From Bacteroidia bacterium (GTDB lineage Bacteria; Bacteroidota; Bacteroidia; Bacteroidales; F082), in NCBI GenBank assembly GCA_021287165.1, contig JAJTAY010000013.1:1-64000 (forward strand): DNA of 64,000 bases. The letters run 5' to 3'. Below, piece by piece: positions 1 through 64,000 of the stretch. How positions within the stretch are numbered: position 1 is the stretch's first letter; each line of letters starts with the position of its first letter. The position numbers and the translations under genes were made by a program. The notes beneath the pieces are model-generated. The model was not told where the DNA came from. It did not search any database and worked only from the letters and a program-made list of their open reading frames with translations.

Positions 1-75
1 GCGAAGAGCGGGGAGGGATTGCCCGGGCTTGATTTTTGCTCCACTTTTTATCAGGAAAAAGTGGAAAAGAGCATA

Positions 76-209
76 TTCTGCATTGAAGACTTTATTTTCC
101 AGCGAAGTTCTGAAACCTTCTTTCGGAATATATGCAGTCCGACGCAAGCACCCGATGCCATCAGTATAACGATTCCCTGTTTTTCTACTTAATCAAAGCA
201 ACCAAATTC
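76..209 (+). repeat. Dispersed repeat, copy A (about 134 bp)
   Basis: Aligns almost without gaps to 3986-4120; by hand count about 23 differences over 135 positions, roughly 83% identity. The most conserved parts are the TTTTCCAGCG block, CCTTCTTTCGGAAT, AGCACCCGAT and the terminal CTTAATCAAAGCAACCAAATT. Both copies are open in the same relative frame, but neither translation resembles a known family to me. Nature unknown. Confidence 0.8.
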
Positions 210-234
210 AAAATTCAAAATTCAAAATTCAAAA
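207..234. repeat. TTCAAAA heptamer tandem repeat (4 copies)
   Basis: Four perfect head-to-tail TTCAAAA units directly after dispersed repeat copy A. Related arrays lie at 7715-7735 and 22094-22121, both also outside genes. Confidence 0.85.
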
Positions 235-330
235 TTTGCGGATTCAGGATTGGGTTTTTAACTCCTTGACTCCCTCCGGGCGTGGTCGTATGTATTATAA
301 ATGATGATGAACAGTGATCGATGAAGACCG

Positions 331-350
331 ACCCGTCAGGGACGAAATAT
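331..350. repeat. CCCGTCAGGGACGAAAT palindromic element, copy 1
   Basis: Contains CCC-GTCA-GGG followed by ACGAAATAT. The same core is found at 467-486, where the arms are one base longer on each side (GTCCC/GGGAC). The arms can form a small hairpin with a 4-nt loop. Looks like a REP-type intergenic element. Confidence 0.65.
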
Positions 351-466
351 CGGTAAAATCGAACGGTGAACGGTGATGGGTAATGGGTAATCAGTAATCG
401 GTGAACCACCAAACACCGAACAAAGAACACCAAACAAAGAACCCCAAACCCCAAACTTCAAACCGA

Positions 467-486
467 GTCCCGTCAGGGACGAAACA
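467..486. repeat. GTCCCGTCAGGGACGAAAC palindromic element, copy 2
   Basis: Perfect 5-bp arms GTCCC/GGGAC around GTCA, then GAAACAT. It matches the element at 331-350 with one difference in the arm and one in the tail. Confidence 0.65.
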
Positions 487-553
487 TCACCACCCCTAAA
501 CAAAGAACAAAGAACAAATAAACAAAACAAACCCCTCCAAACCAACTAAATAA

Positions 554-892
554 CTAAATAACCTTAGCCTTGAATCCTTTGCTGAGCAGCAGCTCGAGCA
601 CCTTTTGACGGAAGTCGCCCTGGATGAGAATTTCGCCGTCCTTGGCCGTGCCGCCAACGCCGCAGGCCGTTTTAAGCATTTTGCCCAATGCAGCCAGATC
701 GTCATCGCTGCCCTGAAATCCGGTCACGAGGGTTACCTTTTTACCGCCTCTTTGCTTTTTATCGAGGCTTATGCGCAGTTGTTGCTTGTCAGGCGTCGGG
801 GTTTCTACGGCTTCGTCCGCCTGCAATTGCTTCAAGTAATCCGGATTGGTGGAGTAAACGATGGGGGAGTTTGAATGCTTTGATTTCTTCAT
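554..892 (-). CDS. yciH: SUI1/YciH-family translation initiation factor
   Basis: A 112-residue protein of the bacterial SUI1 (eIF1-like) family, thought to influence start-codon selection on the 30S subunit. The N-terminal 35 residues are poorly conserved (an IVYSTNPDY motif near residue 11 is usual in Bacteroidota members). The SUI1 domain fills the rest, with the basic DKKQRGGKKVTLVTGF segment and the GVGGTAKDGEILIQGD segment typical of the family. The ATG at 892 is favoured because it keeps the IVYSTNP motif. The start lies inside the 3' end of the upstream lipid-kinase frame, a same-strand overlap of 104 nt, so the two are probably co-transcribed. Family assignment is secure; the cellular role is inferred. 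Confidence 0.9.
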   Translation of the reverse strand: MKKSKHSNSPIVYSTNPDYLKQLQADEAVETPTPDKQQLRISLDKKQRGGKKVTLVTGFQGSDDDLAALGKMLKTACGVGGTAKDGEILIQGDFRQKVLELLLSKGFKAKVI

Positions 893-1781
893 CGGAGGTA
901 AACTTAGGGATGATGACGTTCAGGCTCGAGGGCACGATATCGAACTGCAGATTTTGCGAAATTTTCACAGGCTCTCCGTCCACATTGACCACGCGGTTTT
1001 TGTCGCGTTCCATCAACACACTTTTCGCTTTGATGATTTCTACGTGTTTCGAAAGGTGTATCATATTGAGGAAAAGCAGGTTAAGTACTATGGGCATCTC
1101 GAAAATCGGAGGTTTGCGCACAATGCACACATCCATCAGTCCGTCGTTGAGTTTGGCTTCGGGGGCTATGGTGGTGTTGTAGCCAAACTGATTCGAGTTG
1201 GCCATGGTGATGAAGAGCGCTTCCGTTTCGATGGTTTGGGTGCCGTCGATGGTGAGTCTGTACTTCTTGGGTTTGTAGGAGGGGTAGCGCTGCGCCACGA
1301 TGCGGAAGTAGCCCAGAAAACCCCTGTCGGGGTCGTTGGCAAAATGCTTGGCCACCAGTGCATCGAAGCCCACGCCGGCAAGGCTTACAAACACCTCTTT
1401 GTTGTTGATCAAACCAGTATCGATGCGGCTTGCCTGGCCTTTGACAAGCAATTGCAGGGCGCGCTGCTGGTTGATGGGGATTCTGAGGTGGCGCGCCAGT
1501 CCGTTGCCCGAACCAGCCGGTATGATACCCAGGGTAGCATCGGTACCAATAAGGCATCGCGCCACCTCGTTGATGGTGCCATCGCCGCCTACAGCAACGA
1601 TGAGGCTTGTGCCGGCTTTAACGGCCTCGGTGGCCAGCTGGCTGGCATGACCGGGTTTTGTGGTAAAAATAACCTCCCAGGAAAAATCCTTGTCCGGCAA
1701 AACGCGACTGATCAGGTTGGGTAACTCATCCTTGCTGCCATGTCCCGCATGCGGATTGACAATAAACCTGATCGTTTTCAT
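789..1781 (-). CDS. Diacylglycerol/lipid kinase family protein, YegS-like, with suspect C-terminus
   Basis: About 330 residues. This family phosphorylates diacylglycerol or related lipids with ATP. The catalytic domain carries the NPHAG motif (residues 9-13), GGDGT (65-69) and GSGNGLAR (90-97). ATG 1781 is preferred over the GTG (1808) and ATG (1805) upstream, because a TAnnTTTG-type box at 1813-1820 would place the transcript start close to those codons. The family normally ends just after the IIP of the last strand. Here a 38-residue tail follows that is simply another frame of yciH. A TAA (904-906) sits directly after that point one frame away, next to a GGG run (907-909 on the plus strand), so one missing base would explain the tail. 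Substrate unknown. Confidence 0.85.
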   Translation of the reverse strand: MKTIRFIVNPHAGHGSKDELPNLISRVLPDKDFSWEVIFTTKPGHASQLATEAVKAGTSLIVAVGGDGTINEVARCLIGTDATLGIIPAGSGNGLARHLRIPINQQRALQLLVKGQASRIDTGLINNKEVFVSLAGVGFDALVAKHFANDPDRGFLGYFRIVAQRYPSYKPKKYRLTIDGTQTIETEALFITMANSNQFGYNTTIAPEAKLNDGLMDVCIVRKPPIFEMPIVLNLLFLNMIHLSKHVEIIKAKSVLMERDKNRVVNVDGEPVKISQNLQFDIVPSSLNVIIPKFTSDEEIKAFKLPHRLLHQSGLLEAIAGGRSRRNPDA

Positions 1782-1812
1782 TTTGTTGGCGGGATTTTGC
1801 GACATCACGCGG

Positions 1813-1820
1813 CAAAAGTA
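1813..1820 (-). promoter_or_regulatory. -7 box (TACTTTTG) for the lipid kinase gene
   Basis: Reads TACTTTTG on the minus strand, matching TAnnTTTG, 31 nt before the chosen start. No clear -33 element was found. Confidence 0.4.
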
Positions 1821-1838
1821 ATCAAAAGCGGCCTGTGC

Positions 1839-3764
1839 TCAGGGATGCAGCCTGTTGGTCAGCATACGGTTGCGGAATTGTTGAATTACAGCCTGTTGAA
1901 ACCTCCAGGCTTCATTGGCCGTTTGCCGATCAGAAGTATCCGCCTGAGGATCATTGTCCAGCTTTATCCATTCGAGCGGCCCTTCGTCGGTACTGATGAG
2001 CAAATGCTTTCTCCAAATGAGTTTATACTGCCCGTTGAGGTAGTTCGCGGCATAAGGCAGGTCGTTGGTGTCGAGCAGGTTGCGTCCGAAGGAAAATACC
2101 GCAAAGCTGGTGTCGCAAGCCGCCGCAAGGGTAGGCAGGATATCCACATGCTGGGCGTATTCGTCCATGCGTGAGGCCATTTGTTGTCCGGGCAAATAGA
2201 AAGCCAGGGGCACCGAATAAACCCCTAAAACATAGTTGTTGTCGCCGGCCTGGCTTTGTTCGGGGGTGTGATCGGCAGTGATCACAAACACCGTGCGCTC
2301 AAACCAATCCTGCTTTTTGGCCAGCTCAAAAAATTGCTTTAGCGAATAATCCACATAGGCCATGGTGGCTTCCAGAGGCGTCCGGGCTTGCGGAAAACTG
2401 TGCTCGAATGCCTCCGGAATTCGGTAAGGATGGTGACTGCTCAGGGTGAACAGTGCCGCTGCAAAAGGCTCAAGAAAATTATTGAGTTGCCCGATGGTGT
2501 ATTGCAGGAATGGAAGGTCGTAAATGCCCCAGCGCCCGTCAAAATCCTTGTCGTTATTGTATTCGCTGCGGCCAAAATAATGATCGAAGCCGGCAACGCG
2601 CGAAAAAGCGTCGAAGCCCATGGTGCCGTTGTTTCCGCCATGAAAAAAGGCTGTAGTATAACCTCTTCTTTTCAGAACTGTTCCCAAACCTTCAATCCGG
2701 TTGGTCGAAAAGGGCGAGCTGGGATAGTCTATGTCCATCAGGCTGGGGATGCCTGCCAGAATGGAGGGAAGGGCTTCGATGGAACGCTTTCCGTTGGCAA
2801 TACCATTGAAAGTGATGCATTGCGACAGCAAGGAGTCGAGAAAGGGCGTGATACCCCGGCCTTTGTGGCTGTAAAAGTCGATGTAGTCGCTGCCAAAACT
2901 CTCCAGAATGAGGATGAAGAAATTCGGCTTGCGTGCTAAAGGTCTGATGCCCGGCCTGTTGATGCTTTGACTCAGCTTAACGGGATCGAAAATGCTGTTC
3001 AGCTCCTGTTCTTCAAAGGCATAATAGGGCTTAACGGGTTTTTTGCCAAAAGCTTTGATCATGCTGAAGGGCGAGTTGATGAGCAGCGGAACGTTACGGC
3101 TGGCGGCAGTTTGTGCAGCATTGAGCATGCTCACCGGCTTAAGCTGCAAACCGCCCCTGCCTGCTATCACCGCCAATGCAACAAAAAACAACAGGGCAAG
3201 CATCTGCAATGATGCAAAGCTCCAGGTATGGGGTTTTTTGGTCTTTTTATCTGGGAACGATCCGCGTTTTAACCATCCGTTCATCAGCCAGATGATGAAG
3301 AAAAATATCAGCCACTGATACCAGAAGTCGGTAACAAACTGCCACAACAGCCTGCCGTTGTTTTCATTGGTGTTGAAAAAGAATTCGTAAACCTCGCTGG
3401 TAATGCGTTTGGCGGTATAGCGAAACAAAATCACATCCACCAGATTGAGGCTTAGTGCCAAACCATTGATCACCACAAACAAAATGCGTACAAAGCGATC
3501 GTAGCTTTTTCTAAGAACGAAAGAAGCCGGAAAAAAGTAGAGCAACAAAACCGGCAGGTTGACAAGGCCTATAACCACCAGGTCGTATCGCAATCCCTTG
3601 TAAAACAGCTGTACTAATGCTCCAATGTCTTCAATTTCAAAAGCTTTGGCGTTTACAAGGTAAAACTCCAGCCTTGTCAGGGCAAACAACAAAACCAGCA
3701 AAAAGATCCAGCCTGTAAACCTCCACGACCTGCGCCCAACCCACGCTGCTGCTTCACGTAACAT
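1839..3764 (-). CDS. LTA synthase family membrane phosphotransferase/sulfatase
   Basis: 641 residues. About five membrane segments fill residues 17-35, 60-80, 92-112, 148-162 and 185-203, then an extracytoplasmic alkaline-phosphatase-fold domain. Visible active-site elements are the metal-binding LESFG (Glu288), the nucleophile segment NGKRS (Ser328 is the candidate; Thr in Gram-positive LtaS) and TADHTPE near residue 500. In Gram-positives the family transfers glycerol phosphate from phosphatidylglycerol; in Gram-negatives related MdoB/EptA/Cpt proteins decorate glycans or lipid A. The acceptor cannot be told from sequence. The ATG at 3764 has a well-spaced Bacteroidota promoter just upstream. 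The stop is 58 nt before the lipid-kinase start. Confidence 0.88.
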   Translation of the reverse strand: MLREAAAWVGRRSWRFTGWIFLLVLLFALTRLEFYLVNAKAFEIEDIGALVQLFYKGLRYDLVVIGLVNLPVLLLYFFPASFVLRKSYDRFVRILFVVINGLALSLNLVDVILFRYTAKRITSEVYEFFFNTNENNGRLLWQFVTDFWYQWLIFFFIIWLMNGWLKRGSFPDKKTKKPHTWSFASLQMLALLFFVALAVIAGRGGLQLKPVSMLNAAQTAASRNVPLLINSPFSMIKAFGKKPVKPYYAFEEQELNSIFDPVKLSQSINRPGIRPLARKPNFFILILESFGSDYIDFYSHKGRGITPFLDSLLSQCITFNGIANGKRSIEALPSILAGIPSLMDIDYPSSPFSTNRIEGLGTVLKRRGYTTAFFHGGNNGTMGFDAFSRVAGFDHYFGRSEYNNDKDFDGRWGIYDLPFLQYTIGQLNNFLEPFAAALFTLSSHHPYRIPEAFEHSFPQARTPLEATMAYVDYSLKQFFELAKKQDWFERTVFVITADHTPEQSQAGDNNYVLGVYSVPLAFYLPGQQMASRMDEYAQHVDILPTLAAACDTSFAVFSFGRNLLDTNDLPYAANYLNGQYKLIWRKHLLISTDEGPLEWIKLDNDPQADTSDRQTANEAWRFQQAVIQQFRNRMLTNRLHP

Positions 3765-3795
3765 CTCTCAATGTTAATTTATGAATAAAAAAATG

Positions 3796-3827
3796 CAAAT
3801 TTAAGTTTAAACCTGGTTAGCGGCCAA
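3796..3827 (-). promoter_or_regulatory. Bacteroidota-type promoter for the LTA-synthase-like gene
   Basis: On the minus strand TTG (3825-3827), 21 bp, then TAAATTTG (3796-3803). It fits TTTG-N19-21-TAnnTTTG and predicts a leader of about 25 nt to the ATG at 3764. Confidence 0.6.
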
Positions 3828-3985
3828 TCAGACATATTCAATGTTTTACCGGTGTACTATGGGTTTGGATGACACCTTAAACAATTTTGCAACCAGTGAG
3901 CGCAATGGATGAGCTTATGGACAAGAGCGGGAATAATTTGGCTGTTTGCCTTTACCAGACACTACGGAAAATTGGTAAAATAACA

Positions 3986-4120
3986 TTCCGCTTTAAAGGC
4001 CATATTTTCCAGCGCAGTTCTATAACCTTCTTTCGGAATGAATGCAGTCTGTCGAAAGCACCCGATACCAAACACTATAACCATTCTTCGTTTTTCTGCT
4101 TAATCAAAGCAACCAAATTC
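3986..4120 (+). repeat. Dispersed repeat, copy B (about 135 bp)
   Basis: Near-gapless match to 76-209 on the same strand, about 83% identity by hand count. The strongest block is the last 27 bases. In this copy the sequence after the end differs (no TTCAAAA array), which fixes the right boundary of the shared unit at about 4120. Confidence 0.8.
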
Positions 4121-4287
4121 GCGATTTTAAAGAAGCCGGAAACATCACTTTATTCATGCCTTCTACCTGAACTTTTGCAGCCTGTTGGCGGGGAGGGAGG
4201 CACGGGCGCGGAATACGGTTGCAATATCCATTTGCAATCGAGACTGCAGTTTAAAATGCATTATGATTCTCCAATCCCCATAAGCCC

Positions 4288-4295
4288 TATTTTTG
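4288..4295 (+). promoter_or_regulatory. -7 box (TATTTTTG) for the HAD-M23-aminotransferase operon
   Basis: TATTTTTG matches TAnnTTTG and lies 21 nt before the ATG at 4316, which decides the start of the HAD gene. No convincing -33 box. Confidence 0.5.
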
Positions 4296-4315
4296 CCGCT
4301 GGTAATACTTTTTCA

Positions 4316-4822
4316 ATGCCATTTTACAACAAAGCTGTTCCAGGAATAAAAGCTTTCGTCTTCGATTGGGGCGATACCGTGATGCGCGACTTCTATCTGC
4401 CCGGTCCTATGTCGTTGTGGGACAAGGCAGAGTGGGTGCCGGGTGCCGAAACGGCACTCGACTTTTTGTCGCATCGCTACACCTGTATCATAGCAACGGG
4501 AGCTGCACATTCCGATGTGTCCGAAATGAAGAAAGCCCTTGCCCGCGTGGGCGCCGATCAATATTTCAGCCGTTTTTATTCGCGTTTCGAAATAGGCTAC
4601 GACAAGCCGGATGTGCGTTTCTTCCAGACGGTGCTGAGGCTTTCGGGCTTTCAACCCGAGGAGACGGTCATGGTAGGCAATCTCTACGAAAAGGACATCA
4701 TCGGTGCCAAAAATGCCGGAATGACTACAATCTGGTTCAACGAAGCTGGACTGCAGGGCGATTTTCCGCTGGCCGATTTCATTATCAGCGACCTGGCTTT
4801 ACTCACCAAAATGGGATTCTGA
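4316..4822 (+). CDS. HAD-superfamily hydrolase, DWGDT subtype
   Basis: 168 residues from the ATG at 4316. Probable cytoplasmic phosphatase of the haloacid dehalogenase superfamily. Motif I reads FVFDWGDT (Asp17, the nucleophile). The residue two places on, normally the acid/base Asp, is Gly, with an Asp one further along. Motif II is IATGAA, the motif III Lys is in the YDKPD segment, and motif IV is the GNLYEKDIIGAKNAG segment. The frame is open far upstream, but only this start leaves a normal HAD N-terminus and agrees with the -7 box. Its stop overlaps the next start (TGATG). Substrate unknown. Confidence 0.82.
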   Translation: MPFYNKAVPGIKAFVFDWGDTVMRDFYLPGPMSLWDKAEWVPGAETALDFLSHRYTCIIATGAAHSDVSEMKKALARVGADQYFSRFYSRFEIGYDKPDVRFFQTVLRLSGFQPEETVMVGNLYEKDIIGAKNAGMTTIWFNEAGLQGDFPLADFIISDLALLTKMGF

Positions 4823-6531
4823 TGCGAGTAGTCATCATACTGGCCTTTTCTTGTTCCTTTCTATATGCTGCCCTGGCGCAATCGCCCCAGGCATACCGCA
4901 TGCCGATGGATCTTCCGATGCATCTATCCGGAACTTTTGGCGAGTTTCGTACCGACCATTTCCACTCAGGCATCGACCTGCGCACTGCCGGCATTGAAGG
5001 CTATCCTGTTTATGCCATAGCCGACGGTTTTGTGAGCCGCATTGCCGTTTCTCCCGTCGGTTTTGGCAAAGCCGTTTACCTCAATCATCCTGCCACGGGC
5101 CATACTTCGGTGTATGCACATCTGCAGCGTTTTGCGCCACCCATCGACAAATACGTCCGCGACGAACAATACCGTCAGGAACGGTTTGCCGTCAACCTCA
5201 CACCCGACGAACGCCTTTTACCTGTCAAAAAAGGCATGATCATTGGCTATAGCGGCAACTCGGGCAGTTCGGGCGGACCACACCTGCACTTCGAAATACG
5301 CGACGCCGCCACCCAGCAAATCCTCAACCCGCTGGCCTTTGGCTTCGCAGTGCGCGATACCCAGGCACCGGTAATCACCCGTCTGGCGGTATACCCCGAG
5401 TCGGGAAGCGCAAGGGTCAATGGCAAAAGCACGCCTTTGTTTATCAATCCCTCGCAAGTGCGTGGGCGCTACCAACTCCCCGAAAATGCCATTGTGCAGG
5501 CAGCCGGCCCTGTATCCTTTGGCATCGGCGCCTGGGATCAGTCGCAGGGCTCTGTAGGACGCAATGGTTTCTACAGCCTCGAGATATTGATCGACAGTCT
5601 CCCGTTTTTCACCTTTAAAGCCGACCGCTTTTCATTCGACGACACACGTTATGTGAACAGCCTCACCGACTACGGTTACAATTTTCGAAACAAAAGCCGT
5701 ATCGTCCGTACCAAACGCGACCCTTTCAATAAATTACGTTTTCTGACCCGTTACCACCAGGCCGAAGGGATTTTTACGCCACAGCCCGGTAAAACGCATG
5801 CAGTGATTGCCATAGTGTCCGATTTTTCGGGCAACCGTGCCGAGCTCAGATTTAAGCTTCAGGGAGCTGAGGCAGCCATTGAAGCTGCACCCGACACCAC
5901 CCTGCAAGGCCCTTGGTTGCGCGCCGGTCGCCAGCATGTGTTAAACGGCAAAGGCTTCACCGTAACCATACCGGAGGACGCGCTCTACAGGGACGAAAAC
6001 ATTGCAGTTGCAACCAAAGCATCCAAGAACCACTTCAGCGACCAGCTCATTGTTGGCAAGGGCGAAATTCCCCTCCATACGGCTGCCACCATCAGCATCG
6101 AACCCAATCCGACGAATGTTCCTAAGGACAGATTGCTGCTGGTCAGGCTCGAGGAAGGGAAAGAACCTGTTGCGCTTAACAGCACTTTCGAAAACGGACG
6201 CGTCAGGGCTACTTCGCGCGTGCTGGGAGCCTTTGCCATAATGGCCGACACTATTCCTCCCACATTGCGACCACTAAACTTTGCGGCCGGTCGATTGCAC
6301 GACACCCTGAAAACCCTCAGGGTGGAGGTAAAGGACAATTTCTCCGGTATTGCCTCCATACGTCCCACCCTCAACGACCGCTGGATCTTGATGGATCACG
6401 ACCCCAAGAATAATTTGCTGATCTACCAAATAGACGACAGGATGCATAAAGGAAGCAATACGCTGCGCATCGTAGTTACCGATAATGCAGGCAATCGCCG
6501 GACGCTGCAGATGCAAATTCAAAAACCATAA
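4822..6531 (+). CDS. M23 family (LytM) metallopeptidase, exported
   Basis: 569 residues. A signal peptide ends near residue 19 (ALAQ). A LytM/M23 zinc peptidase domain follows at about residues 30-175, with ligands His48 and Asp52 (HSGIDLR) and His154/His156 in the GGPHLHFE motif. Such enzymes cut peptide cross-links in peptidoglycan. Residues 180-569 look like beta-rich immunoglobulin-type modules (repeated DTxAPxI and DNFSGI phrases), probably for substrate or wall binding. The ATG overlaps the stop of the HAD gene and gives a clean signal peptide; the longer open frame from 4366 is not used. The stop is 3 nt before the start of the aminotransferase gene. Confidence 0.92.
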   Translation: MRVVIILAFSCSFLYAALAQSPQAYRMPMDLPMHLSGTFGEFRTDHFHSGIDLRTAGIEGYPVYAIADGFVSRIAVSPVGFGKAVYLNHPATGHTSVYAHLQRFAPPIDKYVRDEQYRQERFAVNLTPDERLLPVKKGMIIGYSGNSGSSGGPHLHFEIRDAATQQILNPLAFGFAVRDTQAPVITRLAVYPESGSARVNGKSTPLFINPSQVRGRYQLPENAIVQAAGPVSFGIGAWDQSQGSVGRNGFYSLEILIDSLPFFTFKADRFSFDDTRYVNSLTDYGYNFRNKSRIVRTKRDPFNKLRFLTRYHQAEGIFTPQPGKTHAVIAIVSDFSGNRAELRFKLQGAEAAIEAAPDTTLQGPWLRAGRQHVLNGKGFTVTIPEDALYRDENIAVATKASKNHFSDQLIVGKGEIPLHTAATISIEPNPTNVPKDRLLLVRLEEGKEPVALNSTFENGRVRATSRVLGAFAIMADTIPPTLRPLNFAAGRLHDTLKTLRVEVKDNFSGIASIRPTLNDRWILMDHDPKNNLLIYQIDDRMHKGSNTLRIVVTDNAGNRRTLQMQIQKP

Positions 6532-6534
6532 GCG

Positions 6535-7700
6535 ATGAACAAATACGATTTCAACGCTCTGCCCGACCGCTCCGGCACGGCATCCATCAACACGACCTTA
6601 CCGAAAAATATTTTGGGAAAAAGGGTTTGCTGCCTTTCTGGGTAGCCGATATGGATTTCGAAACGCCCGCGTTTGTGCGCGAAGCCGTGATGCAGCGTGC
6701 GCAAAACCCCGTTTACGGCTACACCTTCAGGGACGATCGTTTTTACGACGCCATCATCGGCTGGATGCAGCGTCGTCATGGCTGGAAGGTGGAAAAAGAC
6801 TGGATCGTCTTTACCCCGGGCGTTGTGCCTGCCCTCAACCTTGCTGTGCTGGCCTTCACCGAACCCGGACAAGGCATCATAGTGCAGCCTCCGGTCTATT
6901 TCCCATTTTTCGGCGCGGTTGCCGATCATGGCCGCGAGCTAATTCATAATCAGCTCATTACCAACGAAAAGGAATACGTCATAAACTATGATGAACTCGA
7001 AACGCTGGCGGCCGAAGCTCAATTGCTGATGCTTTGCAATCCGCACAACCCGGTCGGGCGAAGCTGGAGAAAGGATGAGCTCGAAAGGCTGGCCAACATT
7101 TGCGAAAGAAACAATCTGATGGTCATCAGCGACGAAATTCACGCCGACCTGGTGCTTCCGGGATACAGGCACAACGTTTTCGCCGCCCTGGATGAGGAAA
7201 CGGCGCAGCGCACCATCACCCTGCATGCGCCCAGCAAGACCTTCAACCTTGCCGGCCTCAACACTGCCTTCGCCATCATCCCCTCCGAAGCGCTCCGTAA
7301 GCGTTTCGAACATCAAATCGAAAAACTTCATCTGGGACTGGGCAACCTTTTTGGCTTTGAAGCTTTAATAGCGGCTTTCAATAAAGGGGATGAGTGGTTG
7401 GACCAACTGCGCGGTTATCTGGCTGAGAATGTCATCTTTACCAAGGAATTCCTTGCTGAGCATTTGCCGGAAATATACATCTACCCAACGGAAGCTACCT
7501 ACCTGATATGGCTCGATTTTTCGCACTGGAGGCTTTCTGATGAGGAGTTTCGAAGGAAAATGATTGACGAAGCCGGACTGGCCTTGAGTCGCGGTGCCGA
7601 TTTTGGCCCCGGTGGGGAAGGCTTTATGCGGCTCAATGTGGCTTGTCCGAAATCGATGCTCGTTGAAGGGCTGCAGCGTCTGGCGAAAGCGTTTGGGTGA
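6535..7700 (+). CDS. PatB/MalY-type PLP C-S lyase/aminotransferase, apparent -1 frameshift near 6590
   Basis: A fold-type I PLP enzyme of the PatB/MalY (cystathionine beta-lyase/aminotransferase) group, about 388 residues if repaired. The ATG at 6535 begins MNKYDFNALPDRSGTASI, which is the normal N-terminus. The following residues (HDLTEKYFGKKG, then LLPFWVADMDF) are in another frame from 6591, so one base appears missing after 6590, in an AA that should probably be AAA. As written, the first frame stops at TAG 6643, and the main frame could start only at TTG 6627, losing about 30 residues. The rest is intact: CNPHNPVGR, SDEIHADL and the PLP lysine in APSKTFNLAG. Third gene of the HAD-M23 operon. 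Confidence 0.85.
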
Positions 7701-7714
7701 GGGGAAAATGAAGA

Positions 7715-7735
7715 TTCAAAATTCAAAATTCAAGA
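7715..7735. repeat. TTCAAAA/TTCAAGA heptamer array (3 units)
   Basis: TTCAAAA, TTCAAAA, TTCAAGA. The 25 bp at 7713-7737 are identical to 22092-22116, where the same array follows uvrA. Confidence 0.8.
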
Positions 7736-7925
7736 TTGCTTGTATAACTAATGTCCCTTTCCAACCTTACAATGAAATAGACCAATTCCGCCCACAAAAA
7801 AATAATCACCAGCTACAACGAGAACTGCTAAGACAATCTGTTCTTGTTATTGATCAAAAGATCTGGCTTTTTGCCTGAATATTCGCCAATTTCAAAGCGC
7901 TGGATCTGTTCTATGATATTCGTGT

Positions 7926-7957
7926 AAAAAAAAGCACCTCAGTGATCTGAAGTGCTT
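7926..7957 (-). terminator. Rho-independent terminator of the surface-protein operon
   Basis: On the minus strand AAGCAC-TTCA ... TGAG-GTGCTT followed by a run of T (7926-7933). It lies about 80 nt past the stop of the 959-residue gene. Confidence 0.8.
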
Positions 7958-8037
7958 ATCCGGAAGATGATTTAAATTGAATTTCTGGCCTACTGAGAAG
8001 CTATTGACATTGATTTTATTCTTTGAGGTATGGCAAA

Positions 8038-10917
8038 TTATTTGTCAATAACGTCATAAAACGGATGTTGCTGCAGGTATAAATCATTTCTCCTTGCTTT
8101 CAATTCCCAGCATACTGTTGTATTCGGCGTGCTTGTTTTTATTTTAAACGAGTTCGAATTTGTATTATATTCCTCATAAACTATGGCCTGAACAAATGAG
8201 GTGGAAATGACCGACAGTTGATAACGTATTGTAGTTAAATTATTTACGTGCTGAAAATAAGTTGGCAGTATAATCGTTGCCATGCCATTACCATCTGTTG
8301 TTGTTTTGCCGCTGTAAAAGTTTAATACCTCGTTCGACTCAATTGCCGCATGTTGTAAATACTTGGTGTTGTCGGTCGGGTGATCAATTCTGAATTTTTT
8401 TATCCCAATTGCATTGATATCTTCCTTGAAATCTGTTTCACCGTTGATAATCAATTTACCGGGTGTACCTGAAGGAGTTGGCACGACGCTTATCTGATTA
8501 AAGGTCAAAGATGTCCAATTGCCACTCACCGGACCACTAAACACAGATGGCCCTGTAACTTTCAGTAAATCTGTTATGTCTGTTTCGTCGAGAATGGTTT
8601 TACCCTGCACATTCATGCCGTTGTTTCCCACACCAAGTTGGCCTTGTACATTTACATTGCCATAGAACTTTGATTGGGTATCATACCCAACCCTGAATTC
8701 GCTTGCATTAATTCCAAATATTGAAGAATTCTCTGTTGGATTTTTCTCCACCGAAAATAAACTACCCGTAAAATCTGGGGTAGAAATTGCGATATCAATT
8801 CCCTGACCCAACGAGCCCTTCGGATAGATTTTTGTTGAAAACCCGCTGGCCATGCCGGCAAATTTGAATTCGGTATTTCTGTTATAGTTAAAATAACTGT
8901 CGTTTGTCAATATTTCTGTTTTGGCACTGCCGTTTTCCAATGTTAGCTTGCCGGTTTTTGTTTCTGCTACCGGCTGGGTCATTTCTACCGTGCCGTTAAA
9001 TTTCACTTTTCCGTTAAACTCGGTTTGGTTAGGCGTTTGAATTATGGATGTTGATATGCCTGGATTGGCCGGATTGTTAACTGTTCTTGTATAACTTGAA
9101 TTTGAGGCGTTCCATTTATCCGTCCCGTATTTTTGGTTTGATGCGTTGTATAAGGTGTTTTCAACACTTCCATCATTGGTTATATACTGCCTTGCATAAT
9201 CCCATGAAGAACCATTCGAGGGTATCACTTTGGATGAGGTTATTAACGCATCATTGCCATTCACTTGCCCCAAATATTCTTCCAATAAAAATTTCACATT
9301 GGAATTGGAGAATTCACGGCTTGACTTTCCCGGGCTTTTTGCTACTGAGTGATAAGTGTTTGCATTGGCAGGACTTTGGAATCTGGTGGTTTGTTGCCCT
9401 CCAACGCCACCAGGCGTATAGTTTTTAATAATATTCATTCCGTCAGTCTGGTCCGGAAATACTAACCTATATACCTCACTAATAACCTCATTGCTGAACG
9501 TTGCTTCTTTGATTGGCTTATTGACTGTTGCGCCACCGCCATTTTTATTTTCTTCTTTGGTTATTCTTTTCATAGTCACCGGATCATATTCATCAATGAA
9601 TACTTTCTCCGACACCTGTTCCCCGTTCTCATTGAATATTTTTTCAATCGTTTTAGTTTTGAGCATGCCCTCCTCTTTAATTGTTTCCTTGCGAAGCGCG
9701 CCGTTCAGGAAGGATTTTGTGTTAGTGACTTTTGGTGTGCCGTATTCATAAGAGTAATCGATAACTTCCCAATTCAGTTTGCCTCCATTATCATCATACT
9801 CTGTTACCGTTTCTTTTTTTGAGCTTTGTCCATCCCGGTAGCCATGGCTTTTAAAGTCTTCTGAATTAATTAATTTTCCGGTTGTTTCGTCGTAAATACG
9901 TATTTTCTTTTCCTCAAAAACGTTTGTTTCTCCTCCTCCCAGCAATCCCGATGTGCCTGCCATACCTGATTCATATCTGATAGAGGTTAGCGTTTCGTTG
10001 CCCGAATATGTTTTTACCGTAGTACTGCTTTTACCAACGCCATTCGTCAATGCGGCCCCACCACTTTCTTCCTTAATCGTTTCGGTGGTTTTTTTTCCAT
10101 CTTTATACAGTGTTGTTGTTTCGGTTCTGCTGTAGGAAAGCGCATTCTGCACATCAACCACTTCATTTTTCGAAATTAATTCGTTGGCTTTCTGAACGAT
10201 TGTTGTACTGGTTACAGTGCCAACTTCAATTCCGTTTATGGTCTGAAGGTCAGACCTTGTTTTGGTTATCTCGGTAATACCGGTCTTGTTGTCAATCGTT
10301 TCTTTTACGGTTTCACCATCTGAATTGGTATAAGTTTTTATTGTTTTACCTTCGTTATCAACAATCTGATTTGTTTTTGGCGGCGATGCAACCTGTAATT
10401 CATACCAGGCGGTATCGTTATTCATCATCCTGAGTTTTCCTGTGTTGGGATTCAATACGATTCGGGTAATACCCTGGGAATCTTTTAGTATTAAAGAATC
10501 ACCCTGAATAATATTCGAAAAACCGTTTTCAGATGTCTTTGCATAAAAGGCATAAGGGACACTCAGTAACTGACTTGTTCCTGTGATGCTGTAATTTGTT
10601 CCACCATTGGGGTCCATTTCGGTTTTTATAAAGTAAGGTCCGTTTGACCAATCAATATTTCCAAAACCTTCCCCATTACCTATTTCAATACTAATTAATC
10701 CATTATTGTTGGTGCTAGGTGTTTGTGTCTCCGTGTAAACAACAGTTCCGGCACCAGAGCCTTGCAAAATACTCAGCTTAAGCCCGATCTGTGTATTTAT
10801 GATCAGGTCATTGTTGCTGTTGCGTACAACCGCCTGATAACTCATTTTTTGCGGAGCCTGAGCCCAGATAGTTGCTATAATTAATAAGCATGTCAGTAAT
10901 AATAAAAGCTTTTTCAT
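8038..10917 (-). CDS. Large exported fibre-like protein with a conserved C-terminal domain
   Basis: 959 residues with a signal peptide (cleavage near residue 19, IWAQ). Residues 20-130 form a domain often seen at the start of long Bacteroidota surface proteins (PQKMSYQAVVRN ... LLSVPYAFYAKT). Residues 200-500 are rich in Thr, Lys and Glu with short alternating phrases such as KTTETIKEE, like an extended stalk. The last 90 residues (TTDGNGMATIILPTYF ... RYQLSVI ... VCWELKARRND) match a C-terminal module I know from many bacterial fibre-like proteins. No T9SS tail of its own. The stop is followed by a terminator. It starts 14 nt after the T9SS-tailed gene ends, so they form an operon. The DNA looks more AT-rich than its neighbours. 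Function unknown; adhesin or structural role inferred. Confidence 0.8.
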   Translation of the reverse strand: MKKLLLLLTCLLIIATIWAQAPQKMSYQAVVRNSNNDLIINTQIGLKLSILQGSGAGTVVYTETQTPSTNNNGLISIEIGNGEGFGNIDWSNGPYFIKTEMDPNGGTNYSITGTSQLLSVPYAFYAKTSENGFSNIIQGDSLILKDSQGITRIVLNPNTGKLRMMNNDTAWYELQVASPPKTNQIVDNEGKTIKTYTNSDGETVKETIDNKTGITEITKTRSDLQTINGIEVGTVTSTTIVQKANELISKNEVVDVQNALSYSRTETTTLYKDGKKTTETIKEESGGAALTNGVGKSSTTVKTYSGNETLTSIRYESGMAGTSGLLGGGETNVFEEKKIRIYDETTGKLINSEDFKSHGYRDGQSSKKETVTEYDDNGGKLNWEVIDYSYEYGTPKVTNTKSFLNGALRKETIKEEGMLKTKTIEKIFNENGEQVSEKVFIDEYDPVTMKRITKEENKNGGGATVNKPIKEATFSNEVISEVYRLVFPDQTDGMNIIKNYTPGGVGGQQTTRFQSPANANTYHSVAKSPGKSSREFSNSNVKFLLEEYLGQVNGNDALITSSKVIPSNGSSWDYARQYITNDGSVENTLYNASNQKYGTDKWNASNSSYTRTVNNPANPGISTSIIQTPNQTEFNGKVKFNGTVEMTQPVAETKTGKLTLENGSAKTEILTNDSYFNYNRNTEFKFAGMASGFSTKIYPKGSLGQGIDIAISTPDFTGSLFSVEKNPTENSSIFGINASEFRVGYDTQSKFYGNVNVQGQLGVGNNGMNVQGKTILDETDITDLLKVTGPSVFSGPVSGNWTSLTFNQISVVPTPSGTPGKLIINGETDFKEDINAIGIKKFRIDHPTDNTKYLQHAAIESNEVLNFYSGKTTTDGNGMATIILPTYFQHVNNLTTIRYQLSVISTSFVQAIVYEEYNTNSNSFKIKTSTPNTTVCWELKARRNDLYLQQHPFYDVIDK

Positions 10918-10930
10918 AATTCTGACCTCC

Positions 10931-11428
10931 TTAATTTTTGATTATTTTATATGTTTTTACTGTTTTGTTTTTATAGTTTAAATTCAAAAAATACACGGCC
11001 TTGTGATAGTTATGCATTTCTAAAGGCGTATGACTGCTGTAGATTTTTGAATTCTGCAGCAGTCTTCCGTTCATATCAAAAAGCTGATAGGATAGATCGT
11101 AAAAATTGCCATCATAAACCCGTAAGATGAGAATATCCAAGGTGGGATTAGGGTAAATCGTAGATTTCGGTCCTTTTTCATCGGCTTCATTTACGCCAAC
11201 AACAACAGAAATCTCATAGGGCTGTTGCACACCATGCGCCACCGACCCATTTGTTCCGGTAAAGGTGGTGTACACGAGTTGACCAACAGAATAACTTGCG
11301 GAGCCTCCGCTGCTGACAGCGTTGCCTCCGGTGGTGTTTGCACTTTGCTGCGCCATTATACCGCTTAGCCCTGATAATAAAATGATAAAGGCGCAAAAAA
11401 CCCTTCGTTTTTGTCCAATGTACCGCAT
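10931..11428 (-). CDS. Small exported protein with T9SS type A sorting domain
   Basis: 165 residues: a signal peptide (to about residue 26, GIMAQ), a short Gly/Ser/Thr-rich part (GGNAVSSGGSASYSVGQLVY), and from about residue 90 a C-terminal type IX secretion sorting domain (YPNPTLDILILRV ... YQLFDMNGRLL ... YFLNLNYKNKTVKTYKIIKN). T9SS exports such proteins across the outer membrane and removes the tail. The Ser/Gly N-terminal part matches a short module common in front of these tails. It has almost no domain of its own, so it may be an adaptor or anchor for the fibre-like protein encoded next. Confidence 0.85.
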   Translation of the reverse strand: MRYIGQKRRVFCAFIILLSGLSGIMAQQSANTTGGNAVSSGGSASYSVGQLVYTTFTGTNGSVAHGVQQPYEISVVVGVNEADEKGPKSTIYPNPTLDILILRVYDGNFYDLSYQLFDMNGRLLQNSKIYSSHTPLEMHNYHKAVYFLNLNYKNKTVKTYKIIKN

Positions 11429-12281
11429 TGATATATTGAATTTAAGATTATTCTGTTTTTACTCTATTAGTTTGTTTCTTCCAGACTTTTCGCGGTAAAC
11501 GCCGGAATCTTTCTTATAGTTGAGTCTTCTTTTTCTGATGCTAAATAGCTCAAAAATGATTCATTGAGTATTGATAAATGAATTAATTCCATTCAATAAT
11601 TATTAGCTATTTAAAATTTGCTTGTGTTAGTTTGGTTTACCGGTCTTATCAATTCATTTATTTGAATAACTTAACAATTATAACAATGAATAGCTATTGA
11701 AACAGCTGATATCATGTTATTGATTGTCAGAATTGAAGAACGATCGTCGCTAAAGTGTGTAATTGATTTTTCGTATTCAGGCAAGCTAAAGCCCTGTCAG
11801 TCCCATTAATCGTTATTTGTAGATCATAATCAACTGATATACAGCTTGACTCAATGGGGTTGCCCAGTGAAGGATCAAATATAAGAAAAAATGTTAAAAA
11901 ATGCAAATTTTACTTAGTCCACTTCAGAATGATGGGTATGAGAAAGTTTGCGACTTTAGCCCCAATGCGCTTGTTTTCACCTCCCACTTTCAATGCTTGT
12001 TTTTGTTGCAGGCGATGATTGCAATGGCACTCCATTGATTCATCATGATGTCCTCCTCAACATCTTATAGTGATTTCATGAAAAGATGGGATAAAATGCA
12101 GCAGCATAAAGTACGCTGATATATCAGCTGTAGTCCGCCTGAAATGCGTTCCTTGCGAAGATCTATGAGCCTCTTACTGTCTTATTTAACCGGCTGGGAT
12201 AACTGTTTCTATCAATGATCAACATAAGCCGCTGATAATCCCTACCTTTGCACAGTTTCGGAGCAACCCAAAAATGTGATT
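11429..12281. other. AT-rich 850-bp intergenic region
   Basis: No gene found on either strand. It holds the 5' region of the minus-strand surface operon and of the plus-strand SRPBCC gene. Visible details are a perfect 14-bp palindrome at 12115-12128 (GCTGATATATCAGC) and a -7 box at 12243-12250. The stretch 11920-12060 is less AT-rich and could be a decayed coding remnant, but I cannot name it. Confidence 0.55.
12243..12250 (+). promoter_or_regulatory. -7 box (TACCTTTG) for the SRPBCC/GyrI gene
   Basis: TACCTTTG matches TAnnTTTG and is 31 nt before the ATG at 12282. No clear -33 box. Confidence 0.45.
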
Positions 12282-13295
12282 ATGAGATTTCTTAAGCTCT
12301 TGATTTACGGATTTTTCGCTTTATTGATCCTCGTATTTGCCATCCCGCTGTTTCTGCCGTCATCGATCGAGCTGAGTCACAGCATTAAGATTCAAGCTGA
12401 GGCCCGCCAGGTATTCCGGCTGGTAAATGACTTCGAAAACTGGAAACAATGGAGTCCTTTTCAGCTCGACAATCCCGATGTGCAAGCGCGAATCAGCGGA
12501 ACGGCCTCAGGCGAGGGTAGCCAACTCGTTTACAAAAGCAATACTGCCGGCGACGGGACGATAAGCATCATCGAAAGCCGGCCATACAGCTCAATACGAA
12601 TGATGCTTGGAATGCAAAAAGGCGGCATCGCTGTTGACGAATGGACCTTTGAGCAGCAGAACGACACAGTTCTGGTTACCTGGACATTGAAGCTCAGCGA
12701 GTTAAAATATCCTTTCCACAGGTATTTTGGCTTTTTCAGCCGCAGCCTGATGACTCCTTTTCAGCAGAAAGGATTAGAAAAACTCCGTGAAGTGGCGGTT
12801 CAAATGCCTGGTCTGCTGCCGGTGGATACCATAGATCAGGAAGCTTTTGGGGCAGTGGTAACAAAACCTGCGCCAGCATTGCAGGGGATGTCGGAAGCAT
12901 TATCAACCGCCTCCGCCGAAGTACGCGATTATCTTAACCGTCTCAGGGTAAAACCGGAGGAGGGCTTGGTAGGCATATTCCATGGAATGCAACCGATGCC
13001 GCCTACCGAATCTTTTATCGGTTATCCCGTTTCGGAAGAGACGCGCGAAAGCGGTAAGTTCAGCTATATCGAAGTTTCCGGAGGCAGGGCCATTGCAACT
13101 ACACTCGTCGGAAGCCTCGACGGTAGAAAACGGGCCTACGATGAGCTAAGCCTGTCGCTCCGCGAATTTCGCCTCCAGCGCGACAGCACCAAACCGATGC
13201 TTGAATTGTATTCGCCTGCGCTGGCTGAACCCGGAATCAATCAACCCATGGTTACCAGGTTCGTGGTTTTCTTAAAAGAAAAGACCGGCAACTAA
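12282..13295 (+). CDS. SRPBCC (START-like) plus GyrI-like effector-binding domain protein, membrane anchored
   Basis: 337 residues from ATG 12282; a GTG two codons earlier is less likely. One N-terminal membrane segment (residues 3-26). An SRPBCC/polyketide-cyclase-like ligand-binding domain follows (about 32-170, with FRLVNDFENWKQWSPF and VDEWTFEQQ). Then a GyrI-like/AraC effector-binding domain covers about 180-337 (GAVVTKPAPAL ... GEVS-like strands ... YDELSLSLREFRL). This combination is common in Bacteroidota, and its ligand is unknown. The ABC exporter gene follows after 58 nt on the same strand. Confidence 0.8.
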   Translation: MRFLKLLIYGFFALLILVFAIPLFLPSSIELSHSIKIQAEARQVFRLVNDFENWKQWSPFQLDNPDVQARISGTASGEGSQLVYKSNTAGDGTISIIESRPYSSIRMMLGMQKGGIAVDEWTFEQQNDTVLVTWTLKLSELKYPFHRYFGFFSRSLMTPFQQKGLEKLREVAVQMPGLLPVDTIDQEAFGAVVTKPAPALQGMSEALSTASAEVRDYLNRLRVKPEEGLVGIFHGMQPMPPTESFIGYPVSEETRESGKFSYIEVSGGRAIATTLVGSLDGRKRAYDELSLSLREFRLQRDSTKPMLELYSPALAEPGINQPMVTRFVVFLKEKTGN

Positions 13296-13353
13296 CCGTT
13301 CAAGCGCTAAACTGCACTTCTTTACTCGTTGACTAATAATACTTTAAAATCCT

Positions 13354-15126
13354 ATGAGTCAGAATCAAAAGGCCAAACGGATATCTGCCGAAGGTTTTCG
13401 TAAGCTGCTCTCGCTTCTGCGTTTTGTTTTGCCAAAAAAGTACGCCTTTGCCGGCGGACTGGTTGCTCTCACCATATCGAGCCTCACAACCCTTGCCTTT
13501 CCCATGCTGCTCGGCGATCTGATCAACCTGGCCAATCCGGCGGCCGAACTGGAACGCATCAACCGCATAGCCCTGATACTGCTTGCTGTTTTCGCCTTCA
13601 ACGCAGTCTTTTCCTATTTGCGGATCTATCTGTTCGAAGTGGTTACGCAACACATGCTTGCAGGACTTCGCCAGCAAACCTACAACCACCTCATCCGCCT
13701 GCCGATGAGCTTTTTCTCCGGCCGAAGGGTAGGGGAGCTCAACAGCAGGATATCGGCCGATATTGCCATTCTGCAGGAAACCTTCACCTTCACACTTGCC
13801 CAGTTCGTGCGGCAGATGATCACCATTGTGGGCGGTGTGGTTTTATTGTCAATAATTTCGGTCAAGCTCACCCTTTTCATGCTGATGTTTGTTCCTGTAG
13901 TGGCCATAGGGGCGCGGCTTTTCGGAAAGAAAATACGGGGTATCTCGAAAAATACTCAGGATCAGGTAGCCACTTCCAACATCATCGTCGAAGAAACCCT
14001 TCAGGGCATCAGCAATGTGAAGGCTTACGCCAACGAGCGTTTCGAGCTTGAGCGCTACACCACTTCCACCAATTCCGTTATCGGCATTGCCCTAAAGGGT
14101 GCCAGGCTGAGGGCCTTGCTCATCTCGCTCATCATCTTTGCCCTCTTTGCCACCATCGTAGGAGTCATCTGGTACGGTGTGTTTTTGGTCAACAGGGGCG
14201 AAGGGCTTCAGCCAGGCGATCTGTTTAAGTTTATCCTCTATACCGTATTTATCGGAGCTTCTATATCGGGCCTTGCCGACCTCTACTCTCAGGTGCAGAA
14301 AGCCGTGGGTTCAACGGAAAGCCTGATGGCCCTGTTGGAAGAAAAACCCGAGTTTACGACGGTAGAAGAAAGCGGTTGCGAGCATCAACTGGGCGGAGAA
14401 CTTATCATGGAAAAGGTGAGTTTCCGCTATCCCTCTCGTCCGGAAGTAGAAGTGCTAAAAAATGTCAGCCTGAGCATTCCTGCCGGCAAACGCATTGCGC
14501 TTGTGGGACCTTCCGGGGCTGGAAAAACAACGCTCAGCGCCCTGATTTTCAGGTTTTATGATCCAACAGAAGGTCGTATTCTTTTTGATGGCGTGCCTTC
14601 CACTGAAATACACCCGGCTTGCCTGCGCAGGCAGATGGCTATCGTGCCGCAGGAAGTCATGCTTTTTGGCGGAAGCATAGCCGAAAACATTGCATATGGC
14701 AAACCCGGAGCATCGATGGAAGAAATTGCCGAAGCGGCGCGCAAGGCAAACGCTCTTGAATTCATCGAACGTTTTCCGGAAGGGTTCGCTACCGTTGTTG
14801 GCGAGCGCGGAGTACAGCTCTCCGGTGGCCAACGGCAGCGCATTGCCATTGCCAGGGCCATCTTGCGCAATCCACGCATCCTCATCCTCGACGAAGCCAC
14901 CTCGTCGCTCGACAACATCGCCGAGCGTCAGGTGCAGGAGGCCCTCGAACTGCTCATGCAGGGCCGGACATCCATAATTATTGCCCATCGCCTGAGCACA
15001 GTGCAGCATGCCGACCAGATAGTAGTGCTTGAAGGCGGGCAGATTGTCGAAACGGGTTCACACGCCGCGCTGCTCGGGCAAAATGGCGTTTACGCCCGTC
15101 TGGCCAAAACCCTGGAAAAGACATGA
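13354..15126 (+). CDS. ABC exporter, fused membrane and ATPase domains (MsbA-like)
   Basis: 590 residues. A six-helix exporter domain covers about residues 25-320, with the coupling segment FSGRRVGELNSRISADI near 125. The ATPase domain follows: Walker A GPSGAGKTT near 390, signature LSGGQRQRIAIARA near 490, Walker B ILILDEATSSLD and the switch His (IIAHRLST). It works as a homodimer or half-transporter exporting lipids, peptides or drugs. The human TAP/MDL and bacterial MsbA/BmrA groups look alike at this level, so the substrate is not predictable. Start ATG 13354 gives the usual short cytoplasmic N-terminus. Confidence 0.92.
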   Translation: MSQNQKAKRISAEGFRKLLSLLRFVLPKKYAFAGGLVALTISSLTTLAFPMLLGDLINLANPAAELERINRIALILLAVFAFNAVFSYLRIYLFEVVTQHMLAGLRQQTYNHLIRLPMSFFSGRRVGELNSRISADIAILQETFTFTLAQFVRQMITIVGGVVLLSIISVKLTLFMLMFVPVVAIGARLFGKKIRGISKNTQDQVATSNIIVEETLQGISNVKAYANERFELERYTTSTNSVIGIALKGARLRALLISLIIFALFATIVGVIWYGVFLVNRGEGLQPGDLFKFILYTVFIGASISGLADLYSQVQKAVGSTESLMALLEEKPEFTTVEESGCEHQLGGELIMEKVSFRYPSRPEVEVLKNVSLSIPAGKRIALVGPSGAGKTTLSALIFRFYDPTEGRILFDGVPSTEIHPACLRRQMAIVPQEVMLFGGSIAENIAYGKPGASMEEIAEAARKANALEFIERFPEGFATVVGERGVQLSGGQRQRIAIARAILRNPRILILDEATSSLDNIAERQVQEALELLMQGRTSIIIAHRLSTVQHADQIVVLEGGQIVETGSHAALLGQNGVYARLAKTLEKT

Positions 15127-15180
15127 ATTATTCCGTCCGGAATTCATAATGATTTGAAGAAGCTTTCATTTCAAATCATT
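15123..15180. terminator. Two adjacent hairpins between convergent genes
   Basis: First inverted repeat ATGAATT (15123-15129)/AATTCAT (15141-15147); second AATGATTTGAA (15148-15158)/TTCAAATCATT (15170-15180), an 11-bp perfect stem. No strong T-run follows, so termination is only probable. Confidence 0.45.
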
Positions 15181-15284
15181 TAGGTTGCGCGAATTTCACA
15201 AATCGCGCATACCTATGACGACTGCTGACACGCCTTCCACATCCGCTGCTCACCTTTGCATTAAGGGAATAATGGTTTTTAGGC

Positions 15285-18894
<3,610 letters not shown>

Positions 18895-18918
18895 GCTGAT
18901 TTATTATTAATGGTTTGA

Positions 18919-20184
18919 TTACCAGTCAACTGCTTTGCGTCGAATGGGCATGGTCATGCAGCGAGCCCCACCGCCTCCGCGCGAAAGCTCATCGCCTTCG
19001 ATGGTAATTACATAGCGTTCGTAGTTCTCAGGGTCGGTTTTGCCATTGAGTACATCTTTTGCCCTGATGATTTCGAATCCGTTGCGGTTGAGCTGCTCCA
19101 TGGTGTGAATATTGCGACCGTAGCCGATGACTTTGCCGGGTGCCAGCGCAAAAAAGTTGGCGCCGCTTTGCCACTGTTCCCGTTCCATGGTGTAAAGGTC
19201 GTTGACACCACCGCATAGTATGGGCATAAGGTCGAAGCCAAGGTGTGCCAGAGCGCTGAGCAGGTTTTCTTCCTCCCTGATCTGCGTAACCTTATCGCCA
19301 TCAACCACCACGTGAATGGTGATGTGTCGGCTGGATCGCAGTACAAGAGGTTCAAAAATCATGCACTTATCCTTGTCAAGAAAAGTGAATACCATGTCGA
19401 GATGGATGAACGACTCGGGTTTTTTAGGAAGCTCCTGTAGCAGCAAATGCTTTACGCCGGGTTTTTGTTTCAGATGTTCGATCACGGCGTCGATACCCTG
19501 GCTGGTAGTGCGGTTGCTGATACCGCTCAGGAAAACATCTTCCCTTGCCACAAGCACATCGCCGCCTTCGATGGAAGCCTTGCCGCTTTTGTCGAAAATG
19601 CGAACGGGATTAACCGTTTGTGTTTCGAACATGGGATGAAAATCGAATATAGCTTCCATGATGAGCGATTCACGTTCGCGCACCTTGCTGGCCATCTTGC
19701 TGATAACAATCTTATCGTTCATGGCAAAGGCTGCGTCGCGGGTAAAGAAGAAGTTGGGAAGGGGATGCAGCGAAAAACGCTCGTTATCCAGAAACTTCGT
19801 GAGGGTATTCTTCTCCATCTCCACACCCTCAATAAGCTGGCGGGCCAGCTCGGCGGGCGAAAGGACATCAAGTGTCATGCAGATGTCATCGACGGCTTCA
19901 CTTTTGCATATTTTCGCCAAAAGGCCGCTGCGAACCTTACTATTTTCCAGAATCTCGGCCAAAAGGTCGCGCACTTCAAAAACCTGTGCAAAGCGCTTTA
20001 GCACCGCATTGAACTCGTTGTATTCAGGCAAGGCCACGCTCAGGTTGAGAATGTCGCTGTAAAGTGCGCGCTCGGCATTTTCGGGTGTCATATTTTCCAC
20101 TTCGGCACCCGGTGTGTGTGTAATAACGCATTCCAAAGCGCCTATCTCGCTGTTAAGGCTGGTTTTAATTCGGTCTTTTTTCAT
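18919..20184 (-). CDS. arcA: Arginine deiminase
   Basis: 421 residues. Hydrolyses arginine to citrulline and ammonia. Family hallmarks: FTRDAAF near residue 150, IEGGDVLVA, the catalytic His region SFIHLDMVFTFLD, and the catalytic Cys near residue 409 in GGGGARCMTMPI. No carbamate kinase or ornithine transcarbamylase gene lies next to it, so a complete deiminase pathway is not shown here. The gene heads a minus-strand unit with the glycosyltransferase and ligA. A TAAATTTG box lies at 20235-20242. Confidence 0.95.
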   Translation of the reverse strand: MKKDRIKTSLNSEIGALECVITHTPGAEVENMTPENAERALYSDILNLSVALPEYNEFNAVLKRFAQVFEVRDLLAEILENSKVRSGLLAKICKSEAVDDICMTLDVLSPAELARQLIEGVEMEKNTLTKFLDNERFSLHPLPNFFFTRDAAFAMNDKIVISKMASKVRERESLIMEAIFDFHPMFETQTVNPVRIFDKSGKASIEGGDVLVAREDVFLSGISNRTTSQGIDAVIEHLKQKPGVKHLLLQELPKKPESFIHLDMVFTFLDKDKCMIFEPLVLRSSRHITIHVVVDGDKVTQIREEENLLSALAHLGFDLMPILCGGVNDLYTMEREQWQSGANFFALAPGKVIGYGRNIHTMEQLNRNGFEIIRAKDVLNGKTDPENYERYVITIEGDELSRGGGGARCMTMPIRRKAVDW

Positions 20185-20234
20185 CTTTGATAATCTTTTC
20201 CTGCAGTCGGATAAACAGAGTCCTCACAGAATGG

Positions 20235-20242
20235 CAAATTTA
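20235..20242 (-). promoter_or_regulatory. -7 box (TAAATTTG) for arcA
   Basis: Minus-strand TAAATTTG matches TAnnTTTG, 50 nt before the arcA ATG. No clear -33 box. Confidence 0.4.
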
Positions 20243-20289
20243 GTCCTATTGCGCCTAATTCCTGAAGGGTAACGAATAATTCAAACGGA

Positions 20290-20811
20290 TCATGGTCCGT
20301 CATCGTATAGCTCCAGAAATTCATGCCCGTTGCCGCTGCTTTGCAGAAATCTGACAAAGTCGTCCGTAGCGATGCTCAGGCTGGCTGTGTTGTCGTTGGG
20401 ATGAAAACTGAGACGGGGATAGTTCAGCAGATTTTTGTCAACAAATACGTAAACATGCTTTTCCTTGTCGTTGAGCAGTCCGAAAGGCGAAACACTGCCC
20501 GGACTGAGCCCGAGATACTTTAACATGCGCTCGGGTGAGGCAAAGGTGAGTTTCCCTTGACGCAAACGTAGCTCCAGATCGCGGATATTCAGGTTTTTAA
20601 GACAATGGAACACCACCATATAATGCCTGTTACCTTTGTGATTCCTGAAAAACAGGTTTTTGCAGTGCATGGTCTCGTTCAGATCCCAGAATTGAAGCAC
20701 GTCTTCGATGGTGGGTGTAGGCGGATGATAATGCACATCAAATGGAATTCCGAGCGATTGCAGCGCATCAAACACCTGCTGATGTTTGGGGTTGATTTCC
20801 GTTTGGCTCAT
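20290..20811 (-). CDS. Prolyl-tRNA editing protein, ProX/YbaK family
   Basis: 173 residues from ATG 20811. Stand-alone trans-editing domain that hydrolyses mischarged tRNA (Ala- or Cys-tRNA-Pro in characterised relatives). Recognisable segments are VHYHPPTPTIEDVLQFW, HCKNLFFRNHKGNRHYMVV, the Lys/Arg-rich LRLRQGKLTFASPERM, LGLSPGSVSPFGLLND and VFVDKNLL. An upstream in-frame ATG at 20871 would put the terminator of the preceding gene inside the coding region and adds a non-conserved tail, so it is rejected. The exact tRNA substrate is inferred from the family. Confidence 0.9.
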   Translation of the reverse strand: MSQTEINPKHQQVFDALQSLGIPFDVHYHPPTPTIEDVLQFWDLNETMHCKNLFFRNHKGNRHYMVVFHCLKNLNIRDLELRLRQGKLTFASPERMLKYLGLSPGSVSPFGLLNDKEKHVYVFVDKNLLNYPRLSFHPNDNTASLSIATDDFVRFLQSSGNGHEFLELYDDGP

Positions 20812-20831
20812 AATCTTCAGATTTTGAAGAT

Positions 20832-20859
20832 AAAAGCCGGACTTGGAGGCCCGGCTTTT
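20832..20859 (-). terminator. Terminator after the TolB-like gene
   Basis: AAAAGCCGG / CCGGCTTTT with a 10-nt loop, just past the stop at 20877. A near-symmetrical stem with short T runs. It separates this gene from the editing-protein gene. Confidence 0.75.
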
Positions 20860-20876
20860 CAAATTTTTCAAAGCAT

Positions 20877-21983
20877 TTATTCAACCCAATCTGCTATAAA
20901 CAGATTGGTGTCGCGTGTGCCGTTGTTGTTGCGATTGCTCGAAAAGATCAGCTTTTTGCCATCGAAGGTAAACATGGGGAATGAGTCGAAAGTGTCGTCG
21001 AAAGTGATCTGCTTAAGTCCGGTACCATCGAGGTTAATCATGAAGATGTTGAACTGCCAGCCACGCTCGGAGTGGTGGTTCGAGCTGAAAAGTATCTTGT
21101 CGCCCGAGGGGTGGAAGTAGGGCGCCCAGTTGGCTTTGCCGAGGTTTGTTACCTGACGGAGGTTTGAGCCATCGACATCACAAACAAAAATTTCCATTTC
21201 TGTGGGCTTCACCAGTCCTTCGCTCAGCAATTGCTTGTATTCCTCAATCTGTTCGGGCGTCTTCGGACGTGAGGCTCTGAAAACGATCTTCGAACCGTCG
21301 GGCGAAAAGAATGCGCCGCCATCGTATCCCAATTCGTTGGTAATCTGCTTTACATTGCTTCCGTCAATGTCCATCACATAGAGTTCAAGGTCGCCGCTGC
21401 GGTCGCTGGTAAATACAATCTTGTCGCCTTTGGGCGAAACGGTGGCTTCGGCATCATAACTCTTGCTTTGCGTCAGCTGCTTGATAATATTGCCTTTAAG
21501 GTCGGCCACAAAGATGTCGTAATCGTCATAAATCGGCCAGACGTATTTTCCGTCTTCACGTCGTGGCGGAACGTGCGGACAGCTTTCGCCTCCCAGGTGT
21601 GTCGAGGCAAACAGAATGGTGGTGTCGCCTGGCATAAAATAGGAGCAGGTTGTGCGTCCCAATCCCGTACTGATCATTTGCGGGCGCTGCGATTTCATAT
21701 TCGCTTCGTCGAGGCGAACGTAAAAAATCTGGTCGCATTCAAGTCCCCAGGCGGGGTTATTCGACTGGAAAACAATCATCTGATCGTCGAAACTGAAATA
21801 AGCTTCTGCATTGTCGCCGCCAAAAGTGAGCTGGCGAATGTTGGCCAAATGCTCCTCTTGTTCGTAATGTATGTCGGTTTTCACCGGAACTTGACGTTCG
21901 CCTTGTTGCTTATGGTCATGGCGATGGCCGCAGCCTGAAACAATTAAGGTTGAAATGGTTAAGATTGAAAGGAGTTTTTTCAT
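20877..21983 (-). CDS. TolB-like beta-propeller (PD40) lipoprotein
   Basis: 368 residues. Lipoprotein signal with LIVSGC (Cys18), then a His/Asp-rich linker (GHRHDHK). The rest is a six-bladed WD40-like/PD40 propeller, shown by repeated phrases such as AEATVSPKGDKIVFTSDRSGDLELYVMD (about 175-200), DGGAFFSPDGSKIVF and WAPYFHPSGDKILFSSN. Similar propellers bind peptides or act as periplasmic scaffolds. There is no TolA/Pal context, so this is not the tol-pal TolB itself. Transcribed alone: a -7 box precedes it and a terminator follows. Confidence 0.85.
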   Translation of the reverse strand: MKKLLSILTISTLIVSGCGHRHDHKQQGERQVPVKTDIHYEQEEHLANIRQLTFGGDNAEAYFSFDDQMIVFQSNNPAWGLECDQIFYVRLDEANMKSQRPQMISTGLGRTTCSYFMPGDTTILFASTHLGGESCPHVPPRREDGKYVWPIYDDYDIFVADLKGNIIKQLTQSKSYDAEATVSPKGDKIVFTSDRSGDLELYVMDIDGSNVKQITNELGYDGGAFFSPDGSKIVFRASRPKTPEQIEEYKQLLSEGLVKPTEMEIFVCDVDGSNLRQVTNLGKANWAPYFHPSGDKILFSSNHHSERGWQFNIFMINLDGTGLKQITFDDTFDSFPMFTFDGKKLIFSSNRNNNGTRDTNLFIADWVE

Positions 21984-22019
21984 CTGTATTTTGATAAATT
22001 AATGATTAACAACGAACTG

Positions 22020-22027
22020 CAAAAATA
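22020..22027 (-). promoter_or_regulatory. -7 box (TATTTTTG) for the TolB-like gene
   Basis: Minus-strand TATTTTTG matches TAnnTTTG, 36 nt before the ATG. -33 box unclear. Confidence 0.4.
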
Positions 22028-22093
22028 GCCGGATAGGCTTAGTTGTCGGGCTCAGGAACGGTGTTTAAAATGATAATAAATGTTAACGGGGGA

Positions 22094-22121
22094 TTCAAAA
22101 TTCAAAATTCAAGATTCAAAA
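22094..22121. repeat. TTCAAAA/TTCAAGA heptamer array (4 units)
   Basis: TTCAAAA x2, TTCAAGA, TTCAAAA, then an inverted TTTGAAAA. Lies about 30 nt past the uvrA stop; shares 25 identical bases with 7713-7737. Confidence 0.8.
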
Positions 22122-22151
22122 TTTGAAAAGTTTGGGGTTGGAGGATAGCAT

Positions 22152-24965
22152 TCAGTCAGTCACCTTGCCGGCTATGGAAGCTGCGGTATAGGATTCATTG
22201 CATTTGGCCAATTGCTCGGGTGTGCCTTCGAAAACAATGTTGCCTCCGGCATCGCCGCCTTCCGGTCCGAGGTCGATCACCCAGTCGGCGCTTTTTATCA
22301 CTTCAGGATTGTGTTCGATCACCACGAGGCTGTGTCCGTTCTCTACAAGGGCATTCAAGGCATCCATAAGCTTGCCGATGTCGTGAAAATGCAGGCCTGT
22401 GGTTGGCTCGTCGAAGATGAACAGCGTGGGTTTCTCTGCTTCGCCTTTGGTGAGGAAGAAAGCAAGCTTGATGCGCTGGGCCTCGCCGCCGCTGAGGGTG
22501 TTCGACGATTGTCCCATTTTCAGGTAGCCAAGGCCTACGTTTTTCAGAGGCATCAATTTTTGGTTGATGCGTTTGCAACCGGCATGATGCTTTTCGTGCT
22601 TCGCAAAAAAATCGATGGCGTCCTCGATGGTCATATCGAGGATGTCGGCTATGTTCAGACCATGGAAATTGATTTCCAGAACCTCTTCCTTAAAACGCTT
22701 GCCATGGCAGACTTCGCATTGCAAAAACACATCGGCCATAAACTGCATCTCAATTTTGACGGTGCCTTCGCCTTCACAGGCATCGCATCGGCCACCCGGT
22801 ACATTGAAAGAGAAAAAACCAGGCTTGTAGCCGCGCATCTTTGCCGCTTTTGTGTCGGCCAGCAATTGCCTGATCTCGTCAAAGGCTTTTACATAAGTTA
22901 CTGGATTGGAGCGCGATGACCTGCCTATGGGATTTTGGTCGATCATCTCTACCGATGCTATGCGGCTCAGCTCGCCACGCAGCTCGCCAAACGAACCCGT
23001 GCGGTCGGCATGGCCTCCGGTGAGTTTGCGCAGGGCAGGGTAGAGGATGCCGCGCACCAGCGACGATTTGCCCGAGCCGCTCACCCCGGTTACGACGGTC
23101 ATAACATTCAAAGGGAACTTAACATCGATGTTCTTCAGGTTGTTCTCGCTGGCTCCAACCACTTCGATGTAATTGCTCCATCTGCGCCTTATTTTTGGCA
23201 CAGGAATGTGCATCGCTCCGCTTAAATACTTTCCGGTCAGGCTCTTTTCGTTCACAAGAATTTCATCGTAATGGCCTTCGGCCACAAGTTCTCCCCCCAG
23301 ACGGCCGGCAAACGGGCCTATATCGATCACATGGTCGGCGGCTTTGATGATGTCTTCGTCATGTTCAACAACAATCACGGTATTGCCGATGTCGCGCAAC
23401 CGTTTCAGCACACCGATAAGCCGCAAGGTATCGCGCGGGTGAAGCCCTATGCTGGGCTCGTCGAGGATGTAAGTGGAGCCTACCAGGCTGCTGCCCAGCG
23501 AAGTAGCAAGGTTAATGCGCTGCGATTCGCCTCCGCTCAGGGTGTTCGAAAGGCGGTTGAGGGTTAGGTATCCAAGGCCTACGTCAAGCAAAAAGCGCAG
23601 CCTGTTGATGATTTCCTTGAGTAGCCGCTCGGCGATCTTTTGCTCGGTTTCGTCGAGGCTGATGTTTTCGAAAAAGTTGTAAAGCCTGTCTAAAGGCATC
23701 AGCATCAATTCAGGCAGATTCTTTCCGCCTACCTTTACATAGGCGGCATCGGAACGCAGGCGTGTACCCTGGCAGTCGGGACAGGTGGTTTTGCCGCGGT
23801 ATCGCGACAACATCACACGGTATTGAATCTTATAGCTTTGTTCCTCCAGGTGTCTGAAAAATGCATCAAGCCCGTCGAAATATTCGTTGCCCGACCACAA
23901 AAGTTTGCGCTCCTCCTGGCTCAATTTGTAATAAGGCCTGTGCACCGGAAAACCAAACTTGTGCGCCGTTTGAAGCAGTTGTGTGAGCCATTCGCCCATT
24001 TTTTCGCCTTTCCAGCAAGCTATAGCACCTTCGTAAACCGACAAAGCCTTGTTGGGAACAACAAGATCCTCGTCAATGCCGATTACTGTGCCGAACCCTT
24101 CGCAGGTTTTGCATGCTCCGAGCGGATTGTTGAACGTAAACATATGCACCGAAGGCTCCTGAAAGGTGATGCCATCAGCTTCAAAACGATCGGAGAACCA
24201 TGCTTCCATCCACTCGTCAGCAATGCAGTATCTCAACAAACAGCTACTCCTTCCTTCGTAAAAGGCGGTCAGCACCGAATCGGCGGCACGGGCTTCCAGA
24301 TCATCCTTCGTTTTATCAACGGTGAGACGATCAAGAATTATTCTGTATTCATTAATCGGACTAAGTTTCTCTTTTTCAAGTAAATCCTCAATACGAAGCA
24401 CCTCGCTGTCTCTCATCACACGGGCAAAGCCCTGCTGCAACAAAACAGAGAGCTGCTCCTGCGTGCTTCGTCCGTTGATTTGTCGCAGTGGTGCAAGTAT
24501 AAATACCTGTGTGCCTTCGGGCAGCGCACTGATAAACTGTACCACATCTTTCACCTGATGCCTTTTTACCTGCTGGCCCGATACGGGAGAATAGGTCCTG
24601 CCTATGCGGGCGAAAAGGAGCTTCATGTATTCATAAATCTCCGTGCTGGTGCCAACAGTCGAACGAGGATTACGTGAGTTGACCTTTTGCTCGATAGCAA
24701 TGGCAGGTGATAATCCATGAATAAAGTCCACATCGGGCTTGCTCATTCTGCCGAGAAACTGGCGGGCGTAGGCGCTCAAACTCTCTACATAGCGGCGCTG
24801 ACCCTCGGCATAAAGCGTATCGAAAGCCAGCGATGACTTGCCCGAGCCGGAAAGTCCGGTAATAACGGTAAACTTATTTTTTGGGATGCTGACACTCAGG
24901 TTTTTAAGGTTGTTTACCCTTGCCCTGACGATGGATATTGAGGTGGCAGCAGTGGGGGGTAGCAT
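22152..24965 (-). CDS. uvrA: UvrA excinuclease ATPase
   Basis: 937 residues. Damage-recognition subunit of nucleotide excision repair. Two ABC modules: Walker [10 protein letters not shown] near residue 37 and GVSGSGKSS near 630; signatures [14 protein letters not shown] and [14 protein letters not shown]. The second zinc module is complete (CDACEG ... CEVCHG). The first retains only its distal CxxC (CKTC); the proximal pair is absent, replaced by a segment with [15 protein letters not shown]. That pattern is known to me from Bacteroidota UvrA paralogues, so a second uvrA may exist elsewhere. Single-gene unit. Confidence 0.95.
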
Positions 24966-25004
24966 AGGCAGGTGAAAAAAATTTGCGCGAAATTACCATA
25001 AAAA

Positions 25005-25035
25005 CTTGCATTGGTTTGATTAGTGTTTATTTTTG
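25005..25035 (+). promoter_or_regulatory. Bacteroidota-type promoter for the ECF sigma gene
   Basis: TTG (25006-25008), 19 bp, TATTTTTG (25028-25035). The transcript would have a leader of about 90 nt, with AAGGAG just before the ATG. Confidence 0.6.
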
Positions 25036-25134
25036 CAAGCTGCGAAAGCATTGTTGTATCTATAACCCAACACTAACAGGAGGACCGCTATCGAGATAAA
25101 CTCTACCCTTTGAACCTTAAAAAAAAGGAGCTCT

Positions 25135-25722
25135 ATGAATGCTATTGAACGTAGCGACAAGGAGCTGGTAGAGAGTTATCTGAGTGGTAATCAAGCCAGT
25201 TTCGAGATTTTACTCAACCGCCATCAGTCGCGGGTTTTCTCGTATATCCTCATGTTGGTGCGCGATCGCCAGCTGGCCGACGATATTTTTCAGGATACCT
25301 TTATCAAAGTCATCCGCACCCTGCACAGCGGCACCTACAACGAAGAGGGTAAGTTTATCCAGTGGGTAATGCGCATTGCCCACAACCTCATCATCGACCA
25401 TTTCCGCAAGGCCAAACGCCTGCCCACCGTCGACAGCGGTGGCGAGGAAACCCGCCTAATCGACCGGTTAGGACATAAAGATCCTTCGGTGGAAGAAAAA
25501 CTCATCAACGAGCAGATTCATGACCATGTGCGAAAAATGATCGACTTTTTGCCCGAGGAACAGCGCGAAGTGCTTTATCTGCGCATGTATGCCGATATGA
25601 GCTTTAAGGAGATTGCCGAGCTGACCAATGTGAGCATCAACACCGCTCTGGGACGCATGCGGTATGCCTTGCTCAACCTGCGCAAAATGGCCCGCGAAAA
25701 AAACCTGACCCTCAGCTATTGA
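25135..25722 (+). CDS. ECF-type RNA polymerase sigma factor
   Basis: 195 residues. Sigma region 2 covers about residues 20-95 (RVFSYILMLVRDRQLADDIFQDTFIKVIR, then WVMRIAHNLIIDHFRK), region 4 about 130-190 (LPEEQREVLYLRMYADMSFKEIAELTNVSINTALGRMRYAL). No anti-sigma gene of a recognised type follows; only a small unknown protein does, so control is not obvious. A good SD (AAGGAG, 25125-25130) stands at the usual distance, which is unusual in this phylum. Which promoters it reads is not visible from sequence. Confidence 0.93.
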   Translation: MNAIERSDKELVESYLSGNQASFEILLNRHQSRVFSYILMLVRDRQLADDIFQDTFIKVIRTLHSGTYNEEGKFIQWVMRIAHNLIIDHFRKAKRLPTVDSGGEETRLIDRLGHKDPSVEEKLINEQIHDHVRKMIDFLPEEQREVLYLRMYADMSFKEIAELTNVSINTALGRMRYALLNLRKMAREKNLTLSY

Positions 25723-25796
25723 TTTCTTTGCAGGCGAAATAATAAATCGGTTTGAGCTTCCGTTATTATGCCGAAGTTCAACCTCAAAGCCTGCTT

Positions 25797-26009
25797 ATGA
25801 AGAAATCCTTTACGCTACAACCCTATTTTCCTGAAAATGAGACCAAAGATGGCAGGAAGCTGTTTGCGGTCAACACCCGAAACCGGTTCAGGAAAAGCAA
25901 CAGGAACAGACCTTCCGCGCTTGCGCTGCGCAATATACTCGGATTTGCGGCAGCCTGCAGTTTCCAGAAAACCCAACTGCAGGGCACGCTCGAAATCGTG
26001 ATCAACTGA
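25797..26009 (+). CDS. Small hypothetical protein after the sigma factor
   Basis: 70 residues from ATG 25797 (the frame is open from 25752). Basic middle (RNRFRKSNRNRPS) and a C-terminal helix-strand pattern ALRNILGFAAACSF ... GTLEIVIN. I recall short Bacteroidota proteins with a similar ILxFAxA ... N ending, but cannot name a family. It fits exactly between the sigma gene and nth with no overlap. Function unknown; an accessory to the sigma factor is only a positional guess. Confidence 0.5.
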   Translation: MKKSFTLQPYFPENETKDGRKLFAVNTRNRFRKSNRNRPSALALRNILGFAAACSFQKTQLQGTLEIVIN

Positions 26010-26022
26010 AGCTGAAACGTTT

Positions 26023-26667
26023 TTGAGAACCAAAGAGCGTTTTGCACGTTTCGTGCAACATTTTTCAGTCGAAATGCCGGTGGCGGAAACCGAACTGGTA
26101 TATGAATCGCCTTACCAGCTCCTTGTGGCCGTCATCCTTTCGGCCCAGTGCACCGACAAGCGTGTAAATATGCTTACACCCGCATTTTTCGAACGTTTTC
26201 CCACTGCTGAAGCGCTGGCTGCTGCCGAAGTGGATGAGGTGTTCGCACTGGTGAAAAGCTGCTCATATCCCAACAACAAATCGCGCAACCTTATTGGGAT
26301 GGCCCGCACACTGATGAACGAATTTGGTGGTGTAGTTCCCTCTTCTGTTGACGAATTGCAAAAGCTTCCGGGGGTTGGACGTAAAACGGCCAACGTGGTG
26401 GCTTCGGTGGTTTTCGATCAGCCAGCCATGGCCGTTGATACCCACGTTTTCAGGGTAGCCGAACGCATCGGCTTGACTACGAAGGCAAAAAATCCCCTCG
26501 ACTCGGAACGTCAGCTCGTAAAGCACCTGCCCGAAGCCGTCATCCCAAAGGCGCATCACTGGCTCATTTTGCATGGTCGCTACGTGTGCAAGGCACGAAA
26601 TCCTTTGTGCCACCAATGCAGCATCACCCATTTCTGCCGATGGTTCGAAAAGCATAATCCAGCCTAA
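26023..26667 (+). CDS. nth: Endonuclease III (DNA glycosylase/AP lyase)
   Basis: 214 residues starting at TTG 26023. Removes oxidised pyrimidines. Helix-hairpin-helix LPGVGRKTANVV with the catalytic Lys (about 121), the catalytic Asp in VDTHVFRV (about 140), and a 4Fe-4S cluster motif C-x6-C-x2-C-x5-C at residues 189-205. A TGA lies in frame at 25999 and there is no ATG between it and 26023. The next ATG (residue 18) would remove conserved residues, so TTG is the only start that gives a full-length enzyme. Confidence 0.95.
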   Translation: MRTKERFARFVQHFSVEMPVAETELVYESPYQLLVAVILSAQCTDKRVNMLTPAFFERFPTAEALAAAEVDEVFALVKSCSYPNNKSRNLIGMARTLMNEFGGVVPSSVDELQKLPGVGRKTANVVASVVFDQPAMAVDTHVFRVAERIGLTTKAKNPLDSERQLVKHLPEAVIPKAHHWLILHGRYVCKARNPLCHQCSITHFCRWFEKHNPA

Positions 26668-26683
26668 CAATTTGGTCGTTCTG

Positions 26684-26714
26684 TTGTTTCAGGAGCGGTT
26701 AATTCATACTTTTG
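26684..26714 (+). promoter_or_regulatory. Bacteroidota-type promoter for bcp-recA
   Basis: TTG (26684-26686), 20 bp, TACTTTTG (26707-26714). Places the transcript start about 15 nt before the bcp ATG. Confidence 0.65.
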
Positions 26715-26736
26715 TTTCACCTAAAATCTGTCAACA

Positions 26737-27192
26737 ATGTTGAAGAAAGGCGATGCCGCCCCTAATTTTTCGGGCAAAGACCAAAATGGCAACGAAGTGA
26801 ACCTTAGTCAGTTCAGTGGTAAAAAGCTGGTCATTTATTTCTATCCGAAAGACGATACTCCCGGTTGTACCAAAGAAGCCTGCAACCTCAGGGACAATTA
26901 CGAAGCCATGCTTGCAAAAGGCTTTTCTGTTGTGGGTGTAAGCCCCGACAGCGAGGCCTCCCACAAGAAGTTCGCAGGCAAATACAACCTTCCTTTTCCG
27001 CTCATTGCCGACCCTACGCTTGAGATTATCAAAGCCTACGGAGCCTGGGGAAAGAAGTCGATGTACGGCAAAGAATATGAAGGTTTGCTTCGCACCACCT
27101 TCATCATCGACGAAAACGGCAAGGTGGAGCAGGTGATCGAAAAGGTGAAGACCGACGATCACGCCAATCAGATTTTCAAACTTTATCAATAA
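26737..27192 (+). CDS. bcp: Thioredoxin-dependent thiol peroxidase (BCP/PrxQ)
   Basis: 151 residues. Reduces hydrogen peroxide and organic peroxides with electrons from thioredoxin. Thioredoxin fold with the peroxidatic Cys44 in YPKDDTPGCTKEAC and a candidate resolving Cys49 five residues on, as in the atypical two-Cys PrxQ type. Full length. Its stop is 3 nt before the recA ATG, so the two are expressed together, a plausible link between oxidative defence and repair with nth upstream. Confidence 0.95.
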   Translation: MLKKGDAAPNFSGKDQNGNEVNLSQFSGKKLVIYFYPKDDTPGCTKEACNLRDNYEAMLAKGFSVVGVSPDSEASHKKFAGKYNLPFPLIADPTLEIIKAYGAWGKKSMYGKEYEGLLRTTFIIDENGKVEQVIEKVKTDDHANQIFKLYQ

Positions 27193-27195
27193 ATC

Positions 27196-28227
27196 ATGAC
27201 ATCCGACAAAGCCAAAGAAAACATCGACAAGCTCAGGCTTGAGAAGCTCAAAGCCCTCGAATCCACGCTGGGAAATATTGAAAAGAATTTCGGCAAAGGC
27301 AGCATCATGAAGCTGGGCGACCAGGCTGTCGAAAAGCTTGATGCCATTTCCACCGGCTCGATCGGACTCGATGCGGCGCTGGGTGTGGGCGGCCTGCCAA
27401 AAGGCCGTATTACCGAGATTTACGGTCCGGAAAGCTCCGGAAAAACCACGCTGGCCCTGCACGTTATTGCCGAATCGCAGAAAAAGGGTGGCATTGCCGC
27501 TTTTGTTGATGCCGAGCATGCTTTCGACCGTTTCTATGCTCAAAAGCTTGGTGTGGACATCGATAACCTGCTGGTTGCCCAGCCCGATTATGGCGAGCAG
27601 GCCCTCGAAATTGCTGAAAACCTGATTCGTTCAGGGGCCATCGATGTGATTGTTATCGACTCGGTGGCGGCACTCACACCCAAAGCAGAGATTGAAGGCG
27701 AAATGGGCGACTCGAAGGTGGGTTTGCAGGCGAGACTTATGTCGCAGGCTTTACGGAAACTCACGGCTACGATAAACAAAACCGGTTCGGTTTGCATTTT
27801 TATAAACCAATTGCGCGAGAAAATCGGCGTCATGTTTGGCAATCCGGAAACCACCACCGGCGGCAATGCCCTCAAATTCTACAGCTCCGTAAGGCTCGAT
27901 ATCCGCAAAGTAAGCCAGATCAAGGATGGCGAAAACATGACCGGTAACCGTGTGAAGGTGAAAGTGGTCAAAAACAAGGTGGCACCGCCGTTCAAAAAGG
28001 CCGAATTCGACATTCTGTATGGCGAGGGAATATCGCGACTGGGTGAAGTGATCGACCTTGGCGTTGAATTTAATATCATCAAAAAAAGCGGAAGCTGGTT
28101 CAGCTATGGCGAAACGCGTCTCGGACAAGGCCGTGATGCCGTTAAAAATACCCTGCGTGACAACCCTGATCTGGCCGAACAGCTCGAGGAACAAATCAAG
28201 GTCGCTTTGACGCAGGCCAACATCTGA
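27196..28227 (+). CDS. recA: Recombinase RecA
   Basis: 343 residues. ATP-dependent strand exchange and SOS coprotease. Walker [10 protein letters not shown] at residues 77-85, Walker [11 protein letters not shown], the L1 segment [15 protein letters not shown], the L2 segment containing [17 protein letters not shown], and the C-terminal acidic end ([17 protein letters not shown]). No inteins. Transcribed from the promoter before bcp. A terminator hairpin lies 22 nt past the stop. Confidence 0.99.
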
Positions 28228-28232
28228 TCTCT

Positions 28233-29300
28233 ATGAAGTACGATTTTGCACCGCCATGCCACAACAAGGCAGGGCGGTTTTTTTACGAAAGAATTCAAAT
28301 CCTGCTGTTTGCGCTATTGGTAGTCATGATGGCTGCATATGGATGCAAAAACACTGTCAACAAGGAAGACGTCACTAGCGAAAGTCCTACCGACCCACTC
28401 GAACTCCTCAATCAAAAGATCGAGGCCGACAGCACCAATGCTACCTTGTACAACGACAGGGCAAAGCTGTTTCTGAGCAGAAGTCAGACCGACAAAGCTT
28501 TGATGGATCTTAACAGGGCTCTTGAGCTCAATCCTTCGGATGCTGCCACATTCATGACGCTCGCCGATGCCTATCTGATGATGGAAAAGCCTGAAAATGT
28601 TAATGCCGCGCTGCTGAAGGCCGTGGAGCTTGCACCTCAGGACCCGATGCCGCTGGTCAAATTGGCCGAGCTTAATCTTATGCTGGAACAATACAACACC
28701 GCACTGGCATTTACCGATCGTTCCCTGGAAATCAGCAAATTCAATCCTGAAGCTTATTTTGTCAGAGGCTCGGTATTTCTTGCACGTAAGGATACTGTGT
28801 CAGCATTGCGCAATATCCTGCTTGCGCTCGATCAGAAGCAGGATTTCTATGAAGCGCTCATTAAACTTGGCGTCATATACACCGAGCAGCGCAATCCCCT
28901 TGCCGAGCAATACCTCCAAAGGGCCCTGAAGCTATTTCCCAATTCATTGCAGGCACGGTATCAGCTGGCACTCTATCTGCAGGATAACCTCAGGCCGGAA
29001 GAAGCGCTGCAGCATTATGATACGCTGCTGGCCCAGATACCAAACCACCCGCTGGTGCTCTACAACAAAGGCTATGTGCATCTGGTTTATCTGAACGATT
29101 ATGCCACGGCGATCGATTTCTTTGACCAGGCGCTTATCAACGATCCGAATTACGTGGATGCCCTGTACAACAAGGGCAGGGCATTGGAAGAAATGGGCAG
29201 GTATGTCAATGCACGCGACGTGTACAACGAAGTGCTTCGCCGCCGGCCAAACCACGAGCTTGCCGTTCAGGCGCTCAATCGCCTGGATCTCAGGAAATAA
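28233..29300 (+). CDS. TPR-repeat lipoprotein
   Basis: 355 residues as an open frame from ATG 28233. A membrane segment ends in MAAYGC (Cys38), a lipoprotein signal. About eight tetratricopeptide repeats follow over residues 65-350 (for example NDRAKLFLSRSQTDKALMDL and YNKGRALEEMGRYVNARDVY). A protein-protein scaffold, probably in the periplasm on the inner face of the outer membrane. The start is unsettled: the ATG is 5 nt after the recA stop, but codons 7-18 lie inside a textbook terminator (28250-28284), and there is no later ATG before the signal peptide core. Ends 3 nt before the convergent lipoprotein gene. Confidence 0.8.
   Translation: MKYDFAPPCHNKAGRFFYERIQILLFALLVVMMAAYGCKNTVNKEDVTSESPTDPLELLNQKIEADSTNATLYNDRAKLFLSRSQTDKALMDLNRALELNPSDAATFMTLADAYLMMEKPENVNAALLKAVELAPQDPMPLVKLAELNLMLEQYNTALAFTDRSLEISKFNPEAYFVRGSVFLARKDTVSALRNILLALDQKQDFYEALIKLGVIYTEQRNPLAEQYLQRALKLFPNSLQARYQLALYLQDNLRPEEALQHYDTLLAQIPNHPLVLYNKGYVHLVYLNDYATAIDFFDQALINDPNYVDALYNKGRALEEMGRYVNARDVYNEVLRRRPNHELAVQALNRLDLRK
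28250..28284 (+). terminator. recA terminator overlapping the next open frame
   Basis: ACCGCC-at-GCC / GGC-ag-GGCGGT with seven T after it (28278-28284). A strong intrinsic terminator for bcp-recA that lies within the N-terminal codons of the TPR frame. Confidence 0.8.
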
Positions 29301-29303
29301 AGT

Positions 29304-30002
29304 CTACCTGGTGTAGGGAATCAGATTGGATTCGACGAGCTCCCAATTATCGATTACCTGAGGTGTGCTTCGGGGTCGGTGGAGCTGATACCTGACAATG
29401 CCGTAGTTTTTGGCAATCCAGAAATCAAAAAATGCGGTATCAGGAGCGTTTTGATAATCAATCACTTTAGTGTGATAAACATCGGAATAGTTCCTTCCCT
29501 GAATCGTAAGTGATGGTATCTTCTCTACGGTTGTGTAATTGCCTTCATTTATTCCCAGCAACTGTTCTTCTCCGAAATTGAGGTTGGTGATCAGTGCCCT
29601 GTAATACCTGCCATTATTGAAATAGAGCCGGAAATTGTCGCTGGCGGAGTTATTGCCATATACTTTCCCAACCGTTAGCTCGTATTTGGTAAGACCTGTG
29701 AAACGAGCGCTTAAAACAGACTCAATTGCCTGATAGTAAAAGCCTTTCGGATTCAGGACATCAGAATGAAAACGCTTGTCTTTAAAGGTGCGCAACACCC
29801 TCACGGTATCCCGGTTTGAATTAGGATCGCCGGTTGTTGTCTTGAGGTAGATCCAGAATGAAAGCGAGTCGAAGGCGGTGTATTGCCTGAATTCCTGATC
29901 GATCTCGTAAACTTCTGGTGGCCTCAGGTCATCCACCTTGCATGAATGCATGAAAAAGCCCCCAAAAATTGCAACGAGGGCAGCGATGAAAATTTGTTTC
30001 AT
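29304..30002 (-). CDS. Hypothetical lipoprotein
   Basis: 232 residues. Lipoprotein signal with FMHSC (Cys21). No known domain is recognised. The body is rich in aromatic residues and beta pattern (FRLYFNNGRYYRALITNLNFG; AFFDFWIAKNYGIVRYQL), suggesting a compact beta-fold. Its ATG overlaps the stop of the deformylase-like gene (ATGA), so the two are translated together. A shared role in the periplasm is possible but not shown. Confidence 0.75.
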   Translation of the reverse strand: MKQIFIAALVAIFGGFFMHSCKVDDLRPPEVYEIDQEFRQYTAFDSLSFWIYLKTTTGDPNSNRDTVRVLRTFKDKRFHSDVLNPKGFYYQAIESVLSARFTGLTKYELTVGKVYGNNSASDNFRLYFNNGRYYRALITNLNFGEEQLLGINEGNYTTVEKIPSLTIQGRNYSDVYHTKVIDYQNAPDTAFFDFWIAKNYGIVRYQLHRPRSTPQVIDNWELVESNLIPYTR

Positions 30003-30586
30003 TTTCCGGAAAATATTTTGTCGGTAAACAGTACTCCGTTCAGATGGTCGATCTCGTGTTGAAAAATCCTTGCCGTAAAACCTTCAACGTATTCTTCGCG
30101 CCATACTCCTGTTTGGTCCTGATATTTCAGTTGGATTCCCCAGGGGCGCTCAACCATATCGCGCATTCCCGGAATGGAAAGACAACCTTCGGCACGCAGG
30201 TGCAATGAATCGGAATACGCGGTAATCTGTGGATTGAAATACACCTCAAAAGGCTTTTCGTCTTTGTCAAAGCGCTGAACAACTATGAGTTGCCGATTGA
30301 TGCCAACCTGAGGTGCAGCAATACCAACGCCTTTGTGATCAGGATGTTGCACGGTGGCAATCATGCGACGGCTTAGCAGCTCCCACATCCTGTGCTCCGG
30401 TTTATCTACTTTAGCAGAAACTGCGCGAAGCACCAGCAAGTCGTCGGGGTTGGTAACGAGGGTCACGCGCATTTTTTCGTCAGGCTTTCCACCGGCGATC
30501 AGCTTTCGCTCGCTGCGGGCCGGTGGCTGGGCAGAAATTATAGCTGCCCCCATCATCAGAATCAAAAGGAAAGCCAGGCGCTTCAT
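29999..30586 (-). CDS. Peptide-deformylase family protein with a signal peptide
   Basis: 195 residues. All three deformylase motifs are present: GVGIAAPQVG (86-95), EGCLSIP with metal ligand Cys135, and QHEIDHLNG with the metal-binding His177/His181 and catalytic Glu178. Family enzymes remove the formyl group from nascent proteins in the cytoplasm. Here residues 1-19 (MKRLAFLLILMMGAAIISAQ) form a clear signal peptide with an AQ cleavage pattern, so the enzyme should be exported. It is probably not the housekeeping Def. No fmt gene is adjacent; an uncharacterised lipoprotein gene overlaps by 4 nt. Substrate unknown. Confidence 0.88.
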   Translation of the reverse strand: MKRLAFLLILMMGAAIISAQPPARSERKLIAGGKPDEKMRVTLVTNPDDLLVLRAVSAKVDKPEHRMWELLSRRMIATVQHPDHKGVGIAAPQVGINRQLIVVQRFDKDEKPFEVYFNPQITAYSDSLHLRAEGCLSIPGMRDMVERPWGIQLKYQDQTGVWREEYVEGFTARIFQHEIDHLNGVLFTDKIFSGK

Positions 30587-30708
30587 ATCAGGAGTTGGGA
30601 TTGGGAATGCAAAAATAACCGGATTTTGGTTTTTTTAGTGCCCTCACACCACCTCAGGACATGCTTATATTCGATATTTGCAGGAATTAACAAAAGAACT
30701 GAATATCC

Positions 30709-31785
30709 ATGCCAGCCAACACTTTCGGAGAAGTTTTCCGGCTTACCACCTTCGGCGAATCGCACGGCCCGGCCATAGGCGGGATAATTGATGGCTGTCC
30801 TCCTGGAATTCATATCGATAATGAATTTATTATCAGTATGATGCGTCGAAGACGTCCCGGACAGTCGCATTTATCCACCCCCCGAAATGAGGAAGATATA
30901 CCGGAGATTCTGTCCGGCGTGTTCGAAGGTGTGACAACAGGAACACCGCTTGCCTTCGTTATTCGCAATAGCGACCAACGTTCGGGCGACTATGATAAAC
31001 TCAAAGACGTGTACCGGCCTTCCCATGCCGATTTTACCTACGAAGCCAAATATGGCTTGCGCGACCATCGTGGCGGAGGTCGTTCTTCGGCCCGCGAAAC
31101 GGCTGCGCGGGTTTTTGCCGGCGCTATCGCAATGTTATTCCTACAGCGTTTTGGGATAAATATCAGGGCCTGGGTGAGCGCGGTAGGCACAGTGGAGGCT
31201 CCCGAACTCAACGAAATCCCTTCGCTCGAAATGGTGGAATCGAATGCAGTGCGATGTCCTCATCCCGCGTCGGCAGAATTAATGCAGCAAATCATCCTCG
31301 AATCAGGCAAGGCAGGCGACACTCTGGGCGGCATTATTAGCGCCGGCATCAGTGGCTTACCCGCCGGACTTGGGGCTCCTGTTTTCGATAAATTTCATGC
31401 CGAGCTCGGTAAAGCCATGCTCAGTATCAATGCCGTCAAGGGCTTCGAGTATGGCAGCGGTTTTGCCGGTACCCGATTGCCGGGCTCACAGCACAACGAC
31501 CGCTTCGCCACCGAAAATGGTAAGATTGTAACTACTACCAATCACTCCGGCGGTATACAAGGAGGCATTACCAATGGCATGGAAGTGCGCTTTCGGTTAG
31601 CTTTCAAGCCGGTTGCAACCCTCATGCAGCAGCAAAAAACCATCACCTCAAAAGGCGAAGAGGCTACGCTCAGTCCAGGCGGACGTCACGACGTATGCGT
31701 TTTACCCCGTGCCGTAGTCATCGTTGAAGCCATGGCGGCCCTCGTTTGTACAGATCATTTCCTCCGTCAAAAAATGTATCAATAG
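30709..31785 (+). CDS. aroC: Chorismate synthase
   Basis: 358 residues. Last step of the shikimate pathway: EPSP to chorismate with reduced FMN. Family signatures: GESHGPAIGGIIDGCPPG near residue 16, the HRGGGRSSARETAARVFAG segment near 115 and RHDVCVLPRAVVIVEAMAA near 330. Full length. The AsmA-type gene begins 16 nt after the stop. Confidence 0.98.
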   Translation: MPANTFGEVFRLTTFGESHGPAIGGIIDGCPPGIHIDNEFIISMMRRRRPGQSHLSTPRNEEDIPEILSGVFEGVTTGTPLAFVIRNSDQRSGDYDKLKDVYRPSHADFTYEAKYGLRDHRGGGRSSARETAARVFAGAIAMLFLQRFGINIRAWVSAVGTVEAPELNEIPSLEMVESNAVRCPHPASAELMQQIILESGKAGDTLGGIISAGISGLPAGLGAPVFDKFHAELGKAMLSINAVKGFEYGSGFAGTRLPGSQHNDRFATENGKIVTTTNHSGGIQGGITNGMEVRFRLAFKPVATLMQQQKTITSKGEEATLSPGGRHDVCVLPRAVVIVEAMAALVCTDHFLRQKMYQ

Positions 31786-31801
31786 AATTATCTTATTGAA
31801 A

Positions 31802-34645
31802 ATGAAAAAGTTTCTGAAGATTTTCGGTATTTCTGTTGCAGTTTTGCTGCTTGTAGCCCTGTTGTTGCCATTTGTTTTCCAGAAACGTATTGGGGAAATG
31901 GTTAAGCAGGAGATCAACAACAGCGTGAATGCCAGGGTGGAATATGGGCGTATCAGTGCCAGTTTTTTTCGCGACTTTCCATCATTCACCCTAACGATCA
32001 GGGATATAGCTGTTAGCGGCAAAGAGGATTTCGAAGGCGTCAATCTCTTTTCTTCCGAAAGACTGTCGGTGACCATCAACCTGCGGTCGGTGCTCAAAGG
32101 CAGCCCATACGAGGTGGATCAAATCCGAATCAACAGGGCCAATCTTAACCTGCTAGTTCTGGAAAATGGTAAAGCTAACTGGGATATCGCCCTTGCAGAT
32201 ACGAGTGCGACGCAGACCTCAGCCGAACAAGAAACTTCGTCCTTGTCGCTTAAGCTCAACCAAATCAGTGTTGTACAATCCGATATTACCTACGAAGACC
32301 GGGAGCTGGTGTTCTTGACTACCTTAAACGGTGTCAACGGCAGTCTGAGCGGCGATATGAGTCTTGATCAGGCCTTGCTCGACCTTACACTCAAGGCTGA
32401 GCAGCTTAGGGTGGAATACGAAGGCATGAAGCTGCTGGAGGGTGTTAGCGCGATTTTCGAAGGGGATGTGGATGCCGGACTGTCGGCGGATGTATATAAG
32501 CTTAGCTCAAGGGTTTTGAGGCTAAACGAGTTGGCGCTCGGTTTTAAGGGAATGTTCGACATCAGCGGGGAGAATATTGGTATGGATTTTAGCGCAGAGG
32601 CATTAAACGGCAATTTCAAAGACCTCCTGAGCATAGTACCAGCCATATACAGCAACGATTTCAAGAATCTCACAGCTTCAGGTACTTTCGATTTCAGGGC
32701 GGGTATGAAAGGCGAGTATGGCGATGCAGTTTTTCCGTCTTATTTTGCCACCCTAAAAGTCAGGGATGGGGCTTTTGCATATCCTGCCTTGCCATCGCGG
32801 CTCGAAAGGTTTTTTATTGATCTGGATGCCGAAAATCAATCAGGTGACGATGACGATTTCAAGCTCGATATTAGTCGTATTGCTCTGGCTATCAATGGCC
32901 AGCCAATCGAGGGTAATATGGCATTGCGTAATCCGGTTTCCGATCCGCGATTTAAGGGAGGTTTAAAGGGTAAACTGGATTTTGAAGCCCTTTCGAAACT
33001 CCTTCCGGCCGGAACGATACCCGAAATGAGCGGTATGTTGAATGCTGCATTCACTGCCGCAGCAAAGAAATCGGATATTGATAACAAACGGTATCAGAAT
33101 GTAGAAGCGAGCGGTAGTATCGAGATCAATCAGTTTACGATGCCTTCTGTCAAGCCAGGTATTGATCTGAGCATCGCTTCGGCATCGGCTCTGCTGAGGC
33201 CCGAAGCCTCTTCGGTTGAGGTAAAAGGAATGCAGCTCGGCAAAAGCGATTTTAACTTCCGGGGTGAGGTGTCCAACTACCTGCCATACATGCTTTCGGA
33301 CGGTGAATTAAGTGGAAACCTCTCCCTCAGCTCAGGACTTATTGATGCTAACGAGTTGATGAAATATTTCATGAGTGCCGACAGTGCAGAGCAAACCGCC
33401 GATACTGCCACCTTCAGGCTTGAGTTGCCCGAACGAATTAATATCGGATTTAGCGCTGAGGTGGGTAAGCTTCTCTATGAGCAATATGAGCTTAGTGAGG
33501 TGAAGGCCGGATTGCGATACGCCAATAAGATACTCAGCTTCAATCCTTTGGATGCCAGGATGATGGGTGGCAGCATTAAAATGCATGGCACTTTTGATGG
33601 CAAGGATGCAAAGGCACCGCTTGTGGATCTTAATTTTGGCCTTACCGATTTCGACATCCCGCTTTCCTACCAAACCATTGGTCTTTTCAGCAAGGCGGCA
33701 CCCATAGCCGAAAAAACAAAAGGCCGTTTTTCAACGGGATTCCGGTTGAAAGGTCAGCTCAGCGAAAATCTGCAACCTGTGTTTAATACCCTTCAGGGAG
33801 GTGGAGGGCTGCAGTCGAGCCGGATTACCATCGAGTCGGTAAATCTTTTCAATACGCTTGCCGATCGATTAGGTAATGATGATCTGCGTCGGATTGTTAC
33901 CGATGGTGTAAACTTCAGTTTCGAATTCGTAAACGGAAGGGTGTTCCAAAAGCCTTTCAGCTTTGCCCATTCAGGCATCGATGCCACATTGGCTGGCAGT
34001 ATCGGTTTCGACCAGACGCTCGATTATGACCTTGCTCTCGTAATACCCTACGAAAAGCTCGGATCAGCCGTAAATCAACAATTGCAGCAGCTTTCGGCGC
34101 TTGCTGCAGGAAGGGGAATCAACCTTTCGCCAGGAACGAAAATTAACGTCCGGGCCAAGATCGGCGGTACGGCACTGGCGCCGACCATTGCGCTCGATTA
34201 TCGTGATTTTGCAACCAATCTGCGCAACGAGATCATGCAGTCGGCTGCTGCCGAGCTTGAAAAGCAAAAAGAACAACTTCGCTCGCAAGCCCGTGATGAG
34301 GCCAATAAACTGATTGAGCAGGCTCAGCGTCAGGGCGAAGAGCTGATACGTCAGGCCGAACTCACTGCATCACAAATACGTAACGAAGCCTCGGTCGCAG
34401 CCGATCGTCTGCGTCGCGAGGCCGATGCTCAGGCCGAAAGGCTGATCAATGAAGCCAAAGGAAAGGGTATGCTTGCCGAAATGGGAGCGCAGGAAGGTGC
34501 GCGCAAGATCAGGCAACAAGCATCGGTTGCTGCATCACGACTCGAGCAGGAAGCCGATCAAAAGGCGTCTGCAGTGGTGGGCGAGGCCAGACGGCAGTCG
34601 GATAAACTTGTGGAAGACGCGCGTTTACGAGCCGCTCAGCTCTGA
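31802..34645 (+). CDS. AsmA-family protein with a C-terminal coiled-coil tail
   Basis: 947 residues from ATG 31802 (open frame from 31724, but only this start gives the usual MKKFLKIFGISVAVLLLVAL anchor). One N-terminal membrane helix, then an AsmA domain (KQEINNSVNARVEYGRISASFF) and a long beta-rich body as in AsmA/TamB-type proteins that span the periplasm and are linked to lipid transport and outer-membrane assembly. The C-terminal AsmA region lies near 680-830. The last 130 residues are an unusual Ala/Glu/Gln/Arg-rich helix with heptad-like repeats (RSQARDEANKLIEQAQRQGE; EASVAADRLRREADAQAERL), predicted coiled coil. Confidence 0.85.
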   Translation: MKKFLKIFGISVAVLLLVALLLPFVFQKRIGEMVKQEINNSVNARVEYGRISASFFRDFPSFTLTIRDIAVSGKEDFEGVNLFSSERLSVTINLRSVLKGSPYEVDQIRINRANLNLLVLENGKANWDIALADTSATQTSAEQETSSLSLKLNQISVVQSDITYEDRELVFLTTLNGVNGSLSGDMSLDQALLDLTLKAEQLRVEYEGMKLLEGVSAIFEGDVDAGLSADVYKLSSRVLRLNELALGFKGMFDISGENIGMDFSAEALNGNFKDLLSIVPAIYSNDFKNLTASGTFDFRAGMKGEYGDAVFPSYFATLKVRDGAFAYPALPSRLERFFIDLDAENQSGDDDDFKLDISRIALAINGQPIEGNMALRNPVSDPRFKGGLKGKLDFEALSKLLPAGTIPEMSGMLNAAFTAAAKKSDIDNKRYQNVEASGSIEINQFTMPSVKPGIDLSIASASALLRPEASSVEVKGMQLGKSDFNFRGEVSNYLPYMLSDGELSGNLSLSSGLIDANELMKYFMSADSAEQTADTATFRLELPERINIGFSAEVGKLLYEQYELSEVKAGLRYANKILSFNPLDARMMGGSIKMHGTFDGKDAKAPLVDLNFGLTDFDIPLSYQTIGLFSKAAPIAEKTKGRFSTGFRLKGQLSENLQPVFNTLQGGGGLQSSRITIESVNLFNTLADRLGNDDLRRIVTDGVNFSFEFVNGRVFQKPFSFAHSGIDATLAGSIGFDQTLDYDLALVIPYEKLGSAVNQQLQQLSALAAGRGINLSPGTKINVRAKIGGTALAPTIALDYRDFATNLRNEIMQSAAAELEKQKEQLRSQARDEANKLIEQAQRQGEELIRQAELTASQIRNEASVAADRLRREADAQAERLINEAKGKGMLAEMGAQEGARKIRQQASVAASRLEQEADQKASAVVGEARRQSDKLVEDARLRAAQL

Positions 34646-34689
34646 TCATTTTTATTAAACAAATGTCATAATTGAACTTGATTAATGAT

Positions 34690-35148
34690 ATGATTCACAG
34701 AGAAGTAATGCGAAAGATACGCTTTATCTACTGGTTTATGTTTTTCGCTTTTACCGTGGTTTTCGTGGCAGCCCTTGTATTGGCCGACAAGTCGTCGGCT
34801 CATTGGTTGCCTGAAGCTTTTGGATTTGTGCAGCTCGTAGTTTCCGCGGTATTTGTTGTTGGAGCCCTCGTAGGGTCAAAACTAATCGCCAATAGCGTAT
34901 TTTCCCGTAAAGATTTGCTTGATAACCCTGAAAAGCTCAACGAAACCTTCTTATCCTGGTTTATGATCCGCATGGCAATGGCCGAGATGGCCGGCCTGAC
35001 GTCATCAATAGGTTTTTTGCTGACTGCCAACATTTTACTGCTTATCATTGCAGCTTTGATGTTTGTTGTTATGTTCAGCTACAGGCCAACGCATCACAAG
35101 GCTGAATCAATCGTGAAGGAGGCTCGGTCGCGTCAATATTCCAGATAA
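34690..35148 (+). CDS. Hypothetical small membrane protein
   Basis: 152 residues from ATG 34690 (TTG 34672 and ATG 34708 are also possible). Four predicted membrane segments (about residues 16-33, 47-66, 98-112 and 112-132) with charged short loops (NSVFSRKDLLDNPEKLNE). No family recognised. The position 42 nt after the AsmA-type gene suggests co-transcription. Overlaps lysA by 16 nt, tail to tail. Confidence 0.7.
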   Translation: MIHREVMRKIRFIYWFMFFAFTVVFVAALVLADKSSAHWLPEAFGFVQLVVSAVFVVGALVGSKLIANSVFSRKDLLDNPEKLNETFLSWFMIRMAMAEMAGLTSSIGFLLTANILLLIIAALMFVVMFSYRPTHHKAESIVKEARSRQYSR

Positions 35149-36299
35149 TAAGCGCTGGCTTTACTGCGCAGGTTGTAGTTCGACGACATCACTTCACCAT
35201 ATGCGCCGGTAGTGCGGATGGCAATGAAGTGACCACGCTCAGGCTGTGGCAGCAGAATGGCTTTGCCAAAGCAGTCCGACGATTCGCAGATTGGGCCAAC
35301 CACATCGCAGGTAATCGTCGGAGCTTCAGGATGGCTGATATTCTCGATTTTGTGATAGGCCTGATAGAGAGCTGGGCGTATGAGCTCCGTCATGCCGGCA
35401 TCGAGGATAACGAAGTTGGTGTTAATGCCTGATTTTACGTACAAAACCTTTGAAACAAGCGTTCCGCATTGGGCTACCAGCGCTCTGCCCAGCTCGAAAT
35501 GCACGGTCTGGCCGGGGAGCAATTCCAGTACATCAGCAAAAAGCCTGAAAAAGCTCTCGAAATCAGGTATGGATTCTGTATCGGGTTGCTGATAATTGAC
35601 CCCAAGCCCACCACCTAAATTAATGTGCTTCAGGTATATTCCTTTTTTTCGGAACCAGTGGTTAAACTCATTGGCGCGGAGAGCCAGCGACCTGAAAGGA
35701 TCTTGATTGGTGATCTGAGAACCAATATGAAAGTGTATCCCGGTGAGCTCTATGTTTCGGAGCTTTTTCAATACTTCGAGCACTTTCTCTAACTCCCACG
35801 GATTGATGCCAAACTTGTTTTCTTCCAGTCCGGTGGTAATGTAATGATGTGTTTTGGCATTCACCCCCGGATTTAACCTGAGCGCCACGGGTGCTTTCTT
35901 GCCTGCCAGCCCGGCTCTTTGGTTTATGACTTCAAGCTCCTGAACAGATTCAACATTTAAGCTGAAGATGTTGTTTTCCAATGCAATGTCGATTTCCATG
36001 TCAGTTTTGCCCACGCCGGCAAATGCAATCTTTTCGGGCTTAAAACCGTGTTGCAGGGCAGCGAGAACTTCGTTTCCGCTAACGCAGTCTGCTCCCTTAA
36101 TTACTGTGCTGATTGCCCGCAGAATCTCAGGATTGCTGTTGGCTTTGAGGGCATAGTGCACTTCAAAACCATATTTTCCGGAGCTTTCTGCAGCCCGTTC
36201 AAGGGTTGATTTCAGGAGGTTGAGATCGTAGAAGAAGAAAGGCGTGGATTCCTCCGCAGCCGCAATCTGCTTTATATTTATCGTCGGAAGGATGTACAT
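35133..36299 (-). CDS. lysA: Diaminopimelate decarboxylase
   Basis: 388 residues. PLP enzyme, final step of lysine synthesis. The PLP lysine is Lys52 in HYALKANSN. Other family parts are HFHIGSQI, NLGGGLGVNY and the C-terminal GPICESSDCF with the active-site Cys from the partner subunit, then GAYGEVMSSNYNLR. Second gene of the lysC-lysA operon with a 6-nt spacer. No lysine riboswitch was seen upstream. Confidence 0.97.
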   Translation of the reverse strand: MYILPTINIKQIAAAEESTPFFFYDLNLLKSTLERAAESSGKYGFEVHYALKANSNPEILRAISTVIKGADCVSGNEVLAALQHGFKPEKIAFAGVGKTDMEIDIALENNIFSLNVESVQELEVINQRAGLAGKKAPVALRLNPGVNAKTHHYITTGLEENKFGINPWELEKVLEVLKKLRNIELTGIHFHIGSQITNQDPFRSLALRANEFNHWFRKKGIYLKHINLGGGLGVNYQQPDTESIPDFESFFRLFADVLELLPGQTVHFELGRALVAQCGTLVSKVLYVKSGINTNFVILDAGMTELIRPALYQAYHKIENISHPEAPTITCDVVGPICESSDCFGKAILLPQPERGHFIAIRTTGAYGEVMSSNYNLRSKASAYYLEY

Positions 36300-36305
36300 G
36301 ATGGT

Positions 36306-37634
36306 TCAGGACTTGTTCAGGAAGAGTCGTTCGTTGAGCAATTGCATAGCTTCTTTTTTGTGCTTAGTAGCGATCAGCACAGAAACATTATGGCTGCTGC
36401 CTCCGTACGAAATCATTCTAAGCGGAATTGTTTTCAATGCTTCAAGGATGCGAAAAGCCAGTTCCTGTCGCTCAGCGCCAAAGTCGCCAACCACACAGAT
36501 AATAGTTTGGTCGTTTTCAGCCTCGGCGATCCCAAATTGTTGGAGATCGGCAAGAATAGCATCGAGGTGATCGTGCTTATCGATCGTAAGCGAAACGGCT
36601 ACCTCCGAAGTGGTTATCATATCGATGGGTGTGCGGTAACGCTCGAATACTTCAAATACTGCTCTTAGAAACCCATAAGCCATGAGCATTCGGCCCGACC
36701 TTATGTTGATGGCCGTAATGCCATCTTTGGCAGCTACAGCGGTAAAGTCGCGTCCGCTCGACCGGTTCGAGATAATCGTGCCGGAGGCTTCGGGTTTCAT
36801 GGTATTCAACAATCTGATAGGTACTGCTGCTTTCTGGGCCGGCAACACACAGGTGGGATGCAGTATTCGGGCTCCGAAATAGGCCAGCTCGGCAGCCTCG
36901 TCATACGACAATTGCGTTATGGGGAAAGTAGGCTGCACAACCCTTGGGTCGTTGTTGTGCATGCCGTCGATATCTGTCCAGATCTGTATTTCAGGACTTT
37001 GCAAAACGGCACCTATAATGGTTGCTGTAAAATCGCTGCCCCCGCGCTTCAGGTTGTCGATTTCTCCGAAAGCGTTGCGGCAAATATAGCCCTGCGTAAT
37101 AAGAAGGTCTTGGGTGTGCTGCCGTTCGATTACCTTTCGGATATTTGCTGCAATAAAATCATAATCAGGCTCTTCGTCGGCGTTCAAACGCATAAACTCA
37201 AGAGCGGGCATTAGCGAGGAAGGAATATTCTGTTCTTCGAGATAATATTGCAAAAGTGCAGTCGATATCAATTCGCCCTGAGCAAGCACAGCCTTCTCTT
37301 CATGAATGGTAAACATATCCAGGGTAAAGCTCCTCAAATGGTTGAAATGGCTTTCGAGCATCATGAGTGCTTTTTCCAAAGCTTTTTCGGAGTCATACAG
37401 CTCGCTGGCTACTATTCTGTAATTGGTTTCGAGCTTATCAATCAATGCATTGGCGTTGTCATGTTTGCCATCATAGAGCTGCTGAGCTATGTCGATCAAT
37501 GCATTTGTTGTGCCGGCCATGGCCGAAAGGACCACTATTTTTGGTTCCGGATTATTGATGATTGGTAAAAGACCTTTTATGCGGCTTGCACTTCCTACCG
37601 AGGTGCCGCCAAATTTGTAAACTGTGAATCTCAT
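36306..37634 (-). CDS. lysC: Aspartate kinase
   Basis: 442 residues from ATG 37634. Phosphorylates aspartate as the first step to lysine, threonine and methionine. KFGGTSVGSA at residue 6, the GSDFTATIIGA active-site segment, and WTDIDGMHNNDPRVV. The C-terminal 130 residues carry two ACT domains (ITAINIRSGRM; ICVVGDFGAERQEL), usual sites of amino-acid feedback. A start at 37676 would add an unconserved 14-residue leader. A TAGCTTTG box at 37656-37663 supports the shorter form. Monofunctional; not fused to homoserine dehydrogenase. Confidence 0.96.
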   Translation of the reverse strand: MRFTVYKFGGTSVGSASRIKGLLPIINNPEPKIVVLSAMAGTTNALIDIAQQLYDGKHDNANALIDKLETNYRIVASELYDSEKALEKALMMLESHFNHLRSFTLDMFTIHEEKAVLAQGELISTALLQYYLEEQNIPSSLMPALEFMRLNADEEPDYDFIAANIRKVIERQHTQDLLITQGYICRNAFGEIDNLKRGGSDFTATIIGAVLQSPEIQIWTDIDGMHNNDPRVVQPTFPITQLSYDEAAELAYFGARILHPTCVLPAQKAAVPIRLLNTMKPEASGTIISNRSSGRDFTAVAAKDGITAINIRSGRMLMAYGFLRAVFEVFERYRTPIDMITTSEVAVSLTIDKHDHLDAILADLQQFGIAEAENDQTIICVVGDFGAERQELAFRILEALKTIPLRMISYGGSSHNVSVLIATKHKKEAMQLLNERLFLNKS

Positions 37635-37655
37635 TTGTTCTGAAAAATGCGGACG

Positions 37656-37663
37656 CAAAGCTA
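37656..37663 (-). promoter_or_regulatory. -7 box (TAGCTTTG) for lysC-lysA
   Basis: Minus-strand TAGCTTTG matches TAnnTTTG; the leader would be about 15 nt. Too short for a riboswitch. Confidence 0.5.
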
Positions 37664-37725
37664 TCGAAAAGTTCATTAATACATTTTCAGGGCTTAGAAT
37701 CAGTCAAAAAGAAATAGTTTAAAAG

Positions 37726-37756
37726 TTTGTTAACTGTCTTGCATTTAATATCTTTG
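37726..37756 (+). promoter_or_regulatory. Bacteroidota-type promoter for the hybrid sensor kinase
   Basis: TTTG (37726-37729), 19 bp, TATCTTTG (37749-37756): an exact match to the phylum consensus, 43 nt before the ATG. Confidence 0.75.
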
Positions 37757-37799
37757 AGGTGGTCATGATATGTGCTCCACGTTCAATTAATTCCTCCTA

Positions 37800-40700
37800 A
37801 TGAAGCCAATTGCACTAGTAAGAGATTCCAAACAGCGCCCGGTCGTTATTTCACTCCTCCTGCTTATAGGGGTAGCGTTGGCTTTCCTGATCTTCTGGAT
37901 GTTGTCGACGTTAAATGCAGCTAAGAAGGAAGAGCAGTTGAAGGTTAAGCTGTTGGGCCAGGAAATGGCAGAGGTTCTAAAAGGAGCTCCTACTTTTATC
38001 ACGTTAATTAAGCAATGGCCTGATCCTGACCCGGCGGTTGAGGAGCGTTTCTCATTGTATCTTAGGAATTTACAAGAAGCATACGGGCTGAAAGATGTTG
38101 CCATCCTCGGTATTGGAGAAAATAAAAAGCCGATTTACATTTTAACTGAAGACAAACACTCCGATGCTTTTCTTTTATGGTTACATGGTCTAAATGAAAA
38201 AATTTTCTCGACTGACCAAAAGAAAATTGAAGATCATTTATTAGCAGGAAAACATGATCATTTCTATGCGGCCAGCATTTTTGATGATGATTTTTCGGGC
38301 AAGATGGTCATGCTTGCATTCTCACGCTCCGGCATAAATCTTGAGCATGAAGCCCGTAATATTAAATGGTTGCCCTATTTATTTACAGTCATCGTAGTAA
38401 TTCTTGTCGTATTGGTTGTATTAATGTTTTTTCGCAGCCGAAGATTTACTTCGAGGTTTTTGATGCTGGAGTCGGTAATGGTATTTATTTCAGGATTATT
38501 GCTTGCAGGATCCGTCAATATAATTTTCGAATATAAGGAGCATCTGGATCAGACCAGGATTTTTAGGAGCTTTTCTGAAAGCAGGTTGCATAATTTCAGG
38601 CTGGCTCTGGGCACCATTCGTTCGGAGCTCGCATTGACCAAAGCCTTTTTTTCTGGGAGCGAAGAGGTGACCGAAGCAGAACTCAGGGTATTCACATCTA
38701 CTTTCACTAAGGTTAAACCATTTTATGAAGCTTTTTTCCTCGTACGCTTAATCGAACCCTCATCGGGTGATACTCCTGTTAACTTGAATAATCAGGTTAA
38801 GGTGTTAATGAAATCAGTCCATGAAAACAGAGGGTGCGGCACAACTGCTTCACTGCCAATCAATGAGGCTGTTTTGGAATTAATCAGGAAATCTTTTGAA
38901 ACCCAACTATACAACGCATCCATCATTACTGATACTAATTTGTTCAGCAGTTCAAAAACCTGTCTGGTTGTCGCTATACCTGTTGAATTTGGCAATGCAA
39001 TTATTCCAAAGGACAGAAGCAATATTCTGCTTGTCTTTATAAATCCTCAGTCGCTAATGAATTCAACAATGAGCGATGGTAATGCATTGTCGCCCATTAT
39101 GCCCATTGGACTTGCATATTCTGAGAGCGAGTTGCCCGAGTCGCTATATTGGGTTGCATCTTACCCTTCAGAGCATCTTGCACTTCATCAAGGCGAGGAA
39201 GTGCTTAAGCATATGGCTGAGTTCCACATGTCGATGAAGTTTCCATTATTTTTTAGCGGCCAGATCTTATATTTGCTTACACACGATACTCCTGAACTTC
39301 GTAAGGCATTGGCTGAAGAAAATGGTGTTTTCATAGTCCTCAGCGTAATACTTTTTTCATTACTACTTTCAATCATCATGTATCAATTGCGCTCCTACTG
39401 GGTTCGTTTGGAGGAGGCCGTTGAACAGCGAACATCCAATTTAAACAGAAAAATAAACGAACTGGGAATATTAACAGAATTAAACACACTTCTCACCGAA
39501 GGCAATGACATAGCTTATGCCCTTGATTGGTTGTGCAAACGTTTCAATAAAGACAAGGTGCTGAGTAAAGGTTACTTTTTAGTTATAGTTTATCAAGGGA
39601 AGCTTGCCTGCGAAGTACTTGCCAATAATGCCGGGCATTCCATCTCTAGAATGAATATCGTGGAATCCGGAAATGATGTAGGCAGCATTGAGCTTTTCAG
39701 GCGTGATGAAAACATTGAAAATATTGAAGAAGAACATCCGGAGCAATTTATTGAACAGCTTCATTTCACAATAAACTCGTGGATCGCATTCGTCCACGCA
39801 ACGCATCAATTGTCGGAGGCGGAAGAAAGGCTCTCAAAACTGGTTGAGACCTCTTTTGATGGCATTTATATGCTTCAAAACGAAAGGTTTATTTGGGTCA
39901 ACCAAGCCTTTGCCGACATTGTTGAATACAGCAGAGAAGAGTTAACAGCCGAGGATTTTGACATTGAAAAACTTCTTACCCCATTCAGCAAGGAAGTAAG
40001 AATAAAGCGAAAAGAAATGCGAAGCAGAGGCGAAACGCCGCCTCATCGTTTCGATTTTCAGCAGCTAACCAAGACAGGAAAAATTGTTGATGTGGAGATT
40101 AGCCTTGTCACCGTTGACTATGCCAAAAAGAGTTTCGTTTTCGGAATAGTGCGCGATGTAACTGAACAGCGGCTAATGGAACGTGCACTGCGCGACAGTG
40201 AAGAGCGATTGCAACAGCAAAACGAAGAATTGCAACTGATGAACGAAGAACTGGCTTCGAGTAATGCACACATGCGCGAGTTGAATCTGGCACTAAGCGA
40301 AGCGCACCGAAGGGCTGAGGCAGGCGATAAACTGAAAACGGCCTTCCTCAACAATATTTCTCATGAAGTGCGTACGCCGCTCAACGGAATATGCGGTGCC
40401 TCAGAGATTCTTGCCAACCCTGACCTTGATTTGTCCGAAAAGCGGGAAATGATAGAAATATTGAATGTTAGCACACGAAGATTGCTGCGCACTATCACCC
40501 AATACATGGATATCTCGCTGCTCGAACCGGGAAATATGCCTGTAATTACAAGCGAAGCTTCGTTCTCGTCCATCATGAGTCCGATTATTGATGAGTTTGA
40601 TAGTCAGTGCAGAAGAAAAGGACTTACACTTAATTACATTAACCGGACAGGCGATTACATCCTGAACACCGACAAATCCCTTGTTGAAAAAGCGGTTTCA

Positions 40701-41423
40701 CATTTACTGGACAATGCAGTAAAATTTACCCCTAGCGGCAGTGTAAACGTAACTGCCGAAATCGTCGATGAAACTGTTATCATCGAAATTCGCGATACCG
40801 GTCTGGGGATGGATAAGCACTTTCAAGCAAGGGTTTTCGATATATTTATGCAGGAAGACGCTTCCGACAGGCGAAAGTTTGAAGGAAGCGGACTTGGATT
40901 GCCCATTGTGAAACACATCATGAAGTTGCTAAAGGGTAATGTAACTTTCGAATCTGAGCGCGGAAAAGGATCAACATTCCGTGTTAGTTTTCCGGTAAAA
41001 CAGGTTGCGAAAAATGTGCCAACGACAGAAATTACGGAAAATCCTGATCCAAAACCTGCGCACATTTTGATAGCCGAGGATGAAGATAGCAATTTCCTTG
41101 TACTCAAATTGTTGATGGAAAGGAAGCTGAAAGCCCGGATCAGTCGTGCTGAAAACGGCGAAAAGGCGGTTGAAATGGTCAGGACTTCAAATGATATTGA
41201 CCTGGTTCTGATGGATATCAAGATGCCTTTGATTGATGGCTACGAGGCGACAAAACTTATAAAGGCGCTGCGGCCTGAGCTTCCTGTTATTGCCATCACC
41301 GCTTATGGCCTGAGCGGCGACGAGCAAAGAGCCCTCGATGCCGGCTGCGACGACTATATAGCTAAGCCTGTGCAGGCCGGTATTATGTTCCAGAAAATAG
41401 CCAAGCTTACAGGCATTAACTAG
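37800..41423 (+). CDS. Hybrid histidine kinase with periplasmic sensor, PAS and receiver domains
   Basis: 1207 residues. Membrane segments near 16-38, 188-210, 220-240 and 510-530 enclose an extracytoplasmic sensor of about 270 residues (240-510), CHASE-like in layout. Then a coiled-coil/GAF-like region (535-670), a PAS domain (about 675-800, ETSFDGIYMLQNERFIWVNQAF), a coiled coil (800-845), the HisKA domain with phosphoacceptor His855 (NNISHEVRTPL), an HATPase domain (LLDNAVKFTPSG; DTGLGMDK; GSGLGLPIVKHIM) and a receiver domain with Asp1139 (LVLMDIKMPLIDGYEATK). There is no Hpt domain and no partner regulator nearby. Signal unknown. Confidence 0.93.
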   Translation: MKPIALVRDSKQRPVVISLLLLIGVALAFLIFWMLSTLNAAKKEEQLKVKLLGQEMAEVLKGAPTFITLIKQWPDPDPAVEERFSLYLRNLQEAYGLKDVAILGIGENKKPIYILTEDKHSDAFLLWLHGLNEKIFSTDQKKIEDHLLAGKHDHFYAASIFDDDFSGKMVMLAFSRSGINLEHEARNIKWLPYLFTVIVVILVVLVVLMFFRSRRFTSRFLMLESVMVFISGLLLAGSVNIIFEYKEHLDQTRIFRSFSESRLHNFRLALGTIRSELALTKAFFSGSEEVTEAELRVFTSTFTKVKPFYEAFFLVRLIEPSSGDTPVNLNNQVKVLMKSVHENRGCGTTASLPINEAVLELIRKSFETQLYNASIITDTNLFSSSKTCLVVAIPVEFGNAIIPKDRSNILLVFINPQSLMNSTMSDGNALSPIMPIGLAYSESELPESLYWVASYPSEHLALHQGEEVLKHMAEFHMSMKFPLFFSGQILYLLTHDTPELRKALAEENGVFIVLSVILFSLLLSIIMYQLRSYWVRLEEAVEQRTSNLNRKINELGILTELNTLLTEGNDIAYALDWLCKRFNKDKVLSKGYFLVIVYQGKLACEVLANNAGHSISRMNIVESGNDVGSIELFRRDENIENIEEEHPEQFIEQLHFTINSWIAFVHATHQLSEAEERLSKLVETSFDGIYMLQNERFIWVNQAFADIVEYSREELTAEDFDIEKLLTPFSKEVRIKRKEMRSRGETPPHRFDFQQLTKTGKIVDVEISLVTVDYAKKSFVFGIVRDVTEQRLMERALRDSEERLQQQNEELQLMNEELASSNAHMRELNLALSEAHRRAEAGDKLKTAFLNNISHEVRTPLNGICGASEILANPDLDLSEKREMIEILNVSTRRLLRTITQYMDISLLEPGNMPVITSEASFSSIMSPIIDEFDSQCRRKGLTLNYINRTGDYILNTDKSLVEKAVSHLLDNAVKFTPSGSVNVTAEIVDETVIIEIRDTGLGMDKHFQARVFDIFMQEDASDRRKFEGSGLGLPIVKHIMKLLKGNVTFESERGKGSTFRVSFPVKQVAKNVPTTEITENPDPKPAHILIAEDEDSNFLVLKLLMERKLKARISRAENGEKAVEMVRTSNDIDLVLMDIKMPLIDGYEATKLIKALRPELPVIAITAYGLSGDEQRALDAGCDDYIAKPVQAGIMFQKIAKLTGIN

Positions 41424-41434
41424 CCTAATCCAGG

Positions 41435-42226
41435 TTATTTTTTGCCGCGCCGCTGTCGTATGGCTTCAAACGTAACTATGGCCGCTGCCACGGAAACATT
41501 GAGCGAGTCGGCTATGCCCTGCATTTCAATGCGTATTCTGTTGTCGGAATGTTGTGTCCAGAATTGCGTAAGACCATCAGCCTCAGTGCCCATGACAATG
41601 GCCGTAGGTTTGGTGAAATCTGTATCAAGATAGTTTTGAGAGGCTATGAGGGAGGTCGCGTTTATGGCAATGTTTTTGGATTTTAGCCACCTTAAGGCCT
41701 CTTCGGATGTGCACGCCCTTACCGGAACAGTGAAAATGCACCCTACGCTTGATCGGATAGCATTGGGATTAAACAGGTCAGTAGCCGGATCGCATACAAG
41801 CACTGCGTTAACGCCTGCCGCATCGGCAGTGCGCATTATCGCGCCAAGATTGCCCGGCTTTTCTACGGCTTCGAGCACCAGTATCAGCGGATTATCGCCC
41901 GGACTAAGTGTGCTCAGGCTTAATTTCGGTTCTTTGGCAAGTGCCAAAATCCCATCCGAGTTTTCACGGTAGGCGATATGCTCAAAGACTTCGCGACTGA
42001 TGCGTTCGGTGCGACACTGCGACGCCAGTTCTTCGGCAAAGTTTCTGTCGGCTAACTTCACCAGATCATCGCATAAATAAAGTTCTGAAAAGCTCCAGCC
42101 AGAGGCGGCCGCCCTGCGCAATTCGCGCATACCTTCGATTACCACAATGCCCTGAGCCCGCCTTTCGCGGGGCTTCTGCAGCTGCAACAGCTGCTTGATC
42201 TTTGGATTTGCCCGGCTGGTAATCAT
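41435..42226 (-). CDS. TrmH-family (SpoU) RNA methyltransferase
   Basis: 263 residues. SPOUT 2'-O-methyltransferase acting on rRNA or tRNA. An N-terminal L30-like substrate-binding domain (residues 1-95, SRANPKIKQLLQLQKPRERR) is followed by the knotted catalytic domain with motif 1 EKPGNLGAIMRTADAAG, motif 2 TAIVMGTEADGL and motif 3 GIADSLNVSVAAAIVTFE. The target nucleotide is unknown. Last gene of a three-gene minus-strand unit, 2 nt after the preceding stop. Confidence 0.93.
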   Translation of the reverse strand: MITSRANPKIKQLLQLQKPRERRAQGIVVIEGMRELRRAAASGWSFSELYLCDDLVKLADRNFAEELASQCRTERISREVFEHIAYRENSDGILALAKEPKLSLSTLSPGDNPLILVLEAVEKPGNLGAIMRTADAAGVNAVLVCDPATDLFNPNAIRSSVGCIFTVPVRACTSEEALRWLKSKNIAINATSLIASQNYLDTDFTKPTAIVMGTEADGLTQFWTQHSDNRIRIEMQGIADSLNVSVAAAIVTFEAIRQRRGKK

Positions 42227-42228
42227 GA

Positions 42229-43371
42229 TTAATTCTCTATCTGTTCGATGAAATGATATACGATGCCTCTTTTTTCCATATCGGAAAGCATAAATTGCAC
42301 AAGATTTTCTTCAGCCCCGATATATTCAGGCATATGTATGCCCGGTTTTTTAAAAAGTCCTGCCGCAATCATCCTTAAAGCCGCCGTGGCTGCATAGCCT
42401 GTTGTTCGCGCCATGGAGTGTATGCCTTTTCGGGTGTCGTAACGATCGAGCAAATCCCAGCGCATGGTAATCTTTTTTCCCTCGTGCGAAATGCCATGGG
42501 CTTCAATGCGCATCACGGTAAGATCAGCCTCTCCGGGTTGCAGCCTCCATTGTTCAAAGAGCAAAGTGCAGGTAATATCCAGTGGAATAATATGATTTCC
42601 TGCCACCTGAATTGGTTTTGTGTCAAAAAATCCGCTGTCGCGCAGCAGTTTCACGGCATCGATATGCCCCGGATAGCGAAGGGTTTTCTCCGCCATGTTT
42701 TTAGCACTTATTGTATAGGCCAGGGTGCGAAGGCCGTCGCTGTTAAAGGCCTCGAGCGTTCCTATGCCTTCGAAATCAATGAGTTCTGATTCGGAAAGCG
42801 CTTCTTTTTCAATGATTTTGCCATCGCGAACTAAGCGCGCAGTTCGTGTGTATTCTTCGATAACATCGGAAGGGGAGAAGACAGCCTTGTATTGCCAGGG
42901 CAGGCTACGCTGCACCGGCAGTCCGCCAACGAGAATTCGCAGGTCGTCGATCTGGCTGAGCTTCGATGCTGCATATCCACTCAGCAGATGGCTCATGCCG
43001 GGTGCCACGCCCATATCGCAGATTATGCAGCTGCCCGTGGCTCTGGCGATTTCGTCGAGTTGGCGGGGATCATCGGCATAAAAGGCAATATCCACCACCG
43101 ATTTTCCGCTTTTTGCAAGCACTTCGAGGGTTTTGAAACCGAGTCTGCCGGGTACAGCATTGATAAACAGGTCAAAACCACCGATCAGGCTTTCTAGCTT
43201 TGGCAGATCTGAAAGATCAGCCTTGATGGTTGAGATGCCTTCGCCTTGCAGTTTTTGAATTGCAGAATCCGAATTATCGGCCACGGTAACTGCAAAACCG
43301 CCACTTTCGTGAAGGTCGAGCGCCATAGGACGGCCTACAAGGCCTCCACCCAGTACCAAAACTTTTTTCAT
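42229..43371 (-). CDS. Saccharopine dehydrogenase-like NAD(P)-dependent enzyme
   Basis: 380 residues. N-terminal Rossmann fold (KVLVLGGGLVGRPMALDL), then the saccharopine dehydrogenase C-terminal domain (DMGVAPGMSHLLSGYAAS; GYAATAALRMIAAGLF). Members act on saccharopine or on carboxynorspermidine. Because lysine is made here through diaminopimelate (lysA in this window), a biosynthetic saccharopine role is unlikely; catabolism or polyamine synthesis fits better. Overlaps the EamA gene by 4 nt. Confidence 0.87.
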   Translation of the reverse strand: MKKVLVLGGGLVGRPMALDLHESGGFAVTVADNSDSAIQKLQGEGISTIKADLSDLPKLESLIGGFDLFINAVPGRLGFKTLEVLAKSGKSVVDIAFYADDPRQLDEIARATGSCIICDMGVAPGMSHLLSGYAASKLSQIDDLRILVGGLPVQRSLPWQYKAVFSPSDVIEEYTRTARLVRDGKIIEKEALSESELIDFEGIGTLEAFNSDGLRTLAYTISAKNMAEKTLRYPGHIDAVKLLRDSGFFDTKPIQVAGNHIIPLDITCTLLFEQWRLQPGEADLTVMRIEAHGISHEGKKITMRWDLLDRYDTRKGIHSMARTTGYAATAALRMIAAGLFKKPGIHMPEYIGAEENLVQFMLSDMEKRGIVYHFIEQIEN

Positions 43372-44267
43372 TGTTTTATGGATATTTTGCTTCGTTTTTG
43401 AGCCAAAACTACACCGGAGATTACAAGCGTGATTCCGGCCAATTTGTCAAGCCCGATAATTTCACCTAACAGCAGCCAACTAAAAAATGCGGTAAAAACC
43501 GGAATCAGATTGGCGTAAAAATTTGCCCTGGTAATACCAAACTGCTTCACTGTGGCTGCATAAAAAACATAGGCTGCCGAACTGGCAAAAATTCCCAGTG
43601 CCAATAAGTTTATAAGGAGCTCTCCATTTAACGGAAGCACAAATGCTTGCGCTCCTCCGGTGAAAAATAAAAATGGAATCAGGTAAATGACTCCTATGCT
43701 GTTCTCGATCGCTATAATAGCCAGAGGTTCCATGCTGAAAGTAAGTTTGCGCAGGATGATCCCGTGAACAAGAGCGCTGCCAACAGCCATAAATAGCAGT
43801 GCCAAACCAAGGGGTGAAGCGCTGAGGTTGAAGCTGCGGTCAACAACCATGATCAATACGCCCGAAAAGGAAACAAAGAGCCCGATGATATTGATCAGAC
43901 TGACGCGTTCGCGCAAGGTGAAAAATGCAACCAGTGGCATAAACACGGGTATCATGGCTATGATAACAGAGCTCAATGTTGGGGAGACATGCTTCAGGCC
44001 ATAGTTCTCCGAAAGAAAATAAAGGAAGGGATTGAACAACGCTGCAACAGCAAGAAGTTTGATTTGCTCTTTATTGAGCCTTGGAATTTGCTTTCGGACA
44101 ACCAAAAGCAAGAATAAAAATATCGTTGAGATAATTAGTCGAAAAAAAACCGTCGATGCCGGGTCTATAAACTCGAATACTTTTTTTGACCACAGATAGG
44201 ACATGCCCCAGAAAACCATGGCCATGACGGCTTTAAGATGGGTAAGGGCATCTTTGTTGATGTTCAT
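43368..44267 (-). CDS. EamA/DMT-family transporter
   Basis: 299 residues, ten membrane helices in two EamA repeats (about 10-140 and 150-290). Exporters of this family carry amino acids, metabolites or drugs. The repeat features are visible: WGMSYLWSKKVFEF in helix 1 and the PVFTAFFSWLLLGEIIG segment near helix 9. Substrate unknown. First gene of a unit with the saccharopine-dehydrogenase-like and TrmH-type genes. Confidence 0.9.
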   Translation of the reverse strand: MNINKDALTHLKAVMAMVFWGMSYLWSKKVFEFIDPASTVFFRLIISTIFLFLLLVVRKQIPRLNKEQIKLLAVAALFNPFLYFLSENYGLKHVSPTLSSVIIAMIPVFMPLVAFFTLRERVSLINIIGLFVSFSGVLIMVVDRSFNLSASPLGLALLFMAVGSALVHGIILRKLTFSMEPLAIIAIENSIGVIYLIPFLFFTGGAQAFVLPLNGELLINLLALGIFASSAAYVFYAATVKQFGITRANFYANLIPVFTAFFSWLLLGEIIGLDKLAGITLVISGVVLAQKRSKISIKQ

Positions 44268-44297
44268 ATGAGCAGATATAGGGGCTTTGCGTGACGG

Positions 44298-45095
44298 CTA
44301 TCGTCTTTTTAAGCTGTATTTTGAGGCTTCCCCAAGAAATGTTGCAGCAATCCTGTTGGATAAAAGGTCATCGTGCGGCATCCATTCGGGGTGCCATTGT
44401 ACTGCCATAATCCATTGTTTGTTATTGGTGGTATTCTCAATAGCTTCGATGAGCATATCCGGTGAAGTGGCTGCTGCCGAAAGGCCAGGAGCCAATTTTT
44501 CGATGCCCTGATGATGATTGCTGGCCACATTCGCGATAGGCACCTCCATAAGCGTGGCAATCCGGCTTCCGGGTATCAGTGCTACAGGATGATCGGCCCA
44601 GTCTTCCTGCCCCACGCGGTGCAGTTCGGCGGTGCCTTTATCCTGTGGCAGGTCAATGTACAAGGTGCCGCCCATGGCCACATTTATCATCTGAAGCCCT
44701 CTGCAGATGCCAATTATTGGCAGTCCGAGCTCCCTGGCAATACGAAATGCTTCCAGCTCGTACTGGTCGCGGATGGTGTCGAATGCACCACATCGGGCAG
44801 TGTCGAATTCTTTACCGTAAAGTGCCGGGTAAATATCGGCACCTCCGGTAAACAGTATGCCGTCGGCTAAGGCAAGGCTGTCGGCAAGAAGGGCAAAATC
44901 TACCTCCGACAGGTAAATAAAACGCAGACTGCTATCCTGACGACTCAGCCATTGGCCATATTTCTTTCCTTCAATCTTGCGTTCTTTGGTGAGGGCAATC
45001 ACCAATCGTTTATGTTGCTTTTGTTTGCTGCTGCACGAGGTTGCAATGAAAATCCCTGCCAGAAAAAGGATCAGAATAGCGGAAAGACGTTTCAT
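44298..45095 (-). CDS. Class C26 glutamine-amidohydrolase-like lipoprotein
   Basis: 265 residues. Lipoprotein signal with IATSC (Cys21), then a class I glutamine-amidotransferase fold of the gamma-glutamyl-gamma-aminobutyrate hydrolase (PuuD)/peptidase C26 group: LFTGGADIYPALYG, the nucleophile Cys in IIGICRGLQMINVAMGG, and the His/Glu pair in AVQWHPEW. It should act in the periplasm, unlike the cytoplasmic PuuD, so its substrate is likely an external gamma-glutamyl compound. Between the EamA and trmN6 genes. Confidence 0.87.
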   Translation of the reverse strand: MKRLSAILILFLAGIFIATSCSSKQKQHKRLVIALTKERKIEGKKYGQWLSRQDSSLRFIYLSEVDFALLADSLALADGILFTGGADIYPALYGKEFDTARCGAFDTIRDQYELEAFRIARELGLPIIGICRGLQMINVAMGGTLYIDLPQDKGTAELHRVGQEDWADHPVALIPGSRIATLMEVPIANVASNHHQGIEKLAPGLSAAATSPDMLIEAIENTTNNKQWIMAVQWHPEWMPHDDLLSNRIAATFLGEASKYSLKRR

Positions 45096-45131
45096 CAGGT
45101 CGAATTTTTGACAAATATACCAGCCCCGCTC

Positions 45132-45851
45132 TCAATCGCCAAAACCTAAGTAGAAATCTTTGAGCAGCTCCAGATATTCATGGGTAAATTGCATTGAGGC
45201 ATTACGTATCACAAAATTGCTTTCACAAAGGCTTGTTCCCGGCAATTTGGTTAAGTCCAGATTCATGCGGTTAGGTTCGCGGCCCTTAACTGGTATGATG
45301 ATAAGTATCCTTGATGGCCATAGATCAAAGGAAGGGGCAATTTGTATTATTTGCTTTCCGACTTCCCACGGGAGTACCATTGATGTTCTTCCTTTGGAGG
45401 AAAGTAGCCGGCTGCATGCCCCCAAAAGATCGGCAAAGCTCAGCGAGTCGGTGTGGCGGGCAAGATTTCTTCGGGCGTCGCTGGTCTTAATATGATTCTC
45501 AAAAAAAGGAGGGTTGCTCAGAATAAGGTCATAACTAAGCTTATGTTCGGGCTTGTAGCTTCGCAGATCGGCATGTCTGACGCTTAGTCTGTCGCTCCAT
45601 GGCGAACGGGCAAAATTGACCGCTGCTTCTCTAACCGACTCAGCGTCAACATCAATGGCGTGTATAGTGGCCAGCGAATTGCGCTGTGCTGCCATGAGGG
45701 CAAGTATGCCAGAGCCGGTGCCTGCATCGAGTATATGTCCGGCTTTTTCCATCTCAGTCCACGCCCCAAGCAAGACAGCATCGGTTCCCACTTTCATGGT
45801 GGAACGGTGGTGCATCATGCTGAAGTGCCTGAAATGAAATGGTTTGGACAT
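45132..45851 (-). CDS. trmN6: tRNA1(Val) (adenine37-N6)-methyltransferase
   Basis: 239 residues. SAM-dependent N6-adenine methyltransferase of the YfiC group. FHFRHFSMMHHRSTMKVGTD at the N-terminus, the SAM loop DAGTGSGILALMAAQR, and the catalytic NPPF in LSNPPFFENHIKTSD. The name follows the E. coli enzyme; the tRNA target in Bacteroidota is inferred. One base separates it from rimM, so it shares that operon. Confidence 0.93.
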   Translation of the reverse strand: MSKPFHFRHFSMMHHRSTMKVGTDAVLLGAWTEMEKAGHILDAGTGSGILALMAAQRNSLATIHAIDVDAESVREAAVNFARSPWSDRLSVRHADLRSYKPEHKLSYDLILSNPPFFENHIKTSDARRNLARHTDSLSFADLLGACSRLLSSKGRTSMVLPWEVGKQIIQIAPSFDLWPSRILIIIPVKGREPNRMNLDLTKLPGTSLCESNFVIRNASMQFTHEYLELLKDFYLGFGD

Positions 45852-45852
45852 C

Positions 45853-46380
45853 TCAGGCGTTCAGATACATTTCAATGAGACCTTCAGGAGCTATGACGGT
45901 AATCGTTTTCGACCGCCTGTCAACCTTTTGAATTATCTGGTCGTGCACCGGAATTAAAACTTCCTTGTTGTTTTTAAAAACCTGAAAAACCGCCTGACCA
46001 GGATATTCAATCACCTGATTTACAGGACCTATCTCGCCCGATGTTTCATCCACAAGCAGAAAACCCTTCACCTCGTGGAAGTAAAATTTGTTGCCTTTGA
46101 GCTTTGGCAGTTGTTCGAGTGGCAGATAGAGGTCCTTTCCGGCTAAAGTCAGAGCTTTATCCACAGTATTGATGTCCTGAAGCTTAACATAGGCTTTATC
46201 GGTGCGTAGACTCAGATTTTCAATAAAAAAGGGGACCAATTTGCCGGTAAGCTCCACAAAAAGCACTTTTAGCTTGGTGTATAGCGCCGGTTGGTCGGCA
46301 TCGATGCGGATGCTAAGTTCGCCCTGAATGCCGTGGGTTTTTATAATTTTCCCGAAATAGAAGAAATCGTCCTTGTTCAT
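45853..46380 (-). CDS. rimM: Ribosome maturation factor RimM
   Basis: 175 residues. Assembly factor for the 30S head, binds protein S19. N-terminal RimM domain (YFGKIIKTHGIQGELSIRID) and C-terminal PRC barrel (FYFHEVKGFLLVDETSGEIG ... VLIPVHDQIIQKVD). Downstream of rpsP, from which it is separated by a hairpin at 46411-46435 that may reduce read-through. Confidence 0.95.
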   Translation of the reverse strand: MNKDDFFYFGKIIKTHGIQGELSIRIDADQPALYTKLKVLFVELTGKLVPFFIENLSLRTDKAYVKLQDINTVDKALTLAGKDLYLPLEQLPKLKGNKFYFHEVKGFLLVDETSGEIGPVNQVIEYPGQAVFQVFKNNKEVLIPVHDQIIQKVDRRSKTITVIAPEGLIEMYLNA

Positions 46381-46410
46381 GTGCGATATCGGATGGTAGG
46401 TTCAAAAATA

Positions 46411-46435
46411 CAAAAAGCCGGATTTTACCGGCTTT
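46411..46435 (-). terminator. Hairpin terminator between rpsP and rimM
   Basis: AAAGCCGG (46414-46421)/CCGGCTTT (46428-46435); on the minus strand the stem runs into a T-rich tail. May be a partial terminator inside the operon. Confidence 0.65.
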
Positions 46436-46457
46436 CCGTGAAGATGACGCAGGAATT

Positions 46458-46961
46458 CTATTCCTCGGCGGCGGGCTCTTCCTGAGCGCTGCCTTCCATT
46501 TCGGCCAGTCGTTTTTTGGCAACCTGAGCAGCCTTTTGCTCTCTCACGCGGGCTTCCGATTCAAGGGCCTTCTTTTTGTCGGTCCGCTTGCTTTCGGAAA
46601 GCGATTTCTTCTTGGCTTCAATTTTGGCTTCCTTGGCTTTTAACCATTCCTGAAACTTGGCTTCTGCCTGCTCGGGAGTCAACGCAGCTTTGGCAACACC
46701 TTTCAGAAGGTGACGCTTGTAAAGGATTCCTTTATACGACAAAATCGCACGAACAGTCTCGGTGGGCTGAGCGCCATTACCAAGCCATGTGATGGCCTTG
46801 TCCGTGTCGATGTTGATTTCTGCTGGATTAGTCATGGGGTTGTAAGTGCCAATCTTTTCGATAAACCTGCCATCCCGTGGTGCACGACCATCCGCAATTA
46901 CAATATGGTAAAAAGGTTTGTTCTTCTTACCATGCCTTTGTAACCTCATTCTTACTGGCAT
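46458..46961 (-). CDS. rpsP: 30S ribosomal protein S16
   Basis: 167 residues. Residues 1-80 are the conserved S16 ([34 protein letters not shown]). The rest is a Lys/Ala/Glu-rich extension ([20 protein letters not shown], ending EEPAAEE). Such tails occur in Bacteroidota S16. Heads the rpsP-rimM-trmN6 group. trmD and rplS, usually next, are not here. Confidence 0.96.
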
Positions 46962-47050
46962 AAAACATTATTTGTGATTAAACATGAATAATTTGGAGTG
47001 CAAATTTCTGCTTTTTTTCTGAATTATGCCTCCGTTTTCTTCTTTTTTTG

Positions 47051-47371
47051 TTAAATCTCAGGCAGATATGCCTCTGCGAGCTGTTCAAATCCATTTTTGA
47101 TGAGATATTCGGAAAGTGCACCATGACTTTTTTTTAATTCTGATTTGCTCATTTCGAGCTGCATACGCCAGATATCAGGTATTTTATACCGCATTTCGTG
47201 GTCGCTTTGTAGCATTTTGCAGGCCTCGCTATGATTTTTAAACCGTATTATAAGCGCTGCGGCCTCAGGCTTGGTGCGTTCCAGTTCCCTTATTAGTTGC
47301 GCTAATGGCAATTCATCGCCAATTTGCACTCCTACCCTAACTAAAATTTCTCTGCAAATTTCGGGTAGCAT
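47051..47371 (-). CDS. Hypothetical protein
   Basis: 106 residues from ATG 47371. Helical, charged, no membrane segment. No family recognised. Start chosen because a TAGTTTTG box at 47392-47399 lies upstream of it, whereas an earlier in-frame start at 47443 would place the promoter inside the gene. Divergent from fur. Confidence 0.6.
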   Translation of the reverse strand: MLPEICREILVRVGVQIGDELPLAQLIRELERTKPEAAALIIRFKNHSEACKMLQSDHEMRYKIPDIWRMQLEMSKSELKKSHGALSEYLIKNGFEQLAEAYLPEI

Positions 47372-47391
47372 GAGAAAATGCTTTTGTTGCC

Positions 47392-47399
47392 CAAAACTA
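47392..47399 (-). promoter_or_regulatory. -7 box (TAGTTTTG) for the hypothetical gene
   Basis: Minus-strand TAGTTTTG matches TAnnTTTG, about 20 nt before ATG 47371. It decides the start of that gene. Confidence 0.45.
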
Positions 47400-47563
47400 A
47401 GTTTTTGACAACATATCGCTTGCGTTTTTTTATTTATAAACATTCTAAATATTCGCGGAAAGTGCTACTTTTACAGGTTGAAAACAGGCCTGTCCGGCCG
47501 GCCTTTGTTCTATCACTGATGGAACGCAAGTGCCTGCAAACGATGGCAAAGAGTTAAGCAAAC

Positions 47564-48031
47564 ATGAGCGAACACAAAAACGACACTTTCGAAACGGTTA
47601 AAAGAATTTTTACCGATTATCTTGAACAAAGGGGGCACCGTAAAACGCCGGAAAGATTCACGATACTGAAAGAAATCTATGCGACGGAAGGGCATTTCGA
47701 TATCGAAACCCTCTATGTGAGAATGAAAAACAACAAATACCGTGTCAGCAGGGCTACGCTCTACAATACGATTGAACTGCTGCTCGATTGCTCATTGGTA
47801 ACAAAACACCAGTTTGGAAACAACTGCGCTCAGTTTGAGCGATCGTTCAAGTTTCGTCAGCACGACCATTTTGTCAGCATTGAGGATGGAACCGTGCTCG
47901 AGTTTTGCGATCCGCGCATTCAGGAAATACAAAAATCAGTCGAGGAGCTGCTAGGCGTCGAAATCACCCATCACGCACTCACTTTCTACGGTCGCCAGAA
48001 AAACACTGAAGCCACTGCTCAGCAGGCCTGA
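47564..48031 (+). CDS. Fur-family transcriptional regulator
   Basis: 155 residues. Metal- or peroxide-responsive DNA-binding protein. Winged-helix part with [17 protein letters not shown] and the recognition helix [15 protein letters not shown]. The dimerisation part has HDHF and [11 protein letters not shown], but lacks the two CxxC pairs of structural-zinc Fur proteins. Metal specificity (Fe, Zn, Mn or PerR-like) is therefore unclear. A TACTTTTA near-box stands at 47466-47473. A terminator follows the stop. Confidence 0.9.
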
Positions 48032-48080
48032 GCCAAACGATATTTTCATCGGGTGATGGTGAAAGTGCCTCACTAATGCG

Positions 48081-48088
48081 TAATTTTG
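48081..48088 (+). promoter_or_regulatory. -7 box (TAATTTTG) for purA
   Basis: TAATTTTG matches TAnnTTTG, 42 nt before the purA start. It directly abuts and overlaps the hairpin that ends fur. Confidence 0.5.
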
Positions 48089-48108
48089 CCCCTTCCGGGG
48101 CTTTTTTT
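48088..48108 (+). terminator. Terminator after fur
   Basis: GCCCC-TTCC-GGGGC followed by seven T. A compact intrinsic terminator 57 nt after the fur stop. Confidence 0.8.
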
Positions 48109-48129
48109 ATGTCATTTAATTCTAAACAG

Positions 48130-49428
48130 ATGAACAACGCCAGGGTTGATGTGCTTATTGGTCTGCAGTGGGGCGACGAAGGCAAAGGTAAAATTGTGGA
48201 CGTGCTTGCTCCGCGTTACAACGTAGTAGCCAGGTTTCAGGGTGGCCCAAATGCAGGTCACACCATTGAGTTTGAAGGAAAGAAATTTGTTTTGCACACT
48301 ATTCCTTCGGGAATTTTTAATCCCGAAACAATAAACCTTATCGGAAACGGGGTGATTGTTGACCCCCTGATTCTTCAGCGTGAGCTCAATGGTCTGGAAA
48401 AAGCCGGTCACAATCCGCGCATTAATCTCTACCTAAGCCGCAAGGCACACCTCATTCTGCCAACGCACCGCCTGCTGGATGCAGCACTCGAGTCGGCTAA
48501 AGGTGCCGACAAAATCGGATCGACACTTAAGGGAATCGGCCCCACATATACCGACAAGGTCAGTCGTCATGGCTTAAGAATAGGCGATCTTGAAACCCCG
48601 GATTTTGTTGAAAAATACAATAAACTAAGGACAAACCATCTGGCAATGGTTGGTCTCAGCAACTTCGACTATTCCTCGCATCTGATTGACGGGATGGACT
48701 TTGAAACTTACGAGAAGGCCTGGCTCGAATCGACGGCAAACATTAAAACTTTACAGCTCGTTGACAGTGAATACTTTATTAACGATCTGCTGTCAGCTGG
48801 GAAAACCGTTTTGGCGGAAGGTGCGCAAGGTTCGCTGCTCGATATCGATTTTGGCAGTTATCCTTTTGTTACTTCATCCAATACCACCATTGCAGGAGTT
48901 TGCTCCGGACTTGGCATTCCTGCTTCGGCCATTGGTAAGGTACTGGGGGTTTTCAAGGCCTATTGCACCCGCGTGGGGAGTGGTCCTTTTCCAACTGAAC
49001 TTTTCGACGAAACCGGTGCGCTCATGCGCGAACGCGGGCGCGAATTCGGTTCTACTACCGGAAGAGCCCGTCGCTGCGGCTGGCTCGATCTTCCTGCACT
49101 GAACTATGCCATTATACTCAACGGAGTTACCGACCTTGTTATCATGAAGCCTGACGTGCTTGATAGTCTCGAAACTATTAACATTGCATCATCTTACAAC
49201 ATCGACGGTAAAGTAACTGACCGCTTTCCTTTCGACATTAATACAACGAAACCCACTCCCGTTTACGAAACCGTAAACGGATGGATGACTGATTTGAAAG
49301 ACATCAGAAGTTTTGACGAACTCCCGGCCGGTTTCAAAGCGTATGTATCATTAATTGAGCAGCGTACAGGTGTAAAAGTGAGCATAATTTCGACAGGGCC
49401 TGACCGGACACAAACCATTTGGAGATAA
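48130..49428 (+). CDS. purA: Adenylosuccinate synthetase
   Basis: 432 residues from ATG 48130. GTP-dependent step from IMP toward AMP. N-terminal GLQWGDEGKGKIVD (Asp and His of the active site), then QGGPNAGHTIEF, and the GTP/IMP segments TTGRARRCGWLDL and ISTGPDR near the C-terminus. An earlier frame start at 48076 would run through the fur terminator and adds nothing conserved. Convergent with infB; a strong terminator separates them. Confidence 0.97.
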   Translation: MNNARVDVLIGLQWGDEGKGKIVDVLAPRYNVVARFQGGPNAGHTIEFEGKKFVLHTIPSGIFNPETINLIGNGVIVDPLILQRELNGLEKAGHNPRINLYLSRKAHLILPTHRLLDAALESAKGADKIGSTLKGIGPTYTDKVSRHGLRIGDLETPDFVEKYNKLRTNHLAMVGLSNFDYSSHLIDGMDFETYEKAWLESTANIKTLQLVDSEYFINDLLSAGKTVLAEGAQGSLLDIDFGSYPFVTSSNTTIAGVCSGLGIPASAIGKVLGVFKAYCTRVGSGPFPTELFDETGALMRERGREFGSTTGRARRCGWLDLPALNYAIILNGVTDLVIMKPDVLDSLETINIASSYNIDGKVTDRFPFDINTTKPTPVYETVNGWMTDLKDIRSFDELPAGFKAYVSLIEQRTGVKVSIISTGPDRTQTIWR

Positions 49429-49429
49429 T

Positions 49430-49460
49430 AAAAAAAGGGGGCTTGACGCCCCCCTTTTTT
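49430..49460. terminator. Bidirectional terminator between purA and infB
   Basis: A-run, GGGGGC, 4-5 nt loop, GCCCCC, T-run. Functions on both strands for the two convergent genes. Confidence 0.9.
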
Positions 49461-49476
49461 ATTGGATTTCAATTTG

Positions 49477-52400
49477 TTACAATTTTCGTTGAACTTCCTT
49501 CTCGGTGTAGCCTTCGATAATGTCGCCCACCTTGAGGTCGTTGAATCCGTCGATGTTCAAGCCGCATTCGTAGCCGGCAGAAACCTCCTTGACATCGTCC
49601 TTGAATCGTTTGAGTGAGCCAAGGTTGCCGCTGTAGATAACGATGCCGTCGCGTATAAGCCTGATCCGGGTGTTTCGGGTTATTTTACCGTCAAGTACCA
49701 TACAACCGGCAACCGTGCCAACCTTTGTAATCTTGAAGGTTTCGCGCACCTCAAGGTTGCAGGTGATCACCTCCTCGATCTGCGGAGCAAGCATACCCTC
49801 GATGGCTGCCTTAATTTCCTCGATGGCAGTGTAAATAATGCTGTAGAGCCTGATATCGATTTCTTCGGTTTCGGCCAGACGGCGTGCTCCCATGCTCGGA
49901 CGAACCTGGAAACCAATCACAATGGCGTTGGAGGCCGAAGCCAGCATGATGTCCGATTCGGTAATGGCACCAACGGACTTGTGGATAACATTAACCTGAA
50001 CCTCGTCGGTAGAAAGTTTGAGCAAGGAATCGCTGAGTGCTTCCACCGAACCGTCCACGTCGCCTTTCACTATGAGGTTTAGCTCTTTAAAGTCGCCAAT
50101 GGCGATGCGGCGACCAATTTCGTCGAGCGTGATATGCTTTTGAGTACGAAGTCCTTGTTCGCGTTGGAGTTGCTGGCGACGCATTGCAATAGACTTTGCC
50201 TCTTTTTCGTCTTTCATCACTACGAAAGCGTCGCCTGCCTGAGGGGCACCAGTCAGACCAAGCATGAGCACCGGAGTAGATGGCCCTGCCTGCTTGACCG
50301 ATTGGTTACGCTCGTTGAACATGGCCTTAACCTTTCCGAACACAGTTCCGGCTAACACAAGATCTCCTATCTTGAGGGTGCCGTCCTGAACCAGAATTTT
50401 GGCTACATAGCCACGTCCTTTATCAAGAGCCGACTCGATAACGGTGCCTTTCGAAAGTTTCTTTGGGTTGGCTTTCAGGTCGAGGATTTCTGCTTCAAGA
50501 AGAACTTTCTCGAGCAGCATATCGATGCCTAAACCACTTTTTGCTGAAACTTCCTGGCTTTGGTATTTACCTCCCCATTCTTCAACAAGGAAATTCATAT
50601 TGGCCAGTTGCTCCCTGATACGCTCAGGATTGGCAGTGGGTTTGTCCACTTTATTGATGGCAAACACAATGGGCACACCGGCCGCCTGTGCGTGGTTGAT
50701 GGCTTCACGCGTCTGGGGCATCACGCTGTCGTCGGCGGCAATCACGATGATAGCCACGTCGGTGAGCTTGGCACCGCGTGCACGCATTGCCGTAAAGGCT
50801 TCGTGACCGGGTGTATCGAGGAAAGTAATTTTCTTGCCCTTTTCTGTAACCACTTCGTACGCGCCGATATGCTGGGTGATTCCTCCGGCCTCGCCCGATA
50901 CTACATTGGTTTTGCGAATGTAGTCGAGCAGCAGGGTCTTTCCGTGGTCAACGTGACCCATAACTGTAACGATGGGTGCTCTGGGAACAAGATCTTTCGG
51001 ATCGTCTTCTTCTTCGGTTGTGGCAATAATTTCCTGAATATCCTCAGTAATAAACTCAACTTTGAAGCCAAATTCATCAGCCACTACGGTGAGCGTTTCA
51101 GCATCGAGGCGCTGATTGATCGATACCACGAGACCCAGACTCATGCAGGTTGCGATAACCTTAGTTACCGGCACATTCATCATGGTAGCAAGTTCGTTGA
51201 CCGTTACAAACTCGGTAACTTTCAGGATGCTCTTTTCTTCTTCCTGCCTTGCCATTTCTTCGGCCATCTTGTCCGAGAATGCCTCGCGCTTCTGACGACG
51301 ATGCTTGGCGGCTTTCGATTTTCCGGGTGCCGTCAGTCGGGCAAGGGTTTCTTTGATCTGACGCTGAATTTCTTCGTCCGATACCTCTACTTTTTCCTCC
51401 TTTTTGGGAGCTGGTTTACCCTTGCGTTGCTGGTCACGCTGCTGGCCCTGGCCCTGTCTTTCCTGAGACGGGGCTGCGGGCTGTTCGCTGCCTTTGTTCT
51501 TTATGCGTTTTCTTTTTTTCTTCTTGCCATCCTGTCCGGGTTTGGGATCGGAAGAGGTGGCCACCGGTTTTGGCTTCGAAGGTGTATTGGAAAACGACGA
51601 CACATCGATTTTGCCAAGCACTTTTGGTCCAGCCAGTTTTTCAACCTTGGTAGCCAGAAAATTATCTGGCCTTGTGGGTTGTTCGGCAACGGGTGTGGGC
51701 TCAGCCGGTATGTCTTTCTGAGGCTCAGGTTTAGGTGTAGCAGCGGCCTGAGCTTCTTTTGCTGCGGCCTCAGCCTGTTTTTTGGCGGCGGCCTCCTGTT
51801 CGCGCTTCGTTTTTTCTTCCTCCCTACGCTGCTCGCTTTCCCTGATGCGCTGCTCCTTGCTCTTTTTGCCAGGCTTGGTTTTCTGGTTCAGGCTGTCGAG
51901 GTCAATCTTTCCAAGAATCTTGAGCTCACCTTCACTTTTCTGACCTTCGTCCGGTACGCTTTCTGTTTGAGGTGTCGGCTTTACACCCGGTTGAACCTCG
52001 GTGGAAACGGGTAAAGATGGTTTTGGCGGCTGTTCAGTTTTAACGGAATCAGTTACAACAGGCGTTTCAATCTTTTCTGATACTTCCGCTGCATCTGGCC
52101 GTTTGGCCGTCTCGGCCGGTGCTGCAGGCGCTTTTGGGGCTACCTCTGCAGGTTTCGTTTCAGCCTTGGGCGGCTCAGGCTTAACGGGCTCTGCTTTAGT
52201 AGGTTCCGGTTTAACGGGCTCAGGCTTGGGCGGAGCTTGGGGTTGAGGCTTTGGCGCAGCTGACGAGAGGCGGGAAGACCTGATAAGGTTATCAGTGTCA
52301 ATATCTTCTTCGTCCTCAAAAGGCTGACTGACCAATTCGGCAGTAATTGTTTTTCGGTTACTGCCCCCCATCTCGATTTGAGTCGAAAGTTCTTTTACCT

Positions 52401-52578
52401 TCTTTTCCTGGCTATATTCCTTGCGGACAAGCTCGTACATCTCGCCCGAAAGGCGTGTGTTCGGGTTGGGGTCGATGGTATGACCCTTTTTGCTCAGAAA
52501 CTCAACAATGGTGGCTGTGCCAACGTTGAACTCCTTGGCTGCCTTGCTTAATCGTACTGTCGTTGAGCTTTCTGTCAT
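49477..52578 (-). CDS. infB: Translation initiation factor IF-2
   Basis: 1033 residues from ATG 52578. GTPase bringing fMet-tRNA to the 30S subunit. N-terminal IF2 domain (STTVRLSKAAKEFNVGTATI), a long Pro/Lys/Ala/Glu-rich linker to about 430, a second IF2_N part, then the G domain with G1 GHVDHGKT, G3 DTPGHEAF and G4 NKVDKP. Domains II-IV follow (VLMLGLTGAPQAGDAF; the IF-2C end at SLKRFKDDVKEV). Third gene of rimP-nusA-infB; 51 nt separate it from nusA. Confidence 0.97.
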   Translation of the reverse strand: MTESSTTVRLSKAAKEFNVGTATIVEFLSKKGHTIDPNPNTRLSGEMYELVRKEYSQEKKVKELSTQIEMGGSNRKTITAELVSQPFEDEEDIDTDNLIRSSRLSSAAPKPQPQAPPKPEPVKPEPTKAEPVKPEPPKAETKPAEVAPKAPAAPAETAKRPDAAEVSEKIETPVVTDSVKTEQPPKPSLPVSTEVQPGVKPTPQTESVPDEGQKSEGELKILGKIDLDSLNQKTKPGKKSKEQRIRESEQRREEEKTKREQEAAAKKQAEAAAKEAQAAATPKPEPQKDIPAEPTPVAEQPTRPDNFLATKVEKLAGPKVLGKIDVSSFSNTPSKPKPVATSSDPKPGQDGKKKKRKRIKNKGSEQPAAPSQERQGQGQQRDQQRKGKPAPKKEEKVEVSDEEIQRQIKETLARLTAPGKSKAAKHRRQKREAFSDKMAEEMARQEEEKSILKVTEFVTVNELATMMNVPVTKVIATCMSLGLVVSINQRLDAETLTVVADEFGFKVEFITEDIQEIIATTEEEDDPKDLVPRAPIVTVMGHVDHGKTLLLDYIRKTNVVSGEAGGITQHIGAYEVVTEKGKKITFLDTPGHEAFTAMRARGAKLTDVAIIVIAADDSVMPQTREAINHAQAAGVPIVFAINKVDKPTANPERIREQLANMNFLVEEWGGKYQSQEVSAKSGLGIDMLLEKVLLEAEILDLKANPKKLSKGTVIESALDKGRGYVAKILVQDGTLKIGDLVLAGTVFGKVKAMFNERNQSVKQAGPSTPVLMLGLTGAPQAGDAFVVMKDEKEAKSIAMRRQQLQREQGLRTQKHITLDEIGRRIAIGDFKELNLIVKGDVDGSVEALSDSLLKLSTDEVQVNVIHKSVGAITESDIMLASASNAIVIGFQVRPSMGARRLAETEEIDIRLYSIIYTAIEEIKAAIEGMLAPQIEEVITCNLEVRETFKITKVGTVAGCMVLDGKITRNTRIRLIRDGIVIYSGNLGSLKRFKDDVKEVSAGYECGLNIDGFNDLKVGDIIEGYTEKEVQRKL

Positions 52579-52629
52579 AGTGAGAATGAGATTCTTAATC
52601 TTTCTTAACAAGCTGCAAAAATATGAGAT

Positions 52630-53865
52630 TTATTCAAACTCGGCTTTCAGAATACGGATGACTTCGTGTATGGTTTCGATCTCAAGATCGGTGCGCTGTT
52701 CGAGCTCTTCGGGGCTCAGTTGCAATACGCTTTTTGCTGTATCGCAGCCAATCGATTTCAGCTGATCAATAATCCACTGATCGATTTCATCGTTAAACTC
52801 CTGAAGATCAACGTCCTCTGTGTCGATATCGGTATCACGGTAAACGTCTATCTCATAGCCGGTAAGTTTGCCTGCCAGTTTGATATTATAACCGCCTTTT
52901 CCGATAGCCAAACTAACCTGATCCGGACGCATGAAAACTTCTGCATGTTTATTTTCTTCGTCAATTTGGATACTGGTGATTTTGGCGGGACTTAAAGCGC
53001 GCGAAATGAAGAGGGAAGGATTGGTAGTGTAGTTGATGACATCGATATTTTCGTTGCGTAATTCACGAACAATACCATGAATACGCGAACCTTTCATACC
53101 TACACATGCACCAACCGGATCGATACGGTCGTCGTAAGATTCAACAGCGATTTTTGCACGTTGACCGGGCTCGCGCACAATGCGACGGATGGTGATCAAA
53201 CCATCGTAAACTTCCGGCACTTCAGCTTCGATGAGTCTTTGAAGGAAAATTTCCGAAGTGCGCGACAGGATGATTTGAGGCGTATTGTTTCTCATTTCCA
53301 CTTTTAAAACAACGGCCCTGATGGTTTCGCCTTTTCTGTAAAAATCGCTGGGGATCTGTTCCGATTTCGGCAGCATCAGTTCGATGCCTTCGTCGTCGAG
53401 CACCATGATCTCACGCCTCCAGATCTGATATACTTCACCAACGATAATTTCACCTACTTTGTCTTTATACTTTTGATAAACGTTGTCTTTTTCGTATTCC
53501 ATTACTTTCGACACCAAAGCCTGCCGGATATTCAGGATTTCGCGGCGTCCGAAAGCAGCAATGCTGATCGATTCCGACACTTCTTCGCCTACTTCGAAAT
53601 CCGGCTCAATTTTGATGGCGTCGGAGAGTGCAATCTGGCGCGCAGCATCTTCCACCTCACCATCCTCAACAATAATACGGTTGTGAATAATCTCAAGGTC
53701 ACCCTTGTCCACGTTTACAATGATGTCGAAGTTTTCATCGGAGCCGTATTTTTTAATGATTACCGAACGAAATACGTCCTCAATGATGCGCATCAGGCGT
53801 TCGCGGTCGATATTCTTGAACTCCTTAAATTCTGAAAAGCTTTCTACAAGGTTGATGCTGTCCAT
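52630..53865 (-). CDS. nusA: Transcription termination/antitermination factor NusA
   Basis: 411 residues from ATG 53865. Binds RNA polymerase; acts in pausing, termination and antitermination. NusA_N (residues 1-125), S1 domain (GEIIVGEVYQIWRREIMVL), KH1 and KH2 (DPVGACVGMKGSRIHGIV; AIGKGGYNIKLAGKLTGYEI), and a C-terminal part with a HhH-like SPEELEQRTDLEIETIHEVI segment. No acidic AR repeats. A TTG three codons upstream is in frame, but ATG is preferred. Located between rimP and infB as usual. Confidence 0.96.
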   Translation of the reverse strand: MDSINLVESFSEFKEFKNIDRERLMRIIEDVFRSVIIKKYGSDENFDIIVNVDKGDLEIIHNRIIVEDGEVEDAARQIALSDAIKIEPDFEVGEEVSESISIAAFGRREILNIRQALVSKVMEYEKDNVYQKYKDKVGEIIVGEVYQIWRREIMVLDDEGIELMLPKSEQIPSDFYRKGETIRAVVLKVEMRNNTPQIILSRTSEIFLQRLIEAEVPEVYDGLITIRRIVREPGQRAKIAVESYDDRIDPVGACVGMKGSRIHGIVRELRNENIDVINYTTNPSLFISRALSPAKITSIQIDEENKHAEVFMRPDQVSLAIGKGGYNIKLAGKLTGYEIDVYRDTDIDTEDVDLQEFNDEIDQWIIDQLKSIGCDTAKSVLQLSPEELEQRTDLEIETIHEVIRILKAEFE

Positions 53866-53881
53866 GGATGGCAATGGTTAA

Positions 53882-54346
53882 TTATTGAAAACTGATTTGT
53901 ATTTTGGCTTCTTTTATATTCTCGAATGCAAAGTTTTGTTCAGGAGCTTGCTCGGTTTGCTTGATCTTGTTGCGTTTTTTTGTGATGGTGGGTGCGATGG
54001 TAATACCTTGCTCATCAACAGCCTTAATAACACCGGTAGTTTCGGTGCCATCAGTAAGCGTCAGTTTCACTGAGCGGTTGATGTTTTTGCGATATTGCCT
54101 CTTCAAGGTCAGCGGATGATCGACGCCGGCCGAGGAAACCCTTAACTCAAAATCGTATTGCTCGCGGTCGAGTTTGCTTTCCAGCATACGGCTCACCTGA
54201 GCGCAATGTTCAATAGTAAGCTGGCTGTCGGCGTCGAGAAATACCATAATCACGTCGTCGCTCTTTACGACAACGTCCACGACAAAGCGGTCGCTTCCTT
54301 CGAGAAATTCCGTTACCCAGTTTTTAATCTGTTGCTTATCAATCAT
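53882..54346 (-). CDS. rimP: Ribosome maturation factor RimP
   Basis: 154 residues from ATG 54346. Helps mature the 30S subunit. N-terminal alpha/beta domain (SRFVVDVVV-like; LDADSQLTIEHCAQVSRML), then FELRVSSAGVDHPLTLKRQYRKNI and a C-terminal SH3-like barrel. An alternative upstream start at 54415 would place the leader hairpin inside the gene. First gene of rimP-nusA-infB. Confidence 0.92.
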   Translation of the reverse strand: MIDKQQIKNWVTEFLEGSDRFVVDVVVKSDDVIMVFLDADSQLTIEHCAQVSRMLESKLDREQYDFELRVSSAGVDHPLTLKRQYRKNINRSVKLTLTDGTETTGVIKAVDEQGITIAPTITKKRNKIKQTEQAPEQNFAFENIKEAKIQISFQ

Positions 54347-54359
54347 CTTGATGTCAATT

Positions 54360-54380
54360 AAAAAGGGGACCTTGGTCCCC
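54360..54380 (-). terminator. Terminator-like hairpin in the rimP-nusA-infB leader
   Basis: Minus strand: GGGGACC-AA-GGTCCCC followed by five T, ending 14 nt before the rimP ATG. It lies downstream of the -7 box (54413-54420), so it would be transcribed as leader RNA and could attenuate the operon. Confidence 0.6.
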
Positions 54381-54412
54381 CTCTGTATTTTCAACCTCCG
54401 CAAAAATCGCTG

Positions 54413-54420
54413 CAAAAATA
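54413..54420 (-). promoter_or_regulatory. -7 box (TATTTTTG) for rimP-nusA-infB
   Basis: Minus-strand TATTTTTG, about 67 nt before the rimP start. -33 box not clear. Confidence 0.45.
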
Positions 54421-54484
54421 CAACAATTTAAGCCTTGATCGTCCATTCCGGGCGATTTTGTTGACTTTTAAAGTATCGGTCAAC

Positions 54485-54515
54485 AAAAAAACCTGATACC
54501 GGAGGTAGCAGGTTT
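54485..54515 (-). terminator. Terminator of tRNA-Gln
   Basis: AAACCTG-a-TACC-gga-GGTA-g-CAGGTTT with a T-run on the minus-strand 3' side. Long near-perfect stem beginning 10 nt past the tRNA. Confidence 0.85.
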
Positions 54516-54524
54516 CACCTTTTG

Positions 54525-54595
54525 TTGTCCGACCAGGATTCGAACCTAGACAAGCAGAACCAAAATCTGCGGTGCTACCGTTACACCATCGGACA
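54525..54595 (-). tRNA. tRNA-Gln (anticodon TTG)
   Basis: 71-nt cloverleaf on the minus strand: acceptor TGTCCGA/TCGGACA, D arm GTGT/GCAC, anticodon stem GCAGA/TCTGC with loop TTTTGGT (anticodon TTG at the loop centre), T arm CTAGG-TTCGAAT-CCTGG, discriminator A. CCA is not encoded (CAA follows). Confidence 0.95.
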
Positions 54596-54960
54596 ATCTG
54601 TTTGCTTTCGGCCCTGAAAGGCTACCCCGAAAGCGAGTGCAAAAATAATCTTTTTTAACACATTCCAGCAAAAATGCTCCGGGATAATTTTATTCATCGG
54701 TATAACGACCATGAAATGAGCAATTTACTTCTCGATTACAATGCGATTATTTTAGATTCTTTCCGTAGAAAAATCCTTGAAATGCCCTATCCAGACAACC
54801 CATGTAGTGTACAGATTGGGAAAAATTTGGCTTTCATTATTCGTCCGGCAGCTTATGTAGAATATGTTGGAACGCTGCATTACATAATTTGGGTATTTTT
54901 GTGGGCCTTCCGCTGATATAAGGGGGCTCAAAACCATTCGTGCAACAACAACACGTAATA
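54596..54960. other. Intergenic region between tRNA-Gln and the DUF2723 gene
   Basis: Divergent upstream region for the tRNA and the DUF2723 gene. An 80-codon frame (54674-54916) runs through it and over the -7 box, with no conserved features, so I do not call it a gene. Confidence 0.6.
54894..54901 (+). promoter_or_regulatory. -7 box (TATTTTTG) for the DUF2723 gene
   Basis: TATTTTTG, 60 nt before ATG 54961. A TTG at 54867-54869 is 24 bp upstream, slightly too far for a standard -33. Confidence 0.45.
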
Positions 54961-57900
54961 ATGAATTTCAAAAAGCTTAACGACCTCACAGGGTGGATTG
55001 TTTTTGGCATTGCCACGCTGGTGTATTTTCTGACGCTTGAACCCACCGCCAGCTGGTGGGATTGTGGCGAGTACATCGCCACCGCCTACAAACTTCAGGT
55101 TGGTCACCCTCCCGGAGCCCCGCTGTTCCAGATGATCGGGCGCTTTTTCAGCCTCTTTGCATTTGGCAATGTTACTCAGGTGGCACTGATGATTAATATC
55201 ATGTCGGCCATTTCGAGCAGCCTGACGATTTTGTTTTTGTTTTGGTCGATAACCTTACTTGCCCGCAAAGTCATCATGGACGGTGGCAGAGAAGATGATG
55301 CCAGCGCCCAGTATCTTGTTTTGGCTGCCGGTGCCATTGGTGCTCTGGCCTACACCTTTTCCGACTCGTTTTGGTTTTCGGCTGTGGAAGGCGAGGTTTA
55401 TGCGATGTCATCGTTTTTCACGGCACTTGTGTTCTGGGCAATCCTGCGCTGGGAACGGGTGGCCGACGAACCGCACAATTACCGCTGGCTGCTGTTCATA
55501 GCATACCTCGTAGGCTTGTCCATCGGTGTGCATATGCTCAACCTGCTGGCTATTCCGGCAGTAGTTTATGTGTTTTACTTCAAAAAGTTCAAGCCTACGT
55601 TCAAGGGTTTTATTCTGGCAGGTGTTGTATCATTAGCCATTCTGGGCTTCATCATGAGCTTTGTGATTCCGCAGGTTGTTAATCTGGCCAGCAAGTTTGA
55701 GCTGTTCTTTGTAAACACGATCGGAATGCCTTTCAACTCGGGTACGCTGGTATATTTTGCATTGCTTATCTCGCTCATTGTATTTGGTCTTCAGTACACT
55801 GCCAAAAAGAATATGCCAAAACTCAACACGGCTATTCTTGCTTTCATGTTTATTCTGATCGGCTATTCCTCGTTCTTCATGATCATCATCCGCTCCAATG
55901 CCAATACGCCCATCAATGAAAATGAGCCAAACGATGCCATTTCTTTGCTTGCGTATCTCAACAGGGAGCAGTATGGCGACTGGCCGCTCCTGCACGGTCA
56001 ATACTACAACGCTCCTGTGGTGGATTATGCCGATGGTTCGCCTGTTTACGTTAAAGATAAAAAGGCCGGCAAATATGTTATTACAGATCAGCGAAAGGGC
56101 ACCAAACCAATCTACGACGATAGGTTTACCACGCTTTTTCCGCGTATGTGGAGCAATCAGAAGCAAAGCCACATCAGCATGTACAAGCAATATTCCAGTT
56201 CAGGAATACCAATCAGGGTTACAAAATCCGACGGTACTTCGGAGGTGCTTTACAGGCCTACCTTTGGCGATAACCTGCGCTTTTTCTTCGGATATCAGCT
56301 CAACCACATGTATTTCAGGTATTTCATGTGGAACTTTGTGGGTAGGCAAAACGATATTGAAAGTCAGGGTGAGATTGATGCAGGCAATTGGATCAGTGGC
56401 ATTAATGCCATCGATAAAATAAGGCTTGGCGACCAAAACAATCTACCCGAAAGCATGAAGAATCCCGCCAGAGCCCGCTTCTTTTTCCTGCCTCTGCTCC
56501 TTGGACTTGCTGGGCTTTTCTGGCATTTGAAGCGCAATGCTCAGGATGCATGGGTGGTGTTTATGCTCTTTTTGCTCACCGGTATTGCCATTGTTGTTTA
56601 TCTCAACCAGACGCCTTATCAGCCGCGTGAGCGCGACTACGCCTATGCCGGCTCGTTTTATGCCTTTGCAATCTGGATTGGCTTTGGTGTGGTCTGGCTA
56701 TATGAGCTATTGACGAGGGTCCTAGGTAATAAAACCACCACCGTTGCAGCAGCCACTGCACTGAGTCTTGTTGTGCCTGCCATCATGGCTGCTGAGGGTT
56801 GGGAAGGTCATGATCGTTCGGGGCGCTATGCGGCACGCGATTTTGCCAAAAGCTATATGGCCGGCTGTGCGCCAAATGCAATAATCTTTACCAACGGCGA
56901 CAACGATACTTTCCCTTTATGGTACGTTCAGGAAGTGGAAAATTTCCGGACTGATATGAGGGTGGTGAATTATATGCTTGCCTCGGGCGACTGGTATGTG
57001 CATCAAATGGCCAAGAAAGTTTATGAATCGGATCGCCTGCCCCTGACATTGACACCAGATCAGTATAATAAAGGAGTAAACGAATATATTCCGGTACTGG
57101 AGCGAATCGAGGGTCCAATAGAGCTTCGTGAAGCCATAAAGTTTATCGCCGACGACCGCGATCAAACCAAAGTGCCGCTGCAAAGTGGCGAAAGAATTAA
57201 TTATTTGCCTTCACGCAAACTAAAGATCACTATCGACAAAGATGCCGTCATTCGTAGCGGTGCCGTCCCGGCAAGCATGCGCGATCAGATTGTGGACGAA
57301 ATTGTCTGGGAGGTAAAGCAGAACGGATTATATAAAAACGACCTCATGCTGCTTGACTTTATTGCTACCAACAACTGGGAGCGTCCCATCTACTTTGCCA
57401 ATCCGAATAGCGTAAGCAAGGTGCTCGATGCCGACAAATACTGTCATATGGAAGGGGTGGTATTTCGATTTATTCCGGTTATCGCTCCCGAATACTACCG
57501 CAATATGGGCGGCGTAAATGCCGAAGCCTCTTACGACGTACTCGTCAACAAAGCCAGCTGGGGCAATCTGCATCTCGACAAGGTAACGGTTGACCGTGAA
57601 TCGTATCGCAACTCAGCGCTCGCAAAGCAAAGCTATATGCGTACCGCTCAAGCGCTTATTAACCTGAAGCGCAACGATAGCGCAATACGGGTTCTTGATC
57701 GCAGCATCGAACTTTTCCCGCACAACAAGATCACCTTCGACTATTATATGCTGCCCTGGGTTGACTTGTATTTTGATGCAGGAGCGCCCGAGAAAGCAAA
57801 AAACATCATGCGCATACTTTCGAACCGTTACCTGGATGATCTTGAATATTACAACAGGCTTGCTCCCCGTTTTGCCACTTATTACGACCGACAGACGCAG

Positions 57901-58017
57901 GAGGCTTTGGCTGTCATTCAGCGCTTGTCGGACACCGCTAGGCAAAAGGATATGAAAGATTTTAGCGATGAACTGGAAAACGCTCTGGATATGCAGCTCA
58001 AAAAAATGGGAATGTAA
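54961..58017 (+). CDS. DUF2723 membrane glycosyltransferase-like protein
   Basis: 1018 residues from ATG 54961; a GTG at 54940 is in frame but less likely. About twelve membrane helices lie in residues 10-620, then a large soluble C-terminal part with a helical TPR-like end (residues 880-1000). The first loop has the ASWWDCGEYIATAYKLQVGHPPGAP segment, the hallmark of DUF2723, with an acidic pair as in GT-C protein O-mannosyltransferases. Likely transfers a sugar from a lipid donor to proteins or lipids on the outer face of the inner membrane; protein O-glycosylation is common in this phylum, but the target is not shown. Monocistronic, with a terminator after it. Confidence 0.85.
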   Translation: MNFKKLNDLTGWIVFGIATLVYFLTLEPTASWWDCGEYIATAYKLQVGHPPGAPLFQMIGRFFSLFAFGNVTQVALMINIMSAISSSLTILFLFWSITLLARKVIMDGGREDDASAQYLVLAAGAIGALAYTFSDSFWFSAVEGEVYAMSSFFTALVFWAILRWERVADEPHNYRWLLFIAYLVGLSIGVHMLNLLAIPAVVYVFYFKKFKPTFKGFILAGVVSLAILGFIMSFVIPQVVNLASKFELFFVNTIGMPFNSGTLVYFALLISLIVFGLQYTAKKNMPKLNTAILAFMFILIGYSSFFMIIIRSNANTPINENEPNDAISLLAYLNREQYGDWPLLHGQYYNAPVVDYADGSPVYVKDKKAGKYVITDQRKGTKPIYDDRFTTLFPRMWSNQKQSHISMYKQYSSSGIPIRVTKSDGTSEVLYRPTFGDNLRFFFGYQLNHMYFRYFMWNFVGRQNDIESQGEIDAGNWISGINAIDKIRLGDQNNLPESMKNPARARFFFLPLLLGLAGLFWHLKRNAQDAWVVFMLFLLTGIAIVVYLNQTPYQPRERDYAYAGSFYAFAIWIGFGVVWLYELLTRVLGNKTTTVAAATALSLVVPAIMAAEGWEGHDRSGRYAARDFAKSYMAGCAPNAIIFTNGDNDTFPLWYVQEVENFRTDMRVVNYMLASGDWYVHQMAKKVYESDRLPLTLTPDQYNKGVNEYIPVLERIEGPIELREAIKFIADDRDQTKVPLQSGERINYLPSRKLKITIDKDAVIRSGAVPASMRDQIVDEIVWEVKQNGLYKNDLMLLDFIATNNWERPIYFANPNSVSKVLDADKYCHMEGVVFRFIPVIAPEYYRNMGGVNAEASYDVLVNKASWGNLHLDKVTVDRESYRNSALAKQSYMRTAQALINLKRNDSAIRVLDRSIELFPHNKITFDYYMLPWVDLYFDAGAPEKAKNIMRILSNRYLDDLEYYNRLAPRFATYYDRQTQEALAVIQRLSDTARQKDMKDFSDELENALDMQLKKMGM

Positions 58018-58037
58018 ATCGCATATTTGAGTTTATA

Positions 58038-58077
58038 AACAACGGCTCGTCAACAAGAATGGCGGGCCGTTGTTTTT
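58038..58077 (+). terminator. Terminator after the DUF2723 gene
   Basis: AACAACGGC (58038-58046)/GCCGTTGTT (58066-58074) with a T-run to 58077. Strong stem, 21 nt past the stop. Confidence 0.85.
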
Positions 58078-58118
58078 ATATCAGGGATTTTGCATCTTTA
58101 CAACTTAAGCGCAAAGTC

Positions 58119-60131
58119 ATGGATATCAATATACTTAAAGAAGCGGTTTTTATATTCGGCGCTTCTATACTCATTTTTCTGGCTTTTCAGCGTTTCAGCC
58201 TTCCTTCAGTGCTGGCTTATATGCTTGCCGGCATGTTGCTCGGCGGCAGCGGACTTGGCTTGATAAAGTCATCACACCAGATGGAACTTTTTGCCGAGGT
58301 GGGAATCATTTTTCTGTTGTTCATCATTGGAATCGAATTCAGCATCAAGGGACTTTTACGCATTGGCCGGGCTGTTTTTTTAGGGGGAAGTCTGCAGGTA
58401 GGTTTTACAATTCTCATCGTCACAATGATCGGATTGGTCTTTGGTCTGGCAGCGCCAAAGTCAGTTTTTCTGAGCTTTCTCATTGCACTCAGCAGCACGG
58501 CCATCGTTTTAAAACTGCTGCAGGAAAAGGGGATGACCACAAGCCCGCACGGAAAACTCTCGCTGGCCATTCTGATTTTTCAGGACATCATCATCATTCC
58601 GATGATATTGCTTGTTCCAATTCTTGCCGGAAATGGAGGCAATGTTGGCCTTGAATTGCTGCTGATGTTGCTGAAATTTGCCGCTGTGCTTGTTGCTCTG
58701 TATTTTCTTTCCCGTACTGTTGTGCCTATTATTCTGGATCGCGTTATTAAGACCCGCAGCCGGGAACTCTTTCTGCTCACCATCGTCACAACCATTTTTG
58801 CTGTGGCCTGGATGACCCACGAGCTGGGCCTATCGCTGGCTATTGGAGCATTTTTTGCGGGCCTGATTATCAGTGAGTCAGATTACAGTCACCAGGCAAC
58901 AGCCAACGTATTGCCTTTCAGGGAGTTGTTTTTGAGCTTCTTTTTTGTTTCGGTAGGCATGCTCCTCGATCTCAGTTTCTTTTTTGAACATATTCTGGCA
59001 ATAGTCGCGCTCACCCTTGCACTGCTCGTTGTCAAAACACTCATCGTTTTTCTTACAATTATACTGCTCAGATATCCTGTAAGAACAGCGCTCATGACTG
59101 CCCTGGCATTGTTTCCGGTGGGGGAATTTTCGTTTCTGCTGGCCTCGGTTGGTTTGCGTAGCGATTTGATAACCAACGAAGTGTATCAGTATTTTCTGGC
59201 TTCAAGCATCATCACCATGGGTTTGACGCCTTTTTTGATGGGCTATGCCGAACCTATCAGTGACTTTCTGATCAGATCGCTACTTCCACGAAAGGTGCGT
59301 CGCCGGTTGATGTCGTTCAGGGCGCTTCGCAAACAGCATGAAGCTGAAACGCATCACGAAATGGCTGATCATCTGGTGGTTGTGGGATTTGGGGTCAATG
59401 GAAGGAATGTAGCCAAAGCTGCAACGGAAACTGGAATACCTTTTATTGTGGTCGAACTTGATCCTGATGTCTATAAGACGGCACGGGATGCTGGTGTACC
59501 TGTGCTTTTCGGGGATGCCGCCGACGAAATTATTCTTCAGCATGTAAAAATCCAGAAGGCCCGGGTTGCAGTTATTGCCATCTCAGACCCCGATTCTACA
59601 AAGAAGATCATCACCCAAATGCGTATGATCTCCGAAACGGTACACATCATTGTAAGGGCGAGGTACGTTGAAGAAATCGCTGATATTCTTCGTATTGGAG
59701 CCGATGAGGTTATCCCTGAAGAGTTCGAGACCTCGATAGAAGTGTTTACACGTGTTCTCAATCATTACCTCATTCCCTACGATAAAATACAGTCCTTTAT
59801 CAGCCATATCAGGGCACACAACTACGAAATGTTGTGTGCTCCGGGATCAGCCGAAAATTGCCCGCCGCACCTGAAGCTGCACATACCGGAAATGGTCATT
59901 GCTACCTTGCCTGTGCAAAGAGGTGGCAATAAGATTGTTGGCCGAACCTTGCGCGAAAGCGGGTTGCGCAGCCGTTATGAAGTTACAGTTTTGGCCATCC
60001 GGCGAGGACAGCAATATATCACAAACATAAGTCCTGATACCACTATCGAAACCGATGATATGCTCTACCTGTTCGGACATCCGGAGAATATTGCCAAAGT
60101 GAATTCTTTTCTTTTGCTGGAGGAGGTGTGA
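58119..60131 (+). CDS. Kef-type K+/H+ antiporter (CPA2) with RCK domains
   Basis: 670 residues from ATG 58119. Monovalent cation:proton antiporter. The exchanger part has 12-13 helices (residues 5-400; LPSVLAYMLAGMLLGG, ALSSTAIVLKLLQEKG and the QDIIIIPMILLV motif with the conserved acidic residue). RCK_N (TrkA-N) spans about 425-545 with the Rossmann motif VVGFGVNGRNVA, and RCK_C about 575-670 (RTLRESGLRSRYEVTVLAIRR). RCK_C domains in K+ transporters can bind c-di-AMP; cdaA is nearby. The start at 58059 is rejected because it lies within the previous terminator. Confidence 0.93.
   Translation: MDINILKEAVFIFGASILIFLAFQRFSLPSVLAYMLAGMLLGGSGLGLIKSSHQMELFAEVGIIFLLFIIGIEFSIKGLLRIGRAVFLGGSLQVGFTILIVTMIGLVFGLAAPKSVFLSFLIALSSTAIVLKLLQEKGMTTSPHGKLSLAILIFQDIIIIPMILLVPILAGNGGNVGLELLLMLLKFAAVLVALYFLSRTVVPIILDRVIKTRSRELFLLTIVTTIFAVAWMTHELGLSLAIGAFFAGLIISESDYSHQATANVLPFRELFLSFFFVSVGMLLDLSFFFEHILAIVALTLALLVVKTLIVFLTIILLRYPVRTALMTALALFPVGEFSFLLASVGLRSDLITNEVYQYFLASSIITMGLTPFLMGYAEPISDFLIRSLLPRKVRRRLMSFRALRKQHEAETHHEMADHLVVVGFGVNGRNVAKAATETGIPFIVVELDPDVYKTARDAGVPVLFGDAADEIILQHVKIQKARVAVIAISDPDSTKKIITQMRMISETVHIIVRARYVEEIADILRIGADEVIPEEFETSIEVFTRVLNHYLIPYDKIQSFISHIRAHNYEMLCAPGSAENCPPHLKLHIPEMVIATLPVQRGGNKIVGRTLRESGLRSRYEVTVLAIRRGQQYITNISPDTTIETDDMLYLFGHPENIAKVNSFLLLEEV
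60121..60126 (+). promoter_or_regulatory. Strong Shine-Dalgarno (AGGAGG) for the DCC gene
   Basis: A perfect AGGAGG, 7 nt before ATG 60134 and inside the last codons of the antiporter. Unusual in Bacteroidota, where SD sequences are rare. Confidence 0.7.
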
Positions 60132-60133
60132 AC

Positions 60134-60547
60134 ATGCGGGAAAAACTGGATTTTCCTGTGTTGCTAATTGATGGCGATTGCAGTCTTTGCAACACATCGG
60201 TAAAACTGATTTTAAAACTTGAGGGCAGGCCGGTGCTGCGATTTGCTGCAATAAATTCGAATGTTGGGAGGGCGCTGATTTCCAAATACGATCATGATGA
60301 GGCATTGCCCGACAGTGTTTTACTCATCGACCAATCGGGTTTACACCTTAAAAGCATGGCTTTAGTGAGGATTGGGAAGCATGCCGGTGGGTGGCTTACA
60401 ATATTGAGGCTTGCGGGTTCCTTGCCACGAAGCTGGGCCGATGGCTTCTACGACTTTGTAGCGCGCAACAGAAAACGCTGGTTTGGCACTGCAAAATACT
60501 GTGCAGGTGTCGGAGCCACGGATCGACAGCGTTTCCTGGATCTGTAA
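60134..60547 (+). CDS. DCC-family (DUF393) thiol-disulfide oxidoreductase-like protein
   Basis: 137 residues from ATG 60134. Thioredoxin-like fold with the DCC signature DGDCSLCN (CxxC) at about residue 15, followed by LRFAAINSNVGRAL. A probable redox protein of unknown partner. AGGAGG at 60121-60126 stands 7 nt before ATG 60134 and decides that start over GTG 60128, which overlaps the antiporter stop. Same operon as the antiporter. Confidence 0.88.
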   Translation: MREKLDFPVLLIDGDCSLCNTSVKLILKLEGRPVLRFAAINSNVGRALISKYDHDEALPDSVLLIDQSGLHLKSMALVRIGKHAGGWLTILRLAGSLPRSWADGFYDFVARNRKRWFGTAKYCAGVGATDRQRFLDL

Positions 60548-60562
60548 AATATTATAAATCTG

Positions 60563-61369
60563 TTAGTTGATGGTCGTATCGAGGAGTTTAAGCAGTTCTT
60601 CTCTGAGCTGGGCTCCATCGTTCACATGAATCAATTGTCCTTCGTGGGCAATGGAGATTTTCCCTGTTTCTTCCGATACGATGATAGCAACAGCGTCGCT
60701 TTGCTCGGTGATACCCAGGCCTGCACGGTGCCTTAAGCCAGGTCGTCCAGGCAGGTCGAGTTTTTTGGTTACAGGCAGGATGCAGCCCGCTGCGCGTATG
60801 CGGCCGTCGGTGATAATCATCGCACCGTCGTGCAAGGGACTGTTTTTAAAGAAGATGTTTTCTATTAGCGGCTGCGAAAGGGCTGCATCGACGATAACCC
60901 CGGTTTGTACGTATTCGAAGAGCTTGTTTTGACGCGAAACTACCATGAGTGCCCCGATATTTTTTGAACTCATCGAAACACAGGCATTGATTAATGGCTC
61001 TAATTCAGTGCCAGGTTCCGATTCCTTGAATCGGAGAAAGGGCAGAATAACATTGTACTTTCTTATGAAACGCGGTGTTCCCAGTGCAAGCAAAAACTGC
61101 CTTATCTCAGGCTGGAAAATGATAATTAACGCAATGAAACCAACACTGACGAATGCACCGAGAATTTCTCCCAAAAGCTCCATCCGCAGCAGGGTAACAA
61201 GACGCCAGAGTAGAAATATGGAAACGATCCCCAGAAAAATATTCATGGCCGCAGTGCCTCTCAATAGGTAATAAAGACTATACAACAGGCTGGCAACGAG
61301 TAAGATATCAATAATATCGAATGCCCTGAGCTGAATAAAGAGTAAAGTGGCAATGGCTGCGATATCCAT
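60563..61369 (-). CDS. cdaA: Diadenylate cyclase CdaA
   Basis: 268 residues. Makes cyclic di-AMP from two ATP. Three N-terminal membrane helices (residues 8-90), a short coiled coil, then the DAC domain with DGA (LHDGAMIITDGRI) and RHR (GLRHRAGLGITEQSDA). Convergent with the antiporter/DCC unit. A -7 box lies 20 nt upstream. c-di-AMP usually controls K+ and osmolyte transport, so the neighbouring antiporter is a plausible target. Confidence 0.95.
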   Translation of the reverse strand: MDIAAIATLLFIQLRAFDIIDILLVASLLYSLYYLLRGTAAMNIFLGIVSIFLLWRLVTLLRMELLGEILGAFVSVGFIALIIIFQPEIRQFLLALGTPRFIRKYNVILPFLRFKESEPGTELEPLINACVSMSSKNIGALMVVSRQNKLFEYVQTGVIVDAALSQPLIENIFFKNSPLHDGAMIITDGRIRAAGCILPVTKKLDLPGRPGLRHRAGLGITEQSDAVAIIVSEETGKISIAHEGQLIHVNDGAQLREELLKLLDTTIN

Positions 61370-61388
61370 TTATTTTTGCTGTTTGTGG

Positions 61389-61396
61389 CAAAGGTA
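61389..61396 (-). promoter_or_regulatory. -7 box (TACCTTTG) for cdaA
   Basis: Minus-strand TACCTTTG matches TAnnTTTG, about 20 nt before the ATG. Confidence 0.45.
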
Positions 61397-61512
61397 GCTC
61401 AATTGACCCGTTTTTCTACCATGATATAGCTCCTGTGTAGTGGTGGTACGATCATGTCTTTGGGTATGATTGATGAGATTGAACACTTCAATAAGAAAAG
61501 CGTTAATCCGGT

Positions 61513-61872
61513 ATGAATTATGAAAGTCCCAAGTTTCAGGAATTCACCCTGCCTGGTGTAAAGCATATTGACGCCCTCGACGCTTACACATTGATAATGG
61601 AAGCCAAGGCTTCACTAATTGACGTTCGGGAAGAAGATGAATATAAGGAAGGCGTTCCCGAGGCATTAAATGTTCACTTTTTTCCGCTTTCCCGATCCGT
61701 TTCGTGGGCGCCTGAGTTTAAAAATCAGCAGTGCATTATCATGTGCGCTCATGGGATCAGAAGTGTAAGGGTATGTGAGTGGCTGGCAAACCTTGGGTTT
61801 GACCATATTATGAGTTTAGACGGTGGGTTTGAGCAATGGCAGCATTCCGGGCTACCGGTCAGAAATGCTTGA
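61513..61872 (+). CDS. Rhodanese-domain protein
   Basis: 119 residues, one rhodanese domain. Active-site loop CAHGIRS with Cys78; preceded by LIDVREEDEYKEGVPEALNVHFFPL. Sulfur carrier or thiosulfate sulfurtransferase activity is likely; partner unknown. Single-gene unit between divergent cdaA and convergent Hpt genes. Confidence 0.92.
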   Translation: MNYESPKFQEFTLPGVKHIDALDAYTLIMEAKASLIDVREEDEYKEGVPEALNVHFFPLSRSVSWAPEFKNQQCIIMCAHGIRSVRVCEWLANLGFDHIMSLDGGFEQWQHSGLPVRNA

Positions 61873-61891
61873 TAATCAGAGCTGAGATCAG

Positions 61892-62242
61892 CTATTCTTC
61901 AAATAGCTTTCTGACTTCTTTTAGGTCGGCTACAAGCAAAGCCGATGATTTTTCGAGTTGATCGATTAGCTCATCCAGCCCTTCATTAATGCCTTCTGCG
62001 CCACGATTCTCAAGCTCACGGGCAATACTGTATGTCTCGTCCGCCATAAAGTTGGCTACAACTCCTTTAAAACTATGTGCATCGAATTTTAGGGCTTTCA
62101 GGTCGCCCGAGGCTATGTCTTTTCGGATTGTTGCAATGCGGGTATCGCACTCACCAAGAAAAATATCGATAATTTCCAAAACAACGCTTTTATCGAAGTA
62201 TTGAAAGGTATCAGTAAAAGCCGACTTATTGATCACGTTCAT
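61892..62242 (-). CDS. Stand-alone Hpt (histidine phosphotransfer) protein
   Basis: 116 residues from ATG 62242 (TTG 62254 is also in frame). Four-helix Hpt domain with phosphoacceptor His56 in FDAHSFKGVVANF. Passes phosphate between receiver domains in a phosphorelay. No kinase or regulator is adjacent. The hybrid kinase at 37.8-41.4 kb lacks an Hpt and could use it; this is inference. Confidence 0.9.
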   Translation of the reverse strand: MNVINKSAFTDTFQYFDKSVVLEIIDIFLGECDTRIATIRKDIASGDLKALKFDAHSFKGVVANFMADETYSIARELENRGAEGINEGLDELIDQLEKSSALLVADLKEVRKLFEE

Positions 62243-62344
62243 TGTTTGTCTCAATTAGTATCAAAATTATTGGTAGTTAGCGCCGGCGCGCAGCATGTAA
62301 AATTACTTGCTTTTAGTGATTTTCCAACGGCATGCCAAAAAAAA

Positions 62345-64000
62345 TCAGAAACCCAGCAAGGTACCTGTCTGATAAACCGCAAAAGCCGCCAGCCAGGCCA
62401 GCAGGGTGGTGTAAACGGAGGTAAATAAGGGCCACTTCCACGCACCTGATTCTTTTTTTATAGCAGCAAAAACGGCTATACATGGAAAATATATCAGGAT
62501 GAAAACCATAAAACTTAGTGCCACGAGCGGTGTGAACACAGGCTCGCCGGCCTTCGGACCTGTTTCAAAGCGTTGTTCCTGAAGTTTTTTTGCCAGGCCC
62601 TCTACCTGATTCTCGTCGGCTTCGGTCTGATAAAGTACACCCATAGTGCTGATAATGACTTCTTTGGCTGCAGAGCCGGCCAACAGGCTGATGCCCATTC
62701 TCCAATCGAAGCCAAGCGGCTGAATAGCAGGTTCGATAAAGTGCCCGATGCGCCCGATGAAGGAATTTTCCTGTTTGAGCAATCTGCGTTGCTGCTCAAG
62801 CCGGGCTATCGCTTCTTCTTTTTCGTTGCCGTGCTCATCAAGGTTTTGCTGGTGAAGTGCCTCGATTGAAGCGTCGATCCGCCGGTCTATATCCTTGCCC
62901 ATCGGAAAATAGCCCAGAGCCCAAATAATGAGGCTTGCGAGCAGGATAATGCTGCCCATTTTCTTAAGATAATGCTCGCCCTTGAACCATGTTTGCCTCA
63001 ATACTGATTTAGCCGTTGGAACCCGGTAGGGTGGGAGTTCCATCACAAATGGAATCTCCTGAGCCTTGAAGAGTGTGCGCTTGAAAATAATAGCCAGAAT
63101 CACAGCGAACATAATACCGGTCAGGTATATACCGAAGAGTATGGTGCCTTGCCAGGCAGTAAAAAAAGCGCTGATTATCAGAATATAGACCGGATATCGT
63201 GCACTGCACGACATGAACGGAATGATCATCATCGTTACCAATCTGTCGCTACGGTTTTCGATGGTTCGTGTGGCCATGATGGCGGGCACGTTGCAGCCAA
63301 ATCCCATAAGAAGAGGAATGAACGAACGGCCATGCAGCCCAACCCTGTGCATGATTTTATCGACAATAAAAGCCACGCGCGCCATATAGCCTGTTGTTTC
63401 CAAAAGGCTCAGAAAGAAAAAGAGAATCAGGATATTTGGGAGAAACACAATGACGCCTCCAACCCCGCCGATCACCCCGTCGATAATCAGATCATGCACA
63501 ATACCTTCAGGCAGGGTATTGGCCAATAGATTTCCCAGGGCCGAAACGCCCATTTCAATCCACTCCATCGGATAACTGCCCAACCAGAATGTCGATTGGA
63601 ATATGGCCCACATTACGAGCAGAAATACCGGATAGCTCCAGAAGCGATGGGTGAGCAGGCGGTCAATTTCCCGACTTTTGTTGGTAGTTTGTTCGGTGGC
63701 CTGACGGAAAGTTTCCTTCAGCGCCCCTTCAATAAAACCATACTTCGCATCGGTGATTACACTCTCGGGATCATCGTTGAAGATACTTTCGATGCGTTTT
63801 TGTTCCGCTTTGGAGATGCGAAATATGTCGCCCGAATTTGCACATTTCGATACCCTTTCCCATTCGGCTGTATCGCCTTCAAGCAGTTTGATTGCAATAA
63901 ACCTGGGCGCAACACTGCGACTGATCAGCTCATTACCTTCGCGGCGAATGGCTTCCTGCAGGCGTGTAACAGCCGTTTCGATTTCCGGTCCGTAGTTGAT
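62345..64000 (-). CDS. feoB: Ferrous iron transporter FeoB, C-terminal part (cut by window edge)
   Basis: 551 residues seen; the N-terminal GTPase domain lies beyond the right edge, and the frame is open to the last base. Visible are the end of the helical region after the G domain (TNKSREIDRLLTHRFWSYP), two gate repeats (GGVGGVIVFLPNI ... MGFGCNVPAIMATRTIENRSDR and LAGSAAKEVIISTMGVLYQ) and the C-terminal membrane helices. Pumps Fe2+ into the cytoplasm. The coil (IDASIEALHQQNLDEHGNEK) between gates is longer than in E. coli, as is usual in this phylum. Confidence 0.95.
   Translation of the reverse strand: MNYGPEIETAVTRLQEAIRREGNELISRSVAPRFIAIKLLEGDTAEWERVSKCANSGDIFRISKAEQKRIESIFNDDPESVITDAKYGFIEGALKETFRQATEQTTNKSREIDRLLTHRFWSYPVFLLVMWAIFQSTFWLGSYPMEWIEMGVSALGNLLANTLPEGIVHDLIIDGVIGGVGGVIVFLPNILILFFFLSLLETTGYMARVAFIVDKIMHRVGLHGRSFIPLLMGFGCNVPAIMATRTIENRSDRLVTMMIIPFMSCSARYPVYILIISAFFTAWQGTILFGIYLTGIMFAVILAIIFKRTLFKAQEIPFVMELPPYRVPTAKSVLRQTWFKGEHYLKKMGSIILLASLIIWALGYFPMGKDIDRRIDASIEALHQQNLDEHGNEKEEAIARLEQQRRLLKQENSFIGRIGHFIEPAIQPLGFDWRMGISLLAGSAAKEVIISTMGVLYQTEADENQVEGLAKKLQEQRFETGPKAGEPVFTPLVALSFMVFILIYFPCIAVFAAIKKESGAWKWPLFTSVYTTLLAWLAAFAVYQTGTLLGF

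Follow-up and report, generated by a model that had tools for sequence, protein, structure and literature searches.

Peptide deformylase (PDF) has been described as an enzyme of the cytosol with a link to the ribosome. In PMC12690207 the C-terminal helix of the E. coli PDF is stated to bind uL22 and 23S rRNA, and the title of a reference cited there calls the Vp16 PDF the smallest PDF. A conserved clade of exported PDFs would put formyl-methionine processing in the cell envelope too. No report of an exported PDF was found in the open-access literature searched.

Genetic organisation of the locus

The window, i.e. the whole 64,000-nt stretch of DNA that was analysed, contains the gene for a PDF with an export signal (P0001) and, downstream of it on the same strand, the gene for a lipoprotein (P0002). 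The two ORFs overlap by 4 nt, and both the coordinates and the lipobox agree with the original prediction of an overlapping lipoprotein gene. The features of the locus are shown in Table 1.

Table 1. Features of the P0001-P0002 locus in the window
Feature	Position	Strand	Basis
Predicted exported peptide deformylase (PDF) P0001, 195 aa	29999-30586	-	ORF, PF01327, TIGR00079 and predicted fold
Predicted Sec signal peptide, residues 1-19, MKRLAFLLILMMGAAIISA	30530-30586	-	Putative cut before Q20; N-termini of the clade are hydrophobic
PDF motif 1, GVGIAAPQ, residues 86-93	30308-30331	-	Alignments
PDF motif 2, EGCLS, residues 133-137, metal ligand Cys135	30176-30190	-	Alignments
PDF motif 3, HEIDH, residues 177-181	30044-30058	-	Alignments; metal ligands His177 and His181, catalytic Glu178
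Lipoprotein P0002, 232 aa	29304-30002	-	Predicted YmcC/LolA-like beta fold; synteny
Lipobox of P0002, MHSC, residues 18-21	29940-29951	-	Cys21 invariant in 13 rows
aroC (chorismate synthase)	30709-31785	+	Divergent, marks the conserved slot; identified by sequence inspection

P0001 matched PF01327 with an E-value of 6e-41 (140.1 bits, cut-off 22.8) and the NCBIfam equivalog TIGR00079 with 123.5 bits (cut-off 103.95). Its AlphaFold2 model had a pLDDT of 95 and matched 1lme in a Foldseek comparison with solved PDFs (E-value 5.4e-16, TMt 0.88). Alignments showed that GVGIAAPQ, EGCLS and HEIDH are all intact, by which a pseudogene is ruled out for the window locus. The intact motifs bear out the original claim that the deformylase motifs are complete, and both family models and the fold are those of a PDF. 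Only 11 residues follow HEIDHLNG in P0001, and the C-terminal ribosome-binding helix was not found there.

A clade of PDFs with export signals

The exported PDFs shared a single branch (SH-aLRT 96) in a tree of 135 sequences, apart from the housekeeping PDFs; the tree was a quick build with SH-aLRT supports and no bootstrap, drawn by midpoint. At least 92 relatives among the matches listed belong to this branch, a lower bound obtained from the relatives together with a scan of named genomes. Among these matches nearly all were from Bacteroidota and one was from Myxococcota; the carriers included Chryseobacterium, Epilithonimonas, Sphingobacterium, Parapedobacter, Algibacter, Tamlana, Reichenbachiella, Dysgonomonas, Rikenellaceae and many Bacteroidales MAGs from gut or rumen. 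The clade is a large, intact and apparently undescribed family of exported PDFs across Bacteroidota.

An exported PDF was present in 14 of the 99 genomes of the order sample (by inspection of the matches) and in 7 of the 296 genomes of the phylum sample, a patchy distribution that argues against an essential role. The phage and plasmid collections searched contained no match to P0001 at 60% identity or more, so an origin from either is not backed.

Two single records deserve mention. L143:7884-8567, from a record filed under Myxococcota, encodes an exported PDF of the lipoprotein type; within the exported part of the drawn tree it branches off first, and on inspection its neighbour genes look unlike those of Bacteroidota. 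A sequence from Chloroflexota (L148), labelled as exported by our script, grouped with the housekeeping rows and was rejected as an artefact of start choice.

The N-terminus of P0001 (MKRLAFLLILMMGAAIISA followed by QPP) reads on inspection as a Sec-type (type I) signal. By the heuristics of a simple script, which is not a trained predictor, 91 of the 92 clade members listed carry an N-terminal export signal. A lipobox was scored in about 64 of the 92, and in 27 others the N-terminus is hydrophobic with no lipobox scored, mostly of Sec type I. An Ala/Ser/Gly-Gln junction was counted by eye in 25 of these 27, and one of the 27 (L004) has a lipobox further in. The clear signal peptide claimed for P0001 is therefore supported by its sequence and by the recurrence of export signals through the clade. 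The bacterial family to which the window belongs includes both signal types (L049 and L054), which indicates that the clade retains export as such and not the anchor. The signal for surface export, K-(D/E)2 or Q-A-(D/E)2 (PMC5080379), was clearly present just after the Cys in two clade members only (L006 and L009), so surface exposure cannot be claimed clade-wide.

It could be argued that the hydrophobic N-terminus is no export signal, or that an internal start is used, which would make the enzyme another PDF of the cytosol, as L087, the only one of the 92 listed members with neither signal type, might suggest. Met39 is the earliest internal Met in the conserved region of P0001. Ile30, which lies between the signal and Met39, is invariant in an alignment of 43 relatives, and the region around it is conserved, so a start at Met39 cannot account for the apparent signal. 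With two different signal types recurring across the clade, a positive N-terminus ahead of the hydrophobic run and no ribosome-binding tail, a cytosolic location is most unlikely.

Sequence features and constraint

Motif 1 starts near residue 85-100 in most unfused exported members, versus about residue 42 in housekeeping rows, and the roughly 40 extra N-terminal residues include conserved positions. In alignments RFDKxxxPFEVxxNP, a signature of the exported clade, lies between motifs 1 and 2. Most tails after HExxDHxxG measure 5-35 aa, versus mostly 35-46 aa in housekeeping rows, and the RK-LLKxKL helix of the housekeeping tails of Bacteroidota is absent from them. Fewer non-ligand Cys residues, an expected sign of an oxidising compartment, were not seen in the exported cores (mean 0.64, versus 0.33).

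Motifs 1 and 3 were intact in all 92 listed members, and the ligand in motif 2 was Cys in 81 and Asp (EGDLS) in 11. The latter (L102, L105, L106, L112, L117, L118, L122, L127, L134, L135 and L136) are all Weeksellaceae, namely Chryseobacterium, Epilithonimonas and a single MAG; further cases with an Asp ligand are L158 and L160-L163. The Asp members, whose metal or activity may be different, are a natural experiment on what the metal ligand does in PDF.

For the ten pairs in which dS could be counted, dN/dS values of 0.04-0.16 were obtained (0.04-0.09 in countable pairs of Asp-ligand members); dS was saturated in three further pairs, which were uninformative. The exported clade is thus under purifying selection in the countable pairs, and with these values it is unlikely to consist of pseudogenes. 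Apparent decay was seen at L057 (G114:C15), where an exported PDF with broken motifs lies beside an intact lipoprotein gene.

Other PDFs in the carrier genomes

The source genome was found to hold a second def gene, signal-less and 190 aa long (L001, G000:C14:46164-46631), adjoining a gene that reads on inspection as ruvX. The check proposed with the original prediction, a search for such a gene, was therefore positive, and P0001 is not the sole def of its genome. At least one further PDF match was present in 27 of the 29 genomes with an exported PDF. In the two exceptions (G033 and G026, 95-97% complete) the exported PDF was found and no housekeeping def; both assemblies are fragmented and the gene may have been missed. 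The combination that had been proposed, an exported PDF with intact motifs beside a housekeeping def, proved to be a conserved property of the whole clade.

Fusions and gene neighbourhoods

Several members carry additional domains. In L080:7890-10202 and L081 an exported lipoprotein PDF is followed by an M14 carboxypeptidase domain. These two near-identical MAGs are the sole source of the fusion, which is a thin pointer toward extracellular peptide turnover. In Sphingobacterium faecium (L085:7356-8603) DUF1684 is fused ahead of the exported PDF. L116 has a PD40-like stretch, below the Pfam cut-off, ahead of the PDF, and L121 a flavin reductase domain after it, perhaps two genes read through. 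L012:1498-2655(-) encodes a tandem of two PDF domains, in the first of which the motifs are degenerate.

The varied fused domains (DUF1684, PD40-like, flavin reductase), together with the separate clade, its conserved extra N-terminal region and signature and the Asp-ligand subclade, would suit a new amidase: an enzyme that kept PDF chemistry for a different envelope substrate, N-formyl or N-acyl, such as a secreted metabolite, a modified component of the cell wall or of a glycan, or a leaderless formylated bacteriocin. We regard this as unlikely, given that motifs and fold are those of PDF, that the score exceeds the TIGR00079 equivalog cut-off and that no co-occurring biosynthetic gene set was seen in the neighbourhoods compared.

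No conserved operon partner across lineages was identified among the neighbourhoods compared. In the Flavobacteriaceae records L094, L103, L109, L111, L119, L123 and L129, genes named by inspection as mreC, mreD, mrdA and rodA precede the exported PDF on the same strand.

The conserved neighbours included no resistance genes or mobile elements, which speaks against a role of the envelope PDF as a decoy or tolerance factor that catches actinonin and other hydroxamate PDF inhibitors ahead of the cytosolic enzyme. The catalytic Glu and Gln are also conserved, though a sponge need not keep them. Accessory PDFs can reduce susceptibility to actinonin, according to PMC12690207, and many carriers among the matches listed come, by their record titles, from crowded gut or soil communities; even so, we give a decoy little chance.

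The downstream lipoprotein

The lipobox Cys21 of P0002 was invariant in an alignment of 13 rows. The P0002 model (pLDDT 87) gave Z-scores of 10.5 with 3fzx (BF2203) and 10.0 with 4fvs (BDI_3050), at 10-12% identity, and lower scores with LolA, RseB and YmcC entries. The best Foldseek E-value was 3e-3, with none at 0.001, and there was no Pfam match. The fold of P0002 is plausibly YmcC/LolA-like, which is not proof of kinship; to call the fold unknown, as had been done, was an overstatement.

A homologue of P0002 directly follows the exported PDF in 10 of 10 testable loci of the window's bacterial family, and to this extent the proposed coupling of the two genes, and the conservation of the pair, hold. 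As a general statement the coupling claims too much, since the pair is lineage-specific: exported PDFs outside this family had no P0002-like neighbour, and in L039, L042, L043 and L044 a P0002 homologue lies next to divergent aroC without a PDF. With the lipoprotein beside aroC in either case, it is the presence of the PDF that varies in a fixed aroC-lipoprotein slot. The adjacency on one strand in all ten loci and the 4-nt overlap in the window could also point to a dedicated two-component system, in which a LolA/YmcC-like lipoprotein presents the substrate to the PDF. Since the lipoprotein keeps its place on the aroC side without the PDF in those four loci, and other exported PDFs do without such a neighbour, this is very unlikely.

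Proposed function

Nascent chains that carry a signal are kept from deformylation by bound SRP, and it has been proposed that N-out membrane proteins stay formylated (PMC5454389), so formylated N-termini are to be expected in the envelope. The original prediction held that formyl-methionine proteins are not made outside the cytoplasm; formylated N-termini do get out (PMC5454389), which makes a substrate plausible.

We consider it probable, with modest confidence, that P0001 is a metal-dependent PDF that is exported by Sec and deformylates fMet N-termini in the envelope. Sec would export the PDF to the cell envelope, where members of the clade would be either cleaved free or lipid-anchored. The enzyme would take up its metal outside and then remove the formyl group from fMet N-termini of the envelope. 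Its substrates might come from the cell itself, as N-out membrane proteins and signal-peptide fragments missed by the cytosolic PDF, or might be peptides that originate in other cells and are digested by the bacterium. With the formyl group gone, aminopeptidases could complete the degradation.

More tentatively, Bacteroidota may possess a second, extracytoplasmic deformylation, by an envelope PDF, lipid-anchored or soluble, that acts on membrane-protein N-termini or released peptides and that has, in Chryseobacterium and relatives, a His2Asp site that is perhaps oxidation-resistant. Such an activity would matter for the fate of signal peptides and of formylated N-termini of membrane proteins, for PDF inhibitors, and for the pool of formyl peptides that host receptors sense, which gut Bacteroidota might shape.

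Comparison with known systems

The YmcC/LolA-like lipoproteins 3fzx and 4fvs, the latter titled putative lipoprotein, have their fold in common with that predicted for P0002, at 10-12% identity and with no common function known.

Phage PDFs (cyanophage S-SSM7, Vp16) resemble the exported PDFs in their short C-terminus, and the S-SSM7 PDF is also a fold match to P0001. No member of the exported clade was identified among the phage matches listed, all of which were below 60% identity.

The accessory PDFs, i.e. V. cholerae Def2 and the integron PDFs, are likewise extra copies beside a canonical PDF, as described in PMC12690207. Def2 differs in that it sustains growth when Def1 is missing and has been linked to tolerance of actinonin (same source). 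Text searches of that paper gave no hit for exported PDFs or Bacteroidota.

With the housekeeping def (PF01327, TIGR00079) the exported PDF has the three motifs, the metal-ligand set, the fold and the core length in common. It differs from it by the signal peptide or lipobox, by some 40 extra N-terminal residues and by having no ribosome-binding C-terminal helix, and it forms a separate clade that is accessory to the normal def.
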